Below, piece after piece: positions 1 through 64,000 of a stretch of DNA of 64,000 bases. A program made the position numbers and the translations under genes. This DNA is from Cyclobacteriaceae bacterium. Lineage in GTDB: Bacteria; Bacteroidota; Bacteroidia; Cytophagales; Cyclobacteriaceae. Below the pieces are notes generated by a model. It worked only from the letters and a program-made list of their open reading frames with translations. It was not told the origin of the DNA and made no database searches. Numbering within the stretch: the first letter of the stretch is position 1; each line of letters starts with the position of its first letter. The stretch covers positions 124,001 through 188,000 of the forward strand of contig JAEUUG010000004.1 in assembly GCA_016787565.1 (NCBI GenBank), read 5' to 3'.

Positions 1-2263
1 AAAGTGTACTCCGGTAGTCCGGCAGATTGTGCCGGTCGTTAGTTAAATCGTATTGTGGTGAATAAAATTCTCGTGTTATATAAAAGCCGGGATAGGCGGT
101 GTGCTGCATGCCGATTGTTTGCTTTCGAGGAGTTGCTCCACCCGATTTTGTATACACGGCAATAACACCTCCCATACCTCTACTACCAAAAGCACTGGCA
201 GAGGCACCTGTTAGTACATCAATAGATTCCACATCAGGGGGTTGAATATCTGAGATGACACCAATGTCCACCGGGGTTCCATTCAAAAGGAAAAGGGGAG
301 TACCATAGGCCCTGGCAAGTGTTACTTGCATATTCGGAGGAGAGCCTACAACCTTAACACCTGCCACGCGGCCCTGGAGTGCTTGCAATATGTTGGTGTA
401 GGTATTAGCACTTTTGATTTCGTCCATTTTAACTGTAGCGGTTGGCGTTCCGTAAATTTTACTCTTTTGAGGGCTCTCCAGGCGAGTTGCCTGAACACTT
501 ACTTCCTTCAAGAGTGTGGCATCCTTATCAATAGTGTAGGCGTTCTCTACTTTGTTTCTTTTCTCCACTTTCGTTAGAAAGTCGTTTGCGTTAAACCAGG
601 TAAAGGGTGTGAATGTGTAGTTTACCGCAGGACCGGGTGCGAAGGGCTCCAGCAAGAGTTGTAGCTCGGCTTGTTTACCTTTAGCGTTCTCGGTTTGAAT
701 AGCAAGTTTTGTGGAGTCGAAGTAAACAAGTTTATCAGAATAGAAATCCCCATTGATGTCAGTTTTTACAACTACCATATCACCCTGACTGGTCAATATA
801 TTGATGGTGCTATTAGGTGAGGGTTTTTTGCCAATAGATTTTAGAACCTGACCTTGGATGGGTATACCTTGTTCGGCCATGAAGTTCAATGGCTTTTCAG
901 TATCTTCCATAACCTGTTTCCAGGAAAATCTTCTCCAGCCATGGGTTAGCATAAGAAGGTCCAGATGCTTTAGGGTTTCCGGGTTTTTATCCTTGAAATA
1001 GTAACCTGGGTTTTCAATGTAGCCGTGAAGATCAGACTTAAGCATCAGGTAATTATCAATATTCAAGGCATATTTTTCGTGATCCATACTCAATTCGTTA
1101 TCGTAAACGGAAAGTGAAAAGCTTCCACTAACAGGCTTTCCGCTTTGGTCTATAGCTTCCAAAGTGAGTTCAACCTGTTCTCGCTTGGAAAAATTTGATT
1201 TTGGTGTTGTGATGGTTACGGATACTTTGTTTTCCGGTTGAATATAGAAGAGGCGCTCACATTGCGGTAGTCCATCACCATCAAACACAGTGATTTGAAC
1301 AATTCCCGATGGAAATTTCTTTTTGGAGATGAGTGTGCTTACCGTTGTGCTGGTAATCTCGCCTTTAGCTGCAAAGCATATCTTTCCCCTGGCCTGAGCC
1401 ACCAGATTAAACGCAGGTATTTGTTTTGTTTTATCTCGATTGCAGTAAATGTAAACCAGAATGTTGCTGCCCATATCCTTTACCTGCATCATGTATCCCT
1501 GCTCAACAATCTCGGGTAATGCAATTTTGTTTTTGATCTCAGTTGGGGAATTAATTTTCACCGAATACTTTTTTGTTGTCCAGGGAAATAATTTAAATGA
1601 TCCCATTCCGGTAAAATCAGTTTTCAATGCTGTGACAAGTTTATTCTCCTCATCATAAATTTCACCTTCAACTTCTACTCCAAGGCCATTGGAATCAATT
1701 GCCTTTAGAGCAACATTATTTTCAACACCTGAAAGGAGATTTCCTCCTTCTGGAAAAAATTGGAGATCAATTTTTTGTATTGGTGTTGATGCGGTTGTTT
1801 GCAAACTATCCGGTGAGAGTATTGGTATTTCTTTGTAGAACATAAGTTCATCGGTATAATTTCGCATAAAATTGGTATAGGCACGTATGAGATAATTTCC
1901 TTGCTGCAGAGAGGAGGCGAGTTGAAATTCTCCTATTGCAACTCCATTCGGAGAATAGAGCATTTTTCTTGAAACTAATTTCTTTTGATCGGTTAAAAAT
2001 TCAACATAAACAACCTTACTTAATGAGGAATCTAATGAATAATGGAGCGCATCAACTAAATATGTTTTAAACCATATGGTTTCTCCGGCACCATAAGCAG
2101 GTTTGTCCAAATGAATGTAGAGCTTTTCCTGGGGATGAAGGCTTTGATAGGTATTAAACTGTCTGATAATAGTGGTGAGTGGATCGTTCTGAATGTAAAA
2201 AACAAATGACAGTAGAAATACTATAGCACTAATGCTGAAGTAGAATATGTTTTTTTTTGTCAT
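1..2263 (-). CDS. MG2 / TonB-plug domain outer-membrane protein, C-terminus cut by window edge
   Basis: Reading the minus strand from the ATG at 2263 gives an open frame to the window edge (754 codons, no stop). The N-terminus MTKKNIFYFSISAIVFLLSF is a signal peptide or membrane anchor. About 55 residues in, KLYIHLDKPAYGAGETIWFK is the typical start of the macroglobulin-like (MG2) domain of Bacteroidota surface proteins. Towards the end, roughly residues 600-711, come a plug-like segment (LQGRVAGVKV, TPLFLLNGTPVD, VESIDVLTGASASAFGSRG, GGVIAVYTKSG) and the tail DLTNDRHNLPDYRSTL, which precedes the usual short C-terminal domain. The family has a TonB-receptor plug but no barrel, and its substrate is generally unknown. 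I infer an envelope role only. No partner gene is visible on this side of the edge. Confidence 0.88.
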   Translation of the reverse strand, partial: MTKKNIFYFSISAIVFLLSFVFYIQNDPLTTIIRQFNTYQSLHPQEKLYIHLDKPAYGAGETIWFKTYLVDALHYSLDSSLSKVVYVEFLTDQKKLVSRKMLYSPNGVAIGEFQLASSLQQGNYLIRAYTNFMRNYTDELMFYKEIPILSPDSLQTTASTPIQKIDLQFFPEGGNLLSGVENNVALKAIDSNGLGVEVEGEIYDEENKLVTALKTDFTGMGSFKLFPWTTKKYSVKINSPTEIKNKIALPEIVEQGYMMQVKDMGSNILVYIYCNRDKTKQIPAFNLVAQARGKICFAAKGEITSTTVSTLISKKKFPSGIVQITVFDGDGLPQCERLFYIQPENKVSVTITTPKSNFSKREQVELTLEAIDQSGKPVSGSFSLSVYDNELSMDHEKYALNIDNYLMLKSDLHGYIENPGYYFKDKNPETLKHLDLLMLTHGWRRFSWKQVMEDTEKPLNFMAEQGIPIQGQVLKSIGKKPSPNSTINILTSQGDMVVVKTDINGDFYSDKLVYFDSTKLAIQTENAKGKQAELQLLLEPFAPGPAVNYTFTPFTWFNANDFLTKVEKRNKVENAYTIDKDATLLKEVSVQATRLESPQKSKIYGTPTATVKMDEIKSANTYTNILQALQGRVAGVKVVGSPPNMQVTLARAYGTPLFLLNGTPVDIGVISDIQPPDVESIDVLTGASASAFGSRGMGGVIAVYTKSGGATPRKQTIGMQHTAYPGFYITREFYSPQYDLTNDRHNLPDYRSTL

Positions 2264-2501
2264 GATAAATACTGACTTCTTGAAGGTTAGTAATTTTAAC
2301 GGTTGTGTTGGTAGCGTGAAAACAATTACCTCAACGTTCTCTCTAACATTAGAGTTACAAGAAAAAGAGAAAGTTTCATAATGCAAAATTCACAGTTGAA
2401 AATGCGACCAAATAATCTGATTAAGAGACACAATCTGTCACCATCATCCAATATCTTGCACAAACTTTAGAATGATTCGCTATCCTCTCATGTAATAATC
2501 C

Positions 2502-5500
2502 TTGTCCAAAACATTTCACATATACCGCAGTTCGGCCGGTTCGGGCAAAACCCGCACCCTGGCAAAGGAGTATCTCGCACTCGCCTTGCGGTTCAGGTCT
2601 GATTACTTCAAGCATATTTTGGCGGTAACCTTTACAAACAAGGCAACCCAGGAAATGAAGGATCGTATTCTGGCCTACCTCGATGCTTTTGCAAACGGTC
2701 GAAAAAATGAACTGGGTGACGAGCTCAAGAAGGAGCTTAAACTTGATGACAGCACCTTCAGGCAGTATGCGCAGGAAGTTCAGGGTGAAGTGTTGCATCA
2801 GTATGCTCAATTCTCCATCAGTACCATCGATGCCTTTTTTCAGAAAGTTATCCGCTCATTCACCCGAGAGGCCGGCTTGGTGGGGGATTATCGCCTGGAG
2901 GTGGAGCACGATGCCGTGGTTGAGGAGGTAATCGACAATTTGATTGATGAGCTGGGAAGCAATCAGGAGTTAACCAATTGGGTAATTGAATTCGCACGCG
3001 ATAACCTGGAAAATGAACGCGCTTGGGATGTGCGCAGCAGCCTGATTGAATTTACCGCTGAAATTTTCAGAGAGGAATTCAGCTCGGTTGAAGAAAGTAT
3101 CAATCGTGTAACGGGAGATCGAAAATATTTCGTCAGGTTACGCGAAAGTTTATCGAACCAGCGAAAAGATTTTTTTGATCGCGTTAGCAAGCCGTCAGTT
3201 GAGGCTTTAAACATTATTAAGTCGTTGGGATGGGATATATCCGATATCTCCTATGGTAAAAACTCAGGGCTCTTTACTTTTTTTGAATCGCTGGCTCGCC
3301 TGAAGAACATTAAAGAATTAAAACCGCCCGGTACGCGCATTCGCGATCATTTTACCTCAGCTGAAAAGTGGCCGTCAAAAAAAAGTTCACGGGCAAACGA
3401 GATCGTTCAGGTGGCAGAAACAAAATTAATTCCCATACTGAATGATCTCCTGACCAGTTATGACGAGCATTTTAAAGCAAGTTTCAGTGCAGAGGTTGTA
3501 CTGCGAAACATGTATGTATTTGGCCTGTTAACGGATATAGCACGCAAACTCAAAGAATTTAAAAGTGAAAACAACCTCATGCTGCTGGCTGACGCTCCGC
3601 GGTTTTTAGAAGGTGTTATTCAGGATAGTGATACACCTTTTATTTATGAAAAGGTTGGGTCGTTTTACCGGCATTACCTCATCGATGAGTTTCAGGATAC
3701 CTCCGGAATGCAATGGAAAAATTTTCTACCCTTGTTGGTGAACAACCTGGATCAGGGATATCGAAGCGTTGTGGTGGGCGATGTGAAACAAGCAGTTTAT
3801 CGCTGGCGTGGTGGTGACTTGAAGCTGTTGCAGCAAAACGTTGAGCAAAACATCGGACAAGAGCGGGTTGAATTTCATCAACTCGATAAAAATTTCAGAA
3901 GTGCCTTTCATGTGGTCAGCTTTAATAATGCACTTTTCCAGACAGCTGCGGCTCACATAGCCGCTGAAACCGGGCAAGCCATTTCAGTGGAGGCCTACAA
4001 GGATATTGCCCAGACGATTTCCACTTCGAAAGATGGATTTGTTCATGTAGAATTTATTCAGGAAAATTATTCTCATCAGGAAGATGGAGAAACTGAAGAA
4101 TCTGAAAGCTGGAAGGAAATGGCGCTCCATAAAATTCCAGTGCATCTTGAAAAACTTCAGTCGATAGGCGTGCCACTGAAGGATATTGCTATTTTGGTTC
4201 GAAAGAATGATGAAGGACAAAATATTGCGGCATACCTTCTTCAATATCAGAATTCTGTAAACGCAAAGCCCGGATGTAAATATGATGTGGTATCAAATGA
4301 ATCGCTACGCATTGATGGAGCTTCATCCGTTAATCTTGTATTGGCAGCCTTACGCTATTTGTTAAATCCGGATGATGCTATTGCGCGGGCTCAACTGGGC
4401 TATGAGTTCGCACGGTTTCATCAACCGAACAGGTTATTAACAGAAGTTTTTTCGGTATCCAATAGAGTTTTTTTTGAAGACAATCTTCCAACAGCATTTA
4501 CGAAGTCGAAAACGTCATTGAAAAAGCTTCCACTTTTTGAACTTACCGAAACGCTCATTGAAATATTTGAACTAGGCGACTATACAGGAGAATTGGTTTA
4601 CCTTCAGGCATTTCAGAATTTAGTGCTTGATTTTTACACCCGCGAGCGCAACGACCTCGGAGCCTTTTTGGAATGGTGGGAAGAGAACAAGCATAAAAAA
4701 TCCATTCAGGTTTCAGGCGAAGTAGATGCCATCCAAATCATTACGATACACAAATCAAAAGGATTGCAATTTCCCTATGTGATTATTCCATTTTGCTCCT
4801 GGAATTTGGATCATGATAATTTTAATGCCCCTAACTTGTGGGTTAAATCCGAGCATTCGCTTTTTGCTGATGCTGGTTTTATGCCGGTAAAATATGCAAG
4901 TGCTTTGCAAAACACTTTTTTTACCGATTACTACAATGACGAACGCAGTCGTTGCTACCTGGATAACCTGAATGTGCTGTATGTGGCCCTGACACGTGCT
5001 GAATATGGCTTGATCGTTACAGCTCCACATATTTCCAATCGAAAAAATGATAAGACAATTGCAAGATTACTTCACACAAGTATACTTGCCAATTCAGAAT
5101 TGAAAGATCATTGGGATGAAGCTACACAACAATGGCAGGTGGGGCAGTGGACAGGTGTGGCAACCACCAAGGCGCATGTCGATACTGAAAGTTTAAGTTT
5201 GAATGCTTATCCCTCTTCGCGTTGGCGCGATAGATTGGTCATCCGGCAATCGGGTTCGTCTTATTTTGATGATTCATCAGCAGATCAGCAGCGTAAGGTT
5301 TCGTATGGAATTCAGGCTCATGCTGTACTATCCCGCATACGGTATGCAGATGAAATTCCGGATATCCTCAGCAAAATTGTACGCGAAGGATTGATAATCC
5401 ATACAGAAATGGAAGACCTTCGTGCCCTGTTAAATGAATTGATGGAAGATAAGCAAGTTGCTTCGTGGTTCGCTCCCGAGTGGGACGTGCGAACAGAAGT

Positions 5501-5780
5501 TCCCATTTTATTACCAGGAGGAATGGAGAACAGAATCGACAGGTTGATGATGAAGGACAGGCGCGCAGTGTTGGTCGATTTTAAGACTGGCGAGAAAAAA
5601 AAGCGTGACCATGAACAGGTGTTGGCGTACATGGCCATACTGCGGAATATGAACTTTCTGAATGTGGAAGGTTATCTCTTATACCTTCGCACAAAAGAAG
5701 TGGTTGAAGTAAGAGCAGGTGGAAAACAAAAAATAAGAGCAATGAAGGATGAGCGTCAGTTGGGCATCCCCGGATTATAA
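2502..5780 (+). CDS. addA: UvrD/RecB-family helicase-nuclease (AddA-like)
   Basis: Superfamily 1 helicase with a C-terminal RecB-type nuclease, expected to process double-strand breaks with the next gene. Visible motifs: Walker A SSAGSGKT (residues 10-17), DEFQDT (about 395-400), DVKQAVYRWRGGD (about 427), NFRS (about 465), IHKSKGLQFP (about 750), LYVALTRAE (about 826), then the nuclease core NRIDR...VDFKTG (about 1010-1030) with a downstream EQVLAYMA segment. The only possible start is the TTG at 2502: an in-frame TAA sits at 2496-2498 and there is no ATG before the Walker A loop. The AddB-like gene follows after 13 bases. Bacteroidota members diverge from Bacillus AddA, so the symbol is by analogy. 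Confidence 0.9.
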   Translation: MSKTFHIYRSSAGSGKTRTLAKEYLALALRFRSDYFKHILAVTFTNKATQEMKDRILAYLDAFANGRKNELGDELKKELKLDDSTFRQYAQEVQGEVLHQYAQFSISTIDAFFQKVIRSFTREAGLVGDYRLEVEHDAVVEEVIDNLIDELGSNQELTNWVIEFARDNLENERAWDVRSSLIEFTAEIFREEFSSVEESINRVTGDRKYFVRLRESLSNQRKDFFDRVSKPSVEALNIIKSLGWDISDISYGKNSGLFTFFESLARLKNIKELKPPGTRIRDHFTSAEKWPSKKSSRANEIVQVAETKLIPILNDLLTSYDEHFKASFSAEVVLRNMYVFGLLTDIARKLKEFKSENNLMLLADAPRFLEGVIQDSDTPFIYEKVGSFYRHYLIDEFQDTSGMQWKNFLPLLVNNLDQGYRSVVVGDVKQAVYRWRGGDLKLLQQNVEQNIGQERVEFHQLDKNFRSAFHVVSFNNALFQTAAAHIAAETGQAISVEAYKDIAQTISTSKDGFVHVEFIQENYSHQEDGETEESESWKEMALHKIPVHLEKLQSIGVPLKDIAILVRKNDEGQNIAAYLLQYQNSVNAKPGCKYDVVSNESLRIDGASSVNLVLAALRYLLNPDDAIARAQLGYEFARFHQPNRLLTEVFSVSNRVFFEDNLPTAFTKSKTSLKKLPLFELTETLIEIFELGDYTGELVYLQAFQNLVLDFYTRERNDLGAFLEWWEENKHKKSIQVSGEVDAIQIITIHKSKGLQFPYVIIPFCSWNLDHDNFNAPNLWVKSEHSLFADAGFMPVKYASALQNTFFTDYYNDERSRCYLDNLNVLYVALTRAEYGLIVTAPHISNRKNDKTIARLLHTSILANSELKDHWDEATQQWQVGQWTGVATTKAHVDTESLSLNAYPSSRWRDRLVIRQSGSSYFDDSSADQQRKVSYGIQAHAVLSRIRYADEIPDILSKIVREGLIIHTEMEDLRALLNELMEDKQVASWFAPEWDVRTEVPILLPGGMENRIDRLMMKDRRAVLVDFKTGEKKKRDHEQVLAYMAILRNMNFLNVEGYLLYLRTKEVVEVRAGGKQKIRAMKDERQLGIPGL

Positions 5781-5793
5781 ACCGATAGCTACG

Positions 5794-8742
5794 ATGAAAA
5801 CATTCCTCCAGGAGCTTGCTGAAAAAGTATATCGTGAACATCCAAAATTAGACGTGCTCACATTTGTTTTTCCTAACCGCAGGGCAGCCCTTTATTTCAG
5901 AAAGCATTTAACGGATATGCTTACTAAACCCGCCTTTGCACCACAGATGCTCACGGTTGAGGATTTCATTGCCAGTTATGCAACAGAAAGGGTACCCGAG
6001 AAACTTGAGTTGATTCATCGTTTATACAAATCTTATTTTGAGGTGGTTAATCGCCAGGCAGATGAGCCTCATGAATCTTTTGATCAATTCTATTTCTGGG
6101 GTGAAATGTTGCTTCGCGACTTTAATGAGATTGATAAGTACATGATTGATGCCCGGCATCTTTTTCAAGACCTTCGTCAGCAGAAAGAATTGGATGCTAG
6201 TTTTGATTTCTTAACCGATGAACAACGTGATTTTTTGCGAAGTTTCTGGGCCAGTTTTGAAGAAAATCTCACCGCGAACAAGCTGAAATTTCTGAACGTC
6301 TGGAATGAATTGTTTGCTGTATACACACACTTTCGCGCTCAACTTCAGCAAGCGGGGTTGGCGTATGAAGGTATGCTTCACCGTGCTGTGGCCTTAAAAA
6401 TTCAGTCCGGAGAAACAATCCTTCCAACACCAGGAGTGAAACCAAAAATCATTTTTGTGGGCTTCAATGCACTGACCAGGGCTGAAGAAGTAATTCTGTC
6501 CTCCTTTGTGGATGCAGGCTGCGCTTCTGTGTATTGGGATATGGATGCGTATTACGTGAATAACAATACGCAGGAGGCAGGGAAATTTTTTCGCGAGTAC
6601 CAGGAGCATCCAATACTAAAACAAACTTTTCCGGATTCCATCCCTGCAAATTTTTTACGCTCTCCGGAATCGACTGAAGTCAAGTCCATTAAGTTGTTTG
6701 GTGCCGCACAACCTGTTGGTCAGGCAAAACTCATGGCTCAACTACTTCAGGAGCAGGTACGCATGGGTATCAATCCGGAAGAAACACTGGTGGTGCTACC
6801 AGATGAAAAACTTTTGATGCCGGTATTGCACGGGGTTGCCGGGAATATTAATAGTCTTAACGTTACAATGGGTTTTCCATTGAGCAGTACACCCATGTTT
6901 AACCTGATTGAGTTGTTGGCTGAGATGCAGATCAAACGAAAGGGCGATCACTTCAATCATCGTCAGGTGTTAGCGGTGTTAGGGCATCCGTATGTAGTGG
7001 CTGCAGATGCTGCTGTTGTTCAGGCTAAGCGTAAAGAAATTCTGAAGCACAATTGGGTGAATATTCCAAAAAGTTTTTTAGGTGCAGATATTCCCCTACA
7101 CCGGTTACTGTTTCAGGAGGTAAAGCCTGAAAGCGAATCATCTGCCAGTACTAATACATCCACGGGAGCAGCGATGATTGCTTATTTAAAGACGATCATT
7201 ACGGAGATTGGAAATCTGCCAGGTCTGTCGGGTTTTGATCAGGAGTATGCATACTTCTTCTTAACGTTTTTAAATCAACTGGAGCAGGTTGTGAGCGATC
7301 CATCATCGGTAACACGCCCGGAGAAATCCTTTCAAACGGAATTAAAATCTTTTCTTCGTCTCTTTCGGCAGTTGGTGCGTGCCCAAAAAATTCCCTTTAG
7401 CGGTGAACCACTAAAGGGATTGCAAATTATGGGTGTACTGGAAACGCGTAACCTTGATTTTAAAAATGTATTTGTGCTTTCGCTGAATGAAGGTGCTTTT
7501 CCATCTTCCGGCAATACAGGATCGTACATTCCGTACAACATCCGCAGGGCCTATCAGCTTCCTACCGTAGAGCATCAGGATGCCATGTACGCGTACTTGT
7601 TTTATAGGGTATTGCAGCGCGCTGAAAATATTTTTCTCTTTTATAATTCTGAAACCGATGTGTTGGGCCAGGGTGAGATGAGCCGGTATCTTCAACAGCT
7701 GATATTTGAATCGGGTTTAACTATTGAAAAGCATGTTTTAGACAACACGATTCAACCAAGACCCATAGAGCCAATTCGCATTGAAAAGGATGCCGGTGTG
7801 CTCACTCAACTCGCAAAACTTAATGAAGCTAATGGTAACTATCGATCGAAGGGAATTTCTCCTTCTGCCCTGAACAGCTATATCGAATGCCGGCTAAAAT
7901 TTTATTTTAGTTATGTTGAAAGAATTCGTGAAGCGGATGAAGTGGAGGAAGATCTGGATGCGCGCGTGCTGGGAACATTTCTGCACGATGTTATGGAACG
8001 GTTTTACAAAGGCATTGGCGAAAGAAAAAAGTCAAAGCTGATTGAAGTGGTGGATTTTCATGATTATGAGATCACACTCACTCAGTTGATTGATGAAGTA
8101 TTCATTCGTACCTATCGTCTCGATCCCGGGGGAAAGGTTGAGTATGAAGGTCAGCGTCTGATTGTTCGGGAGATGGTAAGACGGTTCGCGCAGCGTATTA
8201 TTGAGCTCGACAAAGCGTATGCACCGTTTACGATTGAAGCATTGGAGCAGGAGGGAATGTCGTGCGTCATTAAACTGGATGGCGTCCCCGGTTATGCAGT
8301 GCTGGGTGGAAAAATTGACCGGGTTGATAAAAAAGATAATGTTATCCGCATCGTTGACTATAAGACCGGTAAGGATAAACTCGACTTTAAAAATGTTGCT
8401 TCACTTTTTGAACGAAGTAAATCCCGTAATAAGGCCGCCTTTCAAACGCTTGTATATGCCTTGCTATACAAGGAAGCCAGCCTTTCGTTGGGCAAAGAAG
8501 AAAAAACACCACGCCTTGTACCGGGACTGATGAGCCGGATGAATTTATTTGATGAAGATATTACGTTTGGCTTGAAAATGGACAATGAATACGTTCATGA
8601 TGTTGCTGAACTGCTGCCTGAATTTCAACTTCGATTAAAAGAATTAGTAGAAGAAATTTTTGATCCGGCTATTTCATTCGATCAGACTACAGAAACGGAT
8701 AATTGTAAATACTGCCCGTATCGGGAGATTTGTTACCGGTAA
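5794..8742 (+). CDS. addB: PD-(D/E)XK nuclease family protein (AddB-like)
   Basis: Expected partner of the upstream helicase-nuclease in an AddAB-type end-resection complex. I place the start at ATG 5794 (MKTFLQELAEKVY), 13 bases after the upstream stop; a longer frame from 5749 would overlap that gene and adds no conserved sequence. The N-terminal FVFPNRRAALYFRKHL matches the inactivated helicase-like region of AddB relatives. The C-terminal nuclease shows GTFLHDVMERFY, GKIDRVDKKDNVIRIVDYKTG and AFQTLVYALLY. A cysteine in SYIECRLKFYF (about residue 695) and three at the end (CKYCPYREIC) form the split four-cysteine iron-sulfur staple typical of AddB nuclease domains. About 982 residues. The gene ends 28 bases before the convergent dnaA end. 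Confidence 0.88.
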   Translation: MKTFLQELAEKVYREHPKLDVLTFVFPNRRAALYFRKHLTDMLTKPAFAPQMLTVEDFIASYATERVPEKLELIHRLYKSYFEVVNRQADEPHESFDQFYFWGEMLLRDFNEIDKYMIDARHLFQDLRQQKELDASFDFLTDEQRDFLRSFWASFEENLTANKLKFLNVWNELFAVYTHFRAQLQQAGLAYEGMLHRAVALKIQSGETILPTPGVKPKIIFVGFNALTRAEEVILSSFVDAGCASVYWDMDAYYVNNNTQEAGKFFREYQEHPILKQTFPDSIPANFLRSPESTEVKSIKLFGAAQPVGQAKLMAQLLQEQVRMGINPEETLVVLPDEKLLMPVLHGVAGNINSLNVTMGFPLSSTPMFNLIELLAEMQIKRKGDHFNHRQVLAVLGHPYVVAADAAVVQAKRKEILKHNWVNIPKSFLGADIPLHRLLFQEVKPESESSASTNTSTGAAMIAYLKTIITEIGNLPGLSGFDQEYAYFFLTFLNQLEQVVSDPSSVTRPEKSFQTELKSFLRLFRQLVRAQKIPFSGEPLKGLQIMGVLETRNLDFKNVFVLSLNEGAFPSSGNTGSYIPYNIRRAYQLPTVEHQDAMYAYLFYRVLQRAENIFLFYNSETDVLGQGEMSRYLQQLIFESGLTIEKHVLDNTIQPRPIEPIRIEKDAGVLTQLAKLNEANGNYRSKGISPSALNSYIECRLKFYFSYVERIREADEVEEDLDARVLGTFLHDVMERFYKGIGERKKSKLIEVVDFHDYEITLTQLIDEVFIRTYRLDPGGKVEYEGQRLIVREMVRRFAQRIIELDKAYAPFTIEALEQEGMSCVIKLDGVPGYAVLGGKIDRVDKKDNVIRIVDYKTGKDKLDFKNVASLFERSKSRNKAAFQTLVYALLYKEASLSLGKEEKTPRLVPGLMSRMNLFDEDITFGLKMDNEYVHDVAELLPEFQLRLKELVEEIFDPAISFDQTTETDNCKYCPYREICYR

Positions 8743-8770
8743 ATTGAATATTGAAATTACAGTGTGCCGA

Positions 8771-10195
8771 TCAGCTCACCCGAAGCTTGAGTTTTTTGCC
8801 GAGCTCTTCTACAGAGCTTTTGAAATTAGGATCCGTCTTCATCATATCTTCAACTGATTCCAAAGCATGAATAACCGTGCTGTGATCGCGGCCACCAAAG
8901 TTTTCACCAATCAGGGCAAGTGTAAGCTGTGTATACCGTTTACAGAAATACATGGCCACCTGACGCGGGATAACGATTTCACGTTTCTTCACTTTGCCTT
9001 TCATGGCGTCAAGATCAACTTTGAAATATTCGGATACGGTTTTCTGGATAAAATCCACACTCACATCCGATTGTATTTCTTTAATGATATTTTTCAATAC
9101 TTCCTTTGCCAGTTCCAGATCAATTTCCTTCTTCAACAAGGTGGCATGGAAAATCATGGAGTTCAAAACACCTTCCATATCGCGCAGGTTGGTATCCACG
9201 CTGTAGGCAAGGTATTCAGATACCTCCGTTGGTATTTGTATGCCATCGGCCAGCATCTTCCGATTGATAATCGCCAGCTTGGTTTCAAAATCGGGTTCTT
9301 GTAAATCGGCCGTTAAGCCCCATTTAAAACGCGAGAGCAATCTCTCTTGAAATCCTTTCAGATCGCGAGGCGGACAATCGCTTGTCATGATGATTTGTTT
9401 GCCGGATTGGTGTAACTGATTGAAAATGTGGAAAAACATTTCCTGTGTTTTCTCGCGGCCAGCGAGAAACTGAACATCATCCAGAATCAATAAATCTACC
9501 TGAAGGTAAAAATTCTGAAAATCCTGAAGCTTATGGTTTTGAAGTGCGTTTAGGAACTGATTTGTGAAATCGTTTTGATCAACATACAAGACTACCTTGT
9601 TGGGCATATTGGCCTTGATCTCATTACCAATAGCTTGAACCAGGTGCGTCTTTCCTACACCCACACCACCATATAACATCAGCGGATTAAAGGATGTAAT
9701 TCCGGGCTTTTTTGCCACTGCTACTCCGGCCGATCGCGCCAGGCGATTACAATCACCTTCAACAAAATTATCGAATGAGTATGTTGGGTTCAGGCGTGAG
9801 TTTACGGTCTGTGGATTAAGTGCCTTAAACTGGAAGGGCGAATAATCATCTGAAAAGCCATTGGTATTGACAGCACTTCTTCGGTTGCCGGCACCATTAG
9901 CCGGGTAATTCACAGCTACCGGAGGTGATTGCCTGTTTCCACTATCAACCACAACCGAATATTCTAATCTGCCGGTTGGCCCCAGCACGGTATGAATAGC
10001 TTTTTTAAGTACCGGCACATAATTATCTTCCAACCATTCGTAAAAGAATTGAGAGGGCACCTGAATGGTCAGCACATCACCATCTACCCGAAGGGGCGAA
10101 ATGGGCTTAAACCAGGTATTGAAGTTTTCTTCTCCGACATTCTCGCGAATTACGTCCAGACAATCATTCCATACTGTGCCGTAGCTAACTTCCAT
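8771..10195 (-). CDS. dnaA: Chromosomal replication initiator protein DnaA
   Basis: AAA+ initiator that binds DnaA boxes and opens oriC. All domains are visible: N-terminal domain I (TVWNDCLDVIRENVGEENFNTWF), a low-complexity linker, AAA+ domain with Walker A YGGVGVGKTH (around residue 180) and Walker B LLILDDVQFL, the arginine-containing RLLSRFKWG, and the C-terminal DNA-binding signature GRDHSTVIHALE. I chose ATG at 10195 (MEVSYGTVWND); a TTG 12 bases upstream is possible but adds only MRSS. About 474 residues, normal for Bacteroidota. Not flanked by dnaN, recF or gyrB, and no DnaA-box cluster is visible beside it, so the gene's position does not mark the origin. Confidence 0.97.
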   Translation of the reverse strand: MEVSYGTVWNDCLDVIRENVGEENFNTWFKPISPLRVDGDVLTIQVPSQFFYEWLEDNYVPVLKKAIHTVLGPTGRLEYSVVVDSGNRQSPPVAVNYPANGAGNRRSAVNTNGFSDDYSPFQFKALNPQTVNSRLNPTYSFDNFVEGDCNRLARSAGVAVAKKPGITSFNPLMLYGGVGVGKTHLVQAIGNEIKANMPNKVVLYVDQNDFTNQFLNALQNHKLQDFQNFYLQVDLLILDDVQFLAGREKTQEMFFHIFNQLHQSGKQIIMTSDCPPRDLKGFQERLLSRFKWGLTADLQEPDFETKLAIINRKMLADGIQIPTEVSEYLAYSVDTNLRDMEGVLNSMIFHATLLKKEIDLELAKEVLKNIIKEIQSDVSVDFIQKTVSEYFKVDLDAMKGKVKKREIVIPRQVAMYFCKRYTQLTLALIGENFGGRDHSTVIHALESVEDMMKTDPNFKSSVEELGKKLKLRVS

Positions 10196-10245
10196 TGAAC
10201 TTCTCAATTGTTAAGATTTCGGTCCCCGCTTGGGGGAAGGGGAGA

Positions 10246-10253
10246 CAAAGATG
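10246..10253 (-). promoter_or_regulatory. Candidate dnaA promoter -7 element (CATCTTTG)
   Basis: On the minus strand the sequence reads TTTACATCTTTGTCTCC, a one-base variant of the Bacteroidota -7 consensus TAnnTTTG. A TTG lies 21 bases further upstream (plus 10275-10277), within the 17-23 spacing reported for this promoter class. The implied leader is about 45 bases and contains a small G+C hairpin (TCCCC/GGGGA, plus 10223-10237). Confidence 0.4.
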
Positions 10254-10382
10254 TAAAAAAAGACTTCATCAAAACAAGATGCCGAGACTTGATTTTTTCA
10301 AAAAAATATTATTGCTGAAAATTTCACCTTCTGACGCAATCGGTTGAGGAAAATAACTAAAATTGAATGATAATTTTTTTTA

Positions 10383-11513
10383 ATGCCGGAAAAGACAGTT
10401 CTCGAGCAATTGCAAAATAGTTTTCCTCCATCCAGCAAAGCGGCTTGGGTTAGCGCAGCTGAAGCAGAGCTTGGTGGAAAAAATCCCGCAATCGAAAAAT
10501 TGTGGAGCACACCCGATGGGTTGACTTTTCATCCATTCTATGATGTAACGGATGCCGGATCAACTACTTATCTGAAGAGCTTTCAGCTCCCACCTGCGTC
10601 ACAATCTTTTCGTGGTGCTCAGTTCTGGTTTAATATGCCACGGGTTACCGTTACCGATGCCCAATCAGCTAATATAAAAGCACTTGAACATTTGGCACTG
10701 GGCGCTGACGGAATTGTATTTGATGTTCGAAAGTGTTCTAAAGTCGATTTTCACTCACTTCTAAATGACATTCAGTGGCCGCACTGTGCGGTATCGTTCT
10801 TTTTTTCTGATCAGGTTCAGTTAACCCAGCTTGCAGCATATATAAATGAACATTATCCTGTAGAAAAACTGGACGGTGCTGTTTTTTGGGAAACATTCCC
10901 AGAAAAAATTGATATCCTCACAACTTCTTTTCTGCACGGACAGAAAATAAATTTTCTGGGTTTGCTTGTTGAATCCTCAACTCCTGTTCAGGAAATTTCA
11001 AACGCGCTACGCGAGGGTGTGAAGTATGTGGACATGTGGACAGACTTTCATCATGCTGATGCAGAAAAAGTAATTCGCACTATTTCATTCTCCCTGGGTG
11101 TCGGAAATAATTTTTTAGTGGAAGGCGCTAAGTTGAAAGCGTTGCGCATGCTGTGGTTTCAGGTTGTGCATGCCTACGGTGTAAAAAAGTATGAGCCGCA
11201 TGATTTATATCTTCATACCCGATCAGAAACCTGGATCAATGAATCCTATCAACCGCATGGTAACATGGTTAAAGGAACACTGGCGGCCATGGCTTCGGTT
11301 GCAGGAGGGTGTAATGCACTTACTGTTATTGCTGAGGAAGAAACTAATCCGATGATGAATAGGGTGGCTCGAAATATTTCAAGTATTCTTCGCGAGGAGT
11401 CTCATTTCGATAAAGTTGCCGATCCTCTGGCGGGATCCTATGCGATTGAAAATATGGTAACGCACCTTGCTGAAGCCGCATGGAAAAAATTCATTGAAGA
11501 AATTGCAGACTGA
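10383..11513 (+). CDS. mutA: Methylmalonyl-CoA mutase small subunit, short form
   Basis: Non-catalytic partner of the downstream large subunit; together they interconvert methylmalonyl-CoA and succinyl-CoA in propionate metabolism. The sequence follows the mutase barrel: LTFHPFYD near the start, FRGAQFWFNMPR, EGVKYVDMWTDFHHADAEKV, then NESYQPHGNMVKGTLAAMASVAGG and DPLAGSYAIENM. The protein stops at residue 376, directly after the barrel, so the C-terminal cobalamin-domain-like half present in longer small subunits is absent. No frameshift remnant is seen: only 11 bases separate it from the large subunit gene. Start ATG 10383 lies behind an A/T-rich leader and is supported by the amphipathic N-terminal segment found in small subunits. 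Confidence 0.85.
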   Translation: MPEKTVLEQLQNSFPPSSKAAWVSAAEAELGGKNPAIEKLWSTPDGLTFHPFYDVTDAGSTTYLKSFQLPPASQSFRGAQFWFNMPRVTVTDAQSANIKALEHLALGADGIVFDVRKCSKVDFHSLLNDIQWPHCAVSFFFSDQVQLTQLAAYINEHYPVEKLDGAVFWETFPEKIDILTTSFLHGQKINFLGLLVESSTPVQEISNALREGVKYVDMWTDFHHADAEKVIRTISFSLGVGNNFLVEGAKLKALRMLWFQVVHAYGVKKYEPHDLYLHTRSETWINESYQPHGNMVKGTLAAMASVAGGCNALTVIAEEETNPMMNRVARNISSILREESHFDKVADPLAGSYAIENMVTHLAEAAWKKFIEEIAD

Positions 11514-11524
11514 TACCGTAATTC

Positions 11525-13654
11525 ATGAAACCCGACTTCTCGAAACTAAAATTTAATCAGTTTTTACCTTCGTCATCCATAGCCCAGGGAGTGAAGAAAG
11601 AATGGGTTAGTCCGGAGAAAATTACAATCACACCTTCCTACACACCCGATGATGCTTCAGCAATCATCCAGGCTGGTTTCACAGCGGGAGTTCCTCCTTA
11701 CCTACGCGGTCCGTATGCTACCATGTATACCACCAAACCCTGGACGATCCGGCAATATGCGGGTTTTTCTACCGCCAGAGATTCAAATGCATTTTACAGA
11801 AGAAATTTAGCAGCCGGACAACGTGGCCTTTCCGTTGCATTTGATTTGGCCACGCATCGCGGTTATGATTCAGACCATCCGCGCGTAGCGGGTGATGTTG
11901 GAAAAGCTGGTGTGGCAATCGATTCGGTGCTGGATATGAAAATTTTATTTGATCAGATTCCGCTGGATAAAATGTCGGTGTCCATGACCATGAATGGTGC
12001 GGTCATTCCCATCATGGCCTTTTACATTGTGGCGGCTGAAGAGCAAGGTGTTAAGCCGGAGCAACTGAGTGGTACCATTCAGAATGATATCCTGAAAGAG
12101 TTCATGGTGCGCAATACATACATCTATCCGCCTGCTCCTTCGATGCGCATTGTTGCTGATATTTTTTCGTATGCATCGAAGCACATGCCGAAGTTTAACT
12201 CCATCAGCATCAGCGGATACCACATGCACGAAGCCGGAGCGCCCGCGCACCTGGAACTGGCGTATACGCTGGCGGATGGATTAGAGTATATCCGCACCGG
12301 ACTAAAAGCAGGTATTGCTATTGATGACTTTGCACCTCGCCTGTCTTTCTTCTGGGGCATTGGCATGAATTTTTTCATGGAGATTGCCAAGATGCGGGCT
12401 GGTCGATTATTGTGGTCGAAGATTGTACAGCAGTTCAATCCGAAAAATCCAAAGTCGATGGCCTTGCGCACACATTGTCAGACCAGCGGGTGGAGTTTGA
12501 CGGAACAAGATCCGTACAATAATGTAACACGCACCTGTGTGGAGGCGATGGCGGCAGTATTGGGCGGAACACAATCACTGCATACAAACTCATTAGATGA
12601 AGCCATTGCTTTGCCAACAGATTTTTCGGCACGCATTGCGCGCAATACGCAATTATTTATAGAGAAGGAATCCGGAGTTGCGCATGTTGTTGATCCGCTA
12701 GGCGGATCATATTATATCGAAAGCCTGACTGCACAACTTGCCGAAAGTGCCTGGGCATTGATCGATGAGGTTGAAAAGCTGGGTGGCATGACGAAGGCCA
12801 TTGAAAGTGGGATTCCAAAAATGCGCATCGAACAAGCCGCTGCTGAAAAACAGGCGCGCATTGATTCCGGACGGGATGTCATTGTTGGTGTAAACAAATA
12901 TCAGGTTGATGAAAAACCTGACTTTGATATTCTTGAAGTAGATAATACCGCTGTCCGGCAAGAGCAACTGGAGCGATTGAAACAATTGAAAGCAAAACGA
13001 AATCAAAATGAAGTAGAAGCCGCACTTCAATTGATTACACAAGCTGGCGAAAGTGGGAAGGGTAATCTGCTGGAACTGGCGATTGATGCTGCTCGCAAAC
13101 GCGCAACGTTGGGAGAGATTTCATCGGCCATGGAAAATACCTTTGGTCGTTACAAGGCAACGATCCGATCTATTTCTGGTGTATATTCGGGTGAAATGAA
13201 AAATCAGCAGGCATTTGAAGACGTTCGGAAACTATCGGATCAATTCGCTGAGCTGGATGGACGTAGACCGCGGATCCTCGTAGCCAAGATGGGACAAGAT
13301 GGACACGATCGGGGTGCAAAAATTATCGCCACCAGTTTTGCTGATCTCGGTTTTGATGTTGATATCGGACCGTTATTTCAAACTCCGGAGGAAGTTGCGA
13401 TGCAAGCTGCTGAAAATGATGTACACATCATTGGGGCTTCTAGTTTGGCAGGCGGTCATAAAACATTAATTCCACAGTTAATTCAGGCGTTGAAAAAAAT
13501 AGGCCGATCGGATATTATGGTTGTTGCGGGAGGTGTTATTCCCGAGAAAGATTATGATTACCTGATCGCGCAAGGCGTTACACTTGTGTTCGGTCCCGGT
13601 ACGGTGATCACAGAAGCAGCAGAAAAAATTCTAAATAAACTGATGGGAAGGTAG
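11525..13654 (+). CDS. scpA: Methylmalonyl-CoA mutase large (catalytic) subunit
   Basis: Adenosylcobalamin-dependent mutase, 709 residues, full length for the family. The barrel contains [51 protein letters not shown] and [18 protein letters not shown], all hallmark substrate- and cofactor-site segments. The C-terminal B12-binding domain has [15 protein letters not shown], where His594 of the DxHxxG motif is the lower axial cobalt ligand, followed by GASSLAGGH and the GGVIP and FGPGT loops. It sits 11 bases after the small subunit, so the two are co-transcribed. No meaB or epimerase gene is adjacent. The symbol mutB would be equally valid. Confidence 0.97.
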
Positions 13655-13674
13655 AAAGTTAAAGGTTTCCTCTT

Positions 13675-13722
13675 GTTACAGGTTGCAAGTCTCTGGTTGA
13701 TCTAAGACCTGCAACTTGCAAC
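13675..13722. repeat. Intergenic inverted repeat; one arm also occurs at 61409
   Basis: GTTGCAAGT (13682-13690) is the exact reverse complement of ACTTGCAAC (13714-13722), leaving a 23-base loop. The left arm in its longer form, GTTACAGGTTGCAAG (13675-13689), recurs as its reverse complement at 61409-61423, also between genes. There is no strong T-tract, so this looks more like a dispersed short intergenic repeat than a terminator, although it does lie just after the mutase operon. Confidence 0.5.
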
Positions 13723-13827
13723 GAAGAATAACATCCAATTCAATTCCCCGCCCACCATCAACATGGAGGCAAAAATTCGCTGCGATTTTAGTAGATTAGA
13801 GGTTCGAAAGTTTTAAATCCCCATGCT

Positions 13828-16800
13828 ATGCGTAAAATGAGGTTATTCATCTTTTTACTGGTTTTTCTTGGCACATCGGTTCAGGTGTTGGCACAGGATA
13901 AAAAACTCGACAAGACACTTGCTAAAGTAGACGGCTACTATAATGCCGGTAGTTTTACAAAGGCCCTGAGTACGCTGAATAAATTTAAAGCAGGTGTTTT
14001 GAAGACTGAAAACCGTGATAAATACATGGTTGACTTTTATATCCGTGAAGCGCGGATCAACCTTGGCTCGGGTGTGCTGGTTGGTTTTGAGACAAGCTTG
14101 AACAATGCCCTGAATACAAGCTTGACGGCCTTTGGCGATAATAGTACGAGCTATGCAACCGTGTTATTGGATGTTGCAAACATTTACAATGAGTATGGAA
14201 ATTTTAGAATCAGTCGGGAGTATACCGAGAAGGCTGAGACTTTATTGGGAAAAACAAACCAGATGACCGATGAAATAAAAGGAAAGATTGTGCTCATCAA
14301 AGCCGAAGCCATGATTGGTCAGGGTTTTTGTAAAGATGCGATCGAGTTACTGAGTAGTGCGGATAAGTATTTTGCCGGACGCGCTACGGAGAAGGAAACT
14401 ATTGTAGAGAATAATGAAATCAAAACCAGACGCATTCCCGAGAATGAAATCTACCAACGCTTCAATGATTATGCAAAGCTTAAAACGCTTACCGGAAGTG
14501 CGTATGCTCAAATGGGAAGAATTGCTATTCCGGGTGCAACAACAGATAATCCTGATGTGGATGTTGCCTTTGGCGAATTGCGTAATTGGGTAAAGGGCAA
14601 GAAACGATTTTTAGGTGAGACCAGTCTGGCCGAAGTGGAATACCGCTATCTCTGGGCAAAAGCTTTGGTGGATAACGGCTTATCGAAAGCACTGCCATCG
14701 GATCTTGCTTTTGATGGAACACTGAACGATCTGAAAAAGCATACTAATCCAACGAATGAGCTGGCGCATAATCTGTATTTAAGTTATCTGGGTTATTTGT
14801 TGAAGACAGACAACCGGGCAAGATACCTCAACACCAAACTTGAATATGAAAAGGTAATCAACAAGTACTATCCAAAAACAAGTTTACATCGCATTAACCT
14901 GCGCGCTGTTGAATTTGACTCCAAGCTTTCGAAAGACAAAACAAAGGATCTCGAAAATGACGCCCTCGGTGTGCTCAACTCCAAGTCACTTCCTAAAAAC
15001 TACAAGACAACTGCCAAAGTTTTAGAATTTCTGTATACCATAGCGGTCTCTGAAAAGCGGTACACCAATGCAGAATCATACCTCAATCAGTTAGCCGATA
15101 TAAAAAGAGAATTGTGCGGTGAAAATTCTCCGGAGTATCACCTGGCCCGGGTACACCTGGCGAATTTATACCTCGACTACACCAATAAAATAGATGAGGC
15201 AGGTAAGATTTATGAGGAGAGTTACTACAAGGTTTTAACCAAACAAATGGGTGAACAGCATATTGATCTGGTGGACATCCTGAATCATATTGCACAGTGG
15301 TACGAACTGACCGATAAATATGCGCTTGCAGGGAAAGCACTAAAAGAGGGTAAAGATGCAGCTAACTACAAATTTCAGAATACGGACATCCTGCTTGGAA
15401 TGGAACTGGATAACATTGCCAAGTTGCAACTTAAGTTGGGTCAATATGAAGAAGCCGAGGCAAATATCACTGAAGCGATTCGGATCATTCAATTAAAGGA
15501 GGCAAAAGCCTATACAGAACAACGTCCTGCTTTGATCAGTGCCCTGGAGACCCAGGCAAGGCTTTACGGTATCCAGGGTTTGTTTGACGAAGCAGAAGCT
15601 AACCTTGACCGTACACGAATTTTAATCAAGAATGCCGAGAAAAAGATTGGAGATGAACTATCATCAGCAAAGGAACTTTCCAGTCTGCTGATTCAACTCG
15701 GTCGGTATTCGGATGCTGATAAGCTATTGAATATTCTTATCCCGGAGTATGAGAAACTATTTGGCCTGAATTCCATACGCCTGATTGATCCCTTGGTGGA
15801 CAAAGGGAAAATACTGCTGGCCAGAGGAGACTATACCGAAGCCGAGAAGATTGCTATACGAGCAAACGCTATTGCTGTGAATACCTATAGCGATAATTCC
15901 ACTAAAACTGCGCCTACTCAACGCCTCCTCAGTGATATCTACTATACACTGGGTGATTATGAAAAAGCAGAGGAGAACATTGTAAAAGCGCTGGCTAGTC
16001 AGGAGAAGCAATTTGGACGTAACCATATCGAAGTCGCTAAGTCACTTTCTCAACTTGCCCTGATCAAATTTTACCGTGGTGATAATAAGAAGGTTGTAGA
16101 AAAACTCATGATTGAATCGCGCGATATCATGGGAGCTAAGTTAACGAAGACGAATCCACAGTATGCGGAGATTTTAAAGAACGTTGCCGTGCTCTATATC
16201 TCCGAAAAGAAATATGACATTGCCTTTAATTCATTAACCGTAGCTGAACAAATCTGGCGCGCCAAAACCGGTAAGAAAAACAGCATCAACGCAGCGAGCA
16301 TATTTACGCTTACGGGCGATGTTTACTACCAACAAAAGAATTATAAGAAGGCGGAAGAGTTTTATAACCAGGCAAGAAAAATCTATCTCGATAACTTCAA
16401 TAAGAATCACCCAGAGTATGTAAAAGTCTTATCGAAACTGGCGAAGGTTTATTACATGCAGAAAAATTACAAGGAGGCCAAAAAGAATATTGAAGAAGCT
16501 CTGGGTAACTATGAACAGTTTATTAAAGATTTCTTCCCGGCATTGAGTGAGCGCCAGAAGGCAAAATACTGGAACACGATCAAGGGTGACTTTGAATTTT
16601 ACAATACCCTTGCCTTTGGCAACCTGGATGACTTTAAGGATCTGGCAGGAAAAGTTTACAACTACCAGTTACTCACCAAGGCCTTGTTATTGAGTTCATC
16701 GATCAAGATTCGTGAGCGGATCATGAATAGTACGGACGAGGACTTGAAAAATCAATATAATACATGGCTTCAGAAAAAGGAGCAGCTAACACTTGCTATT

Positions 16801-18084
16801 TCTATGAGTTCGCAACAACTTGCAGAAAATGAAATAGACCCGGCAGCGCTTCATCAGGAGGTAGAGCGACTTGAAAAAATTCTGAGTGACCAATCGGAAT
16901 TATTTCAGCAGAATTTTGACACAAGAAGGATTGCATTTGAAGATGTAAAAAAATCACTCAAGCCAAATGAGGTAGCCATGGAAATGGTGCGGTATCGAAA
17001 TTTTGATCATGTGCTAACAGATTCTGTTATTTATGCGGCCTTGTATCTGCGCAGTGATTTCGCAAAGCCTAAGGCAGTTTTATTAAAGCATGGGCAAAAG
17101 ATGGAAACGCGTTACTTCAAGTTCTACCGGAATGCCATTACCGGTAAGATTGATGATCCATACTCGTATACTATTTTCTGGGAACCCATCCAGCGCGAGG
17201 TTGGTCAGTCTTCAACGCTGTACCTCTCTCCTGATGGTATTTATAATCAGATTAATCTGGAAGCGATTCCTACTCCTGATGGCCGCTTTGTCATAGACAA
17301 CTCGAATATTGTATTGGTCAGCAACACAAAGGATTTGTATTTGCGGAGAGTTCAAACACGAAGCGAATCAAAAAATAATACGGCATCTATGTTTGGAAAC
17401 CCTTCTTTTTATCTTACTGCTTCGGCAGATCAGTCGGTTTCACCCTTACCAGGAACTGAAAAGGAAGTCGAGCAACTTCAATTCATGTTGAAGCAGAAAG
17501 GATGGACCACAACACAGTACATCGAGAAGACGGCAACGGAAGAAAAAGTAAAGGAGTTAAGTAGTCCGAAGATTTTCCACATCGCTACACATGGATTGTA
17601 TAGACCTAACCAAACCATAACACTGGAGCAGGAAATGGAGGGAAACGAAGCAGTGCTAACACAAAATCCATTGCTGCGAACGGGCTTATTACTGCGTGGT
17701 GCAGGTGATCTGCTGGAGAAAACGGATTACAACTACAATATGGAAAGTGGTATCCTCACGGCTTATGAAGCCATGAGCCTGAATCTGGATAAAACGGATT
17801 TGGTCGTGTTGAGTGCCTGTGAGACTGGCCTTGGTGATATGGAGGCGGGGGAAGGTGTCTTTGGACTGCAACGAGCTTTTTTGGTGGCGGGAGCAAAAGT
17901 ACTGATCATGAGTATGTTTAAAGTGGATGATGACGCCACACAAAAACTTATGCTAAAGTTTTACCAAAAGTGGCTGAACGGCAATAATCTTCGTCAAAGT
18001 TTTATTGATGCGAAAAAGGAGCTTCGTGTTGATTATCCTGAACCCATTTATTGGGGAGCCTTTATGATGATCGGACTTGAATGA
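13828..18084 (+). CDS. Exported TPR-repeat protein with C-terminal CHAT peptidase domain
   Basis: A 1418-residue protein beginning with a clear signal peptide (MRKMRLFIFLLVFLGTSVQVLAQ), so it is exported. The central part is a long helical array of tetratricopeptide-like repeats, for example YEEAEANITEAIRI, GDYEKAEENIVKAL, KNYKKAEEFYNQARKIY and KNYKEAKKNIEEAL. The C-terminal 300 residues form a CHAT (caspase-HetF-associated-with-TPR) domain with both presumed catalytic residues: His1255 in IFHIATHGLY and Cys1331 in VVLSACETGLGD, ending PIYWGAFMMIGL. CHAT domains are clan CD cysteine peptidase relatives; an intact dyad suggests activity, but substrate and trigger are unknown. It stands alone between mutB and a terminator, with no gasdermin-like or sensor gene beside it. 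Confidence 0.9.
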   Translation: MRKMRLFIFLLVFLGTSVQVLAQDKKLDKTLAKVDGYYNAGSFTKALSTLNKFKAGVLKTENRDKYMVDFYIREARINLGSGVLVGFETSLNNALNTSLTAFGDNSTSYATVLLDVANIYNEYGNFRISREYTEKAETLLGKTNQMTDEIKGKIVLIKAEAMIGQGFCKDAIELLSSADKYFAGRATEKETIVENNEIKTRRIPENEIYQRFNDYAKLKTLTGSAYAQMGRIAIPGATTDNPDVDVAFGELRNWVKGKKRFLGETSLAEVEYRYLWAKALVDNGLSKALPSDLAFDGTLNDLKKHTNPTNELAHNLYLSYLGYLLKTDNRARYLNTKLEYEKVINKYYPKTSLHRINLRAVEFDSKLSKDKTKDLENDALGVLNSKSLPKNYKTTAKVLEFLYTIAVSEKRYTNAESYLNQLADIKRELCGENSPEYHLARVHLANLYLDYTNKIDEAGKIYEESYYKVLTKQMGEQHIDLVDILNHIAQWYELTDKYALAGKALKEGKDAANYKFQNTDILLGMELDNIAKLQLKLGQYEEAEANITEAIRIIQLKEAKAYTEQRPALISALETQARLYGIQGLFDEAEANLDRTRILIKNAEKKIGDELSSAKELSSLLIQLGRYSDADKLLNILIPEYEKLFGLNSIRLIDPLVDKGKILLARGDYTEAEKIAIRANAIAVNTYSDNSTKTAPTQRLLSDIYYTLGDYEKAEENIVKALASQEKQFGRNHIEVAKSLSQLALIKFYRGDNKKVVEKLMIESRDIMGAKLTKTNPQYAEILKNVAVLYISEKKYDIAFNSLTVAEQIWRAKTGKKNSINAASIFTLTGDVYYQQKNYKKAEEFYNQARKIYLDNFNKNHPEYVKVLSKLAKVYYMQKNYKEAKKNIEEALGNYEQFIKDFFPALSERQKAKYWNTIKGDFEFYNTLAFGNLDDFKDLAGKVYNYQLLTKALLLSSSIKIRERIMNSTDEDLKNQYNTWLQKKEQLTLAISMSSQQLAENEIDPAALHQEVERLEKILSDQSELFQQNFDTRRIAFEDVKKSLKPNEVAMEMVRYRNFDHVLTDSVIYAALYLRSDFAKPKAVLLKHGQKMETRYFKFYRNAITGKIDDPYSYTIFWEPIQREVGQSSTLYLSPDGIYNQINLEAIPTPDGRFVIDNSNIVLVSNTKDLYLRRVQTRSESKNNTASMFGNPSFYLTASADQSVSPLPGTEKEVEQLQFMLKQKGWTTTQYIEKTATEEKVKELSSPKIFHIATHGLYRPNQTITLEQEMEGNEAVLTQNPLLRTGLLLRGAGDLLEKTDYNYNMESGILTAYEAMSLNLDKTDLVVLSACETGLGDMEAGEGVFGLQRAFLVAGAKVLIMSMFKVDDDATQKLMLKFYQKWLNGNNLRQSFIDAKKELRVDYPEPIYWGAFMMIGLE

Positions 18085-18103
18085 TTTTGATGCAGGAAAA
18101 AAC

Positions 18104-18140
18104 AAATGCTCCGGATCTTTTGAATCCAGAGCATTTTTTT
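18104..18140 (+). terminator. Intrinsic terminator after the CHAT gene
   Basis: AAATGCTC pairs with GAGCATTT, with GGAT/ATCC inside after one mismatch and a seven-base loop, followed by a run of T. It lies 20 bases after the CHAT-protein stop and before the convergent UspA stop. Confidence 0.8.
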
Positions 18141-18159
18141 AATCCAAAACCCCCTTATC

Positions 18160-18903
18160 TTAAACCAGGTTGAGAACTGGAATATTCGTTTCTGTTAGCA
18201 ACTGCTCTACTAATTGTCCGCCTGATTGAAGTTCATTCTTTCCGTGGTCCCTGATCATGAGGGTAAGTAGGTCAATTTTTTTATCAGCTGCATAGTTGTT
18301 AATAGCGGCAACAAAATCATCGCTTTTCAGTGATACATATTCATGTTTAATGTGATCCAGATAATATTCGAGTGGTCCTTCGGATTCGTCCTTTGGCAAT
18401 ACATCTTCGCGTGTTACATGAAGAACATGTACCATGGCATCACAGGCCTGTGCCAAGTTCCACAAGGGTTCAAGTGCTGATGAGTCTTTGATACTATGGA
18501 AGTCGTTGGCATATACAATGTTTCGGATGGAAGGTGTTTCATTGTTACTGGGAATAATGAGCACCGGACAATTCATCAGTTTAACGAGCGCTTTCACCAA
18601 AGTATTTCCGGTTAGTCCGATGACGACAAGAGACGGATGCTTTTCATTTATATTTTTTTGAATTTCTTCGAGCAGGCCTCCGGTAGCGATGGTAAGTGAA
18701 TAGGGTATCCTGCAGTTCTTGAGAAATTCGAATTCGAATTTTTCAAATAGCTTTTGTATTTCTTCTTTGGTTGATTTTTCGGCCGGAGTAGAAACATGAA
18801 GCAACTCCATTCTAATGGATTGATCTTTGAAAACCCTTTCAATGTAGGTTAAGGCTTTTCCGGATGCATGCTGAAAATCGATGGGGACGAGGATAGTTTT
18901 CAT
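18160..18903 (-). CDS. Universal stress protein (UspA-like, tandem-length)
   Basis: Cytoplasmic nucleotide-binding stress protein family. The N-terminus MKTILVPIDFQHASGKALTY is the canonical Usp beginning, followed by MELLHVS and the pattern SLVVIGLTGNTLVKALVKLMNCPVLIIP, where the usual G-2x-G-9x-G(S/T) nucleotide site appears only in degenerate form. A second half (RNIVYANDFHSIKDSSALEPLWNLAQA...) makes this a double Usp of about 247 residues. I start at ATG 18903; an ATG four codons upstream (18915) is possible. It lies 152 bases after the DUF2490 gene on the same strand, so it may belong to the permease/kinase/receiver cluster or be expressed separately. Confidence 0.85.
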   Translation of the reverse strand: MKTILVPIDFQHASGKALTYIERVFKDQSIRMELLHVSTPAEKSTKEEIQKLFEKFEFEFLKNCRIPYSLTIATGGLLEEIQKNINEKHPSLVVIGLTGNTLVKALVKLMNCPVLIIPSNNETPSIRNIVYANDFHSIKDSSALEPLWNLAQACDAMVHVLHVTREDVLPKDESEGPLEYYLDHIKHEYVSLKSDDFVAAINNYAADKKIDLLTLMIRDHGKNELQSGGQLVEQLLTETNIPVLNLV

Positions 18904-19055
18904 GGCCTTTATCATTTGATTCTACTCTAAGGTAATCCATCACGATGTTGTGCTACCTAATCTTGATCATGCTAATACCTGATTAATATCAGAAAATCAG
19001 ATTGATTGTGGCTTCAATCGTTTGTAGAAAGTAAATACGGTTACGAAGAATGAAA

Positions 19056-19805
19056 TTATTTTTCTGATACGGCACGTTTCCGGAAACTGAATTTCTGCGT
19101 AATCCAGAGTACAAGGGTGTGATTTTCTATGTATTGATCCGTGCCTGTCATGACAAACCGATTCATATAGCCAACTTGATATTGTATCCTTGGTTTTTGC
19201 AAGCCCACCATTACATAAATCCGATTTTGATTAAACGACATTCCAGAAATATTTTCCCCGAAATTAAAGAGAATCTCATCCGACAAGCTGATGAAGGGAA
19301 TATTCTCTTTGTTGCCAACTGTTGGGAATGTTTTGCGAATGCTTCCCATGAAGCGTATACGATTTACAAAAGTGTATTTTTCGATGGGTTCTCCCTGCGA
19401 AACGTTTTGAATGAATCGCCCATCATACCGTGTTCGCTGAGTAAAGGATAGTGTTTTAAAAATCGGTAACGTGAATTGAACCTGTCCCCACGGTCGGTTT
19501 TCATTGCGGTGTAAATCAGTATTACTATTGCTGATGGGTAGCCACGCATGTGCATAGCCTGCTGTAATGTTGATTTTTTTGATGGTGTAGGTCAGGCCTG
19601 TTCGTACAATAAAAAAGCCATCGGGTACATAGTGCGTGTCATTCCACCAGGAATAATGCGCGCTAATTTCTGTTGACGTCATGTAGCCAAACCAATATTG
19701 TGATTGCTGCGTGACTGATCGTTGAGAAGAGGCATCATATGTAAGCAGTACTAAAATAATGAACAAAATCGTGGTGTGTATTTTTTTTCTATAGTATGTT
19801 TTCAT
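19056..19805 (-). CDS. DUF2490 family outer-membrane protein
   Basis: A 249-residue protein with a signal peptide (TTILFIILVLLTYDASSQ) followed by alternating beta-strand sequence rich in Trp, Tyr and Arg: QSQYWFGYMTSTEI, GFFIVRTGLTYTI, INITAGYAHAWLP, FTQRTRYDGRFIQN, NRIRFMGSIRKTFP, RIYVMVGLQKPRIQYQVGYMNRF. The terminal Phe of WITQKFSF and the strand pattern suit a small outer-membrane barrel. The family function is not established. It follows the receiver gene by 25 bases, so it is probably co-transcribed with the DASS permease, kinase and receiver, and could supply an outer-membrane pore for the same substrate (inference). Confidence 0.8.
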   Translation of the reverse strand: MKTYYRKKIHTTILFIILVLLTYDASSQRSVTQQSQYWFGYMTSTEISAHYSWWNDTHYVPDGFFIVRTGLTYTIKKINITAGYAHAWLPISNSNTDLHRNENRPWGQVQFTLPIFKTLSFTQRTRYDGRFIQNVSQGEPIEKYTFVNRIRFMGSIRKTFPTVGNKENIPFISLSDEILFNFGENISGMSFNQNRIYVMVGLQKPRIQYQVGYMNRFVMTGTDQYIENHTLVLWITQKFSFRKRAVSEK

Positions 19806-19830
19806 GGCTTTCTAGCGATAGCAGCCGGCA

Positions 19831-20313
19831 TTATGTTGTTTTTCTAAGGCGTTCAAAAAGAATTGCTTTGTCGAGTTGATCCAGATACGGTTCATAGGGA
19901 ATGCCCGTGTCCAGAATAAATTCCGTGATGAGTTGTTTTACATAGTGAATGAGTTGATCCGATTTCCAGGGCTTTTCCAGGTAGCGATCAATGGCAGCGT
20001 TGTTTATGGCCTGAATGGTATCCTGATGCGTAGCCAGACCGGTAAGCAGAATTTTTTTGGTATGCGGAAACCGGTGATCCTTACTAACGTCAATGAGGAA
20101 TTCAACGCCACTTTTTACGGGCATGACGTGATCGGAGATAAGTAACCCCACGTAATCGCCCTGCGTCAGAATTGTCTCCATAACCTCGGCTGCTTCCTTA
20201 GCGGATTCACACTCCTCAATCATAAAGGTATCTTCCAGTGGTTCGAGGTCTTTAGCAATGGCTTCCAGCACTTCGCGTTGATCTTCAATTAGAATGATGT
20301 TGAGCTTTTCCAT
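19831..20313 (-). CDS. Stand-alone receiver-domain response regulator
   Basis: A 160-residue CheY-like receiver without an output domain. Acidic pocket residues are at IEDQ (positions 10-11), the phospho-acceptor is Asp61 in LLISDHVMP, the signalling Thr is Thr91 in ILLTGLA, and the conserved Lys is Lys114 in YLEKPW. The roughly 35 residues after the receiver core form a helical tail, too small for DNA binding. The gene starts one base after the kinase stop (TAATATG), so the pair is translationally linked. With no output domain it must act by protein-protein contact, for example on the permease, the kinase or a relay. Confidence 0.93.
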   Translation of the reverse strand: MEKLNIILIEDQREVLEAIAKDLEPLEDTFMIEECESAKEAAEVMETILTQGDYVGLLISDHVMPVKSGVEFLIDVSKDHRFPHTKKILLTGLATHQDTIQAINNAAIDRYLEKPWKSDQLIHYVKQLITEFILDTGIPYEPYLDQLDKAILFERLRKTT

Positions 20314-20314
20314 A

Positions 20315-21643
20315 TTATTTTTTTGGAAGTGTAACTAAAAAACTTGTTTCTCCGGGCTTACTGGTAACGGCAATGGAACCCCGGTAGCTGCCAATAATTT
20401 TTTTAACGATAGATAAACCCAGTCCAAGGCCGAACGAAAGTCCGTTTACTTTGGTGGTGAAGCTTGGTTGAAAAATTTTATCCATGATTTCTGCTGCAAT
20501 GCCTGTTCCGTTATCGGTAATGGAAACAGTATAAAAGGCGACATCACAACTTATTCTGAATATGAGTGTTGGCTCATTAACCTGAGCGAGTTTCATGCTT
20601 TCGCAGGCGTTTTTGATCAGGTTAATCCATACCTGAACAAAGTCACCGGGATTTGCCAACAACACGCCTTCGGTATCTGCATGGATAACAACATTGACAT
20701 CCTGTACCAGGTTCTTGGTAAGGGTAAGGGCTTCGCGAATAGTTTGGTGAATACTGGTTTCTACCAGAATGGTTTTTTGTGCATTGCCCAGTTCGCGCAC
20801 GGATCGTACAACGTGGGCAGCGTGACTGGCTGCAATTTTCATATCGTGGAGGACAATGCCTGCATCGGTAACGAGTTTAATAATTTCGAAATCACGAAGT
20901 CCTTTTTTGACCAGGCTGTCTAGTTGCACTTCACTCAATGAAGTTTTAGCCAATTGCTTCGCCAGTTTGGGTGAGACACCGTACTTCTCTTCGAAACTTC
21001 TGCTTTTCTTGCGAATAGAAGCACTTGAAAGTGTTTGTCCTTCTTCAAGGTTGGTTGCAAAAAGATGTTGCAGTTCTTTTGATTTCAGGTAGTCACGCAG
21101 TGAATTGGCAAGCCATTCGGTATTGCGGTCTAATACCCCGATAGCATTATTGAGTTCATGTGCAATGCCCGCTGCGAGTTGGCCTAGGGTGGCCATTTTT
21201 TCGGTTTCATAAAGTTTCTTAACAGCTGCCTGTCGTTCACGACTCATGGTTTGGGCGAGTAGCTGACGCAAATAAATTTCATGAACAATAATGGGAAAGA
21301 AGTGTGCTGCAAAATTGGGATCAGAATCTTTTTGATGTTGCTCGATATAGGCAACCTTCGTATCGGCTTCAGCTCTAACGGTTAGAAAACTTTTTTGATC
21401 TTCACTAAAGAAACTATAAACACCCACAAACATATCTTTTTCACTACGAAAGACTTCAAAATCCTCACCGCTGGCATCTTTAATGTAGCCTGCCATTTCA
21501 CCATCTAAAATGAGATATAGCTTTTCATTATGCTCGTCTTCCCGTAACAGTACTTCTCCTTTCTTCAGACTCACAAACTTTGTTGGGTCTGAAAAGTAAA
21601 CTGCCTTCAGTCTTGCTATTCCCTTGTTTGATTCAATACTCAT
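20315..21643 (-). CDS. Soluble histidine kinase with N-terminal cyclic-nucleotide-binding-like domain
   Basis: A 442-residue sensor kinase without membrane segments. Residues 20-105 form a Crp-like beta-roll (GEVLLREDEHNEKLYLILDGEMAGY). The H-box is MATLGQLAAGIAHELNNAIG with phospho-acceptor His162. A helical insertion of about 120 residues follows, then the HATPase domain: N-box WINLIKNACESM, G1 ITDNGTGIAAEIMDKIF, F-box PSFTTK and G2 GLGLGLSIVKKI. The start codon overlaps the permease stop as ATGA (21640-21643), which implies translational coupling to the transporter. The receiver gene follows after one base. The beta-roll may bind a nucleotide or another ligand; a canonical phosphate-binding cassette is not obvious. 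Confidence 0.92.
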   Translation of the reverse strand: MSIESNKGIARLKAVYFSDPTKFVSLKKGEVLLREDEHNEKLYLILDGEMAGYIKDASGEDFEVFRSEKDMFVGVYSFFSEDQKSFLTVRAEADTKVAYIEQHQKDSDPNFAAHFFPIIVHEIYLRQLLAQTMSRERQAAVKKLYETEKMATLGQLAAGIAHELNNAIGVLDRNTEWLANSLRDYLKSKELQHLFATNLEEGQTLSSASIRKKSRSFEEKYGVSPKLAKQLAKTSLSEVQLDSLVKKGLRDFEIIKLVTDAGIVLHDMKIAASHAAHVVRSVRELGNAQKTILVETSIHQTIREALTLTKNLVQDVNVVIHADTEGVLLANPGDFVQVWINLIKNACESMKLAQVNEPTLIFRISCDVAFYTVSITDNGTGIAAEIMDKIFQPSFTTKVNGLSFGLGLGLSIVKKIIGSYRGSIAVTSKPGETSFLVTLPKK

Positions 21644-23088
21644 GTGAGGAAGTTGATGTATTGCAAGATAATCATCAGTATGATGACAAAAATTAATCCG
21701 ATGAGGCCAATCATGACACCTATTTTCGACATGTCATTGGTGTAAATCTCTCCCGTGGCGTGTGCCAATGCGTTTGGTGGGGTACTGATCGGCAGGGACA
21801 TACCAAGTGAAATGGCGATGGTGGTGCCCAGTACAATAAGCTGACTTCCACCAACATTCTCAAGACCTGCTACGGTTGTTCCCAAAGAGGCCAGTAGAGG
21901 AAGGATTAAGTTTGCTGTGGCTGTATTGGACATAAAATTGGCCATCACCAGACCAATACTTGCGGCTGCAAGAATGACTACATAGGGAGAGAATGATTCG
22001 AAAGGAATACTCTCAATAACATGCTGGGCCAGTCCGGTTTTTTCAAGTGCGAGTCCCAGTGCAATACCGCCTGATACCAGCCATAGAACATCCCAACTGA
22101 TGTTCTTTAAGTCTTCTTTATTAATTATTCCCAGGCTAAGGAAAACACCAACTGGAATCATGGCGACTACGTACGCATTCATACCATGTATAAAATCGAA
22201 AAGCCACAGAAAAATAGTAACGATAAAAGTAATGTATACCAGAATGGCTTTAGGCGTTGTAAGAAAAGTTCCAGTTATGGATAACCGAATAGTTTTTGTT
22301 TTTGCCGGAAAAAATATCAGAAGAAGTACCCAGGATAGTATGAGCATGACGATGACAAAAGGAACTCCAAAACTCATCCATTTTCCAAACGTCATCGTTG
22401 CTCCGGTAATATATTTCAGTGCAATAGCATTGGGAGGCGTACCAATCGGTGTACCGATTCCTCCAATATTCGCTGCGATGGGAATGCTTAAAATGAATGC
22501 TGTTTTTGCTTTGTCTCCTGCTGGAAATATTTTCAGTACAGGAATCAGAATAGAAAGCATCATCGCAGTGGTTGCGGTGTTGCTCATGAACATAGAGAAA
22601 AAGGACGTAATGATCATGAGTCCCAATAATACCCACTTGGGGTTTTCTCCGAAGCGATGCAGGAGTACCCGCGCAATATTTTGATCGAGGCGGTATTTCG
22701 TAGCAGCCATGGCCAGAAAGAAACCTCCGAGAAAAAGAAGAATTACCGGTGAGGCCAACGTACTCATGATTTCTTTATGTGACATAACTACACCAAAATT
22801 CTCCCCTTCGCCACGGGCAGGGTATAGGCTGCTATCGGATAGAAAGACAAGCTCAAGCACAATGATGAGTATTGAAGTGGCGTAGATCGGTACGGGTTCC
22901 AGTATCCAAAAGATGGCGGCAAAAACAAAAAGCGCGATGACGCGGTGTTCAATAACCGTAAGGTTTTGTATAGGAAACCAGGTTTTGGGAATGAGTAGGA
23001 TGATTACCGGAGTAATAATGGCGATACTTAACTTGATTCGATCGGTTTTTTTGGATGTTGTATTCACGACTTGCGTACTCTCGTACAA
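21640..23088 (-). CDS. SLC13/DASS-family sodium-coupled anion permease
   Basis: A 482-residue polytopic inner-membrane carrier of the divalent anion:sodium symporter family (di- or tricarboxylate, or sulfate). Two inverted repeats carry the family's binding motifs: SNTATTAMML with IGTPPNAIAL in the first half, and MSNTATANLILP with ISTPPNALAHATG in the second. Both Ser-Asn-Thr motifs are intact, consistent with dicarboxylate carriers such as VcINDY. It is first in a tight cluster with a cNMP-domain histidine kinase (4-base overlap) and a receiver, suggesting transport and sensing are coupled. Substrate cannot be fixed from sequence; succinate-type dicarboxylates are a reasonable guess given the family. 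Confidence 0.93.
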   Translation of the reverse strand: MYESTQVVNTTSKKTDRIKLSIAIITPVIILLIPKTWFPIQNLTVIEHRVIALFVFAAIFWILEPVPIYATSILIIVLELVFLSDSSLYPARGEGENFGVVMSHKEIMSTLASPVILLFLGGFFLAMAATKYRLDQNIARVLLHRFGENPKWVLLGLMIITSFFSMFMSNTATTAMMLSILIPVLKIFPAGDKAKTAFILSIPIAANIGGIGTPIGTPPNAIALKYITGATMTFGKWMSFGVPFVIVMLILSWVLLLIFFPAKTKTIRLSITGTFLTTPKAILVYITFIVTIFLWLFDFIHGMNAYVVAMIPVGVFLSLGIINKEDLKNISWDVLWLVSGGIALGLALEKTGLAQHVIESIPFESFSPYVVILAAASIGLVMANFMSNTATANLILPLLASLGTTVAGLENVGGSQLIVLGTTIAISLGMSLPISTPPNALAHATGEIYTNDMSKIGVMIGLIGLIFVIILMIILQYINFLT

Positions 23089-23098
23089 TTGGTACCAC

Positions 23099-23106
23099 CA
23101 AACGTA
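23099..23106 (-). promoter_or_regulatory. Candidate -7 element for the DASS/kinase/receiver operon (TACGTTTG)
   Basis: The minus strand reads TACGTTTG, an exact match to the Bacteroidota -7 consensus TAnnTTTG, 10 bases upstream of the permease ATG. Transcription would begin only a few bases before the start codon. No good -33 TTG is seen at the normal spacing, so this is tentative. Confidence 0.4.
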
Positions 23107-23261
23107 AGTAGTACACGATCGATAGTAGGATAATTACATCAGGAAGGAAAGTGATTTTAATCAGTCAGGAAAGATGATGAGAATACCGGAAACGTTTGAT
23201 AACTGTATTTAATCGTTTGCACAAGTTGAATTGAACAAACAAGGTTTTGTAGAAAGCTTAA

Positions 23262-23295
23262 AAATAAGGAGGCTGTCGTGTTACGACAGCCTCCT
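23262..23295 (-). terminator. Intrinsic terminator of the LPP20 lipoprotein operon
   Basis: Perfect 13-bp stem AGGAGGCTGTCGT / ACGACAGCCTCCT (23267-23279 with 23283-23295) around a GTT loop. On the minus strand it is followed by TTATTTTTAAG, so it terminates transcription from the lipoprotein gene ending at 23347. Confidence 0.85.
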
Positions 23296-23346
23296 GATCG
23301 TTGCTGAAATCAAATGTTGCTTTCAACGGGCAACATGAGGAAGGGA

Positions 23347-23916
23347 TTAATTACCCATTTTTTCCATTTCCTTTTCGAAGGTTTCTTTGAACTTCTCGTA
23401 ATCATAATCAATTCTGAGGCGCTCATCTTTTGAGAGGCGTTCATTGTACGTGGCTACGAGTTCATCAGCGGAGAGTTCAATCGCAATATATGTTTTATAT
23501 GTACCTTGATCTGTCTTTACTAACTTTTCGCAGATGGTTTTTAAACCAGTTAATTTCTGATCAACAATTTCACGGTTTAGTTGCTCAAACCTTTCTTCTA
23601 CCTGCTCCTTATTGTTCATCTCTCGTGAGTTGGTGTAATTGTCGGTTACAGCTTTTACGGTAGTTTGAATGCTGGCAGCAAGTTCGGCACGCGCATTGGC
23701 TAATGCTTTCTTTTTGGAGGTCACTTGATCCTGGCTTTCACCGATGGAGTTGGCCCTGAAAAATTTATTGGTTGTGAAATAATCCGGGCCGGAGCATGGT
23801 ACTGTTATTTCGGTTTCGCCTTTTGGTATTTTTTCTTTGCCTTTACAGCCAAACATAAATACTCCTGCCAGCGCAACCAACATGAGTGAGGAATAAGTTA
23901 ACTTTTTCATATTCAT
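23347..23916 (-). CDS. LPP20-like lipoprotein
   Basis: A 189-residue predicted lipoprotein. The lipobox is LAGVFMFGC after a hydrophobic stretch, so lipidation is expected about 24 residues in. The mature part contains the LPP20-like pattern RANSIGESQDQVTSKKKALANARAELAASIQTTV (two adjacent segments), followed by a helical region rich in Glu and Lys. The upstream gene on the same strand has a related segment (GIGHSTKDAT...AKKSALDDLVSQIKV), so these look like paralogous domains in one operon (116-base gap). Members of this fold occur in envelope or flagellar lipoproteins; no specific role can be assigned. ATG 23916 and ATG 23910 are both usable. Confidence 0.75.
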   Translation of the reverse strand: MNMKKLTYSSLMLVALAGVFMFGCKGKEKIPKGETEITVPCSGPDYFTTNKFFRANSIGESQDQVTSKKKALANARAELAASIQTTVKAVTDNYTNSREMNNKEQVEERFEQLNREIVDQKLTGLKTICEKLVKTDQGTYKTYIAIELSADELVATYNERLSKDERLRIDYDYEKFKETFEKEMEKMGN

Positions 23917-24032
23917 TGGGAATTTTAGTTACAAGTTATACTACACAATTTAAATACCAAACCTGAAATGCATTTAAAAACCGTTAAAATTACCATTTTG
24001 AAAGAGATCAAGTAAGCCAACGCCTTGTCACT

Positions 24033-25397
24033 TTATTGGAGAACTGTATTTAACAGCTCTTTTATTTTATCTTTTTCCAGACTTTCGAGTGCCTTATTAT
24101 ACGCATCAATGCTTGATTTATCGAAATCCAGTCCGTAGCCCTTAATCCGATCCAGTGTGGTGGCATAAATTTCTTTGCCTCCTTTTGCAGCGGTTACTTT
24201 AATGGTGCTCGTCAGGTAAGTAATGTAGATACTTCCGGATACGGATCCTTTTTCAGCGTCAGCCTGAACATCAAATAAAAGATCTGCATCACGTCTGTTG
24301 TCGGTAAATTCAAAACCATTATTCGCGAGTAGGTTTCGTAGTTTATTGCTGATCTGATCGTTACTCTTTTGATAGCCCAGACTTTTTTCGTTAGAGGTCA
24401 TATAAACAACTGGACGTTGAACTTTTAGGATGACCTGGGTCTGTGGAAGATGAAGTGTTTTTGCAATGAGAGCATAAATAGGAGAGGAGCTTGCCCCGCT
24501 CAGGGCATCAATATCAACTTTAACAACCACAGTCTGCTCGAGGTCGCGGGAACCGATTTTATTGATGAGAATTTGTGCCTGGCCCCGATCATCAGCTTTG
24601 TATGTTGGGAACACATCGCCTTCACCTTTTTCGAAACTGGCGGACAACGGCAATTGATTTGTGGATTGGTCGATATCTTTATAGAGTGCCTTGGCAATTA
24701 CCTGACGGTCACTTTGATTGATTCTTCGGTTGACCATAATTTCAGCAGGGTCGACTGTGAGTTGTATTCTATCCAATAGCGATTGAATGGAGGCATAAAT
24801 TTCATTAACCAAAAGGATTTCCTTCTCATCAATTGTTATGCGAATGGCTTCTCCCAAATATTTCTCCAGGCTTCTGAAGGCTTGAAAATAAAAGCTGATG
24901 GCCTGAAGCCGTTGATTTGCCTTTTCGGCTTCTCTTGCTTTCTTAAAATAATCACTTGCCAGCAGTGTGGCATTTCGTTTTTGTTCTTCTTTGATTTGTC
25001 TATAGCGTGAAATGGAAAGCCTGTAGTATACCCAATAGTTTCCTGCATCTTCCCAGGCGTCCACTAGTTCAAACTCCTCAATTTCATCCGCAGCAGTAGT
25101 TTGTATAATTTGTTCGTATTGTTCCTGCAGTTTTTTATTGACCTCGAGTTGACTCAGAACGGAAGTGCTCGAAATGTTAACTTTTATTTGGGATACAAGG
25201 TCATCTAACGCACTTTTTTTAGCTGCTTGGATATAGTTGTTGGTGGCATCTTTAGTGGAGTGGCCTATACCGGTGTAATACCCGTTCTGATAGGGTTGAT
25301 CTTTAAGCCATGCAGGCTTCAAAGCCTCCGGATCAGGCGGTAACACCTTGGGACTACAACTTGAGATGATCAGTAGGAGCGTAATAATTCGCTTCAC
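24033..25397 (-). CDS. LPP20-domain lipoprotein, larger paralog
   Basis: I start this gene at GTG 25397, giving VKRIITLLLIISSCSPKVLPP, a compact lipoprotein signal with the acylated Cys at about residue 15; an in-frame ATG at 25460 would place 21 extra residues before it. The N-terminal region has GYYTGIGHSTKDATNNYIQAAKK, the LPP20-type motif, then YWVYYRLSISRYRQIKEEQ, a helical middle and a C-terminal region (KLRNLLANNGFEFTDNRRDADLLFDV) resembling proteins that combine degenerate TPR-like helices with a FlgT/LPP20 fold. It leads the operon with the smaller LPP20 lipoprotein. Function is unknown; an envelope role is inferred from the lipobox. Confidence 0.75.
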   Translation of the reverse strand: MKRIITLLLIISSCSPKVLPPDPEALKPAWLKDQPYQNGYYTGIGHSTKDATNNYIQAAKKSALDDLVSQIKVNISSTSVLSQLEVNKKLQEQYEQIIQTTAADEIEEFELVDAWEDAGNYWVYYRLSISRYRQIKEEQKRNATLLASDYFKKAREAEKANQRLQAISFYFQAFRSLEKYLGEAIRITIDEKEILLVNEIYASIQSLLDRIQLTVDPAEIMVNRRINQSDRQVIAKALYKDIDQSTNQLPLSASFEKGEGDVFPTYKADDRGQAQILINKIGSRDLEQTVVVKVDIDALSGASSSPIYALIAKTLHLPQTQVILKVQRPVVYMTSNEKSLGYQKSNDQISNKLRNLLANNGFEFTDNRRDADLLFDVQADAEKGSVSGSIYITYLTSTIKVTAAKGGKEIYATTLDRIKGYGLDFDKSSIDAYNKALESLEKDKIKELLNTVLQ

Positions 25398-25531
25398 AAA
25401 ATAATCGTTTGATGGTTTCGTTGAGATATTATCCACATTCGTGCCAATCGTTTGAACCAAATCGTATTTGGAGAGGTTTCGAAATATGAGATTACAACAA
25501 ATTTATTAACTTTAATCAAAAGCTGAAGGAT

Positions 25532-26044
25532 ATGAAAAAGTTGGTTTATCTGTTCGTTTGTATGGTGTTGATAGTGGCTTGTCAGGATAGCGAATCAACA
25601 ACAGAAAGTGATTTTACCGGAAACGAGAGTTCATATGCTTTGTTGGCGGGATCGACCTATCCGGTTACAGGAACTGTATTTTTCAAGGAAAAAAAGGATG
25701 GCAGCACATTCATTCGGGTTGAACTTTCTGGAACGGAGGGCGAAATCAAGCACCCCGTACACCTCCATCTGGGCGATATTTCAACCCCCGGAGCAGATGT
25801 TACTGCCTTATTAAACCCTGTTTTGGGAAAAACCGGAATAAGTGAAACCGAGTTGGCAAAGCTTTCAGATGAGTCTACCGTAACCTATAAGCAATTAACT
25901 GAATTGGTTGCCTGTGTGAAAATTCACTTGTCGGAAGCAGGCCCTGAAAAGGACATTGTTTTGGCAGGAGGAAATATTGGAAAAGCAGCAGCCGATGGAC
26001 CTGCTAATGGCCGTGTTGCTATCAGCGTATGTAAAAGTGAATAG
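25532..26044 (+). CDS. CHRD-like domain lipoprotein
   Basis: A 170-residue predicted lipoprotein: MKKLVYLFVCMVLIVACQDS gives a clear lipobox (LIVAC). The mature domain contains SGTEGEIKHPVHLHLGDIS and ends with a glycine/alanine-rich segment (NIGKAAADGPANGRVAISVC). The HPVHLHLG pattern resembles the strand motif of CHRD and Cu/Zn-SOD-like beta-sandwiches, but the remaining metal ligands of a dismutase are not evident, so activity is unlikely. It is divergent from the LPP20 operon and ends just before a strong bidirectional terminator. Function is unknown. Confidence 0.7.
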   Translation: MKKLVYLFVCMVLIVACQDSESTTESDFTGNESSYALLAGSTYPVTGTVFFKEKKDGSTFIRVELSGTEGEIKHPVHLHLGDISTPGADVTALLNPVLGKTGISETELAKLSDESTVTYKQLTELVACVKIHLSEAGPEKDIVLAGGNIGKAAADGPANGRVAISVCKSE

Positions 26045-26065
26045 TAAACTAATTAGGAATATAAA

Positions 26066-26104
26066 AAAGAAGCCTCAGACTTTACTCTGAGGCTTCTTTT
26101 TTAT
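26066..26104 (+). terminator. Bidirectional terminator between CHRD lipoprotein and sdhB
   Basis: AAAAGAAGCCTCAGA pairs with TCTGAGGCTTCTTTT around a short loop, with A-tract and T-tract on either side, so it can stop transcription from both convergent genes. Confidence 0.88.
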
Positions 26105-26123
26105 TGTATGCTTTGTATGCTAT

Positions 26124-26894
26124 TTAATCTCCACTGCCTTTTAAAGGAACTTCGTATGATGATAAACTGGCAGCGAAATACTCGCGATTCATACGGGCAA
26201 TGTTGGTAACACTAATTCCTTTTGGACATTCGGCTTCACAGGCTTTTGTATTCGTACAAGAGCCAAATCCTTCTGCATCCATCTGTGCAACCATTTTCTC
26301 CACGCGTTCCTTTCGCTCGGGTTTTCCCTGGGGAAGCAAAGCGAATTGAGAAACCTTTGCGCTCACAAAAAGCATGGCCGAAGCGTTTTTACAAGCGGCC
26401 ACACATGCTCCGCAACCAATACAGGTTGCAGCGTCAAAGGCTTCATCTGCAATCTTTTTTGGGATTGGAATCGCATTGGCATCGGGAACTCCTCCTGTAT
26501 TGACTGAAACATAGCCACCCGATTGCTGAATTCTGTCGAAGGCACTGCGATCTACCACAAGGTCTTTAATTACAGGAAAAGCTTTTGCCCTCCAGGGTTC
26601 AATAGTAATGGTTTCTCCATCGTGAAAAGTCCGCATGTGTAATTGGCAGACTGTTGTTTGAAGCGGCCCATGCGGTCTGCCGTTAATATAAAGACTACAC
26701 ATCCCGCAAATCCCTTCACGACAGTCGTGATCAAAGTGAATGGGGTCTTCGCCTTTCTGAATCAAGCTGCTGTTCAGTACATCCAACATTTCAAGAAAAG
26801 ACATATCGGTTGATACGTGATCAAGCGGATAGGTCGCAAATGCACCTTTGGTTTTGGCGTCTTTTTGTCTCCAGACTTTGAGCGTAACTTTCAT
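26124..26894 (-). CDS. sdhB: Succinate dehydrogenase / fumarate reductase iron-sulfur subunit
   Basis: Electron-transfer subunit of complex II, 256 residues. It shows the [2Fe-2S] ligands in [20 protein letters not shown] with the fourth Cys in TTVCQLH, a first cysteine cluster [14 protein letters not shown], and a second cluster [15 protein letters not shown], as in type B enzymes. It follows sdhA after a single base on the minus strand and is last in the sdhCAB operon before the terminator at 26066-26104. It passes electrons from the FAD of SdhA to the membrane haem subunit and menaquinone (family knowledge). Confidence 0.97.
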
Positions 26895-26895
26895 A

Positions 26896-28821
26896 TTACT
26901 TATAGCTTCTTTGGGTCAACTTAACATTTTCGAAAACCAATTCTTCTTTATGTAATACTTCAGGCTGGTTATCACCTTGATATTCCCATGCGGCAACATA
27001 TGCGAACTTATCATCCTGTCGCAGTGCTTCTCCTTCCGGAGTTTGAGATTCTTCGCGGAAGTGACCTCCACAGGATTCGGAGCGGTTCAGTGCATCATCT
27101 ACCATAAGTTCTCCGAGCTCTAAAAAGTCGGCCACGCGTCCAGCTTTTTCCAGTTCCTGGTTGAGTTCATTATTGCTGCCAAGAACATTTACGTTCGACC
27201 AGAATTCTGCCCTGAGTTCCTGAATCTTTTTCTTCGCTTTTTTAAGACCTTCTTCGCTCCGCGACATGCCACAGTACTCCCACATCGTTAAACCCAACTC
27301 CCGGTGGAATTGATCAACCGTTTTCTTTCCCTTTATACTTAGAAGTTTATTGATTCTGTTACTCACTCCTTCGAGCGCTTCTTTAAACGCTGGATGATCC
27401 GTTCCAACTTTGTCACTCCAGCCAATGTTGGCAAGGTAATCTCCGAGGGTGTATGGGATAACAAAATATCCATCTGCCAAACCTTGCATCAATGCACTTG
27501 CACCTAATCGGTTGGCACCATGATCGGAGAAATTAGCTTCACCCAAAGCATAAAGTCCCGGAACGTTTGTCATCAGATTATAATCAACCCATAAACCTCC
27601 CATCGTATAATGCACAGCGGGGAAAATCATCATGGGTGCCTCATAGGGATTGTCACCTGTGATTTGCTGATACATATCAAAGAGATTTCCATATTTCGCC
27701 TCAATCGTTTTTCTTCCATCGCGCTTTATGGCATCGGTGAAGTCAAGAAAAACGGCTAATCCGGTGGCGCCAACACCACGACCTTCGTCACACGCTTGTT
27801 TTGCGTTGCGCGAAGCAACATCCCGTGGAACAAGGTTTCCGAATGATGGATACTTTCTTTCCAGGAAGTAATCGCGTTCTGCTTCCGGAATGTTCATGGC
27901 ATCTTTTGCTTTCAGTCCAGGCCGGGCTGTTTTAGGAACCCACACGCGTCCATCATTACGCAATGATTCAGACATCAAAGTTAGTTTGGACTGATGGTCT
28001 CCGGATACCGGAATACAGGTTGGGTGAATTTGTGTAAAGCAAGGATTGCCAAACAATGCACCCTTCTTATGCGCACGCCATGCAGCCGTTACGTTACATC
28101 CTTTGGCGCTGGTAGAGAGAAAGAAAACATTGCTATAGCCTCCTGTACAGATCAATACGGCATGTGCACTATGCGATTCAATTTTTCCGGTTACCATATC
28201 GCGGGTAATAATTCCGCGAGCTTTCCCATCCGTAACCACAACATCAAGCATTTCTGTCCGGGTGTATAGCTTTACTTTTCCATTTGAAATCTGCCTGTTC
28301 AAGGCACTGTAGGCTCCCAACAAAAGTTGCTGACCGGTTTGTCCGCGAGCATAAAATGTTCTGGAAACCTGAGCCCCACCAAATGAGCGGTTGTCCAACA
28401 ATCCGCCATATTCTCGAGCGAAGGGCACACCTTGCGCTACACACTGATCGATAATATCAACGCTTACTTCTGCAAGTCTATGAACATTGGCTTCTCTTGC
28501 ACGGTAATCTCCTCCTTTAATGGTGTCGTAGAAAAGACGAAACACACTATCGCCATCGTTGCGATAATTTTTAGCGGCATTGATACCACCTTGTGCTGCA
28601 ATACTGTGCGCTCTGCGCGGGCTATCCTGGTAGCAGAATGCTTTTACGTTATAACCAAGTTCAGCCAGTGAAGCCGCAGCGGATGCACCGGCAAGTCCCG
28701 TTCCGACAACAATTACTTCGTACTTCCTTTTGTTAGCAGGGTTTACAAGCTTTAAATTGAACTTATGTTTGGTCCATTTTTCAGCGAGAGGTCCTTCAGG
28801 AATCTTTGAATCTAACTTCAT
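26896..28821 (-). CDS. sdhA: Succinate dehydrogenase / fumarate reductase flavoprotein subunit
   Basis: Catalytic subunit that oxidises succinate to fumarate, 641 residues. The FAD-binding Rossmann motif is [19 protein letters not shown], and the His of [18 protein letters not shown] is the usual site of covalent FAD attachment. Active-site segments [55 protein letters not shown] and [12 protein letters not shown] are all present. The length and the sdhC-sdhA-sdhB order match the Bacteroidota type B complex II. It sits 25 bases downstream of sdhC and one base upstream of sdhB. Confidence 0.97.
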
Positions 28822-28846
28822 ATCCTTTTATTCAGTTTGCAGATTT

Positions 28847-29524
28847 TCAATATAAAAACATCCAGATTGGAATCAATGCGAACAAGGCGGGAACGATGAT
28901 CGCGAAAGCCTTTCCAACGAAGCTAATAACAGGGTTATACTTCAGATGGTTTAGCCCAAGGGATTGAAATGCGCTGGAAAACCCATGCCACAAGTGAAAG
29001 GCCAGTAGTAACATACTTATAACATACACCAAAACATACCATATTTGCGAGTAGGCTTCTTTCACAACGGCATATAAATCTTTGACTTCCTTGCCATCAT
29101 AGTTGGCGGTGGCTATTCCACCCCAGTGCATTTCATACCAGAATCCTTTCAGGTGAATGACGAGAAAAATAAGAATGAATGTTCCTAAAATTCCCATATT
29201 TCGGGAAGTCCAGTGTGAGGATTTGCCACTGCTTACTGCATAGCTTTCCGGTCCACGTGCCGCGCGATTTTTTCTGTTCAGGCCTATGGCCAGGCCGATG
29301 TGAAGCAGAATGAAAAAGTAGTTTCCGTAGGATACCGCTTTGATAAGCGGGTTCGATGTCATGAACTGGGCATAGATGTTAAATGCCTGTCCACCATCAT
29401 CCTTTAGTAATTGGAGATTGCCAATCAGGTGAACGACTAAAAATAGGATGAGAAATAGTCCGGTAAACGCCATCAGGAGTTTCCTTCCGAGGGTACTGGA
29501 CAATAGTTTTATAAACCAGTTCAT
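28847..29524 (-). CDS. sdhC: Succinate dehydrogenase cytochrome b558 subunit
   Basis: Single-chain membrane anchor of 225 residues with five predicted membrane helices, the arrangement of type B complex II (Bacillus, Wolinella). Candidate haem-ligating histidines lie in helices: FLVVHLIGN, FILLHIGLA, FLVIHLKGF and LLLAFHLWHGFSSAFQSLG. It would hold two b haems and the menaquinone site. First gene of sdhCAB; the 38-residue membrane ORF at 29656-29772 lies 131 bases upstream on the same strand. Confidence 0.95.
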   Translation of the reverse strand: MNWFIKLLSSTLGRKLLMAFTGLFLILFLVVHLIGNLQLLKDDGGQAFNIYAQFMTSNPLIKAVSYGNYFFILLHIGLAIGLNRKNRAARGPESYAVSSGKSSHWTSRNMGILGTFILIFLVIHLKGFWYEMHWGGIATANYDGKEVKDLYAVVKEAYSQIWYVLVYVISMLLLAFHLWHGFSSAFQSLGLNHLKYNPVISFVGKAFAIIVPALFALIPIWMFLY

Positions 29525-29655
29525 ACGTGTGAAGAGAAATTTTTGAGATGGTCAAAAATACTCCCCCGTGGTTTACAAAACAATCAGGGCTGTTTATTTT
29601 AAAAGTGTTCTAAATAAAGTGCGCAGCTGAAAATGAAGCATTGATTCACATCGGA

Positions 29656-29772
29656 TTAAATGCCAATAAACATTTCGAAAAGAAAAATAATAACTGCTAT
29701 CGCCAGCACCATTACCAATAAAAACCACTCTTTCTTAAAGAAGCGAGTAATTTTTTCAAACACCGATTTCAT
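29656..29772 (-). CDS. 38-residue membrane microprotein upstream of sdhC
   Basis: Minus-strand ATG at 29772 encodes MKSVFEKITRFFKKEWFLLV followed by MVLAIAVIIFLFEMFIGI and a TAA. It is a positively charged amphipathic N-terminal segment followed by one hydrophobic helix of about 20 residues, a textbook small single-pass inner-membrane protein. The charge distribution predicts the N-terminus in the cytoplasm. The start has a purine-rich upstream stretch (AAAAGAAT). It is co-directional with sdhCAB but 131 bases away. The overlapping plus-strand frame lacks any domain character. Function is unknown; the position raises the possibility of a complex II accessory, which is inference only. Confidence 0.65.
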   Translation of the reverse strand: MKSVFEKITRFFKKEWFLLVMVLAIAVIIFLFEMFIGI

Positions 29773-29993
29773 ATTCTTTTATTTAGATGATGATCAGAGT
29801 ATGCCAATAATCACGCCTGAAAGAAGGGTAGTTGATTTTGCCCTAAAAGGACCATTTTAGGCACTTTTTAATCCATATAGATGTCCAAATTTAAATACGT
29901 AATCCCAAAAATGGAAATATTCTATTTTTTGAACTTGTTGAAGATGATCATTCTGGTCTTAACTTTACATCTTTCAACCACTACGAAAAGCCG

Positions 29994-32900
29994 ATGTATT
30001 TAATTTTTGATACGGAGACAACAGGTCTTCCGCATAACAAGACTGCGCCTATAACTGACCTTGAAAACTGGCCCAGATTGGTGCAGATTGCCTGGCAGCT
30101 TCACGATGCAACGGGCAAACTTCTGTCACAACACAATTATATCGTCAAGCCTGAAGGATTTGATATTCCTTTTAAAGCTGAACAGGTACATGGAATTTCA
30201 ACGAAGCGCGCCCTTGAAGAAGGACATGACCTTCAGTGGGTATTACATACGTTTATTGCAGATTTTTCTTTCAGTCCGTTATTGGTTGGGCATAATATTG
30301 AGTTTGATATCAATATTATCGGAGCGGAGTTTATCCGTATGTCCCTTGATCCGGAGCAGTTTCTGAAACTCAGTAAACTTGATACGGGTCTTTCATCCAT
30401 TGAATTTTGTCAGTTGCAAGGTGGCATTGGTGGCAAACTTAAAATGCCAACCCTATTGGAATTGCATAAAAAGCTGTTTGGAAAAGATTTTGGCGATGCC
30501 CATGATGCCTCGTATGATGTGGCCGCCACGGCTCGTTCATTTTTCGGATTGATCAAACAAAAAGTTGTTAAGCCATTTGATGCCACTGCTGTTGAGGAAA
30601 TCGAGTACGAAGAACCCAATCTCGATGCAGCAAACTTTTCCAAACGTGAAAAGAAGAAGGACACAGGATACTCGTTAACCACCGAACACGGTTCGCTTTC
30701 AGACCACCCGTTTATTCATCTTCACACGCATTCCCAATATTCCGTATTACAGGCAACGCCTGACATCAAAGCCATGGTTTCAAAAGCAAAGGCTCATGGT
30801 ATGCACGCTCTTGCCTTAACGGATATGGGGAACATGTATGGAGCTTTTAAGTTTGTTCGTGAGGCTCTTAACCACGACATAAAGCCGATTGTTGGCTGCG
30901 AGTTTTTTCTTTCGGAAGAACGAAAAAAATTAAAATTCACAAAGGATAATCCGGATAAACGATACAACCAGGTTTTGCTGGCTAAAAATAAGAACGGGTA
31001 CCACAATCTTGCCAAGCTAAGTTCGCTCGGCTTTACAGAAGGTCTTTATGGAATATATCCGCGTATTGATAAGCAACTGATAGAAGAGTATAAACATGAT
31101 TTGATTGCTACAACGGGTAATCTGTTAAGTGAAATTCCACACCTCATACTTCATGTTGGCGAAAAGCAAGCGGAAGAGGCATTCAAATGGTGGCATACCT
31201 TATTTGGTGATGATTTCTATATCGAGCTTAACCGTCACGGCATGGCTGAGGAGGATCACGTGAACGAGGTATTACTCCGGTTCGCACACAAGTATAGTGT
31301 TAAATATTTCGCAGCCAACGAATCTTTTTATCTCGATAAGGAAGAGGCTAATGCCCACGATGTTCTGCTGTGTATCAAGGAAGGCGAGTTCAAATCAACT
31401 CCGATTGGGAGGGGGCGCGGTCATCGCTACGGACTTTCCAACAATGAATTTTATTTTAAATCGCAGGATGAAATGCGTTCCATCTTCCGCGACTTGCCCG
31501 AAGCGCTGGATACGCTTCGTGAAATTGTTGATAAGATTGAAAGCTATACACTCGAGCGAAATGTTTTGCTTCCGAAGTTTGATATTCCTAAAGAATTTAG
31601 TTCGGAAGACGATTACCTCCGACACCTCACGTACATCGGTGCGAAAAAGAAGTATGGCGAGATAACACAAGCAATCAGCGATCGTATTGATTTTGAATTG
31701 GAAACCATCCGGAAGACTGGCTATCCGGGCTACTTCCTGATCGTACAGGATTTTACTTCGAAAGCACGTGAGATGGGTGTCTCTGTTGGCCCAGGTCGCG
31801 GTTCGGCAGCCGGCTCCGCAGTTGCGTATTGCATTGGCATTACCAATGTTGATCCGATAAAATACGATTTACTGTTTGAGCGTTTTTTAAATCCCGATCG
31901 CGTATCGCTTCCGGATATTGATATTGACTTTGATGATGAAGGCCGCGACAAGGTCTTAAAGTATGTGATTGATAAATACGGTAAGAGCCAGGTTGCCCAG
32001 ATTATCACATATGGTACAATGGCTGCCAAATCGTCTATTCGCGATTGTGCACGTGTGATGGAGCTGCCGTTGTCGGAAGCAAATTTATTAGCCAAGATGA
32101 TTCCGGAGCGTCCGGGCACTTCACTGGATGCCGCATTTGAAGAAGTGAAAGAACTCTCCGATATCAAGAAAGGCAGCGATCTAAAAGCTGATGTGCTAAA
32201 ACAGGCTGTTGTGCTCGAGGGTTCTGTACGCAATACCGGAACGCACGCCTGCGGGGTGATTATCACTCCGGATGACCTCACGAAGTTTGTTCCGGTTTCT
32301 ACCGCGAGAGATTCTGACATGCTGGTTACACAGTTCGATAACAGTGTGGTAGAGAGTGCCGGGTTGTTGAAGATGGACTTTCTGGGATTAACTACCCTCA
32401 GTATTATCAAGACGGCCTTGCGAAACATAAAAAAGAGTAAAGGGCTTGATATTGATATTGACGAGGTGCCGTTGGATGATCAAAAAACGTATCAGCTCTT
32501 TCAACGCGGTGAAACAACAGGAACGTTCCAGTTCGAAAGTTTGGGCATGCAAAAATATCTGCGCGGCCTCAAGCCGGATAAATTTGAAGACCTCATTGCA
32601 ATGAATGCCTTGTATCGGCCAGGCCCGATGGAATACATTCCGGCTTTTATTAACCGCAAGCACGGAAGGGAGCCCATCCAATATGATCTTCCGGAAATGG
32701 AAGAATTTTTAGCTGAGACATATGGTATCACCGTCTATCAGGAACAGGTGATGTTACTTTCGCAAAAACTGGCCGGCTTTAGTAAAGGCGATGCTGACGT
32801 ATTGCGGAAAGCCATGGGTAAGAAACAAAAGGCTGTTCTCGATAAAATGAAAGATAAATTTCTTGCCGGATGCGAGAAGAACGGTCATGCCAAACCAATC

Positions 32901-34184
32901 TGCGAAAAAATATGGACGGACTGGGAAGCATTTGCGCAATACGCGTTTAACAAGTCACACTCCACATGCTATTCCCTGGTAGCCTATCATACAGCCTATC
33001 TTAAGGCTAACTATCCTGCTGAATATATGGCGGCTGTATTAACACATTCGCAAAGCAATTTAGAGAATGTTACTTTTTTCATTGAGGAATGCCGTAACCT
33101 TAGTATCAGGGTGCTCGGACCGCATGTTAATGAATCGGGAGTTTATTTTGAAGTGAATAAGGATGGTGAAATACGGTTCGGATTGGGCGCCATAAAAGGA
33201 GCTGGGGATGCGGCTGTCGAGTCCATCATTCAGGAGCGCGATGCGCGCGGACCCTTTGAAGATATTTTTGATTTCTCAAAGCGATTGAGTCAGCGCTCCG
33301 TCAATAAAAAAACATTTGAATGTCTTGCACTCTCCGGAGCGTTCGATTGTTTCAATGGCATCCACCGGAGGCAATATGTGTATGCCAAAGATGGTGATAT
33401 CAGTTTAATTGAAAAGGCCATCAAGTTTGCTGCGAAGACGCAGCAGGATGAGCAAAGTGCCCAGGCCAGTCTCTTTGGCGGATCTACCGGCACCGCCATG
33501 CCCAAACCAAAGGTGGAAAATGTTGAACCCTTCACGGAGATTGAAAAACTCAACCTTGAAAAGGAGGTGGTTGGGATTTATATCTCCGGACACCCGCTGG
33601 ATAACTTCCGCTTTGAAATGGAAGCGTTCTGCAATACACCTTGCAACCAGCTTACGGAAATTGAAAATCTTTTGGGCCGTGAGGTAAAACTTGGCGGTAT
33701 TGTTTCCGGAGTAGAACACCGTACCACTAAAACGGGAAAGCCCTTTGGAAAATTTACGGTAGAAGACTACAGCGGCAATTGCACGTTTACACTTTTTGGC
33801 GAAGATTATCTGAAGTTCAAAAACTTTATGAACATCGGGTGGTTCTTGTTCATTGAAGGAACGGTGCTGAAGAATAGCTGGGGTCAGCAGAATATTGAAA
33901 TGAAGATCCGGAATATTGATTTGTTAAATGAACTGGGGATTAAGCGAACCAAAGGTGTTCAATTGAGAATCAGTGCCGACCTTATTACCCATGACCTTAT
34001 CGTGAAAATCGAAGATGTCTGTCAACAGTATGGCGGCAATACACCGCTCTATTTGAAGGTGTATGACGAACGGGAGAAAATTAATCTCGAATTACTTTCG
34101 CGGAAATTCAGGGTTAATCCGGTTAACGATATGGTTAGGCATATGAAAAAAGCAGGTGGGGTGGATGTGGAAGTGGTTTTCTGA
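29994..34184 (+). CDS. dnaE: DNA polymerase III alpha subunit with N-terminal DnaQ-like proofreading exonuclease
   Basis: A 1396-residue replicative polymerase. Residues 1-190 form a DEDDh exonuclease: Asp6/Glu8 in IFDTETTGL, Asp105 in GHNIEFDI, His170/Asp175 in AHDASYDVAAT. A linker leads to the PHP domain (FIHLHTHSQYSVLQA, about residue 238). The C-family polymerase core has GPGRGSAAGSAVAYCIG, the catalytic PDIDIDFDDEGR and LLKMDFLGL, with NALYRPGPMEYIP and FNKSHSTCYSLVAYHTAYLK further on. The OB-fold near residue 1230 reads LGGIVSGVEHRTTKTGKPFG. The open frame is continuous and all exonuclease residues are intact, so polymerase and proofreading activities are probably in one chain. Thioredoxin follows 119 bases downstream with its own promoter. 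Confidence 0.95.
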   Translation: MYLIFDTETTGLPHNKTAPITDLENWPRLVQIAWQLHDATGKLLSQHNYIVKPEGFDIPFKAEQVHGISTKRALEEGHDLQWVLHTFIADFSFSPLLVGHNIEFDINIIGAEFIRMSLDPEQFLKLSKLDTGLSSIEFCQLQGGIGGKLKMPTLLELHKKLFGKDFGDAHDASYDVAATARSFFGLIKQKVVKPFDATAVEEIEYEEPNLDAANFSKREKKKDTGYSLTTEHGSLSDHPFIHLHTHSQYSVLQATPDIKAMVSKAKAHGMHALALTDMGNMYGAFKFVREALNHDIKPIVGCEFFLSEERKKLKFTKDNPDKRYNQVLLAKNKNGYHNLAKLSSLGFTEGLYGIYPRIDKQLIEEYKHDLIATTGNLLSEIPHLILHVGEKQAEEAFKWWHTLFGDDFYIELNRHGMAEEDHVNEVLLRFAHKYSVKYFAANESFYLDKEEANAHDVLLCIKEGEFKSTPIGRGRGHRYGLSNNEFYFKSQDEMRSIFRDLPEALDTLREIVDKIESYTLERNVLLPKFDIPKEFSSEDDYLRHLTYIGAKKKYGEITQAISDRIDFELETIRKTGYPGYFLIVQDFTSKAREMGVSVGPGRGSAAGSAVAYCIGITNVDPIKYDLLFERFLNPDRVSLPDIDIDFDDEGRDKVLKYVIDKYGKSQVAQIITYGTMAAKSSIRDCARVMELPLSEANLLAKMIPERPGTSLDAAFEEVKELSDIKKGSDLKADVLKQAVVLEGSVRNTGTHACGVIITPDDLTKFVPVSTARDSDMLVTQFDNSVVESAGLLKMDFLGLTTLSIIKTALRNIKKSKGLDIDIDEVPLDDQKTYQLFQRGETTGTFQFESLGMQKYLRGLKPDKFEDLIAMNALYRPGPMEYIPAFINRKHGREPIQYDLPEMEEFLAETYGITVYQEQVMLLSQKLAGFSKGDADVLRKAMGKKQKAVLDKMKDKFLAGCEKNGHAKPICEKIWTDWEAFAQYAFNKSHSTCYSLVAYHTAYLKANYPAEYMAAVLTHSQSNLENVTFFIEECRNLSIRVLGPHVNESGVYFEVNKDGEIRFGLGAIKGAGDAAVESIIQERDARGPFEDIFDFSKRLSQRSVNKKTFECLALSGAFDCFNGIHRRQYVYAKDGDISLIEKAIKFAAKTQQDEQSAQASLFGGSTGTAMPKPKVENVEPFTEIEKLNLEKEVVGIYISGHPLDNFRFEMEAFCNTPCNQLTEIENLLGREVKLGGIVSGVEHRTTKTGKPFGKFTVEDYSGNCTFTLFGEDYLKFKNFMNIGWFLFIEGTVLKNSWGQQNIEMKIRNIDLLNELGIKRTKGVQLRISADLITHDLIVKIEDVCQQYGGNTPLYLKVYDEREKINLELLSRKFRVNPVNDMVRHMKKAGGVDVEVVF

Positions 34185-34249
34185 GTGAAGAGCGGGTCTG
34201 GGAGATTGGATTTAGTCAGCTTCTACAGAACAACCTGAACTAAATAAAT

Positions 34250-34257
34250 TACCTTTG
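34250..34257 (+). promoter_or_regulatory. Candidate trxA -7 element (TACCTTTG)
   Basis: Exact match to TAnnTTTG, 46 bases upstream of the thioredoxin ATG. No clear -33 element at the standard spacing. Confidence 0.5.
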
Positions 34258-34303
34258 CGTTCGACTTACTGAATCACTAACAAACCAATTAATAGCATAT
34301 CTC

Positions 34304-34627
34304 ATGGGAAAAGCAATTGAACTTAACGATGCCAATTTCGATCAGATGATCAATTCGGATAAGCCTGTACTAGTTGATTTCTGGGCAGAATGGTGCGGTC
34401 CTTGTAAAATGATCGGCCCTGTCGTAGAAGAACTGGCAGGCGACTATGAAGGCAAAGCCGTAGTTGGTAAACTCAACGTGGATGAGAATCCTCAGGTAAC
34501 GGCACGTTTTGGTGTGCGCTCTATTCCAACCCTCCTGGTCTTCAAAGGCGGACAAATTGTAGATAAGCAAGTTGGTGCTGTACCCAAATCGGTATTGGCA
34601 CAAAAACTTGCCGCGCAAGTCGCTTAA
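34304..34627 (+). CDS. trxA: Thioredoxin
   Basis: Cytoplasmic dithiol-disulfide oxidoreductase, 107 residues, the normal size. Active site WCGPC (Cys31 and Cys34) in [14 protein letters not shown], the buried Asp (Asp25) in VLVDFWA, the cis-Pro loop [12 protein letters not shown] and the glycine of VGAVPKSVL are all present. There is no signal peptide. Its own -7 element and a strong downstream terminator make it a monocistronic unit. Confidence 0.97.
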
Positions 34628-34639
34628 GTAAACTATTCA

Positions 34640-34675
34640 ACAAAAATGCCCTTGATTAATCAGGGGCATTTTTGT
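34640..34675 (+). terminator. Intrinsic terminator after trxA
   Basis: ACAAAAATGCCC pairs with GGGCATTTTTGT, with an inner TGATTAATCA palindrome extending the stem. The A- and T-rich flanks allow it to serve the convergent esterase gene as well. Confidence 0.85.
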
Positions 34676-34681
34676 TTGTGC

Positions 34682-36073
34682 TTATTCTATGAGCCAAGTA
34701 TCAGTTCGGAAGCTTGATACAGGTAAGCCTTCTTTGCTGAAAACATTGGGGATAGAAGCATTCATCCAGGCAAAGCGAACCGCTACCGGATTTTTGATTT
34801 CTTTTACTGAAACACTTATTGTATTTCCTTTTATCACAGCCTTTGCGGGAATAAACTTCTTGTCTTCCCCGGCAATCAGAAACTCGGCAGGCTCTCCCTT
34901 GCTGATCAAACCGTTGGGTACATTTTCAAATGTCAGTACAATTTTATTCTTTTCTATTTTCATGGATTGGTACAAGGGGTTCTTGTAAGGCGCTACCGGT
35001 TTAGCATAGGTTTCACCAAGCGCATAGTGCGCAAGTCTTTCGCCAACAGGTTTTTTAAATGTTGGGTGGATGTCTTTTACGTTGTCAACATGATCGGCAA
35101 TATTTACCATTCCGGTGTTGGGTATCTCCAGCATCTTCACTTGTTGTTCGCGAATCAGCGTTCCGATGGGCGTTGTTCCGTATCCACTATAGGGTGCAAT
35201 CTGCACATAGTAAAAGGGAAAGTCCGTTTTAAATTTTTCACGCCAGCTTACAATCAGATTTTCCATTAACAGTTTATAGGTAGCCGGAGCCACCGTATTA
35301 CTTTCTCCCTGATACCATAAGGCACCGGCAATCCGAAAAGGAACAAGCGGATGAATCATGGAGTTATACACAACGCCACGGGCTGAAGGGCACCATGGCT
35401 TTTCGGTTTGTTTTAGCGCTGCAGTTTTTAAGTCGGCATTATTTTCAATGCGTTCTTTGGGTACCCACACTTCGGCTGGTGTGCCCCCCCAACTGGAATG
35501 AATGAGCCCAACGGGTACGTTTAACTCCTGATTAATTTTCTTTCCAAAAAAGTATGCTACAGCACTAAAATAGCGGGCGCTTTCCGGGGTACATATTTTC
35601 CAGGTGCCATCGCCCGTATGCTGCGGAAAATCATCGGCCGATTTACCAACCTGGAACAAGCGGATGTTGGGATGATTCGCTCCCGGCAGCGCTTCTTTTC
35701 CATCGGTGGAGGAACTCATGTTCCATTCCATATTCGATTGACCGGAACATAACCACACCTCACCACTCATGACATCTTCCAATGTAATTACTTCCCCACC
35801 TGCCTTGATGGTAATGGTATGTGGACCTCCGGCAGTCGGAGTTTTTATAGTGGTACTCCAAAAAGCAGCGTTGCTCGATTTTGTTTTGAACTGTGCAGTA
35901 TCCCAGCTTACGGTAATTAAAATGTCCTGCCCGTTATGTGCCCATCCCCAGATGGGTGCGTCTGTTTGCTGTTGCAAAACCATGTGATCTCCGAATACCG
36001 ATGGTAGCCGCAGTTGTGCATCTGCCAGTGTGGAGAATAGTAAGAGGCAAAAAAAGAGTAGCGTGTTTTTCAT
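34682..36073 (-). CDS. Sialate O-acetylesterase family protein
   Basis: Exported SGNH-type carbohydrate esterase that removes acetyl groups from sialic acids or polysaccharides. I start at ATG 36073, which gives a clean signal peptide MKNTLLFFCLLLFSTLADAQ; the longer frame from 36118 adds 15 residues before it. The N-terminal beta-domain starts LRLPSVFGDHMVLQQ, the nucleophile Ser lies in WLCSGQSNMEW, the oxyanion region in HSSWGGTPAEVW and ALWYQGESN, and the catalytic Asp-His in DIHPTFKKPVGERL. About 463 residues, family-typical. Periplasmic or outer-envelope location is inferred. The 49-base gap to the cysteine-cluster gene upstream suggests possible co-transcription. Confidence 0.93.
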   Translation of the reverse strand: MKNTLLFFCLLLFSTLADAQLRLPSVFGDHMVLQQQTDAPIWGWAHNGQDILITVSWDTAQFKTKSSNAAFWSTTIKTPTAGGPHTITIKAGGEVITLEDVMSGEVWLCSGQSNMEWNMSSSTDGKEALPGANHPNIRLFQVGKSADDFPQHTGDGTWKICTPESARYFSAVAYFFGKKINQELNVPVGLIHSSWGGTPAEVWVPKERIENNADLKTAALKQTEKPWCPSARGVVYNSMIHPLVPFRIAGALWYQGESNTVAPATYKLLMENLIVSWREKFKTDFPFYYVQIAPYSGYGTTPIGTLIREQQVKMLEIPNTGMVNIADHVDNVKDIHPTFKKPVGERLAHYALGETYAKPVAPYKNPLYQSMKIEKNKIVLTFENVPNGLISKGEPAEFLIAGEDKKFIPAKAVIKGNTISVSVKEIKNPVAVRFAWMNASIPNVFSKEGLPVSSFRTDTWLIE

Positions 36074-36122
36074 GAAAAGAGCATTGAATGTTTTACAAGG
36101 TATACGTTTTTCCTGCATAGGA

Positions 36123-36605
36123 TTACAGAATCTTCTTCAGGCGTTCTACTATTTCCAGAACAGCCGGACAAACCAAGGTATTCTTATAGGTCAGGTCAGT
36201 TATTTGCACCATTTTCTTGCGATCAGTATGCGGATATTCGCGGCAAGCTTTGGGGCGATCTTCGTATACGCTGCAGTAGTTGTCGCCATCCAGAAATGGA
36301 CAAGGAGAAAATTTTAACACAAAGTCTTTGTCTTCATCGATGCGCAGATACTTTTCAACAAAATCGCCCGGCTTCATGCGAAGTGATTTAGCTACCCGTT
36401 CGATATCGGTTTGATAAAAAATCGGACTGGTTGTTTTGCAGCAATTGGCACACGTAAGGCAATCAATTTCTTCAAAAACCTCTTCATGAAGGTGATGAAA
36501 CTGATTGTCAACCTTTCGGGGATCCTTGCGCTTCAGGCTTTGAAGGTATTTTTTATTTTCGGCAGCACGATTTTTGGCTTGTTCGCTGAAGCGGTCAAGA
36601 TTCAT
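36123..36605 (-). CDS. YkgJ/UPF0153-family cysteine cluster protein
   Basis: A 160-residue cytoplasmic protein of the zinc/iron-chelating cysteine cluster family. Conserved cysteines: IDCLTCANCCKTTSPIF (four), FSPCPFLDGDNYCSVYEDRP (two), KACREYPH (one) and a late one in TLVCPAVL. The central pattern CPFL...C.VYE.RP..CR.YP is the family signature. Metal binding is inferred from homology; the physiological role is unknown. It is divergent from the Crp-like regulator with only 47 bases between start codons, so their promoters overlap. Confidence 0.9.
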   Translation of the reverse strand: MNLDRFSEQAKNRAAENKKYLQSLKRKDPRKVDNQFHHLHEEVFEEIDCLTCANCCKTTSPIFYQTDIERVAKSLRMKPGDFVEKYLRIDEDKDFVLKFSPCPFLDGDNYCSVYEDRPKACREYPHTDRKKMVQITDLTYKNTLVCPAVLEIVERLKKIL

Positions 36606-36638
36606 AGACTAAAATTACTGATCAGGCGCAAAGAAAAC

Positions 36639-36646
36639 TATTTTTG
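36639..36646 (+). promoter_or_regulatory. Candidate -7 element for the Crp-like gene (TATTTTTG)
   Basis: Exact TAnnTTTG match ending six bases before ATG 36653. Transcription would start at or within a base or two of the ATG, implying a leaderless or near-leaderless message. It also overlaps the TTG that would otherwise lengthen the reading frame, which favours the ATG as start. Confidence 0.45.
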
Positions 36647-36652
36647 TCAGTC

Positions 36653-37234
36653 ATGAACACGTCAAATCTAATTGCGGCAATTTCCAAGCACATTACCCTC
36701 GATGAGGAAGAAGTTTCTTTTTTTATATCGGTGTTGCTTCCAGTGAAAATCCGTCAAGGTGAAATGGTCGAAAAGCCGGGCGATACAAGTAAGTATTTTG
36801 TTCATGTTGTTTCGGGATGCTTGATGAGCTACTACACCGATAAAACCGGTATTGATCATGTTATCCAATTTGCACAGGCAGGCTGGTGGACGGGTGATTT
36901 GCCGAGCTTTACAAAACAGATTCCGGCCATTTATTCTACGCGCGCCCTTACCGACAGTGAAGTGCTGCTCTTGCCAAAAACAGGCATGGATGACGTATTG
37001 GGAAAGTACCTGAAGTTTGAGCGCTACTTCCGCATACTCTTTCAAAATTCGTTGGAGACACATCAAAACAGGTTGATACAAAATCTTTCTTCAACAGCCG
37101 AAGAGCGTTATCTGGCCTTCGGAAAGAAATATCCATCACTGGAGCAATTCGTTCCGCAAAAGTACATCGCATCGTATCTGGGCATTACACCTGAGTTTCT
37201 GAGCAAGATCAGACGGAAGTTGATGGAGAAGTAA
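36653..37234 (+). CDS. Crp/Fnr-family transcriptional regulator
   Basis: A 193-residue regulator with an N-terminal beta-roll (GEMVEKPGDTSKYFVHVVSGCLMSYY) and a C-terminal winged helix (IASYLGITPEFLSKIRRKLMEK), the recognition helix being the TPEFLSKIRRKL segment. The usual cAMP phosphate-binding cassette (FGE...RTA) is missing; in its place is WWTGDLPSF...STRALTDSEV, so cAMP is probably not the ligand. No Fnr-type cysteine set is present. I start at ATG 36653. Its downstream neighbour is a YceI gene on the same strand, and two direct repeats in the gap could be its operator (inference). Confidence 0.88.
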   Translation: MNTSNLIAAISKHITLDEEEVSFFISVLLPVKIRQGEMVEKPGDTSKYFVHVVSGCLMSYYTDKTGIDHVIQFAQAGWWTGDLPSFTKQIPAIYSTRALTDSEVLLLPKTGMDDVLGKYLKFERYFRILFQNSLETHQNRLIQNLSSTAEERYLAFGKKYPSLEQFVPQKYIASYLGITPEFLSKIRRKLMEK

Positions 37235-37258
37235 TTTGCATTATCCCGGCACTCCTGA

Positions 37259-37306
37259 CTTAACCTGGTTCAAGAAATTCCCTTCCTTTTCTTAATCCAG
37301 TTCAAG
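37259..37306. promoter_or_regulatory. Two 16-base direct repeats, possible operator
   Basis: CTTAACCTGGTTCAAG (37259-37274) and CTTAATCCAGTTCAAG (37291-37306) match at 13 of 16 positions and start 32 bases apart, three helical turns. The first contains AACC-T-GGTT, an imperfect dyad. They lie between the Crp-like regulator and yceI, upstream of a CATCTTTG -7-like box at 37328-37335. Confidence 0.4.
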
Positions 37307-37377
37307 TGCTATGGCTGGGCTTACCTCCATCTTTGTATTGTTAAATCAAGGTTCAGATTTTAAACTAAATACAAAAC

Positions 37378-37923
37378 ATGGAAACAACAGTTGCAGCAAA
37401 AACAACATGGGGTATTGACCCTACACACACCGAAGTTCAATTTAAGGTAAAGCACCTTGTAATTTCTACCGTAACCGGATTCTTCAAGAAGTTCAGCGGA
37501 AGCGTTGAAACTGAAAGTGATGATTTTAACGGAGCTTCTGTTAGCTTCAGTATTGATGTGAACAGTATCGATACAAATCAGGCCGACCGCGATGCGCACT
37601 TAGAGTCTCCTGATTTCTTTGCAGCTGATCAGTATCCCACAATCGAGTTCAAGAGTGGTGAATTGAAAAAAGTTTCGGACAGCACTTACAAACTTATCGG
37701 ACCCATTACCATTCGTGAAACAACTAAAATTATTGAGCTTGATGTTGATTTTGGAGGAACGGTTAAAGATCCCTGGGGAAATACCAAAGCAGGTTTCGAA
37801 ATCAACGGAAAAATTAACCGCAAAGATTTTGGCTTGAACTGGAATGCCCTGACGGAAGCGGGTGGTTTTGTGGTAGGTGAAGAGGTTAAACTTCACATTA
37901 ATGCAGAATTGACGAAAAACTAA
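37378..37923 (+). CDS. YceI family protein, no signal peptide
   Basis: A 181-residue lipocalin-like beta-barrel protein of the YceI family, which binds isoprenoid or other amphipathic ligands. The signature start TTWGIDPTHTEVQFKVKHLVISTVTGFF is complete, followed by SFSIDVNSIDTNQADRDAHLESPDFF, the family's conserved loop, and GKINRKDFGLNWN. Most exported YceI proteins have a signal peptide; this one begins METTVAAKTTWGI, so it is probably cytoplasmic. It follows the Crp-like regulator by 143 bases and precedes a MITE-like element. Confidence 0.93.
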   Translation: METTVAAKTTWGIDPTHTEVQFKVKHLVISTVTGFFKKFSGSVETESDDFNGASVSFSIDVNSIDTNQADRDAHLESPDFFAADQYPTIEFKSGELKKVSDSTYKLIGPITIRETTKIIELDVDFGGTVKDPWGNTKAGFEINGKINRKDFGLNWNALTEAGGFVVGEEVKLHINAELTKN

Positions 37924-37942
37924 ATTTCAGTTGATGTTCATC

Positions 37943-38079
37943 GAAAGAGGCTGTCTCAAAAGTCACTTATAGTGGAAATGTTATTCCGGTCTTTGAGCCG
38001 GAATCCCATATTGCCTAACAATTCTGTAATCACGGGTCAATGCCCGCGATGACCGGATGACTTTTGAGACGCCTCTTTC
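37943..38079. repeat. MITE-like inverted-repeat element
   Basis: The left arm (37943-37965) begins GAAAGAGGCTGTCTCAAAAG and the right arm (38058-38079) is its reverse complement with one deleted base, ending GAGACGCCTCTTTC. The 92-base interior has nested hairpins: ATTCCGG/CCGGAAT (37983-37989 with 37998-38004) and a CGGGT...GCCCG pair near 38035. It contains no reading frame of note. Long terminal inverted repeats with no coding content fit a miniature inverted-repeat transposable element or an intergenic RNA hairpin. Direct target-site duplications are not obvious at the two ends. Confidence 0.65.
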
Positions 38080-38142
38080 TGTTTCTTAATTATGTTCTGA
38101 TGGGGGGAATTTCTATTTTTAGAAAATGTCAACCCCTCTCGA

Positions 38143-39345
38143 ATGACTACTTTTGCCAATGGGTTTCTGGTAGAGAAGCCACGTATTTCTTCTATCGATA
38201 TCTTGCGTGGTGTTGTAATGGTCATCATGGCACTTGATCACACCCGGGATTTTTTCCATGCAGATGCTTTTCTTTTTGATCCTACGGATCTTACCAAGAC
38301 GAGTGTGCCATTATTCTTAACCCGTTGGATCACCCATTTTTGTGCACCCACCTTTGTTTTTTTGGCCGGAACGGCAATTTGTATTAGCTCGGAAAGGAAA
38401 TCAAAGCGAGAGCTTTCTGTCTTTTTGCTTACGCGAGGCCTGTGGTTAATTTTTCTCGAGGTGGTTGTTGTGCGGTTTAGCTTCTTCTTTAATTTCTCCT
38501 ATGACGTCACAGTGTTTCAGGTAATTTGGGTTATCGGTGCTTCGATGATCGTAATGGCTGTACTCATTCATTTTTCAAATGCAATTATCATTTTGTTGGG
38601 ATTTATTATTACGGTGGGGCATAATTTACTGGATGGTCTTTCTTTTCCATCCGGAACGGCTGGTGAATGGTTTGGTATATTTTTCTATCAATCGGGATTC
38701 AAGAATGTTTCACCCGGACATGCATTCTGGGTTCCCTATCCGGTTTTGCCTTGGCTTGGAGTGATGTTGCTTGGATATTCAGCAGGACACTGGTATAAAA
38801 AATCGGTTGACCCGAAAAAGCGTCAAGATCTTTTATTGAAAACGGGGCTCGGTGCAGTTATTCTTTTTGTCGTGCTCAGGTTTAGTAATGTATATGGAGA
38901 CCCGGCACCGTGGAGTGTTCAGTCAAATGGCTTATTTACAGTATTGAGCTTTTTGAATTGCACAAAGTATCCGATCTCCCTCCTCTATATCCTGATGACT
39001 CTTGGACCATGTTTGATTTTTCTTTCGCTGCTCGAAAAGGTGTCAAATCAATTTTTTAATCCCTTTATCGTTTTTGGCCGTGTCCCTTTGTTTTACTATG
39101 TGATTCACTTTTACATCATTCATGCAGGTTCGCTGATTGGCTATATGATCGCCTCTGGAAAAAGTTTTGCCGATCTTGATTTTAGTTTCAATGCTGGTTT
39201 TGGAGGCTTACCGCCTGGAGTAGGATATTCTTTGTTTTGGGTGTATGTCATCTGGATTACTATCATTTTGATCCTTTATCCACTTTGTCGCTGGTACAAT
39301 ACGTATAAGAGCACTCACCGGCAATGGTGGTTGAGTTATGTATAG
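38143..39345 (+). CDS. HGSNAT-like / DUF1624 membrane protein
   Basis: A 400-residue polytopic membrane protein. The N-terminal segment RISSIDILRGVVMVIMALDHTRDFF is the hallmark of the heparan-alpha-glucosaminide N-acetyltransferase catalytic family and related acyltransferases: a conserved Asp-x-x-Arg-Gly followed by the membrane His in ALDHTRDFF. About ten hydrophobic helices follow, including THFCAPTFVFLAGTAICI and the conserved PYPVLPWLGVMLLGY. The acceptor and donor are unknown in bacteria. It follows the MITE-like element by 63 bases, with TATTTTTAG in between resembling a -7 box. Confidence 0.85.
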   Translation: MTTFANGFLVEKPRISSIDILRGVVMVIMALDHTRDFFHADAFLFDPTDLTKTSVPLFLTRWITHFCAPTFVFLAGTAICISSERKSKRELSVFLLTRGLWLIFLEVVVVRFSFFFNFSYDVTVFQVIWVIGASMIVMAVLIHFSNAIIILLGFIITVGHNLLDGLSFPSGTAGEWFGIFFYQSGFKNVSPGHAFWVPYPVLPWLGVMLLGYSAGHWYKKSVDPKKRQDLLLKTGLGAVILFVVLRFSNVYGDPAPWSVQSNGLFTVLSFLNCTKYPISLLYILMTLGPCLIFLSLLEKVSNQFFNPFIVFGRVPLFYYVIHFYIIHAGSLIGYMIASGKSFADLDFSFNAGFGGLPPGVGYSLFWVYVIWITIILILYPLCRWYNTYKSTHRQWWLSYV

Positions 39346-39402
39346 GCAACCGTGGCCTTTTAATCCGGTCAAACGAAAAAAATAAATCAAAGGTAATTCT
39401 GA

Positions 39403-40317
39403 CTAGCGAAGCGTTTCGGCAATTCCGGACCGATAAGAAGTGGCATGTATTCCGATAGCCTGTTCAATTTTCGTGCTATCAAATACATAATCGTTTTCGA
39501 ATTGGTACATCATCTCCACAAATTCGCGAAGCACGGGAACGAAAAGGCCCATTAGTCTCACGCCAAATTTTGGCAAGCTCGTTACTCCTTTGTAGGGCCG
39601 ATTCATAATTTCGGAGGCAATCCGGCAATATTCTTCTCCAGTAATTTTTTCCTTACTCGTCAAGGCATGCCATGTCTGATTAAAGGCCGATGGAGTATTG
39701 CCCAGCACGGCTACAGATTTTCCGGCATCGGGTGTATAGGAAAACGTATGAATTGCTTTGGCATTACCCACCCATTGTGGTGATTTGTTTGCCTTTAATC
39801 TTTCTGTAACAGTCGAGTGGGTTAAACTAAGTACTGCACCCGGTCCGTAAAAATCGGCTGCCCGAACGATCATGCCCTCGAGATTTCCACTTTTGATTTC
39901 ATCCAGGAGCATGGTGGCAATCTTGGCGCGAACTTCTCCTTTTTTGCTGTTGGGGTTGAAAGGTGTCTCTTCGGTCATGATGCCCTGTACATAACCATAG
40001 GCATACACATTATCGAAGAAAACGAGTTTACTGTTATGTTTTTTACAGGCATCAATTGTATGGCGCATAACCTTCGGCCATTGTTCCTGCCAGGTTTTAG
40101 CCTCGTATTTTAGTCCGGCCATCAGGTAAACAATTTCGCTTCCCGCTACTGCTTTTTCAGTTTGATCGAAATTGAGCAAGTCGGCTTGCACCAGTTCATC
40201 TGTGGGATTTACTTTTTTTGGATTTCGGCTTACCTGCCGTATGGCTGTTGTGAAGGGAATCAAATTTCTGGAAAGTTCCTTTCCAATAATACCATTAGCG
40301 CCAAGGATTGTTTGCAT
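39403..40317 (-). CDS. NAD-dependent epimerase/dehydratase family protein
   Basis: An extended short-chain dehydrogenase of 304 residues. I place the start at ATG 40317 (MQTILGANGIIGKELSRNL), which begins directly with the Rossmann strand; the longer frame to 40410 would overlap the upstream SDR gene. The dinucleotide motif reads GANGIIG, DLLNFDQTEKAVAGSEIVYLMAG follows, and YAYGYVQG contains a Tyr in the right area, though a canonical YxxxK is not obvious (VYAYGYVQG, then NPNSKKG). This suggests an atypical member with uncertain activity. It is likely co-transcribed with the SDR upstream (52-base gap). Confidence 0.82.
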   Translation of the reverse strand: MQTILGANGIIGKELSRNLIPFTTAIRQVSRNPKKVNPTDELVQADLLNFDQTEKAVAGSEIVYLMAGLKYEAKTWQEQWPKVMRHTIDACKKHNSKLVFFDNVYAYGYVQGIMTEETPFNPNSKKGEVRAKIATMLLDEIKSGNLEGMIVRAADFYGPGAVLSLTHSTVTERLKANKSPQWVGNAKAIHTFSYTPDAGKSVAVLGNTPSAFNQTWHALTSKEKITGEEYCRIASEIMNRPYKGVTSLPKFGVRLMGLFVPVLREFVEMMYQFENDYVFDSTKIEQAIGIHATSYRSGIAETLR

Positions 40318-40369
40318 AAGTTTTTTTGATATAGTCGAAAGGCTTAAGAAAGTATTGTTGGATGATGTT

Positions 40370-41212
40370 CTACAGCATCTTCTTGAAAAAGTCATCCATC
40401 GCGCGGTCACCCAATAAGCGAGGCACGGTCCAGTTTTTGAATTTATCTTTAACTAATGCGTAGCGTAATGCAGGTTTATCTTTCTCCAGAATGTCGGCCA
40501 GTTGTTTTGAAAATGATTCGAGGGTAATTCCTCGTTTTCCTTCTTTTGTAAACCAGGTGAAAAAATTGATTAAGGATTTGATGTACAAAGTTTTTTCAAA
40601 TCGCTCCATGGAACCCTTATCCCAAATGGGTGTCTGCACAGGTCCAGGAGCGATAATTACCACTTCGATTCCATACCGTTGAAATTCTCTGCGCATTGTA
40701 TGCGAAAGTGCCTCTACAGCATGCTTGCTTCCTGAATAGGCGCCCAGGAAAGGAGCTGCCATTTTTCCGGCAACGGAACTGATATTTAGTATTCTTCCGG
40801 GTGAAGACGGATGATTGGGTTGAACACCGAGCAAGGGAAGAAAAGCTTTGGTTACGCGAAGCAATCCGAATACATTCACGTCAAAATTGTAAATAAAATC
40901 TTCCATCGGCAGATGTTCGAGGGGCCCGCTCATGGAAACTCCAGCGTTGTTGATTGCTGCTCCAAGACCCTGACCCTGAAGAAGGAAGGTAAGTTCTTTT
41001 GCTGAACGGTCGATAGCCTCCTGATCTGTTACATCAAATTGCAGCGGTTTAAAGTTGCTTCCTAATTCTTGTTGCAACCGGTTTCCATCTTCCATCTTCC
41101 GCACGCTTCCAAATATGGTATACCCGCGGCCAATCAGTTCTTTGGCAACACCATAACCAATTCCTGTAGATACCCCGGTAATGAGTATGTTTTTTGATTT
41201 TTCTTTCCCCAT
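40370..41212 (-). CDS. SDR family oxidoreductase
   Basis: A classical short-chain dehydrogenase of about 280 residues. ATG 41212 (MGKEKSKNILITGVSTGIG) is chosen over the ATG five codons upstream. Motifs: cofactor loop TGVSTGIG, NNAGVS, the serine of LNISSVAGKMAAPFLGAYSG and the catalytic YSGSK (Tyr and Lys), then PGPVQTPIWDKG. The Arg in FGSVRKMED after the second strand suggests NADP(H) preference. Substrate is unknown. It lies between the HtrA protease (55-base gap) and the epimerase on the same strand. Confidence 0.93.
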   Translation of the reverse strand: MGKEKSKNILITGVSTGIGYGVAKELIGRGYTIFGSVRKMEDGNRLQQELGSNFKPLQFDVTDQEAIDRSAKELTFLLQGQGLGAAINNAGVSMSGPLEHLPMEDFIYNFDVNVFGLLRVTKAFLPLLGVQPNHPSSPGRILNISSVAGKMAAPFLGAYSGSKHAVEALSHTMRREFQRYGIEVVIIAPGPVQTPIWDKGSMERFEKTLYIKSLINFFTWFTKEGKRGITLESFSKQLADILEKDKPALRYALVKDKFKNWTVPRLLGDRAMDDFFKKML

Positions 41213-41267
41213 TTCATGAAGGTACACTTTCTTGCCGAAACAAGATGACCCTTTTATGAAGGAAGTA

Positions 41268-42707
41268 TTACCGAATTACAAAAGGTATTTCAACCTGCTG
41301 CTTCGAACTGTTTACGCCATAGAGCGAACCGCGTCCTTTAAATTTCTCAAAGAATTCAATCACCTCTTCAGGATCTTTTACCCGCACGCGGTTAATGGCG
41401 ATGATGGTAAAATTTTCAGGTACACCAATTTGTTTGAGTACGCTGTTGTCTTTTAGTTTAAAGACTTTCACACCGTATTGTGTAGACTCAAGTTGCGCTC
41501 CGAGTGTAGCCGCACTAAATATTTTTCGCTTGATGATATCGGTTGTTCCATTGCGGTTGACAAGGGTGATGGTCGTAGTTCCAGGTTTTGTATCGCGCAG
41601 ATAGGTGATCGTTATTTTATCGCCAGGATACCGATAACTCAATTCCTCTTCAAAGGCACTCTGGCTATTGATATCAACTGAATTTACTTTGGTAATGATA
41701 TCTCCAAGCTTTAATCCGGCTTGTATGGCCGGACCTTCCTTTTCCAGTTTTTCCAGCAAGACACCATTGAAATTTTTCACGTTTGTATTCAGATCGTATT
41801 TTTTGGCGTTCTCATAGTTGTATTCGGTTACACTGGCACCGATGATAGCTTTCTGAACTACGCCATACTTTACCAGGTCATCAAAAACTTTTTTAGCTAT
41901 ATCTACGGGAACAGCAAACGCATAACCGGTGTACGAACCTGTCCGGGATAAGATGGCTGTATTAATCCCCACAAGTTCTCCGTTCTTATTCACGAGTGCT
42001 CCTCCTGAGTTTCCGGGATTGATCGCAGCATCGGTTTGAATAAACGATTCGATCGGGAATTTATCTTCCAGAATTCCAATGCGTCTTCCTTTGGCGCTGA
42101 CGATACCAGCGGTTACTGTTGAGGATAATGTAAAGGGATTACCGACAGCAATGACCCATTCGCCCACTTGCACATTCTTCGCGTTTCCCAAATGTGCTGC
42201 GGGAAGATTTGTTTCACTAATCTTGATCACTGCAAGATCGGTAGAAGGATCTGTACCGATCAGTTCTGCAGTGTAGGTTCGTTTATTATAACTCACTTCA
42301 ATTCGCTCAGCCGATTCTACTACGTGATTGTTGGTAACGATATAACCATCAGTTGTGAATATCACTCCCGAGCCGCTGCTCACTTGCGTTCTGTTTCCAC
42401 TACCTTCGCCAAAAAACCAATCCCAGTACGAGTAGGAAACACCCCGCGAAATGCTGTTTATAAAAACAACACTGGGTATGGCCTTCGAAGCGGCATCACT
42501 GAAATCAACACCTTCTAATGTTGTAAGGGTTGTGACAGGCGCAGCCATGTTTTGCTGAATAACAGGTGAGTCATACCGAACCGCATTGAATTGCGCTTCG
42601 GGTTGTTGTTGAAGTTGCGCAGGCTTGATGAAATAATGGAAGAAGGTAAAGGCGCCTCCAAATCCTGTGATAAATCCAATCAATACAATCTTCAGTGTCG
42701 TTTTCAT
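41268..42707 (-). CDS. htrA: Do-like periplasmic serine protease (HtrA/DegP family)
   Basis: A membrane-anchored or exported quality-control protease of 479 residues, beginning MKTTLKIVLIGFITGFGGAFTFF. Catalytic triad: His in IVTNNHVVESAE, Asp in PSTDLAVIKI and Ser in NPGNSGGALVNKNGELVGIN. A PDZ domain follows (NFNGVLLEKLEKEGPAIQAGLKLGDII), and the C-terminus carries a second degenerate PDZ-like region (QLESTQYGVKVFKLKDNSVLKQIG). It degrades or refolds misfolded envelope proteins (family knowledge). A perfect -7 element lies upstream in the gap shared with the divergent GH3 gene. Confidence 0.95.
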   Translation of the reverse strand: MKTTLKIVLIGFITGFGGAFTFFHYFIKPAQLQQQPEAQFNAVRYDSPVIQQNMAAPVTTLTTLEGVDFSDAASKAIPSVVFINSISRGVSYSYWDWFFGEGSGNRTQVSSGSGVIFTTDGYIVTNNHVVESAERIEVSYNKRTYTAELIGTDPSTDLAVIKISETNLPAAHLGNAKNVQVGEWVIAVGNPFTLSSTVTAGIVSAKGRRIGILEDKFPIESFIQTDAAINPGNSGGALVNKNGELVGINTAILSRTGSYTGYAFAVPVDIAKKVFDDLVKYGVVQKAIIGASVTEYNYENAKKYDLNTNVKNFNGVLLEKLEKEGPAIQAGLKLGDIITKVNSVDINSQSAFEEELSYRYPGDKITITYLRDTKPGTTTITLVNRNGTTDIIKRKIFSAATLGAQLESTQYGVKVFKLKDNSVLKQIGVPENFTIIAINRVRVKDPEEVIEFFEKFKGRGSLYGVNSSKQQVEIPFVIR

Positions 42708-42780
42708 TGTTGCGTTTTTTTTATAGTCTGGTTAGGATGGTATGCGAGACCAATTAGTTTTTGCCCCGCAACATCAATCG

Positions 42781-42788
42781 CAAATATA
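42781..42788 (-). promoter_or_regulatory. Candidate htrA -7 element (TATATTTG)
   Basis: Exact TAnnTTTG match on the minus strand, about 73 bases upstream of the htrA ATG. No -33 TTG at the usual spacing was found. Confidence 0.45.
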
Positions 42789-42883
42789 AAACGGCATTTA
42801 TAGATTTTGGATTTCAGGCAAGGCGATTTACCTCCACTTTTTACTCCCGTGTAATCAAAAGACTTTAATTATCTTGCGCCCCC

Positions 42884-44374
42884 ATGGGAATACGCTCCTC
42901 TCTAGCTAAGCCTTTTGCCGCCTACATTGCGGCTCAAACCAAAAAATGGTCGATGGAACCGGCTCTATACCAGCGCAAGGTTTTTGATTATCTCGTAAAG
43001 GAGGGAAAATCAACCATATTTGGAGTTGATCACGATTTTGGTGCCATCCGGAGCTATGACGATTTTCAAAAACGTGTACCCATTCGCGATTATGAGGCAC
43101 TGAAGCCGTATGTTGAAAAAGTAATTCAGGGTGAGCCCAATATTTTATGGAAGGGTAAGCCGGCTTATTTTGCCAAAACATCCGGTACAACATCCGGAAC
43201 CAAGTATATCCCGATTTCAGAAGAATCTAAATACAGTCATTTTATCCAGGCACGGAATGCTACGCTGAGTTATGTGCACGAAACGGGTAATGCTTCGTTT
43301 CTGGATGGGAACCTTATTTTCCTTTCTGGTAGCCCAGAGATGGATGAAACAGCAGGAATAAAAACCGGAAGATTATCCGGAATCTCCAATCACCTTGTTC
43401 CTGCGTATCTGCGCACCAATCAGAAACCGTCCTATGCAACAAACTGCATTGAGGATTGGGAAGAGAAACTAGAGCGCATCATTGATGAGACGCTGAGCGC
43501 CAACATGACGCTGATCTCGGGTATTCCACCCTGGGCGCAAATGTATTTCGACCGCATTCAGGCCCGTACTGGAAAAAAGATAAAGGATGTTTTTCCTGAA
43601 TTCTCGTTGTTTGTTTACGGAGGTGTGAACTTTGAACCCTATCGCGCGAAGCTCTTTGATTCGATTGGCAAGCAGGTTGATTCTATTGAAACCTATCCCG
43701 CATCGGAGGGCTTTATTGCTTACCAGGATTCGCAGCGTGAAGAAGGACTATTGTTGTTGCTGAACAGCGGAATATTCTTTGAGTTTGTGCCTACAGAAGA
43801 ATACTTCAATGAAAATCCCACGCGACTAACCATTGAAGAAGTGGAGTTAGGTAAAAATTATGCGCTGATCATCAACAGCAATGCAGGTCTTTGGGGATAT
43901 TCCATTGGTGATACCATCAAGTTTATTTCTAAAAACCCGTACCGCATATTGGTCACCGGTAGGATCAAACATTTTATATCAGCGTTTGGCGAACATGTTA
44001 TTGGTGAAGAAGTAGAGAAGGCCATGAAGTTCACCATGCAAAAGTTCAACGAGGTAGAATTGATTGAATTTACCGTGGCCCCCCAAGTAACTCCCAACGA
44101 AGGGTTGCCGCATCACGAATGGTTTGTGGAGTTCGCAAAAGCCCCGAATGATCTGGCTGCTTTTTCGGCCGAACTTGATAAACAAATGCGCGAACTCAAT
44201 GTTTACTATGATGATCTGATAACCGGAAATATTCTGCGAACTTTAACAATCACAAGCTTACCAAAAAATGCGTTTATCGAGTACATGAAATCGCAAGGTA
44301 AACTGGGCGGCCAAAACAAAGTTCCGCGATTATCGAATGACCGAAAAATAGTCAATGAATTATTTAAACAGTAG
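42884..44374 (+). CDS. Bacterial GH3-family acyl-adenylate/amide synthetase-like protein
   Basis: A 496-residue member of the GH3 (auxin-responsive) branch of the ANL adenylating enzymes. ATP/AMP motifs are intact: phosphate loop KTSGTTSGTKYIPIS (around residue 98), YPASEGFIAYQ (around 270), the conserved Asp of GYSIGDTIKF, and TGRIKHFISAFGEHVIGEEVEKAM at the hinge between large and small domains. In plants such enzymes conjugate carboxylic acids to amino acids; the bacterial substrate is unknown. It is followed 29 bases later by dxr, suggesting an operon with isoprenoid synthesis. Confidence 0.9.
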   Translation: MGIRSSLAKPFAAYIAAQTKKWSMEPALYQRKVFDYLVKEGKSTIFGVDHDFGAIRSYDDFQKRVPIRDYEALKPYVEKVIQGEPNILWKGKPAYFAKTSGTTSGTKYIPISEESKYSHFIQARNATLSYVHETGNASFLDGNLIFLSGSPEMDETAGIKTGRLSGISNHLVPAYLRTNQKPSYATNCIEDWEEKLERIIDETLSANMTLISGIPPWAQMYFDRIQARTGKKIKDVFPEFSLFVYGGVNFEPYRAKLFDSIGKQVDSIETYPASEGFIAYQDSQREEGLLLLLNSGIFFEFVPTEEYFNENPTRLTIEEVELGKNYALIINSNAGLWGYSIGDTIKFISKNPYRILVTGRIKHFISAFGEHVIGEEVEKAMKFTMQKFNEVELIEFTVAPQVTPNEGLPHHEWFVEFAKAPNDLAAFSAELDKQMRELNVYYDDLITGNILRTLTITSLPKNAFIEYMKSQGKLGGQNKVPRLSNDRKIVNELFKQ

Positions 44375-44403
44375 CAGGCTCACGCACTAATCCTCTGATC
44401 AAC

Positions 44404-45567
44404 TTGATTTCAACCAAAAAACGTATTGCCATTCTCGGTTCAACGGGCTCCATCGGTACGCAAGCCCTTGAAGTTGTCGATGCTAACCCAGATTGCTTTG
44501 AGGTGGAGGTTCTCACGGCACAAAACAACGCTGAGCTTCTGGTGTCGCAAGCAAAACGGTTTAAGCCAAACGTAGTGGTGATCGTTAATGAAGATCATTA
44601 CCATTTTGTGAAGGAAAGCCTCGCGAAGGAAGATATAAAAGTCTATGCCGGAGAGAATTCACTTTCATCGGTAGCACAAATGGATACCGTTGACCTGGTG
44701 CTGACTGCGCTGGTGGGGTACTCCGGTTTAAAACCAACTATTAAAGCAATTGAAGCGGGTAAGACCATCGCGTTAGCGAATAAGGAAACGCTTGTGGTGG
44801 CCGGGGAATTGGTAACAAAACTTGCACAGGAGAAGGGTGTCAATATTTACCCGGTAGACTCTGAGCACTCGGCTATTTTTCAATGCCTGGTGGGTGAGTT
44901 TCATAATCCAATTGAAAAAATAATTTTAACGGCTTCAGGGGGTCCCTTTCGGGGGAAAACGCGAAAAGAGTTGGAAGTCGTTACAAAAGCTCAGGCGCTT
45001 AAACATCCCAACTGGACGATGGGCGCCAAGATTACCATCGATTCGGCCACGCTCATGAACAAAGGGCTGGAAGTAATTGAAGCCAAGTGGTTATTTGGAT
45101 TGAAACCCGAACAAGTGGAGGTAGTGGTTCATCCGCAGTCCATCATCCATTCTATGGTTCAGTTTGAAGATGGCTCCATGAAAGCACAACTTGGCCTGCC
45201 GGATATGCGTTTACCAATCCAGTTTGCGATGACCTACCCGGAGCGATTAAAATCAAATTTTCCCCGATTTGACTTTACAAATTATCCTGCCTTCACCTTT
45301 GAAAAGCCTGATACCGAAACTTTTCGTAATCTTGCGTTAGCGTTTGAGGCACTACACCGGGGCGGTAACATGCCCTGTGTGCTGAATGCAGCAAACGAGG
45401 TGGCTGTAGCCGAGTTTTTGAACGATAAAATCCGGTTCCTCGAAATGTCAGCGGTCGTGGAACGATGTCTGTCTAAAATCGATTATATCGCTAATCCCTC
45501 TTACGAGGATTATGTACAGACCGATAAAGAGACACGCATTAGGGCGAAAGAGTTGGTTAAGGGTTAA
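44404..45567 (+). CDS. dxr: 1-deoxy-D-xylulose 5-phosphate reductoisomerase
   Basis: Second enzyme of the MEP isoprenoid pathway, converting DXP to MEP with NADPH; 387 residues. NADPH loop ILGSTGSIGTQALEVV; metal and substrate segments VDSEHSAIFQCL, TASGGPFRGK and KHPNWTMGAKITIDSATLMNKGLEVIEAKWLF are intact. The start is the TTG at 44404: the frame upstream reaches a TAA at 44365 without an ATG, and no ATG precedes the nucleotide loop. The gene is followed 37 bases later by rseP, a common neighbour of dxr. Confidence 0.97.
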   Translation: MISTKKRIAILGSTGSIGTQALEVVDANPDCFEVEVLTAQNNAELLVSQAKRFKPNVVVIVNEDHYHFVKESLAKEDIKVYAGENSLSSVAQMDTVDLVLTALVGYSGLKPTIKAIEAGKTIALANKETLVVAGELVTKLAQEKGVNIYPVDSEHSAIFQCLVGEFHNPIEKIILTASGGPFRGKTRKELEVVTKAQALKHPNWTMGAKITIDSATLMNKGLEVIEAKWLFGLKPEQVEVVVHPQSIIHSMVQFEDGSMKAQLGLPDMRLPIQFAMTYPERLKSNFPRFDFTNYPAFTFEKPDTETFRNLALAFEALHRGGNMPCVLNAANEVAVAEFLNDKIRFLEMSAVVERCLSKIDYIANPSYEDYVQTDKETRIRAKELVKG

Positions 45568-45604
45568 CCGATATAAATTTTACTAACTGATTTAAGAAGA
45601 AGAA

Positions 45605-46972
45605 ATGGATTGGATGATTATGCTTGCTCAATTGTTGTTGAGCCTTTCGTTTTTAGTAGCGGTACATGAAATGGGCCACTTGTTGGCAGCCAAATATTTC
45701 GGAATGCGCGTAGAGCAGTTCTCGATTGGCTTCCCGCCAAAAATATGGTCCTTCAAAAAGGGAGGAACGGAGTATGCATTAAGTGCCATACCGTTGGGAG
45801 GTTATGTTAAGATATCCGGTATGATCGATGAATCGCTGGACACTGAAGCGATGAAGAAGGATCCTGAACCGTGGGAGTTTCGTTCGAAGCCAGCCTGGCA
45901 GCGCTTGATTGTGATGTTGGGAGGAATCTTCGTGAACGTCATTGTGGGGATACTGATCTTTATCGGTATAACCTATGCCTTTGGCGATGTTTACATTTTA
46001 AAGGATGAGATCAATAAGAATGGAGGATTTTATGTTGGCCCTGCGGGCGAAAGCATCGGATTGAAGACAGGCGATAAAATTCTAAAGATCAACGGCCAGG
46101 ATTACAAATATTTGCAGGATTTAATAAAGCCTGAAACGTTGCTCAGTACCAACGGATTTTATACCGTAGAGCGCCAGGGTGAGTTGATTGATATTGCTAT
46201 TCCGGAAAACTTTATTCAGAAGTTTAACAAACGAGAGGGCCCAGGTAACTTTCTGATGAACCGGTTTTCACCTGTGGTGGCCAGTATTGCTCCCAAATCA
46301 TTAGCTGACCGGATTGGCATCAAAGAAGGCGACAGAATTGTAGAGGTAAACGGTACAACCATCACATATTATGATGAAGTTCAAAAACTCGTGCGTGCCA
46401 TGACCGATACAACATCCGGCAAAGCAAAAGCAGATTCAATCTCCCTTAAAGTGGTTCGCGGAAAAGAAGTACTTACGTTCCATGAGTCCTTTAAAGATCA
46501 GGCCACTATCGGCTTTTATTCAACGGTGATGTCAAAAGAGTTTTTGGACAAGGCAACGGAAACTATAAGCTATAGCTTTTTCGAATCCATACCCAAAGGA
46601 ACAGAGCGGGCATTTTCAACCCTCGCAGTTCAGGTGAAGGCCTTTGGAAGAATCATCTCTGGTGCACTTTCACCAAAAGAATCGCTATCGGGCCCGATTG
46701 GTATTATGCAGGCTTTTGGAAATGAATGGGACTGGGCACGGTTCTGGTCTTTAACAGGTGTGTTATCTCTTGTATTAGCCTTTATGAACTTATTGCCAAT
46801 CCCTGCCCTTGATGGAGGACACGTTATGTTTTTGAGCTATGAAATCATATCGCGCAGAAAACCTTCTGATAAATTTTTGGAGGTAGCCCAAAAAGTAGGC
46901 ATGGTCTTTTTATTGGCGCTGATGGTATTCATCTTTGCGAATGATATTCTGAAGCTTCCAATTTTTAATTGA
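45605..46972 (+). CDS. rseP: RseP-type site-2 intramembrane metalloprotease
   Basis: An inner-membrane zinc protease of 455 residues that cleaves anti-sigma factors and signal peptides (family knowledge). The zinc motif HEMGH is at residues 21-25 in the first helix, the third ligand in the MNLLPIPALDGGHVMFL segment. One or two PDZ domains lie in the periplasmic middle (VGPAGESIGLKTGDKILKING and ASIAPKSLADRIGIKEGDRIVEVNG). Start ATG 45605 gives MDWMIMLAQLLLSLSFLVAV, the first membrane helix. Follows dxr. Confidence 0.96.
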   Translation: MDWMIMLAQLLLSLSFLVAVHEMGHLLAAKYFGMRVEQFSIGFPPKIWSFKKGGTEYALSAIPLGGYVKISGMIDESLDTEAMKKDPEPWEFRSKPAWQRLIVMLGGIFVNVIVGILIFIGITYAFGDVYILKDEINKNGGFYVGPAGESIGLKTGDKILKINGQDYKYLQDLIKPETLLSTNGFYTVERQGELIDIAIPENFIQKFNKREGPGNFLMNRFSPVVASIAPKSLADRIGIKEGDRIVEVNGTTITYYDEVQKLVRAMTDTTSGKAKADSISLKVVRGKEVLTFHESFKDQATIGFYSTVMSKEFLDKATETISYSFFESIPKGTERAFSTLAVQVKAFGRIISGALSPKESLSGPIGIMQAFGNEWDWARFWSLTGVLSLVLAFMNLLPIPALDGGHVMFLSYEIISRRKPSDKFLEVAQKVGMVFLLALMVFIFANDILKLPIFN

Positions 46973-46991
46973 TAAGATCGCAATGAAATCT

Positions 46992-47018
46992 AAAAAGGCG
47001 CCTGTGGGTGCCTTTTTT
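46992..47018 (+). terminator. Intrinsic terminator after rseP
   Basis: AAAAAGGCGCC pairs with GGTGCCTTTTTT (one G-T wobble) around a short loop, ending in a T run. Confidence 0.75.
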
Positions 47019-47132
47019 GTTTGGGGGAAGCTCAATGGTTGTGTTTCAGTATGAATGACAGAATTTTTTAGAACGCTGTAACCACACTCATCAGCACTGC
47101 GTCAAAGGGTCAGATTTAACAAAACAAACATT

Positions 47133-47477
47133 ATGGAAACTGAAACCTTAGCATTATTAATACCGATACTGGGTGTCGTTGGTGTATTTACGATGGTCGT
47201 CTTCTTGCGCAAGTATGAAAATGAGGAGCGCATGGCTATGATTGATAAGGGCATTAGTCCGGAGATATTCCGCAAAGCACAAAACACCTCGGTGGCCTTG
47301 CGTTTTGCGCTGCTCTTTATTGGTGGTGGCACCGGCTTGTTGATGGGTTACTTTTTAGATAGTGCCTTTGGCATGCAGGAAGTAGCCTACTTTTCAATGC
47401 TGTTTATTTTTGGTGGTTTGGGCCTCGGTGCAGCATATCTCGTAGAAGAGAAAAAAGCAAAAGAGCGTCAGCACTAA
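47133..47477 (+). CDS. Small membrane protein, DUF6249-like
   Basis: A 114-residue inner-membrane protein with three hydrophobic helices: LALLIPILGVVGVFTMVVFL at the N-terminus, FALLFIGGGTGLLMGYFL, and FSMLFIFGGLGLGAAYLV. Between the first two is a charged segment RKYENEERMAMIDKGISPE, and the C-terminus is a basic/acidic tail EEKKAKERQH. The ERMAMIDKG motif is typical of DUF6249 proteins. No function known. It stands as a single transcription unit between the rseP terminator and the terminator at 47495. Confidence 0.75.
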   Translation: METETLALLIPILGVVGVFTMVVFLRKYENEERMAMIDKGISPEIFRKAQNTSVALRFALLFIGGGTGLLMGYFLDSAFGMQEVAYFSMLFIFGGLGLGAAYLVEEKKAKERQH

Positions 47478-47494
47478 TCGTTCGACAATGAATC

Positions 47495-47525
47495 AGAAAA
47501 GCCGGAAGTTGTCCGGCTTTTCATT
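47495..47525 (+). terminator. Intrinsic terminator, bidirectional
   Basis: GAAAAGCCGGA pairs with TCCGGCTTTTC around a short loop, flanked by A- and T-rich tracts, between the small membrane protein gene and the convergent DASS permease. Confidence 0.85.
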
Positions 47526-47526
47526 T

Positions 47527-48987
47527 TTATAAATTCAGATCCTCCAACAGGAACACGGCCAGCAGCCAGATGATAATAATGGATGCAACATTCAATAACA
47601 TTCCTGCCCGCATCATGTCTTTCATTTTAATATGACCACTCGCAAAGACAATGGCATTGGGTGGTGTTGAGATTGGAAACATAAAAGCACAACTGGCGGC
47701 AAAGGTTACCGGAAGTGCTAGCAGAATCGGGTTGATGTTTAAGCCTTCAGCGATGGCAAAGACTACCGGAACAAAGATGGTTACCAGTGCAACATTGCTC
47801 ATGAATTCGGTTAACACCACGGTAATGGTAATCAGGATGATGAGCAACGCCCAGAAGGGGAGATGACGCTGCATTGAAATGTAATCGCCAATGGATTTAA
47901 TGATTTCGGTTACTTCCATTCCTTTGGCAAGACAAATGCCACCACCAAAGAGAATTAAAATCCCCCAAGGTAAGCGCTTTGTATCCTCCCAGGTAAGCAG
48001 AAATTTATTCTCAGAAAGCTTAGTGGGTACCGTAAACATGAGCAAACCTCCGAACATGGCAATGTTCGTATCGTTAAAGACATCACTGTCAGCAAAGGTG
48101 TTTAGCAATCCCTGAAAAATCCAGAGGAAAGAAGTAATACTGAATACCACCAGCACTAATTTTTCTTCTTTTTTTATGTTGCCCAACTCTGCCAAACGGG
48201 TTCGAATCAAGCCGTCAGATCCCTCAATCTTTGGAAGCCGGTTTGGAAATAAAATTCGTGTAATCAGAAGGTATGTACTTGCAGTAATAAGTGCCGCTAC
48301 CGGCAATCCGATCATCATCCATTTTCCGAAGGTAATGTCGTGTTGATAGAATTGTTTTACAAAACCATCAAAGACTACGTTGGGTGGCGTACCGATTTTT
48401 GTTGCCATACCCCCAATACTGGCGGCATAGCCAATGCTGAGCATTAATCCCAGCGCGAAATAGTGTTCTCCTTTGCTGATGTGTGCACCGGCTTCTGAAG
48501 ATGGTTTTCTCAGTAGTGTTATCACAGAGGTAGCAATTGGCAACATCATCAAAGCTGTGGCTGTATTGCTGATCCACATGCTGATAATTCCTGTTGATAG
48601 CGTAAAGCCTAAAATAATTCCATTACCGGATGTTCCCGTTAGCCGGATCAGGTTGATGGCAAAGCGCTCGTGAAGCCTGTATTTTTCAAGTGCCAGGGCA
48701 ATCATAAAACCACCCATAAATAAAAAGACTGAAGGATTGGCATAGGGGGCAGTGGATGCTGAAATATTCATCACGCCCAGCGCAGGAAAAAGTATTAAGG
48801 GTAGCAAGGCTGATATGGCCACCGGTGCGGCTTCGCTTATCCACCAGGTGATCATCCATACACCAACAGCCAATACTTTATAGGCATCGGGTGAAATAAA
48901 ATCATTGGGCACCGTAACCAGGATGATGACAAAGAGTAATGGTCCAATAAAAAATCCAATTTGTTTACCAGTCAGCTTCACGTTCAA
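47527..48987 (-). CDS. Second SLC13/DASS-family anion permease
   Basis: A 486-residue polytopic carrier paralogous to the permease at 21640-23088. First-half motifs ISNTATALMMLP and IGTPPNVVFDG are intact; the second half reads MSNVALVTIFVP and ISTPPNAIVFASG, so the second Ser-Asn-Thr is Ser-Asn-Val, a substitution in the sodium/substrate site that may alter specificity. No sensor genes accompany this copy, in contrast to the other. Substrate unresolved (dicarboxylate, citrate or sulfate). The start ATG 48987 follows the RRM gene's terminator region. Confidence 0.9.
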   Translation of the reverse strand: MNVKLTGKQIGFFIGPLLFVIILVTVPNDFISPDAYKVLAVGVWMITWWISEAAPVAISALLPLILFPALGVMNISASTAPYANPSVFLFMGGFMIALALEKYRLHERFAINLIRLTGTSGNGIILGFTLSTGIISMWISNTATALMMLPIATSVITLLRKPSSEAGAHISKGEHYFALGLMLSIGYAASIGGMATKIGTPPNVVFDGFVKQFYQHDITFGKWMMIGLPVAALITASTYLLITRILFPNRLPKIEGSDGLIRTRLAELGNIKKEEKLVLVVFSITSFLWIFQGLLNTFADSDVFNDTNIAMFGGLLMFTVPTKLSENKFLLTWEDTKRLPWGILILFGGGICLAKGMEVTEIIKSIGDYISMQRHLPFWALLIILITITVVLTEFMSNVALVTIFVPVVFAIAEGLNINPILLALPVTFAASCAFMFPISTPPNAIVFASGHIKMKDMMRAGMLLNVASIIIIWLLAVFLLEDLNL

Positions 48988-49023
48988 ACATTAGACCTTC
49001 AAGTTGATATTATTTCTTTAAAA

Positions 49024-49054
49024 CTAAAATCCCCCGTTATTTTCGGGGGATTTT
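49024..49054 (-). terminator. Intrinsic terminator after the RRM protein gene
   Basis: AAAATCCCCCG pairs with CGGGGGATTTT around a TTATTTT loop; on the minus strand it ends in a T-rich stretch, placed 21 bases after the RRM gene stop. Confidence 0.82.
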
Positions 49055-49074
49055 GCTTGTCCTCAATATTAAAG

Positions 49075-49332
49075 TTATCCGTTAGCCGGAGGTTTAGGAT
49101 TGGCCGGCTTCACTACAATAACTCGTCCATCCAGTTCTTTTTCATTCAGGGCGGCAATGGCAGCATTGGCCTCATCATCATTCGGCATCTCGATAAAACC
49201 AAAACCTTTGGAGCGCCCTGTTTCTTTGTCGCGCACAATCTTGCAGGAAGTTACCTGGCCAAAGTTGGCAAAGGCAGCTTCCAGATCTTCTTTGTGTGTC
49301 TTGAAATTAAGCTTCGCTACAAAAATGTTCAT
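49075..49332 (-). CDS. Small RNA-binding protein with single RRM
   Basis: An 85-residue single RRM protein. ATG 49332 begins MNIFVAKLNFKTHKEDLEAA, placing RNP2 (IFVAKL) at once; RNP1 is KGFGFIEM in GRSKGFGFIEMPNDDEAN. The C-terminal tail VVKPANPKPPANG is short and Pro-rich. The frame continues upstream to 49476 but the extra 48 residues lack domain character and contain the promoter. Such small RRM proteins in Bacteroidota and cyanobacteria bind RNA, often under cold stress (family knowledge). Confidence 0.92.
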   Translation of the reverse strand: MNIFVAKLNFKTHKEDLEAAFANFGQVTSCKIVRDKETGRSKGFGFIEMPNDDEANAAIAALNEKELDGRVIVVKPANPKPPANG

Positions 49333-49382
49333 GATTGAAATATTAGGTAAAACATGTTTCAGAGAACGGAATTGTCCCTTAA

Positions 49383-49390
49383 CAAATATA
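49383..49390 (-). promoter_or_regulatory. Candidate -7 element for the RRM gene (TATATTTG)
   Basis: Exact TAnnTTTG match on the minus strand, 50 bases upstream of the RRM ATG. It supports the short gene start, since the longer frame would place the promoter within the coding region. Confidence 0.5.
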
Positions 49391-49462
49391 AAAATATTTC
49401 GATTTTGATCCGATCCTTTCAGTTGCGGTATCCGGGTATCCATCCAGGCACCACCTGACGAT

Positions 49463-50218
49463 TTACAGCGAAGCAATAATTTCTTCTAACTTTTCAATTC
49501 TGTTTTCCGGACTCGGATGCGTGCTTTGAAATTCCGGTGTGCTACTGCCACTGCTTGCTGCTGCCAATATCTCCATGACTTCAATCATTCCTTGCGGATT
49601 GTATCCAGTTTCATACATATAATGAACACCAAACTCATCGGATTCCAGTTCATCCTCCCGGCCGAATTTCATGGAAATCATCTGCCCGACATAGGAGGCA
49701 ATCATGTTGGGATCGTTCGTGGCAATTTGCCCGGCACTGATAAGGCCTTGTGTGAGTTCCTGTTGCGCCATGTGTTCAGCGGAATGCCTCCCAATAACAT
49801 GACCAATTTCATGTCCTAATACGCCTGCAAGTTGGTCTTCGGTTTTCAATCGTGATAGTAGCGCTACGGTAATAAAAATCTGACCACCGGGAAGAGCAAA
49901 GGCATTGACAGTTTGGTCATCGGCCAGAACATGAAAATCAAATTGATAAGGTGAGCTTCCGGCTGCAGTGCCTGAAACAATTTTTGCGCCTACACGCTTT
50001 ACGAGGTTTTGTGCTTCATTGTCGTTGTAAAGTCCGCCAAACTGTGCAGCAATTTCTGGTGCGGATTGAATGCCCAGTGCGATCTCCTGTTCGGGAGTAA
50101 GGGATACATACTGTTCCTCTCCGGTGATGGGGTTAATGGATTTTTTTCCAAAATAGGAGACCACGGCAATGAGCCCTACTATAACAGCCATGATTAAACG
50201 TCCACGAGTGGTTCGCAT
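49463..50218 (-). CDS. M48-family zinc metalloprotease
   Basis: An exported or membrane-anchored peptidase of 251 residues. The hydrophobic N-terminus MRTTRGRLIMAVIVGLIAVVSYF is followed by the M48 pattern: HEIGHVIGRHSAEHM contains the zinc-binding HExxH, with the third ligand Glu in DELESDEFGVHYM. C-terminal STHPSPENRIEKL is a common BepA/LoiP ending. Such enzymes help outer-membrane quality control (family inference). It lies five bases after folA. Confidence 0.93.
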   Translation of the reverse strand: MRTTRGRLIMAVIVGLIAVVSYFGKKSINPITGEEQYVSLTPEQEIALGIQSAPEIAAQFGGLYNDNEAQNLVKRVGAKIVSGTAAGSSPYQFDFHVLADDQTVNAFALPGGQIFITVALLSRLKTEDQLAGVLGHEIGHVIGRHSAEHMAQQELTQGLISAGQIATNDPNMIASYVGQMISMKFGREDELESDEFGVHYMYETGYNPQGMIEVMEILAAASSGSSTPEFQSTHPSPENRIEKLEEIIASL

Positions 50219-50223
50219 AGTAT

Positions 50224-50730
50224 TTAAGGAGTTAGTTTTTCATACAACACAAAATCAAATGAAAATATATGGCGATCATCCGTTGTATGATGTTTTCGCG
50301 AAACTTCTTTCCATTCATTTTTTTTATAGCTTGGAAAGAATGTGTCGCCCTCCAGGCTTGTTTTAATTTCGGTGAGATAAAGCCGGTGCGCGTGGGGCAT
50401 ACCCAGTCCATAGATATCTGATCCGCCAATGATAAATACTTCCTGCTCACCATTTTTTTCTGCCAGGGTGAGTGCATGTTCCAGTGAATGAACAACAATA
50501 CATCCCGGAGCATGAAAATGTTGCTGACGCGTAACTACAATGTTGGTACGGTTCGGCAGCGGTCTGAATTTCTCCGGTATTGACTCGTAATTTTTTCTGC
50601 CCATAATACAATGATGCCCTTTTGTAGTTTGCATGAAGTATTTCATATCGTCTGGCAGATGCCACGGCAGGTCATTGTTTTTACCAATAACATTATTTTC
50701 AGAAAGTGCTGCGATGAGGGAGATAATCAT
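50224..50730 (-). CDS. folA: Dihydrofolate reductase
   Basis: NADPH-dependent reduction of dihydrofolate, 168 residues. The N-terminus [32 protein letters not shown] contains the Trp and the catalytic Asp27-equivalent; [24 protein letters not shown] and [24 protein letters not shown] are the NADPH and folate-binding segments. The start overlaps the upstream gene's stop as ATGA (50727-50730), implying coupling to the hypothetical outer-membrane protein gene. Confidence 0.96.
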
Positions 50731-51326
50731 TCTCTTTTGCTTTTAAAGATGCGACCAATGTGAATGCCTGCTTGTATACCTTTCGGTCTTCCGGAATAGT
50801 AAAGCTGACTTCCTTCAACAGTTGCGTTGATGAACCAATTCTTTTTGGTGATTAAACTCAGCTTGGTGCCGATAGACCAAGATGCAAAGATATCTACATC
50901 ATGGGGTTGAATTTCTTCGTATATGTACCGAAACCGTAAGAGACTTACGTATGGTACCAATTCAACTTTCTCGGAAAGTGGAATATGATAATTGGTATGT
51001 TCGAACAATGAAGCGATGCCGAGGAGTAAGATCAGTAATCCTCCGCCACTATCTTCTGTATTTGCGTTGGATAACAGTAACGCCAGAGGCGCGAACAGCG
51101 CGCCTGTCCCAAAATGCAAATAATCTTTACCTCCAGCTACGGAAAATTCAATACCAAAATGATCACCAAGCATATATTCACCTGTGAGGCCAATTGCACT
51201 TTTTGGCGAAAATGCTTTGAAGTCAACGTAGTCGTAAGTAAGGGCAAGGGATTTGTCATCTTCTTTTAACTGACCGAATACCGGAATTCCTAGTGTAATC
51301 CAGCCGATGATGAGTGCGTATTTCAT
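50727..51326 (-). CDS. Hypothetical exported beta-rich protein
   Basis: I do not recognise this 199-residue protein. It begins [20 protein letters not shown], a signal peptide with a cleavage site after Gly-Gln-like residues, followed by strand-forming segments ([89 protein letters not shown]). The pattern fits a small outer-membrane beta-barrel. One hydrophobic stretch ([15 protein letters not shown]) is unusual for a barrel and may be an extracellular or membrane loop. Overlaps folA by four bases and lies 25 bases after fmt. Confidence 0.6.
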
Positions 51327-51351
51327 TAAGTAAAGATTTAGTTACTACTCA

Positions 51352-52275
51352 TTATAACTTTGCTCCGCGTAAAAACTCACCGATGGTCATCCGTTTTTTT
51401 CCTTCTGGTTGTAGCTCATCAATCGACAACCACCCATCTGCGGTCTTACTATAAAGATAACTTTTATTGTCAGTTTCGAAATGACCTACAGTCGCCTGTT
51501 GACTAAAGTCAGTTGCCTGATGACATCGAAATATTTTGTACATCTTCCCATTCAGGATAGTCCATGCAGCAGGGTACGGGTTTAATCCACGAACGAAGTT
51601 GATGATCTGCCGGGAGGGCAGACCCCAATTGATTTGACATGTTTCTTTGAAAATTTTTGGGGCATGTTTAACCTCTCCATCAATGATTTGAGGAATGGAA
51701 GGATAGTCTCCGGCTTCAATAGCTTTCACTGTTCTCAGCACCAGAGTAGACCCTTTTTTCATCAGTCGCTCATACAAGGTCCCAACGGTATCCTGTTCAT
51801 CAATGATTTCTTTTTCCTGAAAGATGATGCTGCCCGTATCAATTTCGTGCTTGAGAAAAAAGGTTGTTACACCTGTTTCCTTTTCACCATTGATGATAGC
51901 CCAGTTGATGGGCGCTGCTCCGCGGTATTGGGGAAGGAGGGATGCATGAAGATTAAAGGTTCCGAGCGCTGGCATAGCCCACACCACTTCGGGTAACATG
52001 CGAAAGGCAACCACAATTTGAAGATTGGCCCGATAGCTTTTAAGTTCTTCCAAAAATTCGGGTGCCTTAAGGTTAGTCGGTTGTAACACAGGAAGGTTAT
52101 GCCGCAATGCGCTTTCCTTTACGGGAGAAAAAGTTATTTTTTGTCCACGGCCTTGTGGCTTATCGGGTGCGGTGATCACCGCTACCACATTATAGTTGTG
52201 TTCGACCAATATTTCCAGACTGGGTACGGCAAATTCGGGCGTGCCCATGAATAGTATTCTCAACTCGTTCTTCAT
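51352..52275 (-). CDS. fmt: Methionyl-tRNA formyltransferase
   Basis: Formylates Met-tRNA for initiation, 307 residues. N-terminal RILFMGTPEFAVPSLEIL, then VITAPDKPQGRGQKITFSPVK; the catalytic region has FNLHASLLPQYRGAAPINWAI with the His, and the distal part has HEIDTGSIIFQEKEI with the Asp. The C-terminal tRNA-binding domain follows (INFVRGLNPYPAAWTILNGK). Complete and typical. It sits 10 bases downstream of the deacetylase gene. Confidence 0.97.
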   Translation of the reverse strand: MKNELRILFMGTPEFAVPSLEILVEHNYNVVAVITAPDKPQGRGQKITFSPVKESALRHNLPVLQPTNLKAPEFLEELKSYRANLQIVVAFRMLPEVVWAMPALGTFNLHASLLPQYRGAAPINWAIINGEKETGVTTFFLKHEIDTGSIIFQEKEIIDEQDTVGTLYERLMKKGSTLVLRTVKAIEAGDYPSIPQIIDGEVKHAPKIFKETCQINWGLPSRQIINFVRGLNPYPAAWTILNGKMYKIFRCHQATDFSQQATVGHFETDNKSYLYSKTADGWLSIDELQPEGKKRMTIGEFLRGAKL

Positions 52276-52285
52276 ACCTTCTTGA

Positions 52286-53290
52286 TCACTTCACTTCACT
52301 TCTGCGTGCTTTCACCTCTCTCCAGGTAGTCAGGATGATTCCTTCTGCCTGGAGAAATTTTTTAAATTCCGGATCTAACATTGCGAGCAGATCACCTTTA
52401 CGGATTTTTCCGGAATCGGTGATGTAGGGAAATACTTCAGTGGGTGCGGTGCAATGCATGATCACCATCGTTAAGCCGGGCTTTAAGGTTTTGATGGTTT
52501 CCTTGTATTTTGATGTTGCAAATTTTTGCAGATCAGTATCCGTACTATTTTTATCGGTTGGATAGTGCCAATCGTAACTTACATTATGTAAATCATCCAA
52601 TACCGGTAGGCCCGATGCCCATACCATTTGCCCGATTGCTTGCAACTGTTGGCGTAGTTGCTCACTGCTCTGCATTTGCGCCATGATCATGGTGTTATGT
52701 CCACCTGGTAGCATCACGGGTATTTTGTTTTCGATGCCTACTTTAATATAGCGTTGCAGAAATTCTGGTGTAGCAAACAAGGTTCCCATGTGCGAATCAA
52801 GGTGTGTTGGTTCAAAGCCCATCTTGCGGGCACGTTCAAGTTGTGCCCGAATTTCTGCCTCCACTTCATCCGCGGAAGCGTGCTTCACAACATTTTCAAC
52901 CGAACTCCACAAGGCACCTTCATCATCCACCAAACCGGGAGCAGCTGGCTTACCAGTGAGCGGACCCCAACGATAATCTTTCCATTCGGATGTGAGCGTA
53001 AGGTGAAGCCCCGCATCGATGGAAGGATTTTTTTGCAGATGGTGAACAAATCCCGGAACCCAGGGGCATGTCATCATCACACTTACCGATGTTGCTACTC
53101 CTTTTTCAAGGGCCTGTATAGCACCTTGGTTCGAGTCCCATGACATGCCGGCATCATCAACATGCAGAATCAATACCTTAGCGCCTTTGGGGAAGCCGAG
53201 TTTTTCAGCATATGTTTCCTGGGCATAGACTGGCGCAGAAATCCATCCGGAAACGAATAAGATGATAAGGAAAATAACACGGTAGCTCAT
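52286..53290 (-). CDS. ChbG/YdjC-like carbohydrate deacetylase, exported
   Basis: A 334-residue protein with a signal peptide (MSYRVIFLIILFVSGWISAPVYAQ). The catalytic region starts KVLILHVDDAGMSWDSNQG, the Asp-Asp metal and base pair of the YdjC family, followed by GVATSVSVMMTCPW, GLHLTLTSEW with the His ligand and THLDSHMGTLFATPEF with two more His. HCTAPTEVF near the end is a further conserved His region. YdjC enzymes deacetylate N-acetyl sugars such as chitobiose. Export suggests a polysaccharide substrate. The gene lies between fmt and the EF-G paralog. Confidence 0.88.
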   Translation of the reverse strand: MSYRVIFLIILFVSGWISAPVYAQETYAEKLGFPKGAKVLILHVDDAGMSWDSNQGAIQALEKGVATSVSVMMTCPWVPGFVHHLQKNPSIDAGLHLTLTSEWKDYRWGPLTGKPAAPGLVDDEGALWSSVENVVKHASADEVEAEIRAQLERARKMGFEPTHLDSHMGTLFATPEFLQRYIKVGIENKIPVMLPGGHNTMIMAQMQSSEQLRQQLQAIGQMVWASGLPVLDDLHNVSYDWHYPTDKNSTDTDLQKFATSKYKETIKTLKPGLTMVIMHCTAPTEVFPYITDSGKIRKGDLLAMLDPEFKKFLQAEGIILTTWREVKARRSEVK

Positions 53291-53337
53291 CGTAGTTGGA
53301 TTTAATGAGCTACCATGTTACGCAATATTTAGAAAAT

Positions 53338-55464
53338 TTACACCTCTTCCATAACGTGTAATTCCTTTGCCAGTTTTTGTTGTAAATCAAATGGCACCGG
53401 TACAAAGTCGGCAACATGTTGTGTGAAAAATGCCCGGCCTTGTGTAATGGAACGCAAGGAGGTTGTGTACTTATCCAATTCAGCCAGCGGGGTTCGTGCT
53501 TTGATCACCTGATAGCGCCCATCGCTGTCCATGCCCATGATCAACGATCTTCGGGTTTGTAAATCGCCCATTACTTCACCCATCACATCTTCGGGTACGT
53601 GTACCTCAAGGTCGCAAATGGGTTCGAGCAGTTGTGGTTCTGCCCGCATGAAAGCATCCTTGAACGCCATCATACCGGCAATCTTGAAGGAGATGTCATT
53701 GGAATCTACAGGGTGCATCTTCCCATCGAATACACAGACACGTACATCGCGCACATAACTTCCGGTGATGGGGCCTTCTTCCATTTTCTCCATGACACCT
53801 TTGAGGATGGATGGAATAAACCGGGCATCAATCACTCCGCCTACAATACAATTATAAAAGACAAGCTTGCCGCCCCATTCGAGGTCGATAAATTCCTTTC
53901 CCCGCACATTGTATTCGACAGGTTCCGGCATGCCTTCGTAGTAAGGTTCTAGTTGCATATGTACTTCACCAAACTGTCCGGCTCCACCCGATTGTTTTTT
54001 ATGACGATAGCTGGCGATGGCCGATTTGCGAATTGTTTCCCGGTAGGAGATACGCGGGCTTTCGAAATTGGTGTGGAGCTTATATACATTTTCGAGGTAC
54101 CACTTGCATACAGCCAGGTGAAGCTCACCTTGTGCAGCAATGATTAACTGCCGCAATTCTTTGGAGAAGGCAACCTCAAGGGTAGGATCTTCCTGGTGTA
54201 TTTTCTGGAGAACCTCCCCAATTTTTTCATCATCATTTTTACTGAGCGCAACAATGGCCGTGCGAATGCGTGGTTCAGGATATTCAATTGGCTTCACAGT
54301 TACCTCGAATCCTTTTGCATGAAGAGTTTGGTTGGTATACGTATCTTTTAGTTTGAGTGTGGCGCCAATATCACCGGCTACAAGTTTATCCACGGGGTTA
54401 CGTGTTTTACCGTCCATGATGAAGAGCTGATGGATTTTTTCAATGGCTCCGGTCTGGCTATTGATCAATTCAGAATTTGTGGTCACTTCTCCGGAAATTA
54501 CCTTGAAGAAGGTGACCTTGCCGAGGTTAGGTTCGAGGTGCGACTTGAATACAAATAGTGCAGTTGGTTTAGTGCGATCGAACGGAATTTCTTTTCCATC
54601 GGTGGTGATTTCGGGTTTGGCTTCTATGGGTGTTGGCGCAACATTGTCGATGAAACCCATCATGCGGCCACTACCCATGTTCTTTTTCGCGGAGGTAACG
54701 AATACCGGGAATACATCGTGGTGTATCATGCCAAGTTTTAATCCGAGGCGCATCTCATCTTCATCCAGTGTTCCTTTCTCAAAATATTTCTCCATCAGTT
54801 TCTCATCGTTCTCGGCTGCTTTCTCAACGAGTGCATTGTGCAGTTGATCAGCTTTTTCTATTTCGGAAGCCGGTATCGGAAGTTTCTCTGGCTTACCACC
54901 TTCTGCCGGAAATTTGTACATCACCATTTTGAGTAAATCGATAATGGCACTAAAGCCCTCGCCTTCACTTACGGGGTACTGCATTTGTGTCACCGCTTTT
55001 CCGAATCGCTCTTGTAAGGAGTTCAACGCAGCTTCAAAATCAGCTTTCGGATGATCGACCTGGTTAACAGCAAAGATGATAGGCTTATTAAACTGGTCAA
55101 CATAATTCCAGATAAGTTGTGCGCCTACTTCCACACCGTACTGCGCATTGATTACCATCACGCAGGTATCGGCCACACGGACCGATGAAATCATTTCGCC
55201 CACGAAATCATCGAAGCCGGGTGTGTCAATAATGTTGATTTTGTAATCCTGCCATTCGGTGTGCAATGCCGTGGCAAATACGGAGTTGCCGCGTTCCTGT
55301 TCTATTTCATGGTAGTCGGAAACGGTGTTTTTTCCTTCAATGGTACCTCTTCGGTGTGTGATACCAGCTTCAAAAATCATGTCTTCGGCCAGCAAGGTTT
55401 TGCCGGCCTTGGGCGCGCCCAACAGAACAATGTTCTTAATGTGTTTTTCATCGTAGACTTTCAT
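53338..55464 (-). CDS. EF-G paralog (EF-G2 type) with altered GTPase motifs
   Basis: A 708-residue five-domain elongation-factor-G homolog. P-loop GAPKAGKT (residues 16-23) is intact but unlike the usual AHIDAGKT. Switch I reads EQERGNSV (canonical RGIT), with Ser61 in place of the magnesium-binding Thr. The G3 motif is DTPGFDDF: Phe84 replaces the catalytic His of DTPGHVDF. G4 is NQVDH (canonical NKxD). Domain IV has KQSGGAGQFGEVHMQLEP and GGVIDARFIPSILKGVMEKM, so the decoding tip is preserved. A similar paralog in gut Bacteroides is reported to support translation without GTP hydrolysis; I infer the same class here. It is the first gene of a long minus-strand run. Confidence 0.93.
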   Translation of the reverse strand: MKVYDEKHIKNIVLLGAPKAGKTLLAEDMIFEAGITHRRGTIEGKNTVSDYHEIEQERGNSVFATALHTEWQDYKINIIDTPGFDDFVGEMISSVRVADTCVMVINAQYGVEVGAQLIWNYVDQFNKPIIFAVNQVDHPKADFEAALNSLQERFGKAVTQMQYPVSEGEGFSAIIDLLKMVMYKFPAEGGKPEKLPIPASEIEKADQLHNALVEKAAENDEKLMEKYFEKGTLDEDEMRLGLKLGMIHHDVFPVFVTSAKKNMGSGRMMGFIDNVAPTPIEAKPEITTDGKEIPFDRTKPTALFVFKSHLEPNLGKVTFFKVISGEVTTNSELINSQTGAIEKIHQLFIMDGKTRNPVDKLVAGDIGATLKLKDTYTNQTLHAKGFEVTVKPIEYPEPRIRTAIVALSKNDDEKIGEVLQKIHQEDPTLEVAFSKELRQLIIAAQGELHLAVCKWYLENVYKLHTNFESPRISYRETIRKSAIASYRHKKQSGGAGQFGEVHMQLEPYYEGMPEPVEYNVRGKEFIDLEWGGKLVFYNCIVGGVIDARFIPSILKGVMEKMEEGPITGSYVRDVRVCVFDGKMHPVDSNDISFKIAGMMAFKDAFMRAEPQLLEPICDLEVHVPEDVMGEVMGDLQTRRSLIMGMDSDGRYQVIKARTPLAELDKYTTSLRSITQGRAFFTQHVADFVPVPFDLQQKLAKELHVMEEV

Positions 55465-55927
55465 GGCTGTAAAATTTTAGGATTATAAATACCATGTATT
55501 ACCAATGCCAATGACGGATTTGAATAAAACGCCTCGCATTGATATTTCATGGGCGTGTGGTTACGTGTGAAACGATACTCGGGAAAGGGAAATGAATGTA
55601 CTGAAAAGCAAGGAAATATGGAATAAAATTCTGGTGAAATCCTGTTTGTCGAAATGGCATATGGTGTGCCTGCATCGGGCCGTACAGCATATATAAAGAG
55701 TTGGGTTGTTTGAGGGGTCTTCACCATACTGCGTGAGGAAAAGTGCCTGAACAACGTTACTCTTTCAATAACTGGCGCCACATGATAAACACCAAAAGTA
55801 AAGGTGACATAAATCAACTATTGGTCTGATGACAGTCATGCATCAAAAATCACCACCGGCCTACCTTCACATCGTGAACAGCACAAAAAACAACTATTTT
55901 AGACGTATGAAATACAACCCCCGGTAT
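55465..55927. other. 463-base intergenic region between divergent EF-G paralog and YceI genes
   Basis: It contains no gene I can support. A minus-strand open frame of 118 codons (55461-55817) has no domain character. Upstream of the YceI gene, TATTTTAG (about 55893-55900) resembles a -7 element. I saw no strong hairpin or repeat elsewhere in it. Confidence 0.55.
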
Positions 55928-56512
55928 ATGAGAAATATGAATCAGAAACTCGCACTTTTATTATTCGTACTGGCAATCACAGCCTCTTTGCAGGCTCAGG
56001 TTCCCTACACTTTAAAAACACCTAAACTTTCCGTTAGTGGAACATCTACCTTGCATGAGTGGACTTCCGAGGCTACTAAAGTAGAGTGGAGTGGTTCCCT
56101 TTTGGTGCAAGACAAGAAAATTATACAAGTAAAAGATGTTCAGGTAAAAATTCCGGTTACATCTATTAAGAGCGAGAAAGGTAAAACCATGGATAATAAA
56201 ACCTATGAAGCCTTTAACTCCGATAAGAACCCCAACATTGTTTACAAACTCACTATTATTAAGATTACCGGAAACGGCCCCGACTTCACCCTGGACGCAA
56301 CCGGAACCCTGAGCATGGCCGGAGCAACCCAAACCTTTGATATGCCAGTAAAGGCAAAACTTCTTGCGAATGGCGACATCCAATTAATCGGTTCGAAGAA
56401 GATTAATATGAAAGATTACAAAATGGTGCCGCCAACCGCCATGATGGGCACCATCAAAGTAGGTGAAGAAGTAACGGTAAATTTTGATTTAACAATAACC
56501 CCGACAAAATGA
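55928..56512 (+). CDS. Exported YceI-like protein
   Basis: A lipocalin-like domain protein with a signal peptide. I start at ATG 55928 (MRNMNQKLALLLFVLAITAS), with ATG 55937 also possible; the longer frame from 55829 is not needed. After cleavage near LQAQ the mature protein begins VPYTLKTPKLSVSGTSTLHEWTSEATKVEW, then IPVTSIKSEKGKTMDNKTYEAF, the YceI loop, and QTFDMPVKAKLLANG, GSKKINMKDYKMVPPTAMMGTIKVG. Binding of a hydrophobic ligand is the family expectation. The last bases overlap the porin-like gene (ATGA), so the pair is co-translated. Confidence 0.88.
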   Translation: MRNMNQKLALLLFVLAITASLQAQVPYTLKTPKLSVSGTSTLHEWTSEATKVEWSGSLLVQDKKIIQVKDVQVKIPVTSIKSEKGKTMDNKTYEAFNSDKNPNIVYKLTIIKITGNGPDFTLDATGTLSMAGATQTFDMPVKAKLLANGDIQLIGSKKINMKDYKMVPPTAMMGTIKVGEEVTVNFDLTITPTK

Positions 56513-57945
56513 AACACAATCAACTAAACAACAAAATGAAAGTATCCTCAACCATACAAAACAAAATAACTATGATAACTTATCGAAATGTAAGATTCGT
56601 TGGCATCATGTTGCTGACACTCTTAGCTGGAAATGCAATGGCCCAGTTTCAACCCGCTATCCAATACTTTCGTCCGTATGACCAGCGGGGCATAAATGTT
56701 TTTGAAACATCCAAGGACGATACGGTAGTATACGATGGCTTAAAGCTTCGTCTTGGCGCTGGTTTTACACAAGGGTATCAGAGTTTGAAACACAGCAACG
56801 GCCTCACGACAACTTCAACACCTGCTGCTAATTTGTACGAAATGGGTGGAGGCTTTCCGCTGGCACAAGCTAACTTTAACATTGATGTACAATTGTACGA
56901 TGGTGTTAGCTTAAATCTGGTTTCGTACATGTCTTCCCATCACCACAATGAATTTTGGGTAAAAGGTGGCTATTTACAAGTTGACAAAGTGAAATTCCTC
57001 AACAGCGAATTCATGGATAAACTCTGGACTAATCTGACGTTGAAAGTTGGTCACATGGAAATTAACTATGGTGATGCGCACTTCCGCAGAAGTGACGGTG
57101 GACACACTTTGCAGAACCCCTGGATTGAAAATAACATCATGGATGCCTTCACTACTGAAATTGGTGCTGAGTTGTACTTCAAGAAAAATGGAATCATTGC
57201 TATGATTGCCATGACCGATGGTGAAATTCAAGGTAACGTTGCAGATCCTTCTACTCCGGATGGTGCCAAACGTAAACCATCCATTTATGGAAAGTTAGGA
57301 TATGACAAACAATTACAAGACAATCTACGCATCCGTCTTACAGGATCATTCTATACTACCAAGTCATCTGCCAGCAACACAGTCTTTGGCGGTGACCGCA
57401 CCGGATCGAACTATCAGTATGTGATGGATAATGCACCTGTTACAGTAACCGGTAACTATACATCCGGTAGGTTCAATCCTGGTTTCCGTGATAACGTAAC
57501 AACGATTATGATTAACCCTTTTGTGAAATTTGCCGGACTTGAAATTTTTGGTACAATCGAATTTGCAAAGGGCAAAAACCAATTTGAAAATGGCGAAGGC
57601 ACAACTCCTGCGCGGGCAGCTATTGACGATCGCAAAGCCGATCAAATTGCAGCAGAAGCACTGTACCGTTTTGGTAAGAATGAGAAATTTTATTTCGGTG
57701 GCCGTTATATAACGTTGAATGCTACTGTTGCCGAAGGTGTTACCGCAGCCAGTGCTGGAACACAGTACGATGTAACCATTGATCGTTTATCCATCGGTGG
57801 TGGCTGGTTTGTAACCAGAAACATTCTAATGAAAGGCGAGTATGTAAATCAGAATTACACTGGTTTTCCAGATGCAGGGGCTAACAACAGGTTCTACAAA
57901 GGAAACTTTAAGGGATTCGTGATTCAAGGTGCCATTTCTTTCTAA
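56509..57945 (+). CDS. Porin-like outer-membrane protein paired with YceI
   Basis: A beta-barrel protein of up to 478 residues. The reading frame begins at an ATG overlapping the YceI stop, but the signal peptide core is RFVGIMLLTLLAGNAMAQFQ, so ATG 56572 (MITYRNVRFVG) is the better mature-protein start, with 56536 in between. The body has typical barrel strands: LKLRLGAGFTQGYQSL, QANFNIDVQLYDGVSLNLVSYM, TNLTLKVGHMEINYGDAHF, IRLTGSFYTTKSS, KFYFGGRYITLNATV and ISF at the C-terminus, with a terminal Phe. The QYFRPYDQRGINVFE start is a Bacteroidota-specific porin-like family. Substrate unknown; coupling to YceI hints at a shared hydrophobic or respiratory role (inference). Confidence 0.8.
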   Translation: MKHNQLNNKMKVSSTIQNKITMITYRNVRFVGIMLLTLLAGNAMAQFQPAIQYFRPYDQRGINVFETSKDDTVVYDGLKLRLGAGFTQGYQSLKHSNGLTTTSTPAANLYEMGGGFPLAQANFNIDVQLYDGVSLNLVSYMSSHHHNEFWVKGGYLQVDKVKFLNSEFMDKLWTNLTLKVGHMEINYGDAHFRRSDGGHTLQNPWIENNIMDAFTTEIGAELYFKKNGIIAMIAMTDGEIQGNVADPSTPDGAKRKPSIYGKLGYDKQLQDNLRIRLTGSFYTTKSSASNTVFGGDRTGSNYQYVMDNAPVTVTGNYTSGRFNPGFRDNVTTIMINPFVKFAGLEIFGTIEFAKGKNQFENGEGTTPARAAIDDRKADQIAAEALYRFGKNEKFYFGGRYITLNATVAEGVTAASAGTQYDVTIDRLSIGGGWFVTRNILMKGEYVNQNYTGFPDAGANNRFYKGNFKGFVIQGAISF

Positions 57946-57968
57946 GGAATACTCCTAACACTTAAAAA

Positions 57969-58006
57969 CAAAAGGTCCGGAAGCAATTCCGGACCTTTTG
58001 TTTTTT
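57969..58006 (+). terminator. Strong intrinsic terminator after the porin-like gene
   Basis: CAAAAGGTCCGGAA pairs with TTCCGGACCTTTTG around GCAA, followed by a six-T run; it also serves the convergent arginine decarboxylase gene. Confidence 0.92.
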
Positions 58007-58026
58007 ATAAAAAAGTGTAATGAACT

Positions 58027-59424
58027 TTATTTTTCGTAACCCAACAACTTCAGCATGCTGTCTTGTGTTTGCTCGGGCGCGAAAAGTTTTGTGGTAATTT
58101 CTCCGTCTTCATTCCGGTCAATGAGTACATGTTTCGGAGCAGGTATCAGGCAATGTTGAATGCCACCATAGCCTCCCAGTGATTCCTGGTAAGCGCCTGT
58201 GTGAAAGAAGCCGATGTACAAAGGCTCTTCATCGTTGATCATCGGTAGAAACACTTCACCGGTATGCGCCTCCGAGTTGTAATAATCCATGCTGTCGCAG
58301 GTCAGGCCACCAATGTTTACTTTGTGATACGGATCGTCCCACTTGTTGAGGGCGAGCAAAATGTATTTCTGGTTTAATCCCCATGCATCGGGAAGGTGTG
58401 TGATGAACGAACCGTCTATCATATACCACAGTTCCTTATCGTTTTGTAATTTCTGGTCAACCAGCGAATACAATACTGCTCCACTTTCCCCTACGGTAAA
58501 ACTTCCAAACTCCGTAAAGATGTTGGGTACAGGTACATTGTTCTTATCACAAATCCATTTGATGTTCTCCACGATTTGTTCAATCATGTATTTGTAGTCA
58601 TACTGGAACGTGAGGGAAGTTTTAATGGGGAAGCCCCCACCGATATCAATGGAATCCAATGACGGACACATTTTCTTCAGTTCGCAATATTTAAAAATGA
58701 ATCGGCTTAATTCACTCCAATAGTACGCGGTATCTTTAATGCCCGTGTTGATAAAGAAGTGAAGCATCTTCAGGGAAGCCTTTTCACTTTTCTCGATCTT
58801 ATCTTTATAAAAATTATTGATATCGCTGTAGCGGATGCCCAGGCGCGATGTGTAAAATTCAAAATTTGGTTCCTCATCCGCGGCTACGCGAATACCTACC
58901 CGATACGGAACGTTAGCATTTTGTTCGTAGAAATCAATTTCACCGAGGTTATCCAGAATAGGTATGCAATTGTGGAAGCCATCGTTCATCAATTCGCTGA
59001 TATATTGACGGTACAGGGGCATTTTAAACCCATTGCAGAGTATATACGTGTCTTTTGTTACCCGCCCACGTTCGTATAGTGACCGAACAATCGGAATATC
59101 GTATGAAGAAGAAGTCTCCATGTGCACATCCTGATTGTTCAGGGCTTCTTCCATCACAAAAGAAAAGTGTGAAGATTTGGTGCAATAACAATACGTGTAC
59201 TTACCATTGTATTTAAACTTCTCAATGGCACTGTTGAACGTTGCCTGCACGAAGCGGATGTTCTCACTGATTTTGGGCAGGTATGTGAGCTTAAGGGGAG
59301 TTCCGTATTGTTTAATGATATCCACCAGGGGTACATCGTTAAACAGCAATTCGTGGTCGCGGACCTTAAATTCTTTTTGAGGAAACTCAAAGGTTTGCTC
59401 AATCAGCTCCCGATAGCTCTTCAT
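58027..59424 (-). CDS. speA: Arginine decarboxylase (alanine-racemase-fold, fold type III)
   Basis: A pyridoxal-phosphate decarboxylase of 465 residues producing agmatine from arginine. The PLP Lys is in YCTKSSHFSFV, the phosphate loop SIDIGGGFP, and the active-site Cys motif GGLTCDSMDYY, with the C-terminal MINDEEPLYIGFFHTGAYQ segment that closes the site. It is shorter than E. coli SpeA but matches Bacteroidota arginine decarboxylases. Diaminopimelate decarboxylase is the main alternative; the divergent ureohydrolase gene supports arginine. No signal peptide. Confidence 0.85.
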   Translation of the reverse strand: MKSYRELIEQTFEFPQKEFKVRDHELLFNDVPLVDIIKQYGTPLKLTYLPKISENIRFVQATFNSAIEKFKYNGKYTYCYCTKSSHFSFVMEEALNNQDVHMETSSSYDIPIVRSLYERGRVTKDTYILCNGFKMPLYRQYISELMNDGFHNCIPILDNLGEIDFYEQNANVPYRVGIRVAADEEPNFEFYTSRLGIRYSDINNFYKDKIEKSEKASLKMLHFFINTGIKDTAYYWSELSRFIFKYCELKKMCPSLDSIDIGGGFPIKTSLTFQYDYKYMIEQIVENIKWICDKNNVPVPNIFTEFGSFTVGESGAVLYSLVDQKLQNDKELWYMIDGSFITHLPDAWGLNQKYILLALNKWDDPYHKVNIGGLTCDSMDYYNSEAHTGEVFLPMINDEEPLYIGFFHTGAYQESLGGYGGIQHCLIPAPKHVLIDRNEDGEITTKLFAPEQTQDSMLKLLGYEK

Positions 59425-59574
59425 GTATGCGGTAAATCGTTAATCGTGATCTTTAAAACGTATTTTGACGATATTCTTCCGGGTCGTTTTGGGGCTGCTT
59501 TTAACGCGTCAGGCACACGAGTTACAGGCAGCGAAAACAAGTAACGGTTCCACAAAAGAGGTGCAATATTGTGA

Positions 59575-59591
59575 TAAATTTGCCATCTTTG
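59575..59591 (+). promoter_or_regulatory. Candidate -7 boxes for the ureohydrolase gene
   Basis: TAAATTTG (59575-59582) matches TAnnTTTG, and CATCTTTG (59584-59591) immediately after resembles the variant seen before dnaA and yceI. Either would leave a leader of about 160-175 bases before the GTG at 59759. Confidence 0.4.
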
Positions 59592-59651
59592 CAATAACAC
59601 AAACAATTGCATGGTTAACCGGTTTTCCTGTTTAGCATCTGCCCATGCGCT

Positions 59652-59667
59652 CCCGATCGCGATCGGG
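59652..59667. repeat. Perfect 16-bp palindrome in the ureohydrolase leader
   Basis: CCCGATCGCGATCGGG is fully self-complementary. It lies between the candidate promoter and the GTG start, in an otherwise noncoding leader of about 170 bases. Similar CCCGAT...ATCGGG palindromes are a common intergenic element in Bacteroidota genomes (from memory, unverified). Confidence 0.6.
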
Positions 59668-59758
59668 TTGCCTGACTTCTGACGTCCTCATTTCAGGCGT
59701 CTTGGATTCTCAATTTTTTTCAATTTATCTGTATTCAAAAACCTTAATAAATATTCCT

Positions 59759-60721
59759 GTGAAAGAGCTGAAGATTATAGAAGTGAAGTCCGAAATCGGT
59801 GCCGGAACGCGCGGAGCGAGTTTAGGAGTGGAGGCGATGAAGATTGCCAGTCTCGATTTGCACTCCGATTTTTTCAAGCAACACGAATCGGTGGAAGTTG
59901 AAAATGTGAACGAACTTCTTTTCGATGGCGCCAAACACTCCTACGCCAAATTTATTGATGGCGTGATGATTATGGAAGAGCGAGTGTGCCTGGAAGTTTA
60001 CGAAACGCTGTGGGAAGAAGATTTCCCCATCGTCATTGCAGGTGATCACAGTACAGCCTATGGCACTATTTCCGGGATTAAAAAGGCTAATCCTAAATCT
60101 CGTTTAGGGGTTATCTGGATTGATGCCCATGCGGATTTTCATACACCCTTTACAACGCCTTCCGGCAATATGCACGGCATGAGCCTGGCGATGGCGTGTG
60201 GCATCGACAACCTGGAATGTAAGGTGAATGATCCGCGTGGTGAAACACTTGAATATTGGGAGCAATTAAAAAATGTTGGTATTCCTGGTCCGAAAATTTA
60301 TCCGGAAGACATTGTGTACATCGCGGTACGCGATTTAGAGAAACCAGAAAATTACCTGATCAATAAATACAATGTCAATTTTATTGAGACCGAGGATCTT
60401 AAAAAAGTAGGCGCAGTAAAAATTGCACAGCGTGCACTTGAAATGCTTGATCATTGTGATATGATCTACATCTCTTTCGATGTGGATAGCATGGATTCAC
60501 GCATCAGCACGGGAACCGGTACACCTGTTCCGAACGGACTGACGGTAGAGGAGGCTAAAATTCTGAATGTGGAATTAGCGAAAAGTCCGAAGATATGTGC
60601 CTGGGAAATAGTTGAAGTAAACCCTACACTGGATACTGAGAATCGCATGGCGGAAAGTGCTTTCGAGATATTGGAGGCGACCACAAAATCCATTGTCAAT
60701 CGCCCGGTACTGGCTGAATAG
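59759..60721 (+). CDS. Ureohydrolase family protein (arginase/agmatinase)
   Basis: A manganese-dependent hydrolase cleaving a guanidino group to give urea. Metal ligands: GDHSTAYGT (His), DAHADFHTP (Asp, His, Asp) and SFDVDSMDS (Asp, Asp), with the loop STGTGTPVPNGLT. I set the start at GTG 59759 (VKELKIIEVKSEIGAGTRG), which directly begins the strand and matches family N-termini as I recall them; the longer frame to 59645 runs through a palindrome and poor codon context. About 320 residues. It is divergent from arginine decarboxylase, so agmatinase is attractive, but the GTGTPVPNG loop resembles arginase; the substrate cannot be settled by eye. Confidence 0.88.
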   Translation: MKELKIIEVKSEIGAGTRGASLGVEAMKIASLDLHSDFFKQHESVEVENVNELLFDGAKHSYAKFIDGVMIMEERVCLEVYETLWEEDFPIVIAGDHSTAYGTISGIKKANPKSRLGVIWIDAHADFHTPFTTPSGNMHGMSLAMACGIDNLECKVNDPRGETLEYWEQLKNVGIPGPKIYPEDIVYIAVRDLEKPENYLINKYNVNFIETEDLKKVGAVKIAQRALEMLDHCDMIYISFDVDSMDSRISTGTGTPVPNGLTVEEAKILNVELAKSPKICAWEIVEVNPTLDTENRMAESAFEILEATTKSIVNRPVLAE

Positions 60722-60747
60722 CTCCAACCAACATCGCACAAACACTT

Positions 60748-61383
60748 CTAATCCTGAAGTTGCTTGCGCAGATATTTTGAGCAGATGGGGCATGTCTTCC
60801 AATCGTGCCCTCGTGCAGGACAGAATTCCCGGCCGAAGTAAATAATCTGCAGGTGGACCTTGTTCCATTTCTCCTCCGGAATCAGTCGCTTGAGATCCTT
60901 TTCAGTTTGCTCTACACTTTTTCCATTGGATAAACCCCAGCGATAGGCCAGCCGGTGAATGTGTGTATCCACCGGGAAGGCTGGTATACCAAACCATTGG
61001 GTCATTACCACCGAAGCAGTTTTGTGGCCGACAGCCGGAAGTTCTTCCAGGGCCTCAAAGGTATTGGGCACTTCACCATTGTATTTTTCAACCAGAATTT
61101 TCGATAGCCCTGCAATGCCCTTCGACTTCATCGGTGAGAGACCGCAAGGTTTTATGATGTCGCGAATCTCCTCTACGCTTAACGTCAACATGTCGTAGGG
61201 ATTATCGGCACGCTTAAAAAGCGCAGGTGTAGTTTTGTTTACACGTTCATCGGTGCATTGCGCTGATAACAAAACTGAAATCAATAACGTATATGCATCC
61301 TTGTGCTGAAGTGGAACTTCAGGTTTTGGATAGTAGAAATCCAGAATATTCAGAATGTCTTTTACTTTTTCAGCTTTGCTCAT
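60748..61383 (-). CDS. nth: Endonuclease III-like DNA glycosylase
   Basis: Base-excision repair glycosylase/AP lyase of 211 residues. Helix-hairpin-helix LPAVGHKTASVVMTQWFG includes the catalytic Lys; FPVDTHIHRLAYRWG includes the catalytic Asp. The C-terminal cysteine region reads FCPARGHDWKTCPICSKYL, which has only three cysteines and a C-x9-C-x2-C spacing; the fourth ligand of the standard [4Fe-4S] loop (C-x6-C-x2-C-x5-C) is missing. So the cluster may be absent or altered, as in several Bacteroidota Nth proteins. Start ATG 61383. It ends 26 bases before the convergent ureohydrolase stop. Confidence 0.93.
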   Translation of the reverse strand: MSKAEKVKDILNILDFYYPKPEVPLQHKDAYTLLISVLLSAQCTDERVNKTTPALFKRADNPYDMLTLSVEEIRDIIKPCGLSPMKSKGIAGLSKILVEKYNGEVPNTFEALEELPAVGHKTASVVMTQWFGIPAFPVDTHIHRLAYRWGLSNGKSVEQTEKDLKRLIPEEKWNKVHLQIIYFGREFCPARGHDWKTCPICSKYLRKQLQD

Positions 61384-61408
61384 GAATCATACTTGATTTC
61401 AATTCAAC

Positions 61409-61423
61409 CTTGCAACCTGTAAC
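61409..61423. repeat. Copy of the dispersed intergenic repeat (CTTGCAACCTGTAAC)
   Basis: Exact reverse complement of the 15-base sequence at 13675-13689; both lie between genes. Confidence 0.5.
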
Positions 61424-61438
61424 GTTCCGGATTTACAC

Positions 61439-62635
61439 TCACGGATAAATGAGGTATTTTTTTCGCATGAGGTTGTAGGTATCCAGGTCCTTCTTCCAGC
61501 TTTCGCGGATTTGTTCCTCACTCCAGTTGTCCTTGATTTGCTGTTGTAAGGTTGCATTGCCCGCCAGTGTGTTGAAATAGTTGATGAAGAATTTCGGCTT
61601 ATCAGGAAAGGCTTGGTAAAAATCAATCAAGTAGTGCAGGTTTAATTTCCGTTCCACTTTCTCATTGCTCAGATCAACTCCGTAGCACAACGTATTTTCG
61701 TTAGGCGGATTGAGTGCCACTCCGGGGATGGTAACCGGTGTGAACTGGTACGGCATTCCTTTCAACTCCGGGTGACCAAGAACCTGAAAAGGTTTTGGTG
61801 TTCCCCTGCCAAGACTGACAACCGTTCCTTCAAACAAACAGAGAGAAGGATACAACCGGATGGACTGATCGTTCGGTAAGTTGGGAGATGGCTGAACGGG
61901 TAACGAATAATCATCGGCATGTGCCCAGTTTTTTAAGGGGATGATGGTTAGCTCACATTTTCGGTTGCCGGCAAGCCAGCCCTCTCCGTTAATCATCTCT
62001 GCTAACTCCCCAATCGTAAGTCCATGTACAATCGGTATCGGATGCATGCCAACAAAGGATTTGAAATCGGGTTGAAGAATAGGCCCATCGACATATGGAT
62101 TTGGGTTTGGTCTGTCCAGTATGATGAGTTGCTTATTATTTTCCGCACAGGCTTCCATCACATAATGCATGCTGCTGATGTAGGTATAGAATCGGGCGCC
62201 TACGTCCTGAATATCAAAAATAAGAATGTCAATATCTGCTAACTGTGCGGCCGATGGCTTTTTACTTTTTCCGTAAATGGAAATGATGGGCAGTTTGGTT
62301 TTGGTGTCAACGCCATCTTTAACATCTTCTCCGTTGGCTGCATTACCACGAAAGCCATGTTCAGGTGCAAATATTTTTTTGATGTTCACGCCCCTGCTGA
62401 GTAATGTATCGGCCAAGTGTGTTTTGCCAAGCTGGGCTGTGTAGTTTACCACCAACCCGACTCTTTTTTGACTGAGCATGGGCAGCAATACATCAAGTTG
62501 CGCTGCACCAACCACTATCTTTTCTTTTTTTTGATTGGATTTGACAGGCTCATGTTGGAGTAGTGCTGTACCCTTTCCACTGCATTGGCAGAAAAGAAGC
62601 ACAGCAAGAATTCCGGAAACAAGTTTATGGAACAT
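61439..62635 (-). CDS. namZ: NamZ-type exo-beta-N-acetylmuramidase (DUF1343), lipoprotein
   Basis: A peptidoglycan-recycling muramidase of 398 residues releasing N-acetylmuramic acid from the non-reducing end (family knowledge, first shown in Tannerella). A lipobox occurs in LVSGILAVLLFCQC, so it is probably an outer-envelope lipoprotein. DUF1343 motifs: RVGLVVNYTAQLG, IFAPEHGFRGNAANGE, YGKSKKPSAAQLADIDILIF, IQDVGARFYTYISSMHYV, LDRPNPNP, and SLCLFEGTVVSLGRGTPKPF near the active site. Gene end is 55 bases downstream of the nth start, on the same strand. Confidence 0.92.
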   Translation of the reverse strand: MFHKLVSGILAVLLFCQCSGKGTALLQHEPVKSNQKKEKIVVGAAQLDVLLPMLSQKRVGLVVNYTAQLGKTHLADTLLSRGVNIKKIFAPEHGFRGNAANGEDVKDGVDTKTKLPIISIYGKSKKPSAAQLADIDILIFDIQDVGARFYTYISSMHYVMEACAENNKQLIILDRPNPNPYVDGPILQPDFKSFVGMHPIPIVHGLTIGELAEMINGEGWLAGNRKCELTIIPLKNWAHADDYSLPVQPSPNLPNDQSIRLYPSLCLFEGTVVSLGRGTPKPFQVLGHPELKGMPYQFTPVTIPGVALNPPNENTLCYGVDLSNEKVERKLNLHYLIDFYQAFPDKPKFFINYFNTLAGNATLQQQIKDNWSEEQIRESWKKDLDTYNLMRKKYLIYP

Positions 62636-62712
62636 AGTGTAGTTGTTAATACCGTACTCAAATCCTATTTTGCATAGAATCTTTACGGCCGAAAAGTTAC
62701 TAATAAAACAAC

Positions 62713-63933
62713 TTGAACTTCTCTTATTTTATAGCGAAAAGAATCAGCCGTGAACAGCGTGAAGGCTTTTCTTCCACCATCCACAAAATTGCGATAGCCA
62801 GTATTGCCATCGGGCTGGCGGCTACCATTGTAGCCTTTCTGATTATGAAAGGTTTTCAGGAGACAGTTAAAAACAAAATTTACAGTTTCAGTGGCCACTT
62901 GCTGGTAACTAAATTCAGCATGAGCAATTCTCCGGAAGAGCAGCCCATGAACTATCAGATTCCGATTTATCAGCAGCAAAAGGATTTTCCGTTCATCCAT
63001 CGTATTCAGGAGTATGCGCACAAAACAGGCCTGGTTAAAACGGAGAATGAAGTGCTTGGTGTAGTAATCAAAGGCATTGGAAAAAGTTTTGATTCGCAGG
63101 CATTTAAGCAGAATATGATCGCGGGCGATTTTCTGGTCCTGCCGGATTCAGGTTATGCCAATCAGGTTGTGCTGAGTAAAAGCATTTCGCAAAAGTTGAA
63201 CGCCAATGTTGGCGATGATATAGTCGTTCACTTTTTTCAAAATCCACCACGCTTTCGGAAGCTTAAAGTTCAGGGTATCTACGAGACTAACCTTTCAGAG
63301 TATTTTGATAACAAGGTTATTCTGGGTGACATCCGGATGATTCAGCGGCTTAATGATTGGTCAGATAGTTTAGCGGGCGGACTCGAAATTTTTGTTAAGG
63401 ATTCTGAAAGGATTGATGATGCAGGCGTGGCGATCGGAAACTCGATGGATTTTGATCTCAATATTGAACGCGTGAGCGACAAGTATTTGCAGGTTTTTGA
63501 ATGGTTAAATCTGCTAAGCCGTCAGGTTAATATTTTGCTGGTGATCATCTTGCTGGTGATATGTGTCAATATGATTTCGATTGTACTGATCCTGGTAATG
63601 GAGCGAACACAGATGATTGGTATGTTTAAAGCATTAGGTGCCGGTGACAGGTTGATTCGGTCGGTATTTGTACACCAGGGAATTAACCTGATTGCAAAAG
63701 GATTAGTGGCCGGCAATATGGTAGGCCTTGGTTTGTGTTTTATTCAGGATCACTTCAAGATCATCAAACTTAATGCTCAGGATTATTATATGAGTGAAGT
63801 GCCCATCAGCTGGCATTGGGAAATTGTCGGGATGTTAAACTTGCTTACATTCCTGGTCGTGACGCTTGTGCTGTTGCTGCCCACCATGGTCATTGCCAGG
63901 ATCAGTCCCATTAAAGCAATCCGGTTTGATTAA
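62713..63933 (+). CDS. FtsX-like permease family protein (LolE/LolC-like)
   Basis: A 406-residue ABC-transporter permease. An N-terminal helix (KIAIASIAIGLAATIVAFLIM) is followed by an extracytoplasmic domain with ILGDIRMIQRLNDW and then three C-terminal helices, the first ILLVIILLVICVNMISIVLILVMERT, followed by GMFKALGAGDRLIRSVFVHQG, the coupling segment typical of FtsX permeases. The frame starts at TTG 62713: an in-frame TAA sits at 62704-62706 with no ATG before the conserved segment. Probably moves lipoproteins or drives envelope work; no ATPase gene is next to it in this window. Confidence 0.92.
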   Translation: MNFSYFIAKRISREQREGFSSTIHKIAIASIAIGLAATIVAFLIMKGFQETVKNKIYSFSGHLLVTKFSMSNSPEEQPMNYQIPIYQQQKDFPFIHRIQEYAHKTGLVKTENEVLGVVIKGIGKSFDSQAFKQNMIAGDFLVLPDSGYANQVVLSKSISQKLNANVGDDIVVHFFQNPPRFRKLKVQGIYETNLSEYFDNKVILGDIRMIQRLNDWSDSLAGGLEIFVKDSERIDDAGVAIGNSMDFDLNIERVSDKYLQVFEWLNLLSRQVNILLVIILLVICVNMISIVLILVMERTQMIGMFKALGAGDRLIRSVFVHQGINLIAKGLVAGNMVGLGLCFIQDHFKIIKLNAQDYYMSEVPISWHWEIVGMLNLLTFLVVTLVLLLPTMVIARISPIKAIRFD

Positions 63934-63953
63934 CAACAAGGTTGAAAATCTTT

Positions 63954-64000
63954 ATGAATAATTTTGTCGTTGGAATACTGTTTTGTTGTTCCTTTTTTTC
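63954..64000 (+). CDS. Start of an exported protein, cut by right edge
   Basis: ATG 63954 opens MNNFVVGILFCCSFF, a hydrophobic signal-peptide-like stretch that runs off the window end. It lies 20 bases after the FtsX-like stop. Only 15 codons are visible, so no family can be named. Confidence 0.55.
   Translation, partial: MNNFVVGILFCCSFF

Follow-up and report, generated by a model that had tools for sequence, protein, structure and literature searches.

Side by side in the window, a 64,000-nucleotide stretch of a Cyclobacteriaceae contig, lie genes for a DASS-family permease, a soluble histidine kinase and a lone receiver, and we found that, as judged from their sequences, the three are intact proteins inherited as a unit across phyla. 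The trio suggests a dedicated, so far undescribed control of organic-acid uptake, for example of succinate. In most two-component systems the last component is a DNA-binding protein, and a domain search revealed no DNA-binding output anywhere in the trio. The reading we tentatively favor, at slightly less than an even chance, is a module for carboxylate import equipped with a soluble two-component pair of its own, in which the permease is the likely target of the phosphorylated receiver. If this is true, a transporter would be the dedicated output of a two-component system.

The features of the locus are listed in the table below. Open reading frames, Pfam searches and reading of the sequence placed all five genes on the minus strand and bore out their families and their spacings as given by the first-pass annotation: the DASS stop and the kinase ATG overlap in ATGA, one base separates the kinase TAA from the receiver ATG, and 25 bases lie between the receiver stop and the DUF2490 ATG. 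A gap of about 140 bases follows between DUF2490 and Usp. The DASS start had to be corrected, as the codon at 23106, where it had been placed, is TAC and the first in-frame start is a TTG at 23088; DASS relatives align from about residue 11–18. Given the hairpins upstream of DASS and after Usp, all five genes could form one transcript. Two LPP20-type lipoprotein genes (23347–23916 and 24033–25460, minus strand) are located upstream of the operon, and the terminator-like hairpin between them and DASS is a strong one. On the other side, a plus-strand gene (13828–18084) encodes a 1418-residue TPR-CHAT protein with a caspase-like peptidase domain, and its end is convergent to the Usp gene.

Table. 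Genes and terminator-like hairpins of the DASS locus, in window coordinates
Feature	Position	Strand	Size or structure	Evidence
DASS/SLC13-type permease	21640..23088	-	482 aa, TTG start	Pfam Na_sulph_symp 1.5e-45
Soluble histidine kinase	20315..21643	-	442 aa	cNMP-roll/HisKA/HATPase_c by Pfam
Lone receiver	19831..20313	-	160 aa	Pfam Response_reg 1.6e-14
DUF2490 putative outer-membrane barrel (TC 1.B.81)	19056..19805	-	249 aa	Pfam 5.6e-29
Two-domain universal stress protein (Usp)	18160..18915	-	251 aa	Pfam Usp 2.7e-15
Intrinsic-terminator-like hairpin after Usp	18104..18136	-	14-bp stem + T tract	
Terminator-like hairpin of upstream gene, setting DASS operon apart	23267..23295	-	13-bp stem + T-rich tail	

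A kinase scan over 84,980 genomes returned 80 loci, to which 10 were added from the window's own family. After three duplicate loci were taken out, profile scoring placed DASS, kinase and receiver side by side at about 66 distinct loci. The hosts are Flammeovirgaceae/Cyclobacteriaceae and other Bacteroidota, Balneolales, Kiritimatiellae/Verrucomicrobia, Planctomycetota and Acidimicrobiia, and they include the isolates Flexithrix dorotheae, Reichenbachiella versicolor and two Rhodohalobacter. Two gene orders were observed: most groups have DASS-kinase-receiver, and the Balneolales group has DASS-receiver-kinase. Recurrence in several phyla rules out a chance juxtaposition of the trio, and the conservation beyond close relatives on which the first-pass annotation had staked its proposal was found for this core, which supports a functional tie between DASS, kinase and receiver. 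The conserved unit does not extend to all five genes, as had been proposed: the three-gene core is general, while among trio loci DUF2490 occurs in four and Usp only in that of the window. We therefore rejected a conserved five-gene unit and limit any general statement to the trio.

All full-length kinases without an adjacent DASS in the kinase scan were located at contig ends. Starting instead from DASS, an independent search detected the subfamily in 26 genomes of the phylum, the window's included; the other loci, further Rhodothermia genomes among them, were all fully linked except one (G718). In that genome DASS and receiver adjoin and a full-length kinase (44% identity over residues 6–487) is located on a different contig, so all three genes are still kept there. 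When patristic distances were compared among the three gene trees for 52 loci, the correlation was 0.94 over all pairs and 0.73–0.88 within Cytophagales; the latter was reached by none of 2000 label permutations, and host kinship contributes to this agreement of the trees. Within the window's family, the kinase was present in 11 of 98 genomes and DASS in 15 of 98 at the thresholds used. Three genomes of this family (G060, G019 and G035) have a close DASS without kinase or receiver, and these DASS proteins are the sister clade of the linked Cytophagales DASS. Every other group shows the linkage, so the simpler history is that kinase and receiver were lost together here, and any other history for the kinase-less DASS is an alternative that is less simple.

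The permease scored 273 bits with the NCBIfam DASS model TIGR00785 (cut-off 198.6) and matched VcINDY in PDB at 2.3e-37. Among 53 linked proteins, the SNT and TPPN motifs are invariant or nearly so: S169, N170 and T171 of the first SNT motif and S387 of the second are invariant, and N388 is conserved in at least 90%. The SNT motifs hold carboxylates in VcINDY (PMC7553777), and by its sequence the window DASS looks like an intact transporter. The linked subfamily shares with VcINDY and other DASS/SLC13 symporters the family, the fold and both SNT carboxylate motifs, but differs from VcINDY in that its TM2-TM3 loop is longer and a kinase and a receiver are dedicated to it. Some Balneolales DASS (L053, L076, L058 and L097) carry an insert of about 70 residues between TM2 and TM3, in the N-terminal third of the protein. 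It was considered as a feature tied to the kinase and rejected as a clade feature, occurring mostly in the clade linked to GTP-type PEP carboxykinase (PEPCK). At the N terminus, the kinase-less DASS proteins (L160, L161 and L162) have in common a basic stretch of about 30 extra residues, which the linked DASS proteins do not have. A second DASS-family transporter of the window (47527–48987, minus strand) is 34% identical to the first and has no kinase or receiver beside it; its first SNT motif is the usual one and the second reads SNV.

The kinase consists of a Crp-like beta-roll (about residues 1–110), a long helix, a HisKA domain with a helical insert of about 75 residues and a HATPase_c domain, and the structure model (mean pLDDT 84) shows the same elements. 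The predicted absence of a membrane segment was upheld (maximum 19-residue Kyte-Doolittle mean 1.34, no hydrophobic segment), as was the N-terminal Crp-like roll. The catalytic residues H162, N341/N345, D377-G381 and G405-G409 (N/G1/F/G2 boxes) are invariant in the alignment. In the phosphate-binding cassette for cyclic nucleotides the window kinase reads GVYSFFSEDQKS and its relatives mostly GLxSFxTGxxS; across this alignment the canonical Glu is absent and the Arg is not conserved. Since these canonical residues are missing, the label "cNMP-domain kinase" should not be read as cAMP-sensing. Sensing of cAMP was thus not supported by the residues, although the genome does hold class III cyclase-like genes, so that gene content gives no argument against it. 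NtcA is one of the solved structures related to the roll, and for that reason an NtcA-like 2-oxoglutarate pocket was also considered; it was rejected, as nothing in the Crp-like domain is invariant beyond G48, G74 and R126.

Structure searches with the kinase and with the receiver retrieved ordinary kinases and ordinary receivers, respectively. The DASS-linked kinase core belongs to a wider kinase class, also seen on Beggiatoa/Thioploca-type contigs (L083, L089 and L104), where arrays of similar kinase cores and KPW-type receivers occur with no DASS. In Planctomycetota and Verrucomicrobia the kinases possess an extra N-terminal receiver-like domain with the C-terminal extension of the lone receivers. 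These fused domains are partly degenerate, several being without phosphorylation residues, and they form a clade of their own that the tree does not put within the lone receivers.

The receiver retains the phosphorylation residues D11, D61, T91 and K114, which are conserved in the alignment, the last three being invariant. Both Pfam and the structure model agreed with the first-pass annotation that it has no output domain. Its C terminus is extended by about 30 residues, which the model (pLDDT 91) folds into two helices; this extension is conserved across phyla, and generic receivers match the lone-receiver profile only as far as its start. The support for a probable phosphotransfer from kinase to receiver consists of the linkage and the tree correlation of 0.94.

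An outer-membrane channel gene, DUF2490 or Porin_O_P, often follows the trio. The window DUF2490 protein scored 101.6 bits with PF10677 (cut-off 29.8), and this family occupies the same slot in the window, L020, L027 and L037; Porin_O_P takes that slot in L019, L044–L046, L048 and the Kiritimatiellae-type loci. This substitution in relatives supports the proposal that DUF2490 may serve as the outer-membrane partner. For Usp, which had been put forward as a downstream stress output, the picture is mixed: it is absent from the other trio loci, but an ortholog-like Usp gene is located directly upstream of DASS in two kinase-less loci, L161 and L162. These two proteins are 35–36% identical to the window Usp over the whole length, whereas the best paralog in the window's genome has an E value of only 1.5e-5. 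DUF2490 and Usp are thus lineage accessories. Among the kinase-less loci, L160 has the order DASS-Porin_O_P, L161 has Usp-DASS-Porin_O_P, and L162 has Usp-DASS-Porin_O_P-PEPCK.

PEPCK was found near the trio at 16 of 64 loci, compared with 0.18 expected at one gene per 4 Mb; with the Balneolales GTP-type clade counted once, the number is 7 (P about 1e-9). The enzyme is of the ATP type in Cyclobacteriaceae and Planctomycetota and of the GTP type in L020 and the Balneolales clade, in several geometries. In the planctomycete locus L070, PEPCK comes first, followed by one further gene, phosphofructokinase, the trio in the order DASS, kinase and receiver, and GAPDH. The window has no PEPCK beside its trio, and a copy is located about 485 kb away on the same contig. 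According to the Pfam assignments of 91 flanking genes, the remaining neighbors are diverse, with none recurrent besides PEPCK and porins. The proximity of PEPCK points to a probable C4-dicarboxylate uptake feeding gluconeogenesis. Together with the SNT motifs, these neighbors support import of an organic acid that would feed the oxaloacetate-PEP step; the identity of the substrate is what we infer from them.

We propose that the channel (DUF2490 here, Porin_O_P elsewhere) would be the route across the outer membrane for a C4-dicarboxylate or similar acid, that DASS would import it together with sodium, and that the imported acid would feed the step from oxaloacetate to PEP. The kinase would read a cytosolic signal via its Crp-like domain, with the usual cAMP-binding residues missing, and phosphorylate the receiver. 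The phosphorylated receiver may then act on the permease, a post-translational gating of uptake, with possible feedback on the kinase. The permease is the most likely target of the receiver because it is the only partner constantly with the pair. We prefer to regard it as the target since the receiver has nothing else to act with, since a cytosolic sensor domain is already part of the kinase, and since in G718 the receiver stays by DASS with the kinase elsewhere. Furthermore, kinase-less relatives read Usp-DASS-porin-PEPCK, which indicates that the pair may depend on DASS and not the reverse. In the fully specified version of this proposal, the cue read by the soluble kinase would be a metabolite of the cytosol, and the lone receiver, once phosphorylated, would act on a DASS organic-acid symporter directly and gate it, across several phyla. 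This version is more doubtful than the general one, though we still give it a substantial chance.

Several considerations count against the permease being the target: comparison of linked with kinase-less DASS for a docking signature gave three weak positions, R133, L143 and M382; the PEPCK of the window is distant from its trio; lone receivers can act on distant partners; and an arrangement with the transporter as sensor fits the same genomics. This last arrangement, which the first-pass annotation named first, is the main rival and, though unlikely in our estimate, has to be taken seriously. The permease would be a membrane sensor or co-sensor, the soluble kinase would dock on DASS and read its occupancy or transport cycle, and the receiver would pass the signal on, via another regulator, to something farther away, for example PEPCK or porin expression, so that the system would work like DctA/DcuS or CbrA. 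It would account for a kinase that is without a membrane segment yet travels with a permease, and it has precedents: CbrA and CrbS fuse a transporter and a kinase, and DctA is a structural co-regulator of DcuS (PMC8307970). However, the receiver is without DNA-binding or enzymatic output and has no constant second partner, and the three weak positions in DASS count against this arrangement as well.

Alternatively, the genes may be co-regulated neighbors without contact, the pair belonging to a general signalling network, for example as one branch of a larger relay or as a sink in it, and being placed with DASS in one operon for co-expression alone. Operons without DASS that contain the kinase core and a receiver (Beggiatoa-type, Kamptonema and Psychrobacter) form a larger class, and three genomes have DASS without the pair. 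We nevertheless consider this improbable, as the full-length Crp-type kinase did not occur without DASS in the one genome in which this was open to checking, and the linkage is kept in two gene orders with congruent trees. A main action of the receiver on the kinase, as feedback or adaptation, seems very improbable to us. Kinases with a fused receiver-like domain and its extension imply that such receivers may sit on the Crp-like domain; the extension is absent from generic receivers, and several fused domains have lost their phosphorylation residues. But the fused domain is a separate clade rather than a branch of the lone receivers, and the constant tie to DASS would be left unexplained.

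Transporter-coupled two-component systems are already known, and the combination of a DASS permease, a soluble Crp-type kinase and a lone receiver is a variant of them, of which we found no description in the open-licence papers searched. The trio resembles the SLC5-STAC kinases CbrA and CrbS, in which a histidine kinase governing carbon use is linked to a sodium-coupled transporter. Here, however, the transporter, probably sodium-coupled as well, is an elevator-type DASS rather than SLC5, the polypeptides are separate and the receiver has no output domain; by Pfam the window kinase has only cNMP, HisKA and HATPase domains, and no STAC domain was found in it. The DctA/DcuS/DcuR system of E. 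coli is comparable in that a kinase and a response regulator work with a transporter of C4-dicarboxylates, the probable substrates here as well, but DcuS is a membrane protein with a periplasmic sensor and DcuR binds DNA, whereas here the kinase is soluble and the receiver output-less. In uropathogenic E. coli, the two-component genes kguSR are located beside the DASS carboxylate transporter C5038 (PMC5318444). Transcription of c5038 is activated there by KguR, a sigma-54 enhancer-binding protein, and no lone receiver is described (PMC5318444), in contrast to the window trio. Because an output-less pair stays with one permease across phyla and in two orders, experiments can directly ask whether a two-component system controls carbon uptake post-translationally; isolates such as those named above carry the trio. 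The locus also bears on DUF2490, which is listed as a putative porin family with function not established (PMC4827864). The window barrel is a member of these putative porins (TC 1.B.81) by Pfam, and its context suggests an organic-acid port, a concrete and testable function for the family.
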